Positions 1-34,308 of a stretch of DNA of 34,308 nt are shown in pieces. The position numbers were made by a program, and so were the translations under genes. Positions within the stretch are counted from its first letter, which is position 1; each line of letters opens with the position of its first letter. Below the pieces are notes generated by a model that was given only the letters and a program-made list of their open reading frames with translations, did not search any database and was not told where the DNA came from. Where the stretch lies: NCBI GenBank assembly GCA_015065665.1, contig SVPX01000011.1:1-34308 (forward strand). Reading direction: 5' to 3'. The stretch comes from Oscillospiraceae bacterium. GTDB lineage: Bacteria > Bacillota > Clostridia > Oscillospirales > Acutalibacteraceae.

Positions 1-76
1 AGGTTGATAGGTTGCGTGTGTAAGCATAGTGATATGTTCAGCTTGGCAATACTAATAGGTCGAGGGCTTGACCACA
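1..76 (+). rRNA. 23S ribosomal RNA, 3' end (partial)
   Basis: The first bases match the conserved 3' end of bacterial 23S rRNA: a GATAGGTTGCGTGTGTAAG-type stretch, then ACTAATAGGTCGAGGGCTTG and the closing strand GACC of the terminal helix. Only the last ~75 nt are in the window, so the gene begins upstream. The exact mature 3' end is estimated from the terminal helix. No 5S rRNA follows before the terminator at 181-210. Confidence 0.95.
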
Positions 77-180
77 ACGACTAAATCTCAGGATTTGTCA
101 GTCTTTGGTCTTTAAAACTTCTTTCTCTTCTCTTATCTCTTCATTCTTTATTCAGTTTTCAGGGTGCATACCCTTTAACA

Positions 181-210
181 GCTCCAAAGCAATGGCTTTG
201 GGGCTTTTTT
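181..210 (+). terminator. Rho-independent terminator of the rRNA operon
   Basis: The stem GCTCCAAAGC / GCTTTGGGGC with an AAT-type loop is followed by TTTTTT. It is about 100 nt downstream of the 23S end and upstream of the next gene, so it most likely ends the rrn transcript. The gap 77-180 is AT/CT-rich and holds only the short palindromic AGGGTGCATACCCT near 160-173, perhaps a processing or pausing element. Confidence 0.85.
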
Positions 211-246
211 GTTGTATGAAATTCGTATTAATATTATTGTTTTATA

Positions 247-275
247 TTGAACTCAGTTGATTGCTGTGATATATT
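247..275 (+). promoter_or_regulatory. Sigma-A type promoter for the GNAT gene
   Basis: TTGAAC (247-252), 17-nt spacer, TATATT (270-275). It lies 26 nt upstream of the ATG at 301 and just after the rrn terminator, so the downstream cluster can be transcribed independently of the rRNA operon. Confidence 0.6.
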
Positions 276-300
276 AAAACCATAGATAGGAGTGGTACGG

Positions 301-804
301 ATGCTTTCTTTCAGACCTTTTGAGGAAAAAGATGCGCAAACTATTATTAGTTGGATTATGGATGAATTTTCTTTCAGACAATGGTCTGCTGATACATATA
401 AGGATTATCCTGTAAAACCTGATGATATCATAAACCGTTACAAGGAGATTAAGGATAATCATAAGGATGGAGTTTATCTTCTTATGTTTACAGATGATGA
501 CAATACCATCGGCCATCTGATTGTTCGTGTTATTGATAAAGAGAAGGGACTTGTCCGCTTTGGTTATATTATTGTTGACAGTAATCTTCGTGGGCAGGGT
601 TACGGCAGTAAAATGTTGAGAAAAGCCCTTGAGTTTGCCCGTAATGAACTTTATGCCAAGCGTGTTACTCTGGGTGTGTTTGAGAATAATCAGGGAGCAG
701 CTACCTGCTATAAGGCAGTAGGCTTCCGTCAGATTGAGATGAATCAGTATACCATCAACGGTGAAGTCTGGAATTGCCCTGAGATGGAATGTGTTTTAGA
801 TTAA
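301..804 (+). CDS. GNAT family N-acetyltransferase
   Basis: A 167-aa protein of the Gcn5-related N-acetyltransferase superfamily, which transfers acetyl from acetyl-CoA to an amine. Seen: N-terminal motif LSFRPFEEKDAQTIISWI, a central beta strand LVRFGYIIVD, then the acetyl-CoA pyrophosphate loop LRGQGYGSKMLRKAL (R/Q-x-x-G-x-G/A type). The C-terminal part has VTLGVFENNQGAATCYKAVGF, the usual strand plus N-x-x-A-x-x-x-Y-x-x-x-GF signature. I chose the ATG at 301 over an in-frame GTG at 292 because that GTG overlaps the AGGAG ribosome binding site (288-292). Substrate unknown; small-molecule and protein acetylation are both possible. The lipoprotein gene starts 13 nt downstream, so the two may be co-transcribed. 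Confidence 0.85.
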   Translation: MLSFRPFEEKDAQTIISWIMDEFSFRQWSADTYKDYPVKPDDIINRYKEIKDNHKDGVYLLMFTDDDNTIGHLIVRVIDKEKGLVRFGYIIVDSNLRGQGYGSKMLRKALEFARNELYAKRVTLGVFENNQGAATCYKAVGFRQIEMNQYTINGEVWNCPEMECVLD

Positions 805-817
805 GGAAATAATTATT

Positions 818-1330
818 ATGAAAAAACTTTTGTTAGTATTTTTTACTGTTTTAATAGGCTTCGCTTTTATTTCCTGCGGTAATGACAGTTCGGTTCATAC
901 GGATTGGGATATGAATTCTGCTCAAAGACGTATTGAACAAGTAGCTGAGGCAGTTAAGAATAATGATAAAGAAAAACTAAAAGGTCTATTTTCAGTATAT
1001 ATTACAGAAGATAACGACTTTGACACTGACATTGATAGTTTTATGGAATATATTAAGGGAACGGTGGTTTCCTATGAATTAGAAGAAACTCCTGTTGCAT
1101 TTGATTATTCGGAACGTGAAGGTCAAAGAAAAAAGCTCATGTATTGGGGTACACTGTGTACCGATGAGGAGACGTATTCCCTTTTCTTTGTGGATTTTCC
1201 CACTGATACTATAGATGAGGAAAATGAGGGTTTATATACCTTGCGTATAATTAAAGAAGAAAAAGCGGATATGTTTGAGGGTACAATGGAAGACTGGGCT
1301 ACTCCGGGTATATATGTCTGGGATTTATGA
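818..1330 (+). CDS. Putative lipoprotein with DUF5104-like fold
   Basis: A 170-aa exported protein. A basic N-terminus (MKKLL), a hydrophobic core and lipobox FISC with Cys20 predict processing by signal peptidase II and membrane anchoring. The mature part is acidic and contains a short helix RRIEQVAEAVKNNDKEKLKG, then strands; this resembles small NTF2-like lipoproteins of Clostridia that are annotated as DUF5104. That family link is from memory of the pattern and is unproven. It sits 13 nt after the acetyltransferase and 19 nt before the next lipoprotein, so it probably belongs to one transcript. No enzymatic motif is visible. Confidence 0.7.
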   Translation: MKKLLLVFFTVLIGFAFISCGNDSSVHTDWDMNSAQRRIEQVAEAVKNNDKEKLKGLFSVYITEDNDFDTDIDSFMEYIKGTVVSYELEETPVAFDYSEREGQRKKLMYWGTLCTDEETYSLFFVDFPTDTIDEENEGLYTLRIIKEEKADMFEGTMEDWATPGIYVWDL

Positions 1331-1349
1331 TTTTAAGGTTGAGGTTTAA

Positions 1350-1730
1350 ATGAAAAAACTGGTTGCATTAATTCTTGTTGTTTTTATTTGTGTTTCTTTT
1401 ACTGCTTGTGGGGAAAAGAGTAAAATTATAGGCACCTGGCATACTTATGATCTGGGTGTTGGTATTGATTCTCCGGAGATTCCTCCCTATTATTCTATTG
1501 TTTTTGCACCTGACGGAACAGGCAGAGGCCCGATGGCAGGTCTTGACAGGCTTGATACGGTGGTTTTTGATTACACCATAGAAGATGATATTATAAAAGT
1601 TGTTACAGATTATGGGGATAAAATTGATATCAGATACTGGTTTGAGGGGGATAACCTCCTCCTTGAATGGAACAATTACACCCGTACACTCCATAAATAT
1701 TCAGATGATGTTATTATTGAGTGGCATTAA
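1350..1730 (+). CDS. Small lipoprotein, lipocalin-like/DUF5640-type
   Basis: A 126-aa protein with signal MKKLVALILVVFICVSFTAC; Cys20 is the lipidation site. The mature protein begins with IIGTWHTYD and continues as alternating short strands (YSIVFAPDGTG, TVVFDYTIEDDIIKVV, YWFEGDNLLLEW). A GTW start followed by a G-rich hairpin and repeated strand pairs is typical of small lipocalin-like lipoproteins in Firmicutes. It shares this plan with the next gene, so the two are probably distant paralogues from a tandem duplication. The ribosome binding site is weak (AAGGTTGAGG). Ligand and role unknown. Confidence 0.7.
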   Translation: MKKLVALILVVFICVSFTACGEKSKIIGTWHTYDLGVGIDSPEIPPYYSIVFAPDGTGRGPMAGLDRLDTVVFDYTIEDDIIKVVTDYGDKIDIRYWFEGDNLLLEWNNYTRTLHKYSDDVIIEWH

Positions 1731-1751
1731 ACAGAAACAGGAGGTTTTATT

Positions 1752-2114
1752 ATGAAAAGGTTTTTGGCAGTTGTATTGTTGAGTTTTATGTGTTTTACGC
1801 TTTTTGCTTGTAGCGATAAAAATGATATCAAGGGAACATGGGAATGTGAGGTTTCTGTATTGGGCGAGGATGTGCCTGAAAGTGAACATCTGGCATATAT
1901 TACGTTCAAAGAAGACGGAAAATGTACTTATGTTTACTATGTGGATAAGGAGGAATTCTCCAAAATTGATATGGAGTATACTGCTACAAGTTCTCAGCTT
2001 ACTCTCAAATATGAGGGAAGAGACCTTGTCTGTGAATATAAAATTGATGAAGATATAATGACTGTAACTTATAACGGCAGTACACAGACCATGAAGAGAG
2101 TCAAAGAGGGTTAA
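1752..2114 (+). CDS. Small lipoprotein, lipocalin-like (paralogue of preceding gene)
   Basis: A 120-aa protein with signal MKRFLAVVLLSFMCFTLFAC and lipid-attachment Cys20. The mature part starts DIKGTWECEV, then ITFKEDGKCTYVYYV, TATSSQLTLKY and IMTVTYNGSTQTMKRV: the GTW start, a G-rich strand hairpin and a closing hydrophobic strand match the architecture of the 126-aa neighbour. The AGGAGG site ends 8 nt before the ATG. It is the last gene before the bidirectional terminator at 2144-2178. No catalytic residues are recognised; a substrate-binding or envelope-stress role would be a guess. Confidence 0.7.
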   Translation: MKRFLAVVLLSFMCFTLFACSDKNDIKGTWECEVSVLGEDVPESEHLAYITFKEDGKCTYVYYVDKEEFSKIDMEYTATSSQLTLKYEGRDLVCEYKIDEDIMTVTYNGSTQTMKRVKEG

Positions 2115-2143
2115 CTCTTAAATCGTAAATTATATATAGAAAT

Positions 2144-2178
2144 GCACCCCGAAACTTTTTTGTATTCGGGGTGCTTTT
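2144..2178. terminator. Bidirectional intrinsic terminator
   Basis: A GCACCCCGAA / TTCGGGGTGC stem with a T-rich loop is followed by TTTT on the plus strand; the minus strand also has a T-tract after the stem. It separates the plus-strand lipoprotein cluster from the convergent hydrolase gene. Confidence 0.8.
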
Positions 2179-2193
2179 GTGTCTTGATTTGTA

Positions 2194-3093
2194 TTATCTG
2201 GAAAGCCAGTCTTTGATTATAGAGATGTCCTCTTCGTGGAAGCCGTGGATTGAGTCATCGTAGGTTATGAGTTTACAGGGGGTGTTGTTTTTGTCAAACT
2301 TCGCTTTGAGTTCTTCTGCCTGAGAATATGATACCTGCGCGTCTCCTTTGCTGTGAATCATCAGTACGGGGACTTTAATTTCATTTGCCCACATAACAGC
2401 AGAGCGTTTTTCGTATTCAAGAGGGAGCAATTGAGGAGGACCACCTATGCACTCTTCAAGTAAGGGATGCATATCTTCTCTTTCGTTGTAGGCTTTTGTA
2501 AGGTCGCTTACAGCAGAGATTGCAATAATCCTTTTAACTCTTAGGTCGCATCGTGCCAACATATAGGACATCATACCGCCGCGGGATACACCTGCTGTAC
2601 AGAAATCGGTCATATCTGTAAAGTCAAAGGTGTTTTCGCAAAAATTTACAAGGGTTATTATATCGTTGATGTCAGCACCGCCGAATTCATCTTTACCTGT
2701 GCCTGAATCGCAACCTCGGTACTGAGAAGCAATAACAACCCTGCCTGTTGCGGTGCAGATTTTAGCGGTATCAGTGTCGGTGAGTAAGCCGAGTCGGAAA
2801 TTTCCTCCTCGGTTATAGAGTATACATTCTTTCTGGTTTTCGCTGCTGCAATCAAGGGGAATAGAGATGTATGCCTTTACATCAAAGCCGTCTGAGTTAT
2901 ATGTGAATTTATAGCTTGTGCAGTATTTTGCATACTTGTTCGGCAGGTCAACCTTCTGAATATCTGAAATAGAATCTACACCCTCATAGATACTGAAGTT
3001 TACAAGAGCATTATTCTGCACCTTGGGGTTACAGCCTGCAATTGCAAAAACCGCAATACAAATGATTAATATTGCTGATAGAATTCGTTTCAT
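2194..3093 (-). CDS. Alpha/beta-hydrolase lipoprotein (S9 prolyl-oligopeptidase-like)
   Basis: A 299-aa lipid-anchored hydrolase. The signal peptide ends in lipobox IAGC (Cys21). The alpha/beta-hydrolase fold is shown by the strand and nucleophile elbow TAGVSRGGMMSY (G-x-S-x-G, Ser170), an acid at VPVLMIHSKGDAQV (Asp251) and a His at DDSIHGFHEE (His283), in the expected order and spacing. The oxyanion region YNRGGNFR (94-101) and VIASQYRGCDSGTG (120-133) resemble S9 peptidases/acylaminoacyl-peptidase-like esterases, so the substrate could be a peptide or an ester. The start is supported by AAAGGACG upstream and a good promoter. It is convergent with the lipoprotein cluster. Confidence 0.8.
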   Translation of the reverse strand: MKRILSAILIICIAVFAIAGCNPKVQNNALVNFSIYEGVDSISDIQKVDLPNKYAKYCTSYKFTYNSDGFDVKAYISIPLDCSSENQKECILYNRGGNFRLGLLTDTDTAKICTATGRVVIASQYRGCDSGTGKDEFGGADINDIITLVNFCENTFDFTDMTDFCTAGVSRGGMMSYMLARCDLRVKRIIAISAVSDLTKAYNEREDMHPLLEECIGGPPQLLPLEYEKRSAVMWANEIKVPVLMIHSKGDAQVSYSQAEELKAKFDKNNTPCKLITYDDSIHGFHEEDISIIKDWLSR

Positions 3094-3114
3094 AAAAGCA
3101 CGTCCTTTTTCTGT

Positions 3115-3143
3115 ATTATATCATAGAGATGATAAAAGTAAAG
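3115..3143 (-). promoter_or_regulatory. Promoter of the hydrolase gene
   Basis: On the minus strand: TTTACT (3143-3138), 17-nt spacer, TATAAT (3120-3115). It lies 22 nt upstream of the ATG at 3093. Confidence 0.6.
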
Positions 3144-3161
3144 GTATAAGGTCAGGCGGTA

Positions 3162-3190
3162 TTGCACAGATTTTTTTGCTGTGATATAAT
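3162..3190 (+). promoter_or_regulatory. Promoter of the Thr-rich lipoprotein gene
   Basis: TTGCAC (3162-3167), 17-nt spacer, TATAAT (3185-3190). It is divergent from the hydrolase promoter, with only 18 nt between the two -35 boxes. Confidence 0.65.
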
Positions 3191-3224
3191 GCAGACAGTT
3201 ACTTGATATTTCGGAGGCTTTTAT

Positions 3225-3788
3225 ATGAAAAAACGTATTGCTGTTTTACTTTTGGTGGTTTTATGTTTTGGTATGCTTTTTGGTTGCTCGGGTACAGGAG
3301 ATGGCTCTGAAACAACTGTAAATACAGAAACTTCAATACAGACTACCGGTGACCTTGTGACAGAAACTGCAGGTAATACTGAGAATACAACAGAAAACAC
3401 TACAGGAGTTACAACCGGTATAAATGGCTCAGAAGATTCTGCAAAGCAAACCCTTGTTGACAACCCAGAGGTAGCGGTTAAGATTATGGATTGCGCTACC
3501 GATGCAAACAACGGATTCATAATGAACACATATCTTGAAAACAAGACGGACAGCCCTGTTGTATTCAAGGTTACAGCATCTGCCTTAAACGGCAAGGATA
3601 TGCATCCTGCCTTTACACATGAGGTAAATCCCGGTGACAGTATTACTACACCTATGGTGTGGTCTGCGGACAAACTTGCTGAAAGACAGGTTACCGATGT
3701 TGAAGAAGTAAAAATTGAACTTCAGATTGTGTCCTACGGTGCAGAGATTAAAGAAATCTCAACTGATATCTATACAATTATTCCTTGA
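3225..3788 (+). CDS. Lipoprotein with Thr-rich linker and Ig-like C-terminal domain
   Basis: A 187-aa exported protein. The signal ends in lipobox LFGC (Cys21). Residues ~22-75 are a Thr/Glu/Asn-rich low-complexity linker of the kind that lifts a domain off the membrane. Residues ~83-187 form a beta-rich domain (VAVKIMDCATDANNGFIMN, TYLENKTDSPVVFKVTASAL, IELQIVSYGAEIKEIS). It resembles DUF5067/FxLYD-like Ig-type domains in which an unstructured partner is replaced by stable strands; exact family not certain. GGAGG at 3213-3217 lies 7 nt before the ATG. Monocistronic; no terminator is obvious immediately after it. Confidence 0.7.
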   Translation: MKKRIAVLLLVVLCFGMLFGCSGTGDGSETTVNTETSIQTTGDLVTETAGNTENTTENTTGVTTGINGSEDSAKQTLVDNPEVAVKIMDCATDANNGFIMNTYLENKTDSPVVFKVTASALNGKDMHPAFTHEVNPGDSITTPMVWSADKLAERQVTDVEEVKIELQIVSYGAEIKEISTDIYTIIP

Positions 3789-3834
3789 TCCTAAAACATA
3801 AAAAGGCTGAAAACCCAGTAAACAAGCCAACTCA

Positions 3835-3908
3835 ACCTGTGGTGGAGATACAAAACCTCCCCACTCAACCGCAGGTGTGTAGACTTTTGTATTGCGTGTG
3901 GCTATACT
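3835..3908 (+). promoter_or_regulatory. Promoter with upstream inverted repeat (putative XRE operator)
   Basis: TAGACT (3880-3885), 17-nt spacer, TATACT (3903-3908) precede the XRE gene. Immediately upstream is a nested inverted repeat: ACCTGTGGT (3835-3843) pairs with ACCGCAGGT (3868-3876), and inside it GGAG (3844-3847) pairs with CTCC (3857-3860). It lies outside the predicted transcript, so it is more likely an operator, or the end of the preceding transcript, than an RNA switch. Confidence 0.4.
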
Positions 3909-3930
3909 GAGGTTGAAAGGAGGGGAACCC

Positions 3931-4542
3931 GTGGACCAGATTAAAATCGGAAAATTCATTTCAAAATGCAGAAAAGAAAAAGGACTTACCCAGATGCAAC
4001 TGGCAGAGATGCTCTCTATTACAGACAGAGCAGTTTCTAAATGGGAAACAGGCAAATCGTTGCCTGATTCCGCTATAATGCTTGAGCTTTGTAGCATACT
4101 GGGAATTACAGTCAATGATTTATTGTCAGGGGAGGTTACTGAGATGAAAGATTACAAAGAAAGTTATGAAAACAATTTGCTGGAAATGGTAAAGCAGAAA
4201 GAAGAGGCAGACAAAAGACTATTAACACTTGAATGGGTTATAGGAATTCTTTCTGTGATTATTCTGCTTGTACCCTGTTTTATCGCAGCGTATATGCCAA
4301 TGGAAGATTGGCTGAGAGTGGTTATTATGTTTTCAGGGTTCATTCCTGCAATTGTAGGAATGGGCTGTGCTATGAGAATTGAGCAGGTTGCAGGCTACTA
4401 TGAGTGTGCACACTGCCATCACAAGTATGTTCCCACATATATGGCAGCATTCCTTGCACCTCATATGGGCAGAACAAGACATATGAAATGCCCTGAATGC
4501 GGAAAGAGAAGCTGGCAGAAGAAAGTTATCAGCAAAGATTAA
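3931..4542 (+). CDS. XRE regulator with two membrane segments and zinc ribbon
   Basis: A 203-aa protein. Residues 1-65 form a Cro/C1-type helix-turn-helix (IGKFISKCRKEKGLTQMQLA, then the recognition helix in ITDRAVSKWETGKSLPD). A short helical linker follows (~70-98), then two hydrophobic segments (WVIGILSVIILLVPCFIAA and WLRVVIMFSGFIPAIVGMGC). The C-terminus has two CxxC pairs (YECAHCHHKY and MKCPECGKRSW), a cytosolic zinc-ribbon-like knuckle. The start is GTG 3931: AAAGGAGGGG lies 6 nt before it, and the longer upstream reading has no ribosome binding site. This resembles Clostridial XRE proteins that sense something at the membrane. Signal unknown. Possibly self-regulated through the inverted repeat upstream. 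Confidence 0.8.
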   Translation: MDQIKIGKFISKCRKEKGLTQMQLAEMLSITDRAVSKWETGKSLPDSAIMLELCSILGITVNDLLSGEVTEMKDYKESYENNLLEMVKQKEEADKRLLTLEWVIGILSVIILLVPCFIAAYMPMEDWLRVVIMFSGFIPAIVGMGCAMRIEQVAGYYECAHCHHKYVPTYMAAFLAPHMGRTRHMKCPECGKRSWQKKVISKD

Positions 4543-4566
4543 TTTATAAACCCATAATAAAAAGAG

Positions 4567-4597
4567 CGACCGACTGTGTTATCAGTCGGTCGTTTTT
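4567..4597 (+). terminator. Intrinsic terminator
   Basis: A perfect CGACCGACT / AGTCGGTCG stem with an 8-nt loop is followed by TTTTT, just after the XRE gene. It may also serve the convergent methyltransferase gene. Confidence 0.8.
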
Positions 4598-4603
4598 GTG
4601 TTT

Positions 4604-5275
4604 TTACCAGATAAAGGGGATAAGGCGGTATTTAACTTTTTCTTTGTACTGTTTGTATCCTGCAAGGTTTTGAGAGAGAACTTCTTCTTCGTTCTTAATT
4701 CTTTTTGCAATGATAAAGGGATATGCAAGGAAGATTAAGAGTGAAATCAATGAGCCTAAAACAAGAGGCATAGAGAGGAAAAGAAGAAGAGTAATGCTGT
4801 ACATAGGATGTCTGACAATGCCGTAAAGTCCTGTATCGATGACCTTCTGGTTCTCCTGTACCTCAATGGTGCGGGAGAGATAGGTGTTTTCTCTGAGGAC
4901 TTCTGCGTAGAGTATGTATGCAATCAGAAAAGCGACTGCACCGCCAATAGTGACACCTAAAGGAAGGGTGAACCAACCGAAACGGAAATCAAGTCCTGCT
5001 ACAACAAACCCCAGAATAAACATAAGTCCGCTGAGTTTTACAACTGTGCTTTGCTCTTTTTCTTTTTCCTTTGCATTCAGTCGGGACTGAAGAAGCTGCG
5101 GATTTTTAAACATCATAACAATTCCTGCAACAAACATAGGTACAAAGAGGATGCCCATAAGAATCCAACCCTGTGTAAAGTGAAGAGTTCCTGCAGGGAG
5201 AAAAATAAGCAAACCTACAAGAAGAACTCCCAATGTGAATTTAAGTATTGCAGAAACAAAAAGTCTGATGGACAT
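4604..5275 (-). CDS. Isoprenylcysteine carboxyl methyltransferase-like membrane protein
   Basis: A 223-aa integral membrane protein of the ICMT/PEMT phospholipid methyltransferase superfamily. There are four to five hydrophobic segments (about residues 6-28, 35-57, 80-97, 103-125 and 165-190). The family motif is at 146-160, VIDTGLYGIVRHPMY, with the SAM-binding RHP at 155-157. The C-terminal EEEVLSQNLAGYKQYKEKVK ends in the typical E-x-x-L...Y-x-x-Y-x-x-K-V-x-Y pattern before the short tail RLIPFIW. Bacterial members methylate small molecules or lipids; the substrate here is unknown. AAGGAGGC lies 7 nt before the ATG, and a -10 TATAAT (minus strand, 5312-5307) lies about 30 nt upstream. Confidence 0.85.
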   Translation of the reverse strand: MSIRLFVSAILKFTLGVLLVGLLIFLPAGTLHFTQGWILMGILFVPMFVAGIVMMFKNPQLLQSRLNAKEKEKEQSTVVKLSGLMFILGFVVAGLDFRFGWFTLPLGVTIGGAVAFLIAYILYAEVLRENTYLSRTIEVQENQKVIDTGLYGIVRHPMYSITLLLFLSMPLVLGSLISLLIFLAYPFIIAKRIKNEEEVLSQNLAGYKQYKEKVKYRLIPFIW

Positions 5276-5395
5276 AAGCGTTGCCTCCTTGTGTTAATAT
5301 ACACTAATTATATCACAGATACAGGAATATAGAAACAAAGGATTTGTAAACTTTTAATGCTACTGAAATTAACATAATATGTTATAAGAAGTTGA

Positions 5396-5424
5396 TTGAA
5401 GATGTTTCTTACTGATGATATAAT
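5396..5424 (+). promoter_or_regulatory. Promoter of the XRE-AbrB/ABC transporter operon
   Basis: TTGAAG (5396-5401), 17-nt spacer, TATAAT (5419-5424), 25 nt upstream of the ATG at 5450. Three genes follow without terminators. Confidence 0.65.
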
Positions 5425-5449
5425 CTTAAGCAGAAAGGAATGAATAAAT

Positions 5450-5872
5450 ATGAAAAATATGATTGGTATGAATATACGGTTTCTCAGAGATAAGAACAAT
5501 ATGTCTCAGGAGCAACTGGCAGAGAAGCTGGGGGTTTCCAGACAGACTGTTGCAAAGTGGGAGAGCGGAGAGTCTCTGCCTGATATAGAAAGAGGTCTGC
5601 AGTTTGCAATGATGTTTTCTGTATCTCTGGATGCTCTTGCATCCTGTCCTCTTGATGAGAACTGGCAGGTGGAGGCTGACCCTGCTGAGGGTAGTTATGT
5701 TTTCGGTATCGTCAAGGTTGGAGAGCGGGGACAGGTTGTGGTGCCAAAACAGGCAAGAGAAGTTTACGATATAAAGCCCGGAGATAAACTTCTGGTTGTT
5801 GGTGATTCCCGAGGAATGGCTTTTGCAAAAATGAAGGGATTTCCCAAATTTTCTTTTGGAAGAAGAGGTTAA
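5450..5872 (+). CDS. XRE-AbrB fusion transcriptional regulator
   Basis: A 140-aa protein with two DNA-binding modules. Residues 3-62 are a Cro/C1 helix-turn-helix (MNIRFLRDKNNMSQEQLAEK, VSRQTVAKWESGESLPD). Residues ~86-125 are a SpoVT/AbrB swapped-hairpin domain (VGERGQVVVPKQAREVYDIK, then PGDKLLVVGD). It is the first gene of an operon with an ABC transporter that begins 5 nt after its stop, so it probably controls that transporter. The tail MKGFPKFSFGRRG is typical of this fused family in Clostridia. The AAAGGA site ends ~10 nt before the chosen ATG. Confidence 0.85.
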   Translation: MKNMIGMNIRFLRDKNNMSQEQLAEKLGVSRQTVAKWESGESLPDIERGLQFAMMFSVSLDALASCPLDENWQVEADPAEGSYVFGIVKVGERGQVVVPKQAREVYDIKPGDKLLVVGDSRGMAFAKMKGFPKFSFGRRG

Positions 5873-5877
5873 TATTA

Positions 5878-6609
5878 ATGTTTGCTATAAAAACAGAAAA
5901 ACTTACAAAAAGATATAAAGACAAAACTGTTGTCAAAGACCTTGACCTGAGTGTTAAGGAGGGGGAGATGTATGCTCTGCTGGGTGTGAACGGTGCAGGC
6001 AAATCCACAACTATCAAGATGCTTTCCTGCCTTATCCGTCCCACATCGGGAGATGCAACAATACACTCAAATAGTATTCTCACAGACAGCACCAAGGTCA
6101 AGCAGATAATAAGTGTTTCTCCTCAGGAGACTTCTGTTGCGCCTAACCTGACAGTAAGAGAGAATCTGGAGTTTATTGCAGGAATCTTCGGCTTTGACAA
6201 GAAAAGTGCAAAGAAAAAAACTCAGCAGATTATTGCAGAGTTTGATATGCAGGAGATTGAAAATTCCCGTGCAAAAACTCTCTCAGGTGGTTGGCAGAGA
6301 AGGCTCAGTATAGCAATGGCACTTATAAGTGAGCCTAAGGTGCTTTTCCTTGATGAGCCTACTCTGGGACTTGATGTACTGGCAAGAAGAGAACTGTGGA
6401 AGACTATCGCAAAACTCAAGGGTAAAATCACCATAATCCTCACCACACACTATCTGGAAGAGGCAGAGGCGCTCTCTGACCGTATCGGAATTATGGCGAA
6501 AGGTGTGTTGAAAGCACAGGGTACAGCAGATGAGCTTAAAGAACTTGCAAAAACGGATAACTTTGAAGATGCTTTTGTAAGAATTGCAGGAGATGAGGTG
6601 AGCGTATGA
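5878..6609 (+). CDS. ABC transporter ATP-binding protein
   Basis: A 243-aa ATPase for a drug or peptide-type ABC-2 exporter. Walker A is GVNGAGKST (36-44), Q-loop is SPQETS (81-86), the signature LSGGWQRRLSIAMAL is at 135-149, Walker B VLFLDEP is at 155-161, and the H-loop is His191. The length and the C-terminal extension (LKAQGTADELKELAK) fit the DrrA/NatA/CcmA group. Its stop overlaps the start of the permease gene (ATGA), indicating translational coupling. The XRE-AbrB regulator lies directly upstream. Substrate not predictable; such pairs often export antimicrobials or ions. Confidence 0.92.
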   Translation: MFAIKTEKLTKRYKDKTVVKDLDLSVKEGEMYALLGVNGAGKSTTIKMLSCLIRPTSGDATIHSNSILTDSTKVKQIISVSPQETSVAPNLTVRENLEFIAGIFGFDKKSAKKKTQQIIAEFDMQEIENSRAKTLSGGWQRRLSIAMALISEPKVLFLDEPTLGLDVLARRELWKTIAKLKGKITIILTTHYLEEAEALSDRIGIMAKGVLKAQGTADELKELAKTDNFEDAFVRIAGDEVSV

Positions 6610-7352
6610 GAACACTTGTATTTGCCTCCCGAAATGTAAAAGAGATTGTCCGCGATGTGTTCACTCTGATATTTGGTATATTGTTTCCTCTTGTGCTTTT
6701 AGTGTTGCTGTCAGCAATCAACAGAAGCATTCCAAAAGAAGCAGGAATGGCTCTCTTTGATATCGAGAATCTTATTCCCGGTATTTCTGTTTTCGGTCTG
6801 AGCTTTATTTCACTTTTTACAGCAACCCTTGTGTCAAAGGACAGATGCACAAGTTTTATACTGAGACTTTTTACATCTCCTCTCAAGTCAAGCCAGTACA
6901 TAGCAGGCTACACTCTGCCTTTGATTCCTATGGCAATTGTGCAGTCTGTGGTGTGCTATATAGCGGCGTTTCTGTTTGGACTTGAATGGTCATGGAATGT
7001 ACTTCTTGCAGTAGTTGTGAATATCCCTGCAGCGGTTTTTTATATTGCAACAGGTCTTCTGTTCGGCAGTATACTGAACGATAAAGCGGTAGGCGGTGTG
7101 TGCGGAGCTTTGCTGACAAATCTGTCTGCATGGCTGTCAGGTACATGGTTTGACCTGAAACTTGTAGGCGGTATGTTTGAGAAGATTGCAGATATACTCC
7201 CTTTTGTCCACGCAGTAGATGCAGGAAGATTCGCTCTTATGGGTGAATACAGCAAAGTTCTCCCCGAACTTCTGTGGGTAATTGGTTACGCAGTAGTGTT
7301 AACAATAGTCGCAATTGCGGTTTTCAGTTATAAAATGAAGCAGGATAAATAA
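6606..7352 (+). CDS. ABC-2 type transporter permease
   Basis: A 248-aa membrane protein with about six hydrophobic segments (near residues 18-38, 57-77, 100-122, 130-152, 165-180 and 222-242). It is the membrane partner of the preceding ATPase; the genes overlap by four bases. The N-terminal amphipathic start (RTLVFASRNVKEIVRD) and the motif LFTSPLKSSQYIAGY in the first cytosolic loop are typical of DrrB/YhhJ-like ABC-2 permeases. A single ATPase and single permease suggest a 2+2 homodimeric exporter. Confidence 0.88.
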   Translation: MRTLVFASRNVKEIVRDVFTLIFGILFPLVLLVLLSAINRSIPKEAGMALFDIENLIPGISVFGLSFISLFTATLVSKDRCTSFILRLFTSPLKSSQYIAGYTLPLIPMAIVQSVVCYIAAFLFGLEWSWNVLLAVVVNIPAAVFYIATGLLFGSILNDKAVGGVCGALLTNLSAWLSGTWFDLKLVGGMFEKIADILPFVHAVDAGRFALMGEYSKVLPELLWVIGYAVVLTIVAIAVFSYKMKQDK

Positions 7353-7365
7353 TTCAGAATTGGTA

Positions 7366-7393
7366 TTGAAAGAAAGGGCTTTTGTGATATAAT
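7366..7393 (+). promoter_or_regulatory. Promoter of the small membrane protein/YbjQ pair
   Basis: TTGAAA (7366-7371), 16-nt spacer, TATAAT (7388-7393). It lies in the 68-nt gap after the permease gene, so the next two genes have their own promoter. Confidence 0.6.
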
Positions 7394-7420
7394 CGAAGTA
7401 ACAGATTTTCGGAGGTGATG

Positions 7421-7648
7421 ATGGTGAAACATCACAACAGAAAAATGATTGCTCCTATTGTTGTTTCAGTTTTGATGGTTGCATATTATGTTGCATACTT
7501 CGGTTTCCTGATTTCCCTGCTTGACGGAGTATGGAGGATAATTATCGGTGTTTTGCCCCTTGCTTTTATAGCTGTGACTCTCAAAGTCTGTGTGGAAAGA
7601 ATTATAGAGATAAAGAAAGGTGAAGAAGATGATATTAGTAAATACTGA
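7421..7648 (+). CDS. Small two-TM membrane protein
   Basis: A 75-aa protein with a basic N-terminus (MVKHHNRK), two hydrophobic segments (MIAPIVVSVLMVAYYVAYFG and VWRIIIGVLPLAFIAVTLKV) and a charged tail ERIIEIKKGEEDDISKY. GGAGG at 7411-7415 favours ATG 7421 (5-nt gap); GTG 7424 is also possible, and GTG 7415 overlaps the site. It overlaps the YbjQ gene by 20 nt, so the two are translationally coupled. Clostridial genomes often pair such a protein with YbjQ-family genes; the function is unknown. Confidence 0.7.
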   Translation: MVKHHNRKMIAPIVVSVLMVAYYVAYFGFLISLLDGVWRIIIGVLPLAFIAVTLKVCVERIIEIKKGEEDDISKY

Positions 7649-7946
7649 TTATATCAGTGGCAAAGAGTTTGAGATGCTGGGTCTTGTTAAGGGCAGTACA
7701 ATCCAGTCAAAGCACCTTGGCAGCGACATCGCACAAAGTTTCAAAACCCTGGTGGGTGGAGAACTTAAGGCATATAACGAGATGATGAATGATGCCCGTG
7801 CCCTTGCAACAAAAAGAATGGTAGCAGAGGCAGAGAGTATGGGTGCTGACGCTGTTGTGAATATCCGCTATGCATCATCTGCGATTATGCAGGGTGCAGC
7901 AGAGGTTATCGCATACGGTACCGCTGTAAAGTTTGTAAATAAATAA
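7629..7946 (+). CDS. YbjQ/UPF0145 family heavy-metal-binding-domain protein
   Basis: A 105-aa cytosolic protein of the YbjQ family (DUF74, PF01906), a pentameric fold of unknown function. Family pattern seen: MILVNTDYISGKEFEMLGLV, then VKGSTIQSKH, the long helix LKAYNEMMNDARALATKRMV, and the conserved core GADAVVNIRYASSAIMQGAA with VIAYGTAVKF at the end. ATG 7629 is chosen over the in-frame GTG 7620, because AAAGG (7616-7620) sits at the right distance only for the ATG. It overlaps the upstream gene. It ends just before the left repeat of the rpsI island. Confidence 0.88.
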   Translation: MILVNTDYISGKEFEMLGLVKGSTIQSKHLGSDIAQSFKTLVGGELKAYNEMMNDARALATKRMVAEAESMGADAVVNIRYASSAIMQGAAEVIAYGTAVKFVNK

Positions 7947-7955
7947 TGAGCAGAT

Positions 7956-8040
7956 AAAAACCCCGAAACCGTAAAGGTTTCGGGGTTTGTTGCATAGTTG
8001 CAAGGGGAGATAAATTTGCGTAAAGCGCAGATTATCTCTT
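7956..8040. repeat. Left 85-bp direct repeat (attL-like), with terminator
   Basis: It begins with AAAAACCCCGAAACC and ends with GCAGATTATCTCTT. The first third is a hairpin CCCCGAAACC / GGTTTCGGGG with flanking A and T tracts, which also terminates the YbjQ gene. The last nine bases (8032-8040) copy the final codons AAG AGA and stop TAA of rpsI on the minus strand, but no rpsI body follows. The stem is perfect here, whereas the right copy carries one substitution. Confidence 0.9.
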
Positions 8041-8158
8041 TGAGTTTTCGGAGTATCGTTTGTATAGTTCGCTATCGTTAAAAATCGTATATATTGTGGT
8101 GTCTTGTGTTGCTAAAATTGAATATCATTGCAAAATGTTTATAGTGTTTCATAAAATG

Positions 8159-8178
8159 TTGCACCAAATTTGCACCAA
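8159..8178. promoter_or_regulatory. Two TTGCACCAA sites one helical turn apart
   Basis: TTGCACCAA occurs at 8159-8167 and 8170-8178 (11-bp pitch), 119 bp inside the left repeat, in the gene-free stretch 8041-8192. Phased short repeats next to an attachment site resemble arm-type binding sites for tyrosine recombinases or excisionases; this role is inferred. Nothing else recognisable lies in 8041-8192. Confidence 0.35.
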
Positions 8179-8192
8179 TGTTTCTCCAATAT

Positions 8193-8405
8193 CTATTCTT
8201 TTGATTCGTATAATCCTTTTAGTTTGGCATACTGCTTTTTCCATGCCCGAGAAGGTTTGCGACATATACCATCATCAGACACAAATGCACATATTCCAAC
8301 GAGACCATTTGAACCACAGATATCAGGATTATTTTGCCTGCATCCATATGTTTGAGTTTCACTATCCTTATCGTTCAAAGGAGCATCAAATGGAACTTTA
8401 TGCAT
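8193..8405 (-). CDS. Small Cys-containing protein of the R-M island
   Basis: A 70-aa protein not recognised as a known family. It starts MHKVPFDAPLNDKDSETQTY and has four Cys in the segment GCRQNNPDICGSNGLVGICA and FVSDDGICRKPSRAWKKQY, enough for one zinc or Fe-S site, then a basic helical end. AGGAGGA (8418-8412) lies 6 nt before the ATG at 8405 and the start is 2 nt after the stop of the methylase gene, so it is a translationally coupled third gene of the operon. The longer upstream reading (to 8492) overlaps the methylase and lacks a site. It could be a DNA-binding accessory, an inhibitor or a nuclease partner; there is no direct evidence for any of these. Confidence 0.65.
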   Translation of the reverse strand: MHKVPFDAPLNDKDSETQTYGCRQNNPDICGSNGLVGICAFVSDDGICRKPSRAWKKQYAKLKGLYESKE

Positions 8406-8407
8406 GA

Positions 8408-10987
8408 CTAATCCTCCTGTTCCTGTGTAAATGCTTGTATCATATCTTCTATGACTCGTTTCTCTCTGCTCTTTACATAGTTGGAAATCCATTCAAAATC
8501 TATTTCGCCATCTTTAGAGGGTAATTCGATTTTCAAATCCAAGAATGTAGAATCAACATCTCTAACAAGACCTGATAACAATTTTTCCGACAAACCATTA
8601 AGTACGGTTTCAAGATATGTTGCCGTCCACCTGTCTATTTTGTACTTACACGATATTTTTCTCATGAATTGTCCTGCATACCAATCATTTTCTCTGTAAT
8701 AGAACACCATTGACAACAGACCCAAGCTAAATGTGCCAGCTTCATTCATTCCTTCAGAATCAATAAAACCAGTTTTTTCGCAAATACCTCTGTCTGTTGT
8801 GGTTCGTGTAATATAGTCATATGCTTCATCCGAATTATCAGGTATGGTTAAGTGTTCTTTGTTGTAGCTTGGAATTTTGTAGATATCAAATACTTCGGAC
8901 ACAGGATAAAGCTGTTTCTCTTTCTTCTTCAACATTTCAATACTCTTTGTGGATGTAAGGTTATGTTGATTAGAGATCCACTTGTCAATCTCCCATGACA
9001 AGTGAGCATCAATACTTGATACAAAACTGATATCTTTCGGGATATTACTTGTAGCAACATGCTTCTCAAAATTCCAGTCGTTGCCTTCAGCAGTAATCGT
9101 ATCCTCACAGTAAACCTTATCAATATCCCAAAGATTAGAATGAAACTGCGGATTCTTTACGGCATTAAATCCAAGTCTATAGAGTAAGTAAATATCCTGA
9201 TACCTTTCAACAGGGTGGTCAACTTCTTTAATACAGCGTTCAGTTCTCTTATAGCCATCATTTCTGAAGTCGATAAACTTAACTATATCATATTCACAGT
9301 TGTGCGGAGTCCCTGCCTCAAAAATATAAATACTTGTTTGAACATTCGCGTTTGGCATAAACAAATCCGCAGGCATCTTTATACTTGCGAGCATCTTATG
9401 TCTTTTAAGTATATTGGCAGTTGTACCGATTGATTTACCAGCACCAACGGAATCTTGAATAATAACGGCGGCTTTTCCGCCCACTTTCATATTATCAAGA
9501 CCGAACTCCAAGAAAGGAAGTCCGTTATCAACATAAGAAAATGGAGGATTGAGCAACAGCACATCAGCCATGAATTCGGTGTATATCTCTTTCGGTGTGC
9601 TAAATGTATCTGCTTTTCTGATTTTGGTGCTTCCATCGCCACGAAGTATCATATTAGATGCCGCCAATGTATACATTTTCGCATCAATTTCAACACCTAA
9701 TAGTTTTTCGTGTTTAATGGTCTCGATTTCTTCCGCGGCTCGTTTAGTACCCTTTCCATACACCTTGTTAGCGTCTTCTATCATTAGGTCCATTGCGGCA
9801 ACCAAAAATGCTGCTGAGCCAGCCGCAATGTCCATTACACGAGAATCTTTGTTCACGTTTAGGATTTTTGCCATCATAGAGGTTATATATGGCGGAGTCA
9901 GTACCTTGCCCAACGGCGCACCATCACTTAAAGCATACTTTAAAAAAGTAGAATACATTTCTGCCATGATATCAAGTGCTCCACCCGACAAGTTAATTGC
10001 TGTATATATATTCTCATACAAATACACAAATATTTGTTTGGTAATCGAAGCATCACCATCGATGAGATTGGCAACAGCCTTATCTACGGATGTGGGTATA
10101 TCTCTTGCGGCATCCAATGCGATAGACATCTTGAATGAGTCAATCATTATCGACCTTTTATCGGCTGGAATCTTTTTTTGACTCAGATAATCTTTTAGAT
10201 GAGACATGATAATAACACCGTCTCGTTTTTCTTCTGTTTGAATACCTTTCAAGTCATCAGGAATCAGACCTGAGTCAATGATATTTTTTTCATCATCAAG
10301 AATATCCTGCATTGACAACAACATGCCCGAAACATAAACCACTCTTTGTTCAACACCAACATTGTGATTGTTCATTAATTTGTTAAGGTTTTTAGCATGG
10401 CGGAGGAGTTCTTCTCGAGTCTTGATTAAAATACGATGTTTTTCGTCTTCAGTAACAGTCGCATCCTCATAAAACGCATCAAAGCTCTTTTTGCTTTCAA
10501 GGAATCCTAAAGAGCTATAATTCTTCATATATTTTGGCTCAATATAAGAAGAAAAAACATAATATGTTGAAATCTTTATACTTTCGCTATCTTCACCAGA
10601 TATACCAATTGCTATGACTTCATCATACTTTTTTGACTCAATCATATTTTTGGCATAATACACCGCACCATTTACAGCATAGTTTTTTATGGAATTCTCA
10701 TCCATTTTAATTCCAGACTTATTTGCACTAATGTGGTATTTGTTTCCTAATTTGTTCTCAATCACTACTGGAATCTTTCTTGATTCCAAATGGAAATCAG
10801 GAATACCAAAAAGTTTCTTGGATTTTGTTTTAGCTGCACCCTTAAGTGCTTCTTTCATATAATCTGACATAGCAGATTTTTCGTTAAAGTCTACACCCTT
10901 TTTAAGTCCTAATGCAGACAATATTTCTTTGACATAATCGTCAACATCAGCTTCAAGCGTGTACTTTTTGAAGTTTGATTTTATCAT
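8408..10987 (-). CDS. Single-chain restriction-modification protein: nuclease, N6-adenine methylase, specificity domain
   Basis: An 859-aa protein. Residues ~1-150 look like a PD-(D/E)xK nuclease domain: Asp64 in FGIPDFHL, then Glu77 and Lys79 in VVIENK (D-x12-E-x-K). Residues ~220-650 are an HsdM-type N6-adenine methylase: TPPYITSMM (364-372), SAM motif I VMDIAAGSAAFL (384-395), acidic motif II GVEID (431-435), catalytic NPPF (480-483). Residues ~690-857 resemble a target-recognition domain of type I S subunits (LYPVSEVFDIY, then WYAGQFMRKI, ending in a helical spacer). Nuclease, methylase and specificity on one chain is the plan of type IIG enzymes such as the BcgI-like group. No helicase motor (HsdR) is nearby. 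It is preceded 2 nt upstream by the XRE gene. Confidence 0.85.
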   Translation of the reverse strand: MIKSNFKKYTLEADVDDYVKEILSALGLKKGVDFNEKSAMSDYMKEALKGAAKTKSKKLFGIPDFHLESRKIPVVIENKLGNKYHISANKSGIKMDENSIKNYAVNGAVYYAKNMIESKKYDEVIAIGISGEDSESIKISTYYVFSSYIEPKYMKNYSSLGFLESKKSFDAFYEDATVTEDEKHRILIKTREELLRHAKNLNKLMNNHNVGVEQRVVYVSGMLLSMQDILDDEKNIIDSGLIPDDLKGIQTEEKRDGVIIMSHLKDYLSQKKIPADKRSIMIDSFKMSIALDAARDIPTSVDKAVANLIDGDASITKQIFVYLYENIYTAINLSGGALDIMAEMYSTFLKYALSDGAPLGKVLTPPYITSMMAKILNVNKDSRVMDIAAGSAAFLVAAMDLMIEDANKVYGKGTKRAAEEIETIKHEKLLGVEIDAKMYTLAASNMILRGDGSTKIRKADTFSTPKEIYTEFMADVLLLNPPFSYVDNGLPFLEFGLDNMKVGGKAAVIIQDSVGAGKSIGTTANILKRHKMLASIKMPADLFMPNANVQTSIYIFEAGTPHNCEYDIVKFIDFRNDGYKRTERCIKEVDHPVERYQDIYLLYRLGFNAVKNPQFHSNLWDIDKVYCEDTITAEGNDWNFEKHVATSNIPKDISFVSSIDAHLSWEIDKWISNQHNLTSTKSIEMLKKKEKQLYPVSEVFDIYKIPSYNKEHLTIPDNSDEAYDYITRTTTDRGICEKTGFIDSEGMNEAGTFSLGLLSMVFYYRENDWYAGQFMRKISCKYKIDRWTATYLETVLNGLSEKLLSGLVRDVDSTFLDLKIELPSKDGEIDFEWISNYVKSREKRVIEDMIQAFTQEQED

Positions 10988-10989
10988 AA

Positions 10990-11319
10990 TTAGTACGCCC
11001 TCATTCTTTCTCTAAGAGTTTCAATTTCAGTTGGATTGTTCATTAGATAATCCACAATATCTTTTGGTAGTTCGTTTCGTCCTTCTGCAGATTTATTATA
11101 AAACTCGTGCCGTTCATCACCAGACAAATGTAAGACATCGGCAATCCTATCTTGCATTTCAGGGGTAGGGGGCTTTACTCGACCGTTAAACACATCAAAC
11201 AGATATGTTTTTGATACTCCTAAATCCAACAGAAATTTTGCTTGAGACTCACTGTGGTCTTTTATTAACTGCACGAAATAAGCACCAAAACTACCTTCCT
11301 GATATTCTTTTTTAGCCAC
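10990..11319 (-). CDS. XRE-type controller protein
   Basis: A 109-aa helix-turn-helix protein. Helices FGAYFVQLIKDHSESQAKFL, LGVSKTYLFDVFNGRVKPPT and QDRIADVLHLSGDERHEFYN follow the Cro/C1 order, with the recognition helix at SKTYLFDVFNG. It reads GTG as start, with AAGGAGGGG 6 nt before it. It is the first gene of the island's operon and ends 2 nt before the methylase start. Small XRE proteins (C proteins) often time restriction against modification, and the direct repeat AAGTAAAT/AAGTAAAC upstream could be its operator. The C-terminal ~35 residues (LPKDIVDYLMNNPTEIETLR) extend beyond a minimal C protein. Confidence 0.85.
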   Translation of the reverse strand: MAKKEYQEGSFGAYFVQLIKDHSESQAKFLLDLGVSKTYLFDVFNGRVKPPTPEMQDRIADVLHLSGDERHEFYNKSAEGRNELPKDIVDYLMNNPTEIETLRERMRAY

Positions 11320-11337
11320 TCTACTACCCCTCCTTGA

Positions 11338-11400
11338 AAGTAAATAAGTAAACTAACTACCGTACTCTTATATTATATTATATACCAAATAAAAAAGCAA
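11338..11400 (-). promoter_or_regulatory. Promoter and possible operator of the island operon
   Basis: On the minus strand: TTGCTT (11400-11395), 17-nt spacer, TATAAT (11377-11372). Between the promoter and the ribosome binding site, plus-strand 11338-11353 holds AAGTAAAT followed by AAGTAAAC, an 8-bp direct repeat that could bind the XRE protein and give feedback control. Confidence 0.55.
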
Positions 11401-11401
11401 T

Positions 11402-11441
11402 AGAGTGGCACGAAAACTTTCGTTTCGTACCACTCTGTTTT
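11402..11441. terminator. Long hairpin at the right end of the island
   Basis: AGAGTGGCACGAAA (11402-11415) pairs with TTTCGTACCACTCT (11423-11436) with one mismatch and a 7-nt loop; GTTTTT follows on the plus strand. It lies between the island promoter and the right repeat and may act as a back-up terminator that insulates the island from rpsI readthrough. Confidence 0.5.
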
Positions 11442-11475
11442 TGTAAGAGAAGATATTTTAAAGGATTGCATTAGA

Positions 11476-11560
11476 AAAAACCCCGAGACCGTAAAGGTTT
11501 CGGGGTTTGTTGCATAGTTGCAAGGGGAGATAAATTTGCGTAAAGCGCAGATTATCTCTT
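11476..11560. repeat. Right 85-bp direct repeat (attR-like), containing rpsI terminator and end
   Basis: Same sequence as 7956-8040 except CCCCGAGACC for CCCCGAAACC in the hairpin. It contains the intrinsic terminator of the rplM-rpsI operon (11481-11508) and the final KR codons and stop of rpsI (11552-11560). The substitution leaves a G-U pair in plus-strand RNA and an A-C mismatch in the rpsI-sense RNA. Confidence 0.9.
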
Positions 11561-11953
11561 GGAGAACTGGGGAGCTCTACGTGCGCCCTTGAGACCGGGC
11601 TTCTTACGCTCTTTCATTCTGGGATCACGAGTGAGGAAACCAGCCTTCTTGAGTGCAGCTCTGAGAGCCTCGCTGTCATACTGAAGGAGAGCTCTGGAGA
11701 TGCCGTGACGGATTGCGCCAGCCTGACCTGTAACGCCGCCGCCTGCTACTCTGCAGACAACATCGAACTTTGCGCCTGTCTCTGTAAGCTCCAGGGGCTG
11801 ACGAACGATGAGTTTAAGTGTTTCAAGACCGAAGTAATCGTCAATGTCACGGTCGTTGATTGTGATTTTACCTGTACCCTGGTAAAGACGAACTCTAGCT
11901 ACAGAGCTCTTTCTTCTACCTGTACCATAGAAATAAGGTGCCTTATCGTACAT
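11552..11953 (-). CDS. rpsI: 30S ribosomal protein uS9
   Basis: A 133-aa ribosomal protein whose C-terminal tail reaches the P-site tRNA. Signature features: [20 protein letters not shown] near the start, the core [20 protein letters not shown], and the basic tail ending [11 protein letters not shown]. The start is ATG 11953, because AAGGAGGC lies 8 nt before it and the family begins at this point; an earlier in-frame start (11983) would overlap rplM. It is 17 nt downstream of rplM in the classic rplM-rpsI order. Its last two codons lie in the right direct repeat, so an integration event would have left the protein intact. Confidence 0.97.
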
Positions 11954-11970
11954 TCTTAGTTGCCTCCTTC

Positions 11971-12399
11971 TTACATTTCCCAAGCCTCAGGCTGCTGTGC
12001 CTGATGCTTGTGCTCTGCACCTGCGAAAAGACGCAGACGGAGCATCTGTGCTCTGCCAAGGCTGTTTGAGGGGATCATACCCTTAACTGCCAGCTCCATT
12101 GCCTTCTCGGGTCTGGTAGCCATCAGTGTTTTGTAGTCAGTCTCCTTAAGGTGACCAACATAGCCTGTGTGTCTCTGCCACTTCTTCTGTGTGAGCTTAT
12201 TACCTGTAAGAACAGCGTCTTTGCAGTTGATGATAACAACGTGGTCGCCGCAGTCTACGTGGGGTGTGAATGTTACCTTGTGCTTACCTCTGAGAAGTTT
12301 TGCAGCCTCAACTGCAACCTTACCAAGGGGCTTGCCGGCAGCATCGATTACATACCACTTGCGCTCAACCTCGCCTTTTTTTGCCATGAAAGTTGACAT
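11971..12399 (-). CDS. rplM: 50S ribosomal protein uL13
   Basis: A 142-aa large-subunit protein that binds 23S rRNA early in assembly. Family features: [20 protein letters not shown] at the N-terminus, [20 protein letters not shown] in the core, [12 protein letters not shown] and the C-terminal [28 protein letters not shown] lies 8 nt before the ATG. First gene of the rplM-rpsI operon; the promoter is at 12444-12472. Confidence 0.97.
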
Positions 12400-12443
12400 A
12401 CGCGTTGCCTCCTAAAAACTTAATCTTTTTTTACTGCTCAAGT

Positions 12444-12472
12444 ATGATAACACAGGTGAAATCTAAAGTCAA
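12444..12472 (-). promoter_or_regulatory. Promoter of rplM-rpsI
   Basis: On the minus strand: TTGACT (12472-12467), 17-nt spacer, TATCAT (12449-12444). The leader to the rplM ATG is about 40 nt. Confidence 0.65.
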
Positions 12473-12510
12473 TAAGTTTTTGTAAAAATTTTAATTTAGC
12501 ACATTACAAT

Positions 12511-12550
12511 CTCTCAAATGCTCTCAAATGCTCTCGAATGCTCCTGAATT
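12511..12550. repeat. 10-bp tandem repeat between rplM and the glucokinase gene
   Basis: CTCTCAAATG twice, then CTCTCGAATG, then degenerate CTCCTGAATT: 3.5-4 copies with a 10-bp period. It lies in the 378-bp divergent intergenic region. Further along, CCAAAAAC (12598-12605) and GTTTTTGG (12620-12627) form an inverted repeat. No gene is seen in 12400-12777. Confidence 0.8.
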
Positions 12551-12688
12551 CTCTTTTGCTATTTTTATAAATTTTACGCTTTAGTTCCTGAAAAATTCCA
12601 AAAACACAGTAGTAAAGCGGTTTTTGGGAGTCTTTTCAGAGAATTGGAATAAATATTGAAATAGGGTGCAAATTTTTAAAGTTTACTC

Positions 12689-12717
12689 TTTATTATGAGA
12701 AAAGTTTGTGATATAAT
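12689..12717 (+). promoter_or_regulatory. Probable promoter of the glucokinase gene
   Basis: TTTATT (12689-12694), 17-nt spacer, TATAAT (12712-12717). The -35 is weak; the -10 is consensus and preceded by TGTGA. Confidence 0.45.
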
Positions 12718-12777
12718 GACCTTGTATAAGTGCTTCGCAGTTAAAGCACAATTTGAAACGTGAAAGGAAGATTATCT

Positions 12778-13737
12778 ATGTATAGACTTGGAATTGACCT
12801 GGGCGGTACAAATATCGTTGCAGGCGTTGTTGACGAAAACTACAACATCGTTGCCAAGGCAGAATGCAAGACAAACGTACCCAGACCTGAATCCGAGGTT
12901 TGCGACTCTATGGCTGAGGTGGCTAAAGAGGCTGTCAAGAAGGCTAAGCTCAAGATGGATGATATTGTTTCCATCGGTATCGGTGTACCCGGTGCAGTTA
13001 ACCCTGTTACAGGTATTATCGAGTATTCTGCAAACCTGTTCTTCCACAACTGGAACATTGTTGAGATGATGGAAGAAAGACTTGGCAAAAAGGTTATTAT
13101 TGAGAATGACGCAAACGCTGCTGCATACGGCGAGTTCCTTGCAGGTTCCGCTAAGGGTACAAGAAACGCAATTGCCATTACAATTGGTACAGGCGTTGGC
13201 GCAGGTATTATCATTGACGGCAAGATTTATTCAGGCTCAAACTATGCAGGCGCTGAGATGGGCCATATGGTTATCATCAAGGACGGCAAGGAATGTGCTT
13301 GTGGCAGAAAGGGTTGCTGGGAGGCTTATGCATCCGCAACAGGTCTTATCAACCTGACAAAGGAAGCAATCCTCAGAGAAAAGCCCGACTTCTCCTATAT
13401 GCTCTCTCTGTGTGACGGCGACATTGCAAACGCAAACGGAAGAACTGCTTTTGATGCAATGCGTGCAGGTGATGCCAGTGGTAAGGCAGTAGTTGACGAG
13501 TATCTCGGATACCTTGCTTGTGGACTTATCAACGCAATCAACATCTTCCAGCCTGATGTGCTTTGCATCGGCGGCGGTGTTTCCAACGAAGGCGAGACTC
13601 TCCTTGCTCCTCTTCGCGGTATTATTGAGGCTGAGCGCTACACCAAGCACAACCCCAAGCAGACAGTAATCTGCAAGGCATCCCTTGGTAACGATGCAGG
13701 TATCATCGGCTCTGCATTCCTTGATAACATCTATTGA
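12778..13737 (+). CDS. ROK family glucokinase
   Basis: A 319-aa sugar kinase of the ROK family, which phosphorylates glucose with ATP and so feeds starch-derived glucose into glycolysis. The ATP-binding motif LGIDLGGTN is at 4-12, the catalytic Asp111 is in IENDANAAAYGE, and the ROK zinc motif is EMGHM...CACGRKGCWE (Glu160, His163, Cys173, Cys175, Cys180). The second phosphate motif is ITIGTGVGAGIIIDG (135-148). A catalytic domain without an N-terminal helix-turn-helix argues for an enzyme, not a repressor. The start is ATG 12778, with GAAAGGAAG at the right distance; the GTG at 12760 lies before the ribosome binding site. Monocistronic, with a strong terminator. Allokinase or mannose kinase activity cannot be ruled out. 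Confidence 0.9.
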   Translation: MYRLGIDLGGTNIVAGVVDENYNIVAKAECKTNVPRPESEVCDSMAEVAKEAVKKAKLKMDDIVSIGIGVPGAVNPVTGIIEYSANLFFHNWNIVEMMEERLGKKVIIENDANAAAYGEFLAGSAKGTRNAIAITIGTGVGAGIIIDGKIYSGSNYAGAEMGHMVIIKDGKECACGRKGCWEAYASATGLINLTKEAILREKPDFSYMLSLCDGDIANANGRTAFDAMRAGDASGKAVVDEYLGYLACGLINAINIFQPDVLCIGGGVSNEGETLLAPLRGIIEAERYTKHNPKQTVICKASLGNDAGIIGSAFLDNIY

Positions 13738-13762
13738 TTTATAATATCAGGATATAAAAATA

Positions 13763-13797
13763 AAACCACCCGAAACAACATCGTTTCGGGTGGTTTT
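13763..13797. terminator. Bidirectional intrinsic terminator
   Basis: AAACCACCCGAAAC / GTTTCGGGTGGTTT, a 14-bp perfect stem with a 6-nt loop and T/A tracts on both sides. It lies between the convergent glucokinase and flavoprotein genes. Confidence 0.9.
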
Positions 13798-13814
13798 GTG
13801 TATGTTTATAAATC

Positions 13815-14432
13815 TTAGTGGATAAAGTTTGTGCGGACTACGGGCTCGCGCTCGGGAACTCCGAACTTTTCTTTGCCAAGGGCGATGCTCTTCATAAGGA
13901 AGGTCATATTCTTTGCAAGAGTACGCATGGACTGAAGTCCTTCTTCGTCCTCCATAGCCTCACCGGGTTTTGCACCGTGAACAGAGTTCCAGTACTGACC
14001 GGATGCAACAGGCATACCGCTGATAGTGAAGAACTTGTTCAGCTCGTCAAAAGTTGAGGAAAGACCGCCGCGTCTTGCAGATACAACGGATGCGCCTACC
14101 TTCATTGTTTTGTCAAAGTTTGTGCAGTAGAAAAGTCTCTGGAGAAAAGCCATGAGTGTTGCGTTTGCAGAAGCATAGTAAACAGGGCTGCCTATAACTA
14201 CGCCGTCACATTCCTCAAATTTTCTGATGGTATCGTTTACTATGTCATCGTAAACACACTTGCCCGTTTCGTGACAAGCACCGCAGGCAATACAACCGCG
14301 GATTTCTTTGGCACCAACCTGAACAATCTCTACATCAATGCCTTCAGACTTGAAAATTGCTTCCATCTCTGCAAGAGCAACTGCTGTGTTACCCTTTGCA
14401 CGGGGGCTACCGTTTATCATTAATACCTTCAT
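13815..14432 (-). CDS. Flavodoxin-fold NAD(P)H oxidoreductase, iron-sulfur flavoprotein-like
   Basis: A 205-aa protein. MKVLMINGSPRAKGNTA is the FMN phosphate-binding loop of the NADPH-dependent FMN reductase superfamily. Cys47, Cys50, Cys53 and Cys59 in IRGCIACGACHETGKC form the compact C-x2-C-x2-C-x5-C motif that binds [4Fe-4S] in archaeal/clostridial iron-sulfur flavoproteins. VIGSPVYYASANATLMAFLQ (about 76-95) is the second FMN contact. Expected to move electrons for reduction of oxygen species, quinones or nitro compounds in an anaerobe. GAGGT lies ~7 nt before the ATG; -10 TATAAT on the minus strand at 14483-14478. Divergent from the regulator gene. Confidence 0.85.
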   Translation of the reverse strand: MKVLMINGSPRAKGNTAVALAEMEAIFKSEGIDVEIVQVGAKEIRGCIACGACHETGKCVYDDIVNDTIRKFEECDGVVIGSPVYYASANATLMAFLQRLFYCTNFDKTMKVGASVVSARRGGLSSTFDELNKFFTISGMPVASGQYWNSVHGAKPGEAMEDEEGLQSMRTLAKNMTFLMKSIALGKEKFGVPEREPVVRTNFIH

Positions 14433-14545
14433 TTTTTGTACCTCAATTCTGAATCTGTATATGATTGATACATCTACATTATATCATAAAAATCCCATTG
14501 GCAACAATCTATTTTTGCTTAAGGATAAAATTTGTGCAAAACATC

Positions 14546-14573
14546 TTGTTTTCATATCCTCAAGTGCTATAAT
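14546..14573 (+). promoter_or_regulatory. Promoter of the two-HTH regulator gene
   Basis: TTGTTT (14546-14551), 16-nt spacer, TATAAT (14568-14573). It shares the 165-bp divergent region with the flavoprotein promoter. Confidence 0.55.
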
Positions 14574-14597
14574 TATGGTAAAAGGTAGGTGAGGCAG

Positions 14598-15791
14598 ATG
14601 GAATACGAGACCCCGATGCAGGTAGCAGAGCGTTTAAGCGTTACAGTTCGTGCTGTACAGAAGTGGGCTGCAGCAGGTAAACTCAAGGGAGCAAAGAAGG
14701 TTGGCAGAGATTGGCTTATACCAAAAGGTCTGCCTGACCCCAGACTTGCAGACGCAAAGGAATCTGTTGGAGATGATGTTTCAGAGGATAAATTCCACAT
14801 AGTGTTACCTCTGATGAACGGCGCTTTTCAACCGGGAAAAAGTCTGGAATATATAAACTCTCTTACGGATGAGGATGACCGTAATATTGCTATGGGTGAG
14901 TATTACTATTACAGCGGACAGGCTGAGAAATCCGTGCATATTATGGAGCCTTATCTGAGCAGTAAAGATGCATCGCTAAAGTACTCTGCAGAGACAACCC
15001 TTATATTTGCAAACATATCTCTGGGCAGAATCAACCTTGCCCGTTATGCTTTTACTGAAATGAGCAATCAGAACAAAAAACTCTTTGCCTCGGATTCGTC
15101 AATAGAAGAAATAGCCTTGGGGGTAATGTCAGAACACGCCTTGGCGGTGTTGCTGCATCAGCCTTGTAGTGATGACTTGCCCGAACTTGAGCCCTATATA
15201 AAATATCTTCCAAAAGCTATGAAGATATGGGCTTGTTATATTGTGGCATACAGGGCTTATCAAGAGAATAATTATGAAAAAGCGCTGGGAATTGCTGATG
15301 TGGCACTTGCTTTAAGCATAGAGGAATATCCTGTAACTATGACTTATTGCAAACTGGTAGGCATAATGTCTCTTTTGGCTATGATGAGAATCAAAGAAGC
15401 CAAGGAAAGATTCAACGAACTCTGGCAATATACAAAGGCAGACGGGTTTGTTGAGATTATCGGAGAACATTATGGCTTTTTGCAGGGAGTTGTTGATACA
15501 AGTATGAAGAAGAGTGATCCCCAGACGTATGAACTCCTGATGAAAACGGTCCGCAGTTTTGGTGTTAACTGGATAAAACTTTATAATCAGATTTCAGAAA
15601 GAAGTGTGGCTGATAACCTGAGTGCTACGGAGTTTACTGTGGCAATGCTTTATAACAAGGGCTGGTCAGCACAAGAGATAGCAACCCACCTTTCTTTATC
15701 GGAGCATACTGTGCGCGGATATATCAAGACCATTTATGTCAAATTGGGTATAAGCGATAAAAAGGCGCTTTCTCAGTTTATGCTCCGTTAA
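14598..15791 (+). CDS. Regulator with N-terminal MerR/Xis-type and C-terminal LuxR-type HTH
   Basis: A 397-aa protein with a DNA-binding motif at each end. Residues 1-45 (TPMQVAERLSVTVRAVQKWA, then GRDWLIPKG) match the excisionase/MerR-like helix-turn-helix that ends in W-L-I-P. The middle (about 70-330) is all-helical with TPR-like repeats (YYYSGQAEKSVHIMEPYL, YQENNYEKALGIADVALAL). Residues ~335-397 are a LuxR/GerE helix-turn-helix (LSATEFTVAMLYNKGWSAQE, IATHLSLSEHTVRGYIKTIY, VKLGISDKKALSQF). The start is ATG 14598; the GTG at 14589 is too close to AAAGG. Resembles LuxR-family regulators of Clostridia, with TPRs for ligand or protein sensing. Target genes unknown; the divergent flavoprotein is a candidate. 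Confidence 0.8.
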   Translation: MEYETPMQVAERLSVTVRAVQKWAAAGKLKGAKKVGRDWLIPKGLPDPRLADAKESVGDDVSEDKFHIVLPLMNGAFQPGKSLEYINSLTDEDDRNIAMGEYYYYSGQAEKSVHIMEPYLSSKDASLKYSAETTLIFANISLGRINLARYAFTEMSNQNKKLFASDSSIEEIALGVMSEHALAVLLHQPCSDDLPELEPYIKYLPKAMKIWACYIVAYRAYQENNYEKALGIADVALALSIEEYPVTMTYCKLVGIMSLLAMMRIKEAKERFNELWQYTKADGFVEIIGEHYGFLQGVVDTSMKKSDPQTYELLMKTVRSFGVNWIKLYNQISERSVADNLSATEFTVAMLYNKGWSAQEIATHLSLSEHTVRGYIKTIYVKLGISDKKALSQFMLR

Positions 15792-15808
15792 AAATAATAT
15801 GTTTATTA

Positions 15809-15845
15809 CGGCTCTGTTCGTTTGACGAACAGAGCCGTTCGTTTT
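15809..15845 (+). terminator. Intrinsic terminator
   Basis: CGGCTCTGTTCGT / ACGAACAGAGCCG, a 13-bp perfect stem with a 3-nt loop, then TTCGTTTT. A second small inverted repeat GTTCGTTTTAACGAAC overlaps its 3' side. The rest of 15846-15960 holds nothing recognisable. Confidence 0.8.
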
Positions 15846-15962
15846 AACGAACGCAAAAATCATCCATAAAATCTGAGTTTTTTTACTTTGCGTATAAATT
15901 TACCATTGATTCTTGTGTGCAAATAAATGGAAAGTTCTACACAAAGAAATCTTTTTATGGGG

Positions 15963-15992
15963 TTGGTAAAGATAAAAAATATCAAATATAAT
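15963..15992 (+). promoter_or_regulatory. Promoter of the small Cys protein gene
   Basis: TTGGTA (15963-15968), 18-nt spacer, TATAAT (15987-15992). It may also drive the adhesin gene, which starts 50 nt after the small gene with no terminator between. Confidence 0.5.
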
Positions 15993-16023
15993 ATAGATAG
16001 AAGATAAAAAAGGGGGTGCAGTA

Positions 16024-16308
16024 ATGCCTGATAAAAAAATCCGTATATATACTATAGATGGAGATTCTCTGAGTGTTGCTTCTGTATATGACGAAGAAAG
16101 CAGACTGTGGATTGAAGAATACATAGATTTTGAAACTACAGAAAGATATACACCTCTAGGCAGACCATGGAGAAGCGTAACCTATGAGCGTTGCGTTTAT
16201 GCAGACCCTGTGTACAGGGATTGTGGGACTTGCGGATACCTGATAAAAGAACAGCAGGGTGACCTTATAGGTGTTTGCTCACACCCCGATTTCAAGAAAC
16301 GCGAATAA
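16024..16308 (+). CDS. Conserved-looking small protein with Cys cluster
   Basis: A 94-aa protein not recognised. It has a strand-rich N-terminus (KIRIYTIDGDSLSVASVYDE), a Tyr/Arg-rich centre (GRPWRSVTYERCVYADPVYR) and a Cys cluster DCGTCGYLIK...GVCSHPDF, which with the upstream Cys could bind a metal. AAAGGGGGTGCAGTA lies before the ATG. No signal peptide, so cytosolic. It is upstream of the large adhesin on the same strand; co-transcription is likely, but a shared role is not shown. Confidence 0.65.
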   Translation: MPDKKIRIYTIDGDSLSVASVYDEESRLWIEEYIDFETTERYTPLGRPWRSVTYERCVYADPVYRDCGTCGYLIKEQQGDLIGVCSHPDFKKRE

Positions 16309-16358
16309 TATTGAGAAGGAAAGAATATAACATACCCGTGAAGAAAGGATGAATTCTG

Positions 16359-19300
16359 ATGAAAAGAAATATGACAGTAAATAAGATATTATCCATAATG
16401 CTTTGTGTACTGATTCTTGTTGCATCGTTGCCTGTTGCGGCGGTTTCAGCTCTCCAGACAGCGGATAACACTCAGCAGATAGAGTATACAGGAGGTTGGA
16501 ATCCCGAAACCTATCCTACTGAGGGAATTCTTTACAAAGACAGGGTTGCTGTCAGCAAGACAATTGCTCCCACAGATAGAGAGAATTACTTTGATATTAC
16601 TCTCAAGATAGTAGCAAAGCCCAGAGTAATTGACCAGTCTGTGGACGTTGTGGTTGTTATGGACGTTTCAAACACAATGAACTCTACTCACGAAGGTCTG
16701 GGACCCAGCAACGCAGGATATGATATAAAGGACGCCCGACTTACCCACGCAAAGGCGGCAGTTGACACCTTCCTTGATTTATATTCTGTTGATAAGAATA
16801 TCAGCGAGGACAGAGGTTTTGGCCTTGTAACCTTCAACTCCTATGCAAATACAGTTATTCCTATTACAACTGTTAATACAACGCAGAAGGCAGAAGAACT
16901 GAAAAGAACCGTAAATGCCATTACAGCACCTACAGGTAACAGAGAGAGATTTACAAATATAGAAGGCGGTCTGCAACTTGCTCACAACCTGCTGAAAGAA
17001 TCCCATGCAGCCTTTAAATATGTAATCTTCATTACAGACGGTTTCCCCACAACATACATTGAGAGCGGCAGAAACTCCACAACAAGGATTGTAGGTTACG
17101 ATACATATATGACAGGCTCATATAATGCTTCAAAGGTGGGAACAGACGGTTACTTTGCTGACTCTGTAACAAAGAAACTGTGTTCATACGGAGTAAACTA
17201 CTCTGATAAGGCGGCAGACAGAGCGGATGATGTTGCACAGGAAATAAAGAATTCAGGTATCAATATCTTTTCCATTGGTGTTGACGTTGGTGTTCAGAGT
17301 GTACCCAACTATCTGAATCTTGCTAAAAATACAACTCACACAACTGTTGACCGCACAGGAAACAGTTTTGTAATCGGCAACACAACAGAAACTTACAAAG
17401 CATGGCTGAGAGATGCTATTGCAGGCGGTCCCAGAATTGACACCGCAGAAAATACCGAGGAAATCCACAGATATGCCACAGGTAACAGCCAGACAGAACT
17501 TACTACAGCCTTTACAAATATTCTTAAAGATATTGAGCTGATTCCTGCAGAGACAATGGAAGAAGCGTATACACTTGATCCTATGAGCGATAATGTGGAT
17601 TTTATGTATTTCTACGACCTGGAGGGTAAGCCTGTGTCTCACCTTGTGAACACAAAACACGGCAGAGATGTGGCTGTGTTCAACGAGGAGACAGAGACCA
17701 TCAAGTGGTGGCTGACAACAACACAGAACTTCTATATTGATGAGATTGGCAACTATGTGCTTTCTATGACTTACAGAGTTCGTCTTAAGAATGAAGTTGA
17801 GGGATTTGAGATTGAAAAGGCGTTGGAAACCAACGACACAACTACCTTCTATTTCAAGACTACAGACTTTGAGACAGGCGAACCTTTGTATGGTGATAAC
17901 AGTATAGATTATCTTATTCCTCAGGTAGAAGGATACAAGGGTAACCTGACCTTCACAAAGATTGATGCTGTAACAGAGCATCCCCTTGAAGGTGCCGAGT
18001 TTGCCCTCCGGCATTATGGAGCAAGTTGCCATATATGCCACGGAGATGCTGTTATTGCAGATAAACACGCTTCCAGCAATCAAAGAGGTATAGTAGAGTT
18101 TACGGATATTCCGTCAGGTCACGAGTATGTGCTTATAGAGACAAAGGCACCTGAGGGTTATCAGCGCAGTGCATATCATGCTGTTAATGTAGCCTACGGA
18201 AAAACATATCTAGACTCTGTGCTTGTAACAGAGGAAGAACCCGGATTTGTTCCCAATGATTCGATTGAACCTGTAGAGGTTCAGTTCAGAGCAAAGAAAA
18301 ATATGATTGGCAGAGCGGTTACTGATGACGAGTTTGCCTTCTCCCTTACAGGTGTGTTTGAATTTGGCAACAAGTTCCACGAGATAGCAACCTGTTCTGC
18401 AGATGGAATTGCTACCTTCCACGAAATCCGCTTTGACCAGGTGGGAACATACCACTTTGAAATGAGTGAGGTGAAAGGAGACGACAGCACCGTCATCTAC
18501 GATACAAAAGTGTATGATATACAGGTTGAAATCAGTTTATCAGAGGATGGCATGAGTTATGTTGTCAACACTCTCGTAGATGGTGAGGAAGTAGAGAATG
18601 ACACAAGCCCCTTGCCCTTTGAATTTACCAATACTCTGCGTAAACCGGGAAGTGCTTTTATTGAAGCAGAAAAAACTCTTGACGGAGAGATTCCTCCTGA
18701 CAATACTTTCAGAATTACTCTGAAAGATTCAGAGGGTAAGCCCATAGAGACCAGTTATGTGGTAAATGGTGTTGCTACTTTTGATGAACTTCAGTATCTG
18801 GAAGAGGGTATTTACCGTTATTCACTTACAGAGGAGCATGAAGACGACCTTTTCAGCACAATCTTCTTTGACCATTCTGTATATAACGTAGTGGTAACTG
18901 TTACTGCACCTGAGGACAGCGATGCTTTTGAAACTTCCGTAAAATATTACATTGACGGACACGAAGTGGATGTTCCTGTGTTCAGAAACGAAACAAGACA
19001 GGAAGCAACCCTGAAACTTAACTTCCTCAAGACTCTTGACGGAGCTTTGCCCCAGCAGAAGAGATTTTCCTTTGAGCTGAGAGATTCACAGGGTAATGTT
19101 CTGGAAGAAGTACAGAATACGGAAATGGGCATTATCGCTCTCAGCGAGCTTTCCTTTGATAAAGAAGGATATTATGTTTATACTGTAAATGAGGTTGTTG
19201 GTACAGACGACGAGATTGTGTACGATAATACTATTTACAGCGTATATGTAACTGTTGAGCCACACCACAATCTGAGCAACTACTTCCTTGAGGTTGATGT

Positions 19301-19958
19301 TAAGAAATCTGTTGAGGATGGCGAAGAACTGGTTGCCCACGCTCATGGCATCAATCTGGATATAAACACTAACGGAGAAATGGTGTTCGTTAACACAACC
19401 AAGGAGACCGAGCCTCCTGTAACATCAGTCCCGATAACTACAGAGACAGATCCTACTGAAGTTACAACAACAGTTCCTGTGGTTACACAGACAGATCCTA
19501 CTGAAGTTACAACAACAGTTCCTGTGATTACACAGACAGATCCCACAGGGGTTGCAACAACAGTTCCTGTGATTACAGAAACAGATCCCACGGAGGTTAC
19601 AACAACAGTTCCTGCGGTTACAGAAACAGATCCTACGGAGGTTACAACAACAGTTCCTGTGGTTACACAGACAGATCCTACTGAAGTTACAACAACAGTT
19701 CCTGTGATTACAGAAACAGATCCTACGGAGATTACAACTACTGTTCCCGATACAACTGTAACAAAGCCTGTTGAAAGCACAACAGCACCTGCTCCCGAGA
19801 CAGATGCAACTGTACCTACACAGCCTGTAACAAAACCCGCAGGATTGGATGCACCTGACACAGGTGTAAGAGGTGTTCTTGTATGGTGGATTGCGGTTAT
19901 GTTTGTAGTGGGAAGTTCTGCTTTGGTTTATAACAGACGCAGGAAAACAGAAGAATAA
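16359..19958 (+). CDS. vWA/pilin-like surface adhesin with sortase-type anchor
   Basis: A 1199-aa cell-wall protein. Signal peptide 1-31 (ILSIMLCVLILVASLPVAAV). vWA domain ~94-355 with MIDAS residues in VVVMDVSNTMN (Asp102, Ser104, Thr106; the third position is Thr, not the usual Ser), Thr199 and Asp227 in FITDGFP. SpaA/Cna-B-like domain ~528-625 with Lys534 and Glu594 (IETKAPEGY) as probable isopeptide pair. Three FctA/Spy0128-type pilin domains follow at ~638-760, ~764-878 and ~882-1012, each closing with a Y-x-V-x-V strand and a FxN/FRNET-like end. A seven-copy Thr/Pro repeat spans ~1028-1132. The end APDTGVRG, hydrophobic helix and RRRK tail resemble a sortase signal (xPxTG class). Likely the tip or shaft adhesin of a pilus-like structure; no sortase gene is in the window. 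Confidence 0.9.
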   Translation: MKRNMTVNKILSIMLCVLILVASLPVAAVSALQTADNTQQIEYTGGWNPETYPTEGILYKDRVAVSKTIAPTDRENYFDITLKIVAKPRVIDQSVDVVVVMDVSNTMNSTHEGLGPSNAGYDIKDARLTHAKAAVDTFLDLYSVDKNISEDRGFGLVTFNSYANTVIPITTVNTTQKAEELKRTVNAITAPTGNRERFTNIEGGLQLAHNLLKESHAAFKYVIFITDGFPTTYIESGRNSTTRIVGYDTYMTGSYNASKVGTDGYFADSVTKKLCSYGVNYSDKAADRADDVAQEIKNSGINIFSIGVDVGVQSVPNYLNLAKNTTHTTVDRTGNSFVIGNTTETYKAWLRDAIAGGPRIDTAENTEEIHRYATGNSQTELTTAFTNILKDIELIPAETMEEAYTLDPMSDNVDFMYFYDLEGKPVSHLVNTKHGRDVAVFNEETETIKWWLTTTQNFYIDEIGNYVLSMTYRVRLKNEVEGFEIEKALETNDTTTFYFKTTDFETGEPLYGDNSIDYLIPQVEGYKGNLTFTKIDAVTEHPLEGAEFALRHYGASCHICHGDAVIADKHASSNQRGIVEFTDIPSGHEYVLIETKAPEGYQRSAYHAVNVAYGKTYLDSVLVTEEEPGFVPNDSIEPVEVQFRAKKNMIGRAVTDDEFAFSLTGVFEFGNKFHEIATCSADGIATFHEIRFDQVGTYHFEMSEVKGDDSTVIYDTKVYDIQVEISLSEDGMSYVVNTLVDGEEVENDTSPLPFEFTNTLRKPGSAFIEAEKTLDGEIPPDNTFRITLKDSEGKPIETSYVVNGVATFDELQYLEEGIYRYSLTEEHEDDLFSTIFFDHSVYNVVVTVTAPEDSDAFETSVKYYIDGHEVDVPVFRNETRQEATLKLNFLKTLDGALPQQKRFSFELRDSQGNVLEEVQNTEMGIIALSELSFDKEGYYVYTVNEVVGTDDEIVYDNTIYSVYVTVEPHHNLSNYFLEVDVKKSVEDGEELVAHAHGINLDINTNGEMVFVNTTKETEPPVTSVPITTETDPTEVTTTVPVVTQTDPTEVTTTVPVITQTDPTGVATTVPVITETDPTEVTTTVPAVTETDPTEVTTTVPVVTQTDPTEVTTTVPVITETDPTEITTTVPDTTVTKPVESTTAPAPETDATVPTQPVTKPAGLDAPDTGVRGVLVWWIAVMFVVGSSALVYNRRRKTEE
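19440..19754 (+). repeat. Seven tandem 45-bp repeats coding a Thr/Pro wall-spanning stalk
   Basis: Seven units of 45 bp (starts 19440, 19485, 19530, 19575, 19620, 19665, 19710), each coding T-(E/Q)-T-D-P-T-E-V-T-T-T-V-P-V-(V/I). Third unit reads TGVAT and the last is degenerate (EITTTVPDT). Likely extended, O-glycosylatable spacer across the peptidoglycan. Copy number may vary between strains. Confidence 0.95.
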
Positions 19959-20004
19959 ACATTAATTTGTAAGGATAATGATGTTCTTATAGATTACCCC
20001 TCAG

Positions 20005-20045
20005 GACTCCCTTTGCGAAACTTTGCAAGGGGAGTCGGCTTTTTA
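20005..20045 (+). terminator. Intrinsic terminator of the adhesin gene
   Basis: GACTCCCTTTGC / GCAAGGGGAGTC, 12 paired positions with one T-G, loop of 8, then GGCTTTTTAT. Confidence 0.85.
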
Positions 20046-20108
20046 TATATAAAGAAAACACCCGTAAACTTATGAGAAAATCAGAAAAACTGCGGAGAAT
20101 ACTTGCTT

Positions 20109-20159
20109 TTGCAAGGTAAAAGTGATATCATATAAAAATATTCCGACAGATATTCGGAA
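20109..20159 (+). promoter_or_regulatory. Promoter of asnA with downstream inverted repeat
   Basis: TTGCAA (20109-20114), 16-nt spacer, TATAAA (20131-20136). Directly after it TTCCGA (20141-20146) and TCGGAA (20154-20159) form an inverted repeat over the expected start of transcription, a possible operator. The leader lacks T-box conserved sequences. Confidence 0.5.
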
Positions 20160-20191
20160 CAGAATACTTAGTTTTTCAGAGGGTGATTGTT

Positions 20192-21199
20192 ATGAACAGT
20201 CTTTATGTTCCTAAGGACTATGCACCAAAACTTTCAAGCCATGACCTGCAGCTGGCAATCGATTGTGCAAAAGCGGCTTTTCAGAAGGAGTTCTCAAAGG
20301 CTCTTAACCTGAGAAGAGTATCTGCACCTTTGTTTGTAAGCGGTGCATCAGGTATGAACGATAACTTAAGCGGTACTGAGCGTCCTGTTGACTTTGATAT
20401 TCCTGCAATCGGAATCAAGGCAGAGATTGTTCACTCTCTTGCAAAGTGGAAGCGTGTTGCTCTGAAGCAGTATGGTTTTGGCGTACACGAGGGACTTATT
20501 ACCGATATGAATGCTATCAGACGTGACGAGGAGCTGGATAATATCCATTCCATATATGTTGACCAGTGGGACTGGGAAAAGGTAATTACAGCCGAGGACA
20601 GAACACCTGAGTATCTTAAGAGTGTAGTTACTCTCATTGTAAATGCTGTTGCTGATGTTAACGATAAACTGAGAGAGAAGTTCCCTGCACTCTCCACAGA
20701 AATCAAAAGAGAAATTTCTTTTGTTACATCCCAGGAGCTGGAGGATATGTACCCCGACCTGACACCTGAGGAGAGAGAAAATGTTTTCACAAAAGAGCGT
20801 GGAACAGTTTTCATTATGCAGATTGGTGACAAACTTCTTTCAGGTAAACCCCACGGCAATCGTGCTCCCGACTATGATGACTGGACACTCAACGGTGATA
20901 TCCTTGTCTGGAACGAAGTTCTGCAGAGAGCCTTTGAACTTTCTTCAATGGGTATCCGAGTTGACAGAAAGAGTATGGAGGAGCAGCTTAAAAAGGCAGG
21001 TTGCGAGGAGCGTAGAAATCAGCCTTATCATCAGATGCTCTTAAACGGCGAACTCCCCCTTACAATCGGTGGCGGTATTGGTCAGTCAAGACTCTGTATG
21101 CTTCTTTTAGGTTGTGCGCACATCGGTGAGGTACAGTCCTCTCTGTGGGATGCTGATACTGTGCTTAAGTGCAAACAGCATGGCATCAAACTGCTCTGA
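20192..21199 (+). CDS. asnA: Aspartate-ammonia ligase (asparagine synthetase A)
   Basis: A 335-aa class-II-synthetase-like enzyme that makes asparagine from aspartate, ammonia and ATP. Family features: LQLAIDCAKAAFQKEFSKAL, RRVSAPLFVSGASGMNDNLS, GTERPVDFDI, then VHSLAKWKRVALKQYGF and the active-site stretch IYVDQWDWEKVI. The C-terminal class-II motif 3 is LPLTIGGGIGQSRLCMLLLG (Gly-rich with catalytic Arg). Length is typical. The start is ATG 20192, because the upstream in-frame GTG (20183) is part of the AGAGGGTGA ribosome binding site. Monocistronic, with its own promoter and terminator. Use of ammonia instead of glutamine suits an ammonia-rich gut habitat. Confidence 0.96.
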   Translation: MNSLYVPKDYAPKLSSHDLQLAIDCAKAAFQKEFSKALNLRRVSAPLFVSGASGMNDNLSGTERPVDFDIPAIGIKAEIVHSLAKWKRVALKQYGFGVHEGLITDMNAIRRDEELDNIHSIYVDQWDWEKVITAEDRTPEYLKSVVTLIVNAVADVNDKLREKFPALSTEIKREISFVTSQELEDMYPDLTPEERENVFTKERGTVFIMQIGDKLLSGKPHGNRAPDYDDWTLNGDILVWNEVLQRAFELSSMGIRVDRKSMEEQLKKAGCEERRNQPYHQMLLNGELPLTIGGGIGQSRLCMLLLGCAHIGEVQSSLWDADTVLKCKQHGIKLL

Positions 21200-21223
21200 T
21201 TAAAATACAATATAAAAAATATT

Positions 21224-21254
21224 AAAGCGGTCTGATTCGAATTCAGACCGCTTT
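21224..21254. terminator. Bidirectional intrinsic terminator
   Basis: AAAGCGGTCTGA / TCAGACCGCTTT with a short AT-rich loop and A/T tracts on both sides, between convergent asnA and the P-type ATPase. Confidence 0.9.
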
Positions 21255-21268
21255 TCTTGTGTTTTTTT

Positions 21269-23890
21269 TTATTCAGTTTTTTTGTTTCTTGCATTTGCAA
21301 TTGCTTTTCTGATTATATCAAAGGGAATCACAATGAAAGAAAGACCTATAACAGTAACCCATTGTACAAAGCTGAGGGGACAGAGTTTTACGGCACCTCC
21401 CACAAAGGTACAAAGGAGGATTACACCGATGAAAATTCCCACAGCAATCTGCGAGAAGAGTTTGTTCTTCATAAGTCCCTTGAACAGGTTGATGCTGTCT
21501 GTACGGATGTTGAAGCCGTTGAGCACAGCCATAAAGCACATAAGTGCAAATCGTGCTGTGAGGCTTTCCTCTGCAGAAGGGAACAGGGCGTTCAAAGGGG
21601 TAAAAAGCATAATGCAGTATGCAATTATAAAGGCAATTGTGCTGAGGGCAATTCTGCTTTTTACACCGCCCATGAAGAGGCCTGAACCTTTTTCGAGAGG
21701 TTTTTCTCTCATATACTCGGGTTTTGGGGGTTCACTGCCGAAGGACAGGGAGTTGAGAGAGTCCATAATAATGTTGATAATAAGAATCTGTACGGAGGCA
21801 AGAATTGCACCTGCACCGAATACAGGATAAACCATACTGAGAATAAGCAGACAGATGTTAATGGGTAACTGGAAAAGCAGGAACATCATTATATTGTGCA
21901 TAAATGTTCTGCCCAAGTGTACAGCCTTGACAACAGAAGCAAAGTTGTCATCGGTGAGGATAATATCGGAGGCTTCTTTTGCCACATCACTGCCTGTCTG
22001 CATACCGAAACCTACATCGGCACGCTTGAGGGCAGGGGAGTCGTTAACGCCGTCACCTGTCATTGCAACAGACATTCCGATTTCCTGGGCAAGGGTTACA
22101 AGTCGGAGTTTTGTTTGGGGTGAGCAACGGGAGATAACCCTTAAGTCGGGAATAAGTTTCTTTATTTCTTCGTCAGAGAGTTTCTCAAAATCATCGTTGG
22201 CAATAGCCACATCGCCATCTTTATAAATACCGCACTCGGTGGCAACGGCAATGGCGGTGTCGATGCTGTCACCTGTGATTTCAATAACCTGGGTACCTGC
22301 TTTGTGAGCAATATCAACAGCACCTTTTACCTCGGGCCTCAGAGGGTCAACAACACCGATGATGCCAAGGAAGGTCATATTGTCGGGAAGCTCATTTTCT
22401 GTGAGCATCCCCTGTGCTGTGGTGAGAGCAATACATCTGATAGAACGCTTGTTAGCGTTTTTGATAGCAGCAAGTAACTGCTCTTTTGTGTCAAAATCTG
22501 CAATCTCTCCCTCAGGAGTCATTACATGTGTACAACGAGAAATAAGTTTCTCAGGTGCACCTTTGTAGTAAGAAATTCCATTTGTGGCAGAGAAGGCGGA
22601 GTACTTGTTTGAACTGCTGAATACCTGTCTGTCAGCCTTTTTGTTCTGTGCCTTTATGCTCTGTGCCTCCTGGGGTGTTACAAGGGAAAGCACAGCTCTG
22701 TCAACGGAGTTACCCCCTGTAATTACTCCTTCGGAATCAAAAACAGCGCTGTTGTTGAGAACGATGTTTTTCTTGATTTCAGCAAAGAGGAGTGTTTCTT
22801 TTGGGAGAACTTCGCCTGTATAAGAAAGGAGAAGTTCGGGGGACATAACACCTGTTGTCAGAGTACCTGTCTTGTCGGTACAGATAAGATTTACATAAGC
22901 AAGTTCGGGGATTTTGCCCGGGTTCTTTGCCAGAATGTTGAAGCGTTCCATTGTCTTTACATTCTGTTTGGTAACAAGTTTTACAATAAGGGGAAGTCCC
23001 TCGGGTACAGCCGCAACAATAATTGTAAGAGCAACTGAAATATTGCCTGCAATCTTCTGGATTGTGCCAAGGATATTTCCTGTGAAATAAGCAGAGAATC
23101 CTGTCTCCATAATTCCTGTAACTGTCAGGATGATAAAGGTGATAACTGCTGCCAATGTACCCCAGCGGGAGATAAAGTCGCTGAGTTTATCAAGGGCAAT
23201 ATCCAGAGCGGTTTTGGGAGCCTCAAGAGTCTGGGTTTTTACCAGGGTGTCACCGTTTACTGTGTTAATACCAACGTCGGTAACTATCATTCTGCCTGCA
23301 CCCGACATAACAGAGGTGCCTGCAAAAAGGCAGTTCTGATTTGTATATGCATCTGTTGATGTGGTCTTTACATGAACATAACCTTCAACGGGGGTTTTTC
23401 TGCATTCTTTTGTTTCGCCGTTGATAGCAGCATTATTTACCTTTACTTTGCCGTCAATGATGTAACCGTCAGCAAAGATTTCTTTGCCTGTTTCAATAAG
23501 AACAATGTCACCAACAACAAGTTCGTCTTTGTTTATAGTGACAATGTGTCCGTTTCTGAGTACATCACAATATCGCAGGGAGGATTTCTTCCTCAGCTCT
23601 GTGGCAGATTTCTGTACACCGAGTCCTGTACGGACAGCAATGGCAGTTACAATGCCCAGCACAAGACCAATCATTACAGGTTCAGAGATTTCCATTACAC
23701 CCAGAATTGCCAGTACAAGCTGTACTACAGCAATAACGATAAGAACAAGAGTGATTTTTTCACTGAGGGCTTCAGCCGCAAAGTGATACCATTTTTTCTG
23801 TTTTGGTTCGGGCAGTTTATTTGAGCCGAATTTTTCTCTCTGTTCTGCAACCTGAGCATCTGTGAGACCTGTCATATAGTAGTTGTTCAT
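21269..23890 (-). CDS. P-type calcium-transporting ATPase
   Basis: An 873-aa P2-type cation ATPase that exports Ca2+ (or related ions) from the cytosol. Motifs in order: N-terminal cation ATPase domain (YYMTGLTDAQVAEQREKFGS), actuator loop INGET (about 156-160, in place of TGES), M4 motif VPEGLP (295-300), phosphorylation site CTDKTGTLT with Asp339, the TGD motif ITGDSID, the hinge TGDGVNDSPALKRADVGFGM, and M6 residues NIIMDSLNSLSFG. The PEGLP and M6 pattern fit the calmodulin-free PMCA/SERCA-like bacterial group. AAGGAG lies ~9 nt before the ATG. Convergent to asnA. An alpha-amylase of the calcium-binding GH13 type lies downstream, but a link is only suggestive. Confidence 0.94.
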   Translation of the reverse strand: MNNYYMTGLTDAQVAEQREKFGSNKLPEPKQKKWYHFAAEALSEKITLVLIVIAVVQLVLAILGVMEISEPVMIGLVLGIVTAIAVRTGLGVQKSATELRKKSSLRYCDVLRNGHIVTINKDELVVGDIVLIETGKEIFADGYIIDGKVKVNNAAINGETKECRKTPVEGYVHVKTTSTDAYTNQNCLFAGTSVMSGAGRMIVTDVGINTVNGDTLVKTQTLEAPKTALDIALDKLSDFISRWGTLAAVITFIILTVTGIMETGFSAYFTGNILGTIQKIAGNISVALTIIVAAVPEGLPLIVKLVTKQNVKTMERFNILAKNPGKIPELAYVNLICTDKTGTLTTGVMSPELLLSYTGEVLPKETLLFAEIKKNIVLNNSAVFDSEGVITGGNSVDRAVLSLVTPQEAQSIKAQNKKADRQVFSSSNKYSAFSATNGISYYKGAPEKLISRCTHVMTPEGEIADFDTKEQLLAAIKNANKRSIRCIALTTAQGMLTENELPDNMTFLGIIGVVDPLRPEVKGAVDIAHKAGTQVIEITGDSIDTAIAVATECGIYKDGDVAIANDDFEKLSDEEIKKLIPDLRVISRCSPQTKLRLVTLAQEIGMSVAMTGDGVNDSPALKRADVGFGMQTGSDVAKEASDIILTDDNFASVVKAVHLGRTFMHNIMMFLLFQLPINICLLILSMVYPVFGAGAILASVQILIINIIMDSLNSLSFGSEPPKPEYMREKPLEKGSGLFMGGVKSRIALSTIAFIIAYCIMLFTPLNALFPSAEESLTARFALMCFMAVLNGFNIRTDSINLFKGLMKNKLFSQIAVGIFIGVILLCTFVGGAVKLCPLSFVQWVTVIGLSFIVIPFDIIRKAIANARNKKTE

Positions 23891-24083
23891 AGATTCAACT
23901 CCTTTTTTGAGGCTGTATTCAATAGTATATATAACATATTATTAATGTTGATATCTCAACTATTACGATTGGGATGATAGCACAAGCAATTCATAAAAAC
24001 AATATATACAGAGAAAAGTTAACAAACAAATAACATTTACGAAGAAAAACCGCGCTTTTGTTATAATAATGTTAAAATATTGA

Positions 24084-24291
24084 ACGGACATCGATGACAC
24101 CATTGATGATGGCAAGACAAAAAAGATGAAGTTCTATTTGAGAAACAAAATACAGCAAACACTATTACCAAATAAAGAGAGCGTGTATTGGTGGAATTGC
24201 TGGTTTTTTATCTTGGATGCTAATAATTCTATCCGAATATTTACTTGAAACAGACAGTTATGATACAATGTATATGAATGATAAAATGTGA
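24084..24291 (+). pseudogene. Possible frameshifted remnant of a small membrane protein
   Basis: Between the ATPase and the CHAP protein, frame 24084 reads DDTIDDGKTKK and KMKFYLRNKIQQTLLPNKES, then becomes unlikely. From about 24180 a +1 shifted frame reads IGGIAGFLSWMLIILSEYLL and ends ETDSYD...MNDKM at the stop TGA 24289. Together they would give a short basic helix plus one membrane segment. No ribosome binding site precedes ATG 24126-24129. This is a weak call: it may be chance. Otherwise 23891-24334 holds only AT-rich DNA, a TATAAT at 24062-24067 and a TTGAAA/TACAAT pair with short spacing near 24245-24269. Confidence 0.25.
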
Positions 24292-24334
24292 AGTCTGCGC
24301 ATTTTACAAATGGTTTTTACAGGAGTTGAATTTG

Positions 24335-27300
24335 ATGAAAAAGAAGTTTTTCAGAAGAGCGGTTTCCGTTTTGCTTTGTGTGCTGATAATGGTATCCTGC
24401 CTTGTGGTGGCCGTTGTTCCCGCATCAGCGGCAACATACAGAAACGGCGCTCAGTCCGGCCCCTCTACATCCTACAAAAACGGCAGATACTACAAGAATT
24501 ATCTGAAGGTTCCCATTACAGGCGATAACAGAACGGATATTCTTGCCATTGCTCTGTCTCAGCTTGGATATCAGGAAGGTGCATCAAGCGGTGCTTTTTC
24601 CGGTGAGGTTTCAGGCGGACAGAACTATGTTGAGTTCAGTTACAATATGGGTGACCTGGGCCTTGGTTATGGTGGTTCAGACTATCCCTGGTGTGCATCC
24701 TTTGTGTCCTGGTGTCTGTATCAATCACACGCTACTGACCAGGCAACCTACAAGGATTTAGGACGAAACCACATAGGTGACTATAAATATATCTGGAAAG
24801 AAATCAGCTGCTCCCAGTGGGTGCGTCAGCTCAAGGGTGCAGGTTATTATAAATACTCTGCATACGAGGGCGGTTCATATACTCCCAAGTATGGTGACCT
24901 TGTGTTCTTCCAGAATTCCAAGGGCGTAGCACATATCGGAATCTGTCTGTATACATCAGGTGGCAGAATCTATACAGTTGAGGGTAACACCAGCGACTCC
25001 TCAGGACTTGAGGCAAACGGCGGCGGTGTATACTTCAAGAACTATGCTTTGTCTACCTCCTATATCAACGGTTATGGTGTATTGCCCTACAAATCAAATT
25101 CCTCTGTAGCAAAGATTGACTACAGCGGCTCAAATCCTACACCCGGTCTTTATGTTGCAAATGCATCAAAGTATATTTACAGCAGTGAGACCGCTACATC
25201 CTACAGCTACACAATCCCCAGATTCTCAATGTTTGAGATTACAAAAATCGGCACAAACGGCACCAGACTCTATGGTACATTCACAACTTCATCAGGTGCA
25301 ACCGTTACAGGTTGGATCAACAACAACTCCGACAGAATAATTCAGCTTTCATCTTCAGGAGAGACGGTTTCTCCCGAAGAAGTGGCAAGAGAAGCCCTTG
25401 AAAAAACTGTGACAAACGCAAAGGCTGCCCGCCACTACAATTATACAGAAGCAAAGATTACAGAAATCCGTACAGCATACAAAAACGCCGTATCTGTACT
25501 TGCAAACACAGCTGCAACAGAATCCCAGCTTACTTCTGCAGATACAACGCTCAAGAATCTTCTGGCACAGAAGGGCAGCAATACAATTGCTTATAACAAT
25601 CAGGGTGTATATGTAAACGGAAGAAACTCTGTAATCGGTGCAGGTGACTGTTTCATTTACTCTCCCAGTTGGAACAATGGTCTTATTACCGTTGACAATG
25701 CTAACATAAGATACACAGTAAATGTTGTTGTAAAATGGGACGGTTATCTTTGCTGTAATGTGGTTAAATCCGTATCAGTTGGTACAGGCTCATCCACACC
25801 TTCTATCCAGCTTGAAGAGGGTGAGTGGCTGATTGCGGCACACAACTGGGAACATGGTGTTGCGGAAAGTGATAATCCTGTTGAGTACTCGGGAACTAAC
25901 TACAATATTCTCTCTAACCTTTCTGTGGGTTCAAGAGTTTATGTCTCAGGTTGCACAGCACTCAATGCAGGTACAGATGTTGAGCCTGCAGCATATATTA
26001 AATTCGGCGCTCCCGATTCCACAAAGATGACAGGAAAGAACACAAAAGTGGAAAAAGGCGGATTTGTACTATTTACTCCTGCATTCAACAGCGGTCTGCT
26101 GACACATTCAAATGCTAATATCCACAAGACTCTCAATGTTGTTGCAAAGTGGGACGAGGTTAAGACTGCGTGGATTGTAACAGATAAATTCCACGGCAAC
26201 GATAAAGAGGACGAGACATCGAATATCGAGATTACTGACGGCCAGATTGTAATTTCCGGTTATGCCTGGGAGGGCGGAGTTACTGATGGTACTGCCGTTG
26301 CAGGCTCCACAGGCAACTGGAACAAACTGAACACCGCCCAGATTGGAGAGCAGGTTATTTTCTCAGGCATCACTCCCACTTACGGTTCAGATTACCTTTC
26401 AGTTTCTGCAAATATAGATTTTGTTGAGTATGCAGGCGGTGAGGGTGACGAGGATGACACAACTACCAACGGCCCCGAAAATCTTGCTCTTGGTAAGTCC
26501 TACGAGGCAAAGACTCATGGCACAACTCATACAGCCAACCTGACAGACGGTGTGTATCCTGCAGAACTCTGGCCTGCAGGCAACTGGTTCGGCTTTAACA
26601 AAGAAGGCAATACCACCCAGGGTACAGGTACAGTTACAGTTGACCTTGGTGCAAGATACAATCTTGAATCCTTCCGGGTTCATCTTTACGGCAGAGATGA
26701 TGATTCCAGCATCGGTCCTCCTGCATATGTAAATGTATATACATCCAACAACGGTGTCAGCTTTGATAAGGTAGGCAGCCTTGTTCAGGACGCATCTGCA
26801 ACAAGCGGCTACTGGGCAGAACTTGAGGATATATCCGCTATGGGCAGATATGTAAAATTCGAGGTTGCTCCCTGTGAAGAAGGACACTACTGGGTATTCC
26901 TCAACGAGATTGAGGTTTACGGATATGACCTTACAGGTGAGGAGAATGTTGCTCTTAATACAACAGAAACCCTGACTCCCGCAGAAGGCGGCTACAACAC
27001 AAGCCTTGTTGACGGTGTGGCAGAAGATGCCCTTGCTCAGGATAAGTGGTTTGGTTTCCTGAGTGATAGGGAAAACGAGAACTCAAATACTGTGGACAAT
27101 GTTGGCACTGCGGTTATCGACCTGGGTGCAAGATTCAGCATTACTGATATAAAGGCACACTTCTTTGCAGGCGAAAATACAATAGGCGCAGATGCTCCTG
27201 CACAGGTAACAGTTTCTGTTTCTATCGATGGTGTTACCTATGCCAGGGTGGGAACAATGGCTCTTACAGAGGATGCCACAGCTCCTTTCTGGGCAGTTCT

Positions 27301-29740
27301 GACACAATGCGATGCAGTAGGCAGATATGTAAAACTTGATGTGGATTGCATTGATAAGTGGACACTTCTCAATGAGGTTGAGGTATACGGTGTATCACAT
27401 ATTCAGGCGGTAAATAACAATATTGCTCTTGAGAAGGTATACACAGCGGCAGGTTATGAGGGGTCACCCTATATTGCTTCTCTGACAGACGGCATCGCTT
27501 CTCAGATTTTCCAGTACGGACTGAATAATTCATCCTGGTTCGGATTCCGTAACACAGGAGATGCTCAGACAGGTAACGTTACAGATAACAAGGGTATTGT
27601 TACTATTGATTTAGGCGGACAGGCTGAAATCACAGGTACATATGTAAATCTGTTTGCAGGTGCAAACGATGCAGGAGCAGTACAACCCGGATATGTAAAT
27701 GTTTATATTTCTGATGATGGTACAGCGTTTGACTATATTGAGACGATAGATGTTGATAAAACAAAGACAGCTCCATATTGGGCAGGCTTTACACTTTCAT
27801 CTCCCGTATATGCAAGATATGTGAAGTATGCATTCCAGGTAGAGGCTGAACAGCTTGTTCTCCTTAATGAAATCAAGGTTACAGGCACAATGCTGACTTC
27901 AAACGAATCAGACGAGCCGGGCTCAATGTCAACTGTTACATTGGCAGGTGACTTTAACGGTTGGAATTCAACTCCCAATATGAGCAGGATCGACGGCACA
28001 ACAGTATCGGTTGCAATGAATATTGCAGAGGGTGCATATCAGTTCAAGATTCTTGACGGCAATGTGTGGTATGGTAACGATGGAGAGATTGACAACTCTA
28101 CAGAGTATACTTCTGATATAGGTTGGGAGATGACTCAGGAGGCAGGTAACTGTGTGCTTAATGCAACAGGCGGTATGTACACCTTCCTGTACAACACAGA
28201 GACAAGAATGCTCAGGGTTCTTCATACTCCCGATACATACTTTATCCGCGGAGATTTTAACGATTGGGGAACATGGGATATCCTCTCTGAGAATGAGGAC
28301 GGAACATTTTCCAAGACAATTACACTCAAGGCAGGTACATACGAGTTCAAGGCTGCAAACGAGGATTACTCCAAACAGTGGCCCGATAATAATGACAGCA
28401 TTACTCTGGAGCGAACAACAGATGTTACCTTTACCCTTGATATATTCTCAAACACTCTCACATATACACAGGAGGTAAACGACTTTATCGTTACCTTCGC
28501 AGGATATGACGGTAAGGTTATCAGCACTCAGGAAGTAAGACGCGGTCAGTCCGCAACTGCACCTGAAGCTCCCGAGAGAGAGGGCTTCAACTTTACAGGC
28601 TGGAACAGAAGATTTGATAATGTGACAGAAGATATCAAAGTAGTTGCCATGTATCAGAAGACACACGGCACACTTAAGGTTGATGTTACAGGCGGCGTAG
28701 GTTTTACTATTTCTGTAAACGGAGGCACAGCACGTCCTCAGGGCAGTAACTATGTGAATACAAAGATGCCCATCGGTGCTCAGGTTACAGTGACAGCTAT
28801 GAATCTCTCAGATGAAGAATTTATCGGTTGGATGAATCCTGCCAATGGTCAGATTTATACCAAGGATTACAGCTATACATTCTATTCATCAGGTAACGAT
28901 TATCTGAAGGCTACATTCAAGAACAGTATCAGCGGTGTAAATATGGTTATGTTCAAGAACGACAAGGCTGCAGGTGGCAACGGACAGATTCTTGATATGC
29001 AGTATTATGCTGCAGGTGACACAGTTGAAACGCCTCTCAATCCCACTCAGGCAGGTTTTGACTTTGCAGGTTGGGACCATACATCCGAACAGATTGGTGC
29101 AAACCTTCAGGCACAGCAGGATACAACAGTACTTGCAAACTGGACAAAGCAGATTATCAAGGTTAATGTGAATGTCAATGGCGGTGCAGGTACAGGTGTA
29201 TATGATGCAAACTATGCTGTGACTGTGACAGCAAACGAAGCTCCCGAGGGTAAGAAGTTCGCATATTGGACAGACTCAGAGGGTAACATCAGAAGTTACC
29301 TGGAAGCATATAAATTCTATCCTGCAAAGGATACAGAGCTTACAGCAGTATTCATTGACGAGAATGAGGCGATTGACTATCAGATTCTCGTAAATGTTGA
29401 TACAATCGATATTACCTCTCAGGGTACATCCAACGTATTCTATTACAGCTGGTTTGTTCCTGAGGAGGAACTGGGTATCACCTTTATTGATGCAGGTATC
29501 CTTGCTGTAAATAAAGATTTCTATAACGAAGAAACTTTCTATGCAGGTTCCGATGGGGCTAATATTTATGACCGAGGCCCCTCAGGATCAAATATCAAGC
29601 CTGTAAACAGCTTTGCATGGACAAAAACTAATGTTCCTGCAGGACAGACTTGGGTTGCAAAGGCTTATGTTCAGTATAAGACAGCAGAGGGTAAACTTAT
29701 TACTGTGTATTCTGACCTTGCCGAGGCAACAAAAGAATAA
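24335..29740 (+). CDS. Secreted CHAP-domain protein with discoidin-like, starch-binding and InlB-type modules
   Basis: An 1801-aa secreted protein. Signal peptide ~1-33 (SVLLCVLIMVSCLVVAVVPA, then SAA). CHAP amidase/peptidase ~62-252 with Cys120 in YPWCASFVSW, His200 in VAHIGI and Glu216 in YTVEGNTS. An SH3-like stretch ~270-338 and a FIVAR-like three-helix domain ~345-412 follow. Two copies of an unrecognised ~145-residue domain are at ~413-558 and ~562-700. Three discoidin (F5/8 C)-like domains at ~714-865, ~868-1020 and ~1028-1184 share a D-L-G-A-R/G-G strand and NEI/VEVYG-type ends. Starch-binding-like modules are at ~1199-1298 (LAGDFNGW) and ~1300-1380 (IRGDFNDW). InlB-type repeat ~1383-1442, then a module shared with the amylase (1445-1611), then a unique end. 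AGGAG lies 9 nt before ATG 24335; an earlier ATG (24278) lacks a site and breaks the signal peptide. No sortase motif, dockerin or transmembrane end. Confidence 0.88.
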   Translation: MKKKFFRRAVSVLLCVLIMVSCLVVAVVPASAATYRNGAQSGPSTSYKNGRYYKNYLKVPITGDNRTDILAIALSQLGYQEGASSGAFSGEVSGGQNYVEFSYNMGDLGLGYGGSDYPWCASFVSWCLYQSHATDQATYKDLGRNHIGDYKYIWKEISCSQWVRQLKGAGYYKYSAYEGGSYTPKYGDLVFFQNSKGVAHIGICLYTSGGRIYTVEGNTSDSSGLEANGGGVYFKNYALSTSYINGYGVLPYKSNSSVAKIDYSGSNPTPGLYVANASKYIYSSETATSYSYTIPRFSMFEITKIGTNGTRLYGTFTTSSGATVTGWINNNSDRIIQLSSSGETVSPEEVAREALEKTVTNAKAARHYNYTEAKITEIRTAYKNAVSVLANTAATESQLTSADTTLKNLLAQKGSNTIAYNNQGVYVNGRNSVIGAGDCFIYSPSWNNGLITVDNANIRYTVNVVVKWDGYLCCNVVKSVSVGTGSSTPSIQLEEGEWLIAAHNWEHGVAESDNPVEYSGTNYNILSNLSVGSRVYVSGCTALNAGTDVEPAAYIKFGAPDSTKMTGKNTKVEKGGFVLFTPAFNSGLLTHSNANIHKTLNVVAKWDEVKTAWIVTDKFHGNDKEDETSNIEITDGQIVISGYAWEGGVTDGTAVAGSTGNWNKLNTAQIGEQVIFSGITPTYGSDYLSVSANIDFVEYAGGEGDEDDTTTNGPENLALGKSYEAKTHGTTHTANLTDGVYPAELWPAGNWFGFNKEGNTTQGTGTVTVDLGARYNLESFRVHLYGRDDDSSIGPPAYVNVYTSNNGVSFDKVGSLVQDASATSGYWAELEDISAMGRYVKFEVAPCEEGHYWVFLNEIEVYGYDLTGEENVALNTTETLTPAEGGYNTSLVDGVAEDALAQDKWFGFLSDRENENSNTVDNVGTAVIDLGARFSITDIKAHFFAGENTIGADAPAQVTVSVSIDGVTYARVGTMALTEDATAPFWAVLTQCDAVGRYVKLDVDCIDKWTLLNEVEVYGVSHIQAVNNNIALEKVYTAAGYEGSPYIASLTDGIASQIFQYGLNNSSWFGFRNTGDAQTGNVTDNKGIVTIDLGGQAEITGTYVNLFAGANDAGAVQPGYVNVYISDDGTAFDYIETIDVDKTKTAPYWAGFTLSSPVYARYVKYAFQVEAEQLVLLNEIKVTGTMLTSNESDEPGSMSTVTLAGDFNGWNSTPNMSRIDGTTVSVAMNIAEGAYQFKILDGNVWYGNDGEIDNSTEYTSDIGWEMTQEAGNCVLNATGGMYTFLYNTETRMLRVLHTPDTYFIRGDFNDWGTWDILSENEDGTFSKTITLKAGTYEFKAANEDYSKQWPDNNDSITLERTTDVTFTLDIFSNTLTYTQEVNDFIVTFAGYDGKVISTQEVRRGQSATAPEAPEREGFNFTGWNRRFDNVTEDIKVVAMYQKTHGTLKVDVTGGVGFTISVNGGTARPQGSNYVNTKMPIGAQVTVTAMNLSDEEFIGWMNPANGQIYTKDYSYTFYSSGNDYLKATFKNSISGVNMVMFKNDKAAGGNGQILDMQYYAAGDTVETPLNPTQAGFDFAGWDHTSEQIGANLQAQQDTTVLANWTKQIIKVNVNVNGGAGTGVYDANYAVTVTANEAPEGKKFAYWTDSEGNIRSYLEAYKFYPAKDTELTAVFIDENEAIDYQILVNVDTIDITSQGTSNVFYYSWFVPEEELGITFIDAGILAVNKDFYNEETFYAGSDGANIYDRGPSGSNIKPVNSFAWTKTNVPAGQTWVAKAYVQYKTAEGKLITVYSDLAEATKE
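25565..26434 (+). repeat. Two copies of an unrecognised domain inside the CHAP protein
   Basis: Residues 413-558 and 562-700 align over their length. Shared landmarks in order: GDCFIYSPSWNNGLITVDNA versus GGFVLFTPAFNSGLLTHSNA; VNVVVKWD versus LNVVAKWD; LEEGEWLIAAHNWEHGV versus ITDGQIVISGYAWEGGV; then VGSRVYVSGC versus IGEQVIFSGI. The spaced Asn-Ala-Asn-Ile motif occurs in both. Beta-rich by inspection. Confidence 0.8.
28667..29177 (+). repeat. C-terminal module shared with the amylase, copy 1
   Basis: Residues 1445-1611 align without large gaps to amylase residues 1283-1451. Landmarks: GFTISVNGGTARPQG versus GFRISVNGGAARPQG; FKNDKAAGGNGQILDMQYY versus FKNDKAAGGLGQIIDMQYY; GFDFAGW; WTKQIIKVNV versus WTKQIVKVNI. 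Part of it (DEEFIGWMNPANGQ...YLKATF) has the look of a divergent InlB B-repeat. The DNA is also closely similar around the conserved blocks, suggesting recent duplication or gene conversion. Confidence 0.9.
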
Positions 29741-29762
29741 AACCCAATAACTTATAGAAAAT

Positions 29763-29797
29763 GCACCTTGTCATATTTTGTGGCAGGGTGCTTTTTT
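29763..29797 (+). terminator. Intrinsic terminator
   Basis: GCACCTTGTCA / TGGCAGGGTGC stem with a T-rich loop, followed by TTTTTT, right after the CHAP protein gene. It separates that gene from the amylase, so each has its own transcript. Confidence 0.85.
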
Positions 29798-29810
29798 GTT
29801 ATGTACTTGT

Positions 29811-29923
29811 TGATGATATCATCATCGGCGTTGTGCTATTGCACAAAACAGATAAGGGTGTATTTGGTACAAAGGGAGAAAAAGTTATTTTTATTTGAAT
29901 AAAGAGTTTTACTATTGTAGAAT
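29811..29923 (+). promoter_or_regulatory. Amylase promoter with upstream palindrome
   Basis: TTGAAT (29895-29900), 17-nt spacer, TAGAAT (29918-29923) lies 30 nt before the ATG. A perfect 14-bp palindrome TGATGATATCATCA (29811-29824) lies about 70 bp upstream of the -35 and may be a regulator site. No catabolite-response-element consensus was found. Confidence 0.5.
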
Positions 29924-29953
29924 GGAATTAATAAATATATCGGAGGTTTAATT

Positions 29954-32900
29954 ATGAGCCTTAAAAAAAGTTTGAGTTTACTGCTTTGCTTATGTATGGT
30001 GCTGTCTGTGTTTGTGATAGTGCCTGTTTCTGCCTTTGCGGCAAAGACCGAAATAGCAGATACAGGAGCAAATGCAGAGATTGCTGACACAGGAGCAGGA
30101 ATCTATGGCCTTGCAGACAATGTGCAGGAGGGACAGATTCTCCAGTGCTGGAACTGGTCATACCAGAACATAGCAAAGAATATGAGCACAATTGCCCAGC
30201 AGGGCTTTTCTGCTATCCAGACTTCTCCTATTCAGGCTATCAAGGAAAGCACAAAGGAAGGTTACAGCACAGTGCAGAATTCTTCCTGGGTAGTATATCA
30301 GCCTATTGCTTTTGCTATCGAGACTAATAGCTGGAATGCTCAGGGTACAAAAGCTGACTTTGAGTATATGTGTGAGACTGCTCATAAGTATGGCGTAAAA
30401 GTTATTGTCGATGCAGTTCTCAATCACATGGCAAATGATATGTCAGGAAATACTATTCATCCCAGCATTCCTTCCGAAATAAAGAACAACTCTGATTGTT
30501 GGCACGATATTTCCAAGGATATCTACAACTACGACAATCGTTATGATGTTACTCATTACTGTATTACAGGTCTGCCCGACCTTAACTCTTCAAACTCCAT
30601 CGTTCAGAAACATTGTAAGAACTTCATGAAAGAGGCTATTGATGCAGGTGCAGATGGTTTCCGTTTTGATGCTGCAAAGCATATTGAAACTGACTGGGAT
30701 GCAGATGGCACAAAGTCTGATTTCTGGAAGAATGTTCTGGGTGATGTTACTACTCACGCACAGGAATCCAGAGGAATCACACCTTATTATTATGGTGAGA
30801 TGTTGGGTGATGCAGGCGGCGGACTGAGTATGGAGGCATATACTCAGTATATGAGTGTTACAGATCCGGGTACATCTGACAATATCAGAAACGGTGTGTG
30901 TAACGGTAATGCCTCTGCGGCTGCATCAAGCGGTGTAAGCTATGGTGTATCAAAGAGCAGGATTGTTCAGTGGACAGAGTCCCATGATAACCACAAGGAC
31001 CATGGAACCTCCGGTATAAGCGAGAATAATATAAACAAGACCTGGGCTATTATAGGCGCCAGAGATGAGATTTGCGGAATGTACCTTGCCCGTCCTGAGG
31101 ATATGAACACAACTATGATGGGTGATGCTGACTTTACATCCTGGTCATATCCTGAGGTTAAAGCAGTTAACAACTTCAAAAACCACTTTATCGGTCAGTC
31201 TGAATATCTTTCTTCTTATAATAAACTTGCTTGTGTGGAACGTGGCAACTCAGGTATTGTTATCGTTAACACAGGCGGTTCATACTACAATGGTATGAGC
31301 GCACCTGTTCATACTATGGCATCAGGTACTTATAAGGATGCTATAACAGGTAATACATTTAAGGTATCAGACGGCTATATCTCAGGTGATATAGGTGATA
31401 CAGGTATTGCTGTTGTATATGATGTTGACAACAGCGGTGTGTTTACCAAGGGTAATGTAACAGATGTTTCCATTTCGGGTACCTTTAACGGTTGGGACAC
31501 AAGTGCAGATAAAATGATTGCAGTTGATGGCGATACAGCAGCTGTAACTATGTTCCTTGATGCAGGTACATATGAGTTCAAGGTTTCTACAACAACAGGA
31601 ATCTGGTATGGTAACTCAGGTACAATTGAGGACACAACAGGCAGCACAGGCTGGACTATGAGATCTTCTGTTGATGATAACTGTACTCTTGTTGCAACAG
31701 GTGGTAAGTATACTTTCAAATTCAATGTAAGCACAGGTAAGCTTGTTGTTGAATATGAGAACACAACAGACACAACATCCGATTTCTATCTGAAGGGTAC
31801 ATTCAATGACTGGAAAGATAATTATCCTTTTGTATATTCAAGCGGAGATAACATTGTAACTACCACAGTTGCTCTTGATGCAGGTACATATACATTCAAA
31901 ATAAACAATGCGGATGAGGATATATGGTACAGTAACGCAGGTACTATCAATGATACAACAGGTACCACAGGCTGGACAATGAGAACAACTGTGTCCGATA
32001 AGTGTACTCTCACAGCATCAGGTGGTAACTACACCTTCGCTTTTAATCTTTCAACACAGAAACTGACAGTTACTACAGATGCAACAATAACTACAGCAAC
32101 ACAGGCTACAGATGCAGAGGAAACAACCGCAGAGATAACCACAACTGAAGCTCCTGCTGGAACAGGATTTTTCCTGAAGGGCGATTTTAACGACTGGAGC
32201 GAACTGAATCAGTTTGACGAAACAGATGACAGTAATGTTGTTACAAGCACCGTTGAGCTGGAGGAGGGTACCTACAAGTTCAAGGTTCACGACACCAATA
32301 CTTCCAAATGGCGTTCAAACAAAGGAACTGTATATGATACAACAGGTACTTCAGGCTGGACTATGAGTTCAACGGTAGAAGATAACTGTACTCTTGTTGC
32401 CAAAGGCGGTACCTATACATTCAACTTCAATACAAATACCTGTAAACTTGTTATCCTCTATACTCCTGCTGAGACAGACCCTGTTGAGACAACAGAACTT
32501 AGTTACACAGTAATTTTCAAAAATGCTGATGGCACAGTTCTTTCCTCACAGCAGGTTCTTTCCGGAGAGAGTGCGATTGCTCCCGAAACTCCCACAAAGG
32601 AGGCAGATGCCCAGTATACATATACATTCAAGGAGTGGGATACGGATTTCACAAATGTTACACAGGATATAACGGTGACAGCCGTATACAGCAAGACAGT
32701 CAATAAATATACTGTTACATTTGTGGATTTTGATGGCACAGTAATTGAGACTCAGCAGGTTGAATATGGTTCCGGTGCCAACGCGCCTGCAGCCCCCACA
32801 AGAGAGGGTTATGCCTTTACAGGCTGGGATGCTTCCTTTGATAATATCACTCAGGATATCACCGTTACAGCACAGTATGTGGATGCAACAGTATATCTCA

Positions 32901-34308
32901 AGGGTAGTTTCAATGATTGGGAAGATACAACCCCCATGGTAGTGTCAGAAGCAGACAGCAATGTTTATACAGCAGTTCTTCAGTTGGAAAAAGGCTCTTA
33001 TACATTCAAGATTAACCATAAAGAGAAGTGGTACGGCAACACAGGTACAATTGCAGATACAACCACCACATCCTCCTCAGGGGGTTGGCTGATGGAAACA
33101 GGTAAGGGTAACTGTACACTCTCTGCTTCAGGTGGTACATATACATTCAACTATAATGTATCCACAAATAAACTTATTGTTCTTTACAAGGCTCCTGAGT
33201 TTACAGTTACTTTCCTTGATTATGATGGCAAGGTTCTTGATACTCAGAGCGTTGAGAGAGGTAAGTCTGCAACTGCACCTCAGAATCCCTCAAGACCTGC
33301 AACTGCACAGTATACCTACGCATTCAAAGGCTGGGATACTGACTTTACAAACATTACAGCCGACACAAACGTAACTGCAACTTATACTCAGACAATCAAT
33401 AAGTACACAGTTATATTTGTAGACTATGATGGAACAGAACTTTCAACACAGAGTGTTGAGTATGGCAAGTCTGCTGTAGCACCGGAAGTTCCCATTCGTG
33501 ACGGCTTTACATTCCTTGCTTGGGACACAGATTTTACAAACATCACAAAGGATACCACAGTAACAGCAACTTACAAAGAGGTTGAAAAAACCCACTATAC
33601 TGTTAAGTTTGTGGATTATAACGGCACAGTTTTAAGCACACAGACAGTAGAAGAAGGCAAGAGTGCTGTAGCTCCTGCAGATCCCACAAGAGATGGTTAT
33701 AACTTCAAGGGTTGGGATAAAGACTTCGCCGTTATCACAGGTGACCTTACAGTAACCGCACAGTATGAGAAGAAGGAAACTCCTGTGGTAGTGCCTAAGG
33801 GTAGTCTTAAGATTGATGTAAACGCAGGCAGAGGATTCAGGATTTCTGTAAATGGCGGTGCAGCCCGTCCTCAGGGTATGACATACATCAACTCTTCAAT
33901 CCCTGTTACAACTCCTGTTACGGTAACTGCCTATGAGATTGATTCAATGGTGTTCCTTGGTTGGTGGAACAGCGCTAACGGTCAGGTTCTGACTACTGAT
34001 TACAACTATTCTTTCTATACATCAGGTAACGATAATATCAAGGCTGTGTATATGGTTGATTATGAGGATTTCAGCACAGTAATCTTCAAGAACGATAAGG
34101 CAGCAGGCGGTCTGGGACAGATTATTGATATGCAGTATTATGTTCCCGGTGACGAAATCACAATGCCTGACTCTGTGACGCAGGTAGGTTTTGACTTTGC
34201 AGGCTGGAATATGACAGCAGAAGAAATTGCACAGGCGGTAGCGAATGGTGAGGATGTAACAGTTCTTGCAACCTGGACAAAGCAGATCGTTAAGGTTAAT
34301 ATCACAGT
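29954..34308 (+). CDS. Secreted GH13 alpha-amylase with repeated starch-binding and InlB-type modules (3' end outside window)
   Basis: Open reading frame of at least 1451 residues, no stop before the window end. Signal peptide ~1-29. Catalytic domain ~55-490 closely follows the Bacillus subtilis AmyE type (GH13_28): ILQCWNWSYQNIAKNM, IQTSP, DAVLNH (153-158), nucleophile Asp239 in GFRFDAAKH, acid/base Glu282 in YYYGEMLGD, Asp345 in WTESHDNH. Then starch-binding-like modules at ~504-603, 610-706, 736-836 and 978-1078 (SGTFNGWD, LKGTFNDW, LKGDFNDW, LKGSFNDW; each with a W-Y/R-x-N-x-G-T-I loop and NCTL-x-A-x-GG-x-YTF end). InlB-type repeats at ~850-917, 919-977, 1083-1149, 1151-1214 and 1215-1275. 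The shared module starts at 1283. A Thr/Glu linker is at ~710-735. CGGAGG lies 7 nt before the ATG. It cleaves alpha-1,4 bonds of starch outside the cell; surface attachment is inferred. The missing C-terminus could carry a dockerin or anchor. Confidence 0.95.
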   Translation, partial: MSLKKSLSLLLCLCMVLSVFVIVPVSAFAAKTEIADTGANAEIADTGAGIYGLADNVQEGQILQCWNWSYQNIAKNMSTIAQQGFSAIQTSPIQAIKESTKEGYSTVQNSSWVVYQPIAFAIETNSWNAQGTKADFEYMCETAHKYGVKVIVDAVLNHMANDMSGNTIHPSIPSEIKNNSDCWHDISKDIYNYDNRYDVTHYCITGLPDLNSSNSIVQKHCKNFMKEAIDAGADGFRFDAAKHIETDWDADGTKSDFWKNVLGDVTTHAQESRGITPYYYGEMLGDAGGGLSMEAYTQYMSVTDPGTSDNIRNGVCNGNASAAASSGVSYGVSKSRIVQWTESHDNHKDHGTSGISENNINKTWAIIGARDEICGMYLARPEDMNTTMMGDADFTSWSYPEVKAVNNFKNHFIGQSEYLSSYNKLACVERGNSGIVIVNTGGSYYNGMSAPVHTMASGTYKDAITGNTFKVSDGYISGDIGDTGIAVVYDVDNSGVFTKGNVTDVSISGTFNGWDTSADKMIAVDGDTAAVTMFLDAGTYEFKVSTTTGIWYGNSGTIEDTTGSTGWTMRSSVDDNCTLVATGGKYTFKFNVSTGKLVVEYENTTDTTSDFYLKGTFNDWKDNYPFVYSSGDNIVTTTVALDAGTYTFKINNADEDIWYSNAGTINDTTGTTGWTMRTTVSDKCTLTASGGNYTFAFNLSTQKLTVTTDATITTATQATDAEETTAEITTTEAPAGTGFFLKGDFNDWSELNQFDETDDSNVVTSTVELEEGTYKFKVHDTNTSKWRSNKGTVYDTTGTSGWTMSSTVEDNCTLVAKGGTYTFNFNTNTCKLVILYTPAETDPVETTELSYTVIFKNADGTVLSSQQVLSGESAIAPETPTKEADAQYTYTFKEWDTDFTNVTQDITVTAVYSKTVNKYTVTFVDFDGTVIETQQVEYGSGANAPAAPTREGYAFTGWDASFDNITQDITVTAQYVDATVYLKGSFNDWEDTTPMVVSEADSNVYTAVLQLEKGSYTFKINHKEKWYGNTGTIADTTTTSSSGGWLMETGKGNCTLSASGGTYTFNYNVSTNKLIVLYKAPEFTVTFLDYDGKVLDTQSVERGKSATAPQNPSRPATAQYTYAFKGWDTDFTNITADTNVTATYTQTINKYTVIFVDYDGTELSTQSVEYGKSAVAPEVPIRDGFTFLAWDTDFTNITKDTTVTATYKEVEKTHYTVKFVDYNGTVLSTQTVEEGKSAVAPADPTRDGYNFKGWDKDFAVITGDLTVTAQYEKKETPVVVPKGSLKIDVNAGRGFRISVNGGAARPQGMTYINSSIPVTTPVTVTAYEIDSMVFLGWWNSANGQVLTTDYNYSFYTSGNDNIKAVYMVDYEDFSTVIFKNDKAAGGLGQIIDMQYYVPGDEITMPDSVTQVGFDFAGWNMTAEEIAQAVANGEDVTVLATWTKQIVKVNIT
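33800..34308 (+). repeat. C-terminal module shared with the CHAP protein, copy 2 (cut by window end)
   Basis: Amylase residues 1283-1451, partner of 28667-29177. Begins GSLKIDVNAGRGFRISVNGG and runs to KQIVKVNIT at the edge. In the CHAP protein the matching region is followed by a second divergent InlB-like stretch and a 122-residue unique end domain; whether the amylase has these too cannot be seen. Confidence 0.9.

Follow-up and report, generated by a model that had tools for sequence, protein, structure and literature searches.

How did a restriction-modification (RM) operon come to lie between two copies of the 3' end of a ribosomal protein gene? This question is raised by a 34,308-nucleotide (nt) stretch of an Oscillospiraceae genome (contig SVPX01000011.1), hereafter called the window; all features given below lie on its minus strand. 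The intact rpsI gene (30S ribosomal protein S9; 11552..11953) ends in the proposed target. A repeat search yielded an rpsI-side copy of 89 bp (11476..11564), which comprises the last rpsI codons, the stop codon, a linker and a terminator, and an orphan copy (7956..8044), which comprises a displaced rpsI tail, linker and terminator. The two copies differ at two positions (87/89 identical, 98%) and are spaced 3520 bp apart. Since their first 85 nt contain one mismatch, the first-pass annotation, which gave 84/85 identity at this spacing, was exact. It was also right in calling one copy functional and the other orphan: upstream of CTCAAAGAGATAA, the orphan copy contains no rpsI-derived sequence. 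A third rpsI tail with up to two mismatches was not found on the rpsI strand of the window; the other strand gave one match. The GC content of the insert is 36.2%, versus 41.2% and 44.4% in the flanks.

Such a repeat could simply be a terminator common to unrelated loci. A search of the own genome (76.7% complete, 104 contigs) returned the two copies and one weak reverse match within the left copy, which corresponds to its hairpin. The full-length repeat was absent from the 97 other genomes among the 98 searched, and partial matches, mostly to the terminator part, were present in 4/97. Thus, the terminator part alone recurs, and the explanation as a common terminator was rejected.

The insert encodes three proteins. 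A 109-aa helix-turn-helix protein (10990..11319; HTH_31 match) is the probable operon regulator. It is followed by an 859-aa type IIG restriction enzyme-methyltransferase (8408..10987; PADLOC PDLC03616, 614.5 bits) and a 70-aa cysteine-rich ORF (8193..8405), which gave no match in a family search and has homologs behind 2/13 related enzymes. The assignment to type IIG follows from the model match and from the presence of a methyltransferase and a specificity domain in a single chain. The best PDB sequence matches of the 859-aa protein are type I M subunits, and a Pfam scan of it gave no nuclease match. In its N-terminal part we read by eye a PD...ENK pattern, which may be the nuclease motif; restriction activity is a prediction. 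As an enzyme, the protein is ordinary, being fused like other type IIG RM enzymes (PDLC03616), and its placement is the point of interest. If the operon were native to this place, relatives should all carry it. Enzyme homologs at E<=1e-50 were detected in 5/98 genomes including the own one, the other four (of 97) being 34-37% identical, and close relatives hold other genes at this position. A conserved native operon was therefore rejected.

We then compared the junctions. The att core is a 13-nt sequence, CTCNAAGAGATAA, at the end of rpsI. It is present as CTCCAAGAGATAA at the rpsI-side junction (11552..11564) and as CTCAAAGAGATAA at the far-end junction (8032..8044), where the element sequence CCGAAAA precedes it. 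This revises the first-pass view of the whole 85-bp repeat as att site: only 13 nt form the shared core, and linker and terminator make up what is left of the 89 bp. In a comparison of the paired ends of 15 elements, 9 of the 13 core nucleotides were invariant in 14/15 pairs. The ends of these 15 elements have only the short core in common, and their flanks differ as conservative recombination predicts. The long identity between copies in the window, G011 and G044 elements had suggested a target-site duplication, with both copies being host DNA. Exact identity beyond the core extends over 0-7 nt in 10/15 elements, and this idea was rejected as a general mechanism. The same numbers speak against an origin of the repeat by tandem duplication, or by homologous recombination between similar tails or terminators, without a site-specific recombinase. 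The long identity in the window and G011 would fit such an origin, which we nevertheless consider very unlikely, because it does not account for arm repeats or for homologous inner ends with different cargo. The 89-bp agreement of the window copies exceeds what a 13-nt core explains and thus also counts against the site-specific integration that we favor.

At the inner end of the element lies a tandem arm-type repeat, TTGGTGCAAATTTGGTGCAA, with an 11-bp period (8159..8178), followed by a decayed third unit (8179-8189). The window element thus has two junctions with a common core, attL and attR, and arm repeats at one end. Over 148 nt, its inner end (8032..8179), designated type A, shares 92% identity with that of the G011 element, the cargo of which is unlike that of the window. 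We note that the end labels A, B, S and P denote motifs picked after the data were seen. In 161 genomes of the genus, the arm pair occurred at 3 places, all adjoining rpsI tails (control, 0). In 394 genomes sampled from the larger order, it occurred at 19 places (control, 0). Either rpsI itself or an orphan tail of it accounts for 18 of these: 16 lay at most 5 kb from an rpsI gene in the contig concerned, and 2 adjoined an orphan tail. The remaining 1 was elsewhere. An arm-independent tail pattern detected 15 places, 13 of which have arms. The alignment of homologous ends comprised 19 sequences from 18 genomes. Three elements deviate in ways that count against our explanation: in G110 and G044 the arm pair sits at the rpsI-proximal end, and G114 has a single decayed arm unit.

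Could the architecture be an artefact of metagenome assembly? The genome is in 104 contigs, and contigs of several relatives stop just behind rpsI. The same architecture was found in many independent assemblies, and in G100, a genome assembled as one contig, the same tail duplication accompanies an integrase-bearing element, which makes an artefact highly improbable.

According to the first-pass annotation, rpsI would be a defence hot spot if relatives held different cargo at the same site. Relatives yielded 131 rpsI places, 12 of which were left out (near contig ends or partial matches); 119 were fetched, 111 with at least 300 bp behind rpsI. With flanking genes in common with the window, G114 carries a type II RM pair and G044 a gene for an unknown 128-aa protein, which supports different cargo at the site. 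Across homologous ends, the cargos include RM systems, YbjQ, GNAT, GrpB, PAP2 and unknowns (this survey leaves out G313, G461, G543 and the second G324 contig), and cassette arrays are present at the site. The term defence hot spot was too narrow: the site does receive defence genes, but among 14 type A elements from which one or more cargo proteins were scanned, PADLOC matched 2 (the window and G114). Varied cargo behind homologous ends indicates that rpsI is a general cassette site, defence genes included. An empty site in the same species, the absence of which counts against our explanation, was not found in the collection, where each species is represented by a single genome.

As the first-pass annotation had stated, the island lacks an integrase: nine integrase queries gave no match in the insert. 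No integration or transfer genes were found among its ORFs and Pfam matches, the proteins scanned matched no relaxase family, and neither a transfer-gene remnant nor a tandem integrase-bearing element was found at the locus. In having no integrase of its own, the element departs from an integrative and mobilizable element (IME). An intact integrase was found in none of the 15 elements checked. Integrase-bearing IMEs and prophages occupy the same rpsI site with other ends; elements in G100, G177 and G191 demonstrably use it.

The window element may be an immobile relic, in which an integrase-bearing element at rpsI lost its integrase by deletion, leaving the cargo between attL and attR; such a decayed cis-mobilizable element would move only if a neighbour took it along. 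Decay of this kind is described for such sites (PMC5704250), and the type A element of G324 retains 74 aa from the C terminus of an L154-type integrase (residues 305-378 of 383). The genus, moreover, yielded no arm-matched helper integrase. Set against this, 14/15 elements checked have no recognisable integrase remnant, small interchangeable cargo lies behind homologous ends in several families, and the type B end is common to integrase-bearing IMEs and integrase-less cassettes with three different cargos. We regard the relic as rather unlikely. The earlier wording "stripped" has some backing in the G324 fragment, but small and varied cargo behind conserved ends fits a cassette lineage as well. 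The same L154-type remnant also counts in favor of the explanation that we prefer.

We also searched for integrases associated with the arms. None of the intact integrases at rpsI was found to have TTGGTGCAA arms, which counts against our explanation; the rpsI-site integrases of L154 and G407 come with 11-bp repeats of different sequence. Among viral contigs with the arm pair, 8/27 have an L154-type integrase within about 16-570 bp, versus some integrase match in 14/84 loci (L154-type best query in 2/84) of a viral comparison set that is not a clean control, since integrases 42-64% identical to rpsI-site ones occur in 12/51 of its tail-pattern loci. Exact type A and type B end patterns each had 0 matches in viral contigs. 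The AAAACTC tail pattern occurred at 33 viral loci; the only one with an integrase match, L367, looks like a chance occurrence in coding sequence. The own genome contains two phage-integrase family matches.

We conclude that the window probably holds a 3520-bp non-autonomous integrative element at rpsI, which would use a recombinase supplied in trans and belongs to a cassette family across the order. Of the first-pass proposal, site-specific integration of a small integrase-less element at the rpsI 3' end thus stands, with its recombination signature, while the repeat length gives way to a 13-nt att core. We infer a circular intermediate, a trans-acting integrase and present-day mobility. A tyrosine integrase would recombine the core of the circular form with its counterpart at the rpsI end. 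The rpsI coding sequence would stay intact and acquire an element-borne linker and terminator, and the displaced tail would end up on the far side as the orphan copy. The element would retain the putative recombinase binding sites (core and 11-bp arm repeats) without the integrase gene, so that a phage or IME would have to supply the enzyme in trans, the L154/G407 integrase class being the likeliest. The regulator and the type IIG enzyme would be one of many cargos. More tentatively, and with somewhat less than even confidence, we suggest that in this order the rpsI end is a single-site, non-integron cassette platform. Modules of one to a few genes would insert beside rpsI and be stackable in arrays; their conserved end, made up of core and arms, would in every case follow the 3' end of a gene. 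They would be moved wholly in trans by arm-compatible phage or IME integrases that pass through. If true, defence and ordinary genes could pass between families without a module-borne recombinase.

Recombinases are lacking from many genomic islands and small defence genes, the spread of which is poorly understood. The rpsI locus is a concrete, searchable case: across several families of the order, recognisable ends bound cassettes that have no integrase and lie beside a single housekeeping gene, and restriction systems are part of the cargo. Whether integrases of passing phages or IMEs move small islands in trans can be tested here, and the ends offer a route to delimiting such cassettes automatically.

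Literature searches found no papers on an rpsI integration hotspot and defense, rpsI prophages and Ruminococcus, or integrase-less cassettes. The closest precedent is McCI_IMD0819 of Macrococcus caseolyticus, which, like McRI_mecD, lies at the rpsI 3' end with direct repeats including the displaced tail (PMC5341023). McCI has three ORFs in 2,773 bp, and sequence was obtained from its circular form. As described there, it stands in tandem with an integrase-bearing island and has longer repeats (DR3, 404 bp), whereas the window element has no such partner, and the integrase-less elements here form a family spanning an order. Streptococcus IMESag-rpsI and other rpsI ICEs and IMEs are described as tyrosine-integrase elements at the rpsI 3' end (PMC4701971, PMC5704250, PMC5090054). 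They encode an integrase and a relaxase, neither of which was found in the window element; the G100 and G177 IMEs resemble them in having a tyrosine integrase and a Mob_Pre-type relaxase. CIMEs are described as decayed ICEs or IMEs that have attL and attR but no integration or transfer genes (PMC5704250). The window element resembles them in its two att junctions and in lacking such genes; it differs in having no transfer-gene remnant and in being one of a group in which small cargo varies behind conserved ends. Non-autonomous units moved in trans are also known as CALIN arrays and MITEs (PMC11389934). The rpsI elements are likewise cassette-like and occur in arrays, and would also be moved in trans. 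In contrast to those units, their target is rpsI, and their ends, as compared among rpsI-site elements, resemble phage-type core and arm sites.

The intact rpsI gene lies on the minus strand of the window (11552-11953). A repeat search of the window revealed two direct copies of 89 nt with 2 mismatches, at 7956-8044 and 11476-11564, 3520 bp apart. The first-pass annotation had placed a repeat pair at the rpsI 3′ end, 84/85 identical with the same spacing; its positions are right, with 1 mismatch over 85 nt. The rpsI-side copy comprises the end of rpsI, a linker and the terminator, and the distal copy is an orphan tail. Full-length matches in the genome itself (1,744,447 bases, 104 contigs, 76.7% complete) were confined to these two places. 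A sequence search detected no full-length copy in 97 other genomes, four of which gave partial matches, mostly to the terminator part. The GC content of the insert is 36.2%, compared to 41.2% and 44.4% in the flanks.

Across the genus, the rpsI protein was detected in 130 of 161 genomes, and the DNA behind rpsI was taken for 119 of the relatives' 131 rpsI places. In 798 kb, downstream tails with up to 2 mismatches were found at 33 places on the rpsI strand versus 2 on the other strand; at 3 mismatches, the strands were even (25 vs 29). Using end motifs picked from these same data, a classified orphan tail was found in 24 of the 111 relatives' loci having at least 300 bp behind rpsI, and additionally in the shorter locus L075 and the window. 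In genomes G100, G177 and G191, orphan tails lie farther off on the rpsI contig. Two genomes, G107 (L089, L090) and G164 (L092, L093), each have two rpsI matches on different contigs, reflecting either duplication or mixed bins. In G010, dockerin-bearing amylase-like and leucine-rich-repeat proteins are encoded a few kb behind rpsI (L063:300-3748), which hints at an organism of the cellulosome or amylosome type.

The inner ends at the rpsI site fall into four kinds, A, B, P and S. Type A, with AAAACTC before the core shared by both tails, is represented in the genus by the window, G110, G044, G114 and G011. Its tandem arm repeats (TTGGTGCAA) are at the distal end in the window and G011, rpsI-proximal in G110 (one mismatch) and G044, and decayed in G114. 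In the 161 genus genomes, the arm pair TTGGTGCAANNTTGGTGCAA was found at 3 places, each within an rpsI-tail element. A sample of 394 genomes from the order, four of which belong to this genus, gave 19 places in 17 genomes; the control gave 0 in both searches. At 16 of the 19 places, rpsI is less than 5 kb away on the same contig. Two more, on second contigs of G502 and G324, adjoin an orphan tail close to the end of the contig, and the fetched stretches contain no rpsI; the last, in G220, is a repeat array at another location. The arm-independent pattern AAAACTCNAAGAGATAA occurred at 15 places in 14 of the 394 genomes (control, 1), 13 of them with arms, exact or with one mismatch. The place in G407 has GATGTCC repeats and an integrase sharing 48% identity with the one in L154, an integrase-bearing rpsI element, and the one in G457 looks like a chance match.

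Nineteen distal ends from 18 genomes could be aligned. In sixteen of them, the arm pair precedes a TTTAT-like spacer, after which come ACGATATTC-like repeats in varying number and then the core. At this end, a single decayed unit remains in G114, and the arms are missing from G110 and G044. When the rpsI-side and distal copies of 15 elements were compared, AAGAGATAA was identical in 14 pairs, the exception being the G537 distal copy, and the fourth base of CTCNAAGAGATAA differed between the ends in 6. Upstream of the core, the rpsI side has AGTTCTC (AGTTTAG in G011), whereas the distal side has AAAACTC (diverged in G250). Past the stop codon, the exact run is 0-7 nt in 10 of the 15 pairs, 16 nt in G110 and G044, 20 nt in G462, 54 nt in G011 and at least 60 nt in the window; in G044, G484 and G250 the copies stay similar beyond it. 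Conservative recombination at a short core would give this pattern. The long identity in the window means that the linker and terminator of the element already resembled those of the target. Such likeness could stem, for example, from the target tail itself being derived from a related element, or from later gene conversion.

The window element encodes an 859-aa restriction-methylation protein (8408-10987) with Pfam N6_Mtase and Methylase_S domains, matching the PADLOC type IIG model PDLC03616 with 614.5 bits. A PD...ENK motif, read by eye in its N-terminal part, may be a nuclease site. Upstream of the enzyme is a 109-aa HTH protein, and behind it a 70-aa ORF (8193-8405) without a Pfam match. 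Enzyme relatives were found in 13 loci of other genomes (59-72% identical in 11, 31-32% in 2), two of them with homologs of the 70-aa ORF after the enzyme. In L186 (labelled Robinsoniella), the relative lies ~0.95 kb downstream of rpsI; in L187 (labelled Blautia), the orphan tail CTCCAAGAGATAA is located roughly 150-170 bp upstream of it, and rpsI was not found on the contig. Therefore, a close enzyme relative is at an rpsI tail in 2 of the 13 loci, in other genera. At the other 11, the exact tail and the exact arm pair are both absent.

Cargo genes of type A elements were taken as the longest ORFs, not annotated genes. In all 19 elements examined, the gene adjoining the arms faces them with its 3′ end: 13 have distal arms and the gene sense to rpsI (G114 with decayed arms), and 6 have proximal arms and the gene antisense, the far end not being identified in four of these (G339, G315, G412, G081). 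Measured tail to tail, the cargo is YbjQ in G479 (803 bp), a 73-aa ORF in G514 (710 bp), a 172-aa ORF in G526 (1054 bp), GNAT in G484 (1152 bp), two ORFs in G462 (1287 bp), a kinase-like ORF and GrpB in G250 (1322 bp), a DUF2975-like protein in G324 (1552 bp), a 390-aa protein in G327 (2128 bp), a D12 methyltransferase with a type II restriction enzyme in G114 (2465 bp), genes including MBOAT in G537 (4496 bp), unknowns in G110 and G044 (1078 and 787 bp), and the type IIG enzyme in the window (3520 bp). With ends on separate contigs, G502 carries HTH and PAP2, and G011 a 262-aa protein. PADLOC matched only the window and G114 among 14 elements with cargo scanned. Thus, the rpsI site is a general cassette site with defence genes among the cargo. 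In the window, the gene directly behind the orphan tail (7415-7946) is also YbjQ and, like the cargo of G479, is overlapped by a small ORF. Because of this likeness an older cassette may lie there, although neither arms nor a third tail turned up.

Type B ends (GCAAAAGCCCTGTAAACAAGCC...TTTGCGTTTGAAAAG before the core) bound integrative and mobilizable elements (IMEs) of 11.8 kb in G100 and 14.7 kb in G177, each encoding a 350-aa integrase. In the one-contig genome G100, the complete element (L229, 610-12416), with its tyrosine integrase, also encodes HTH and Mob_Pre-type relaxase proteins and is followed by a 157-bp short unit. Integrase-less type B cassettes carry a YhcG-type nuclease (L096), an HNH nuclease (L128) or a pair of 225- and 233-aa proteins (L069:861-2233; also L065, L091, L092) that recurs in four genomes and has no PADLOC match. 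So one end occurs with and without an integrase. In L128 (G039), a YhcG-type nuclease gene lies directly past the far tail, making two consecutive candidate defence genes. Type P comprises elements with a 385-aa integrase (L156, L231, L242). Type S, 18 of 30 classified tails, consists of ~110-190 bp units that end in a hairpin (CAGTCC..GGACTG), TTTTCTTAACGC and an rpsI tail. These units, seen behind rpsI in L069, L081, L086, L101, L102, L117, L133, L142, L150, L155 and L157, are too short for an ordinary gene and are possibly MITE-like cassettes. Arrays occur as rpsI-S-B-S in L069 and P-S-B in L156, whose S copy has 3 mismatches.

Nine integrase queries were run against the bodies of 15 type A elements, of which 13 were complete and two (G502, G011) partial, and of 5 type B elements. 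They detected no integrase besides a 74-aa remnant in G324, which matches the 383-aa integrase of L154 at residues 305-378 with 46% identity. This remnant links type A with the L154 class and shows that at least one element lost an integrase. Both ends of the L154 element carry 11-bp repeats of its own (TTTGATGTTTA). Among 27 viral contigs containing the arm pair, 8 carry an L154-class integrase within about 16-570 bp. Twelve of 51 IMG/VR loci, on contigs with the exact rpsI tail (L305, L306, L311, L312, L316, L320, L321, L323, L338, L343, L349, L350), encode integrases 42-64% identical to those of rpsI-site elements and are candidate rpsI-targeting phages or IMEs.

The first-pass reading of a non-autonomous or stripped defence element integrated at rpsI was right in kind: the window element appears to be an integrase-less cassette, its present mobility and helper being putative. 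Three points had to be corrected: the attachment site, how broad the cargo is, and the family context. The literature searched yielded no set of rpsI cassettes that spans an order, lacks integrases and combines recognisable arm-plus-core ends with small, interchangeable cargo. In Streptococcus, tyrosine-integrase elements are known to target rpsI (PMC4701971, PMC5704250, PMC5090054), and in Macrococcus the 2,773-bp island McCI_IMD0819 lies between direct repeats at rpsI and adjoins an integrase-bearing island (PMC5341023). The circular form of McCI_IMD0819 was sequenced (PMC5341023). The window element would work like McCI or a cis-mobilizable element (CIME).
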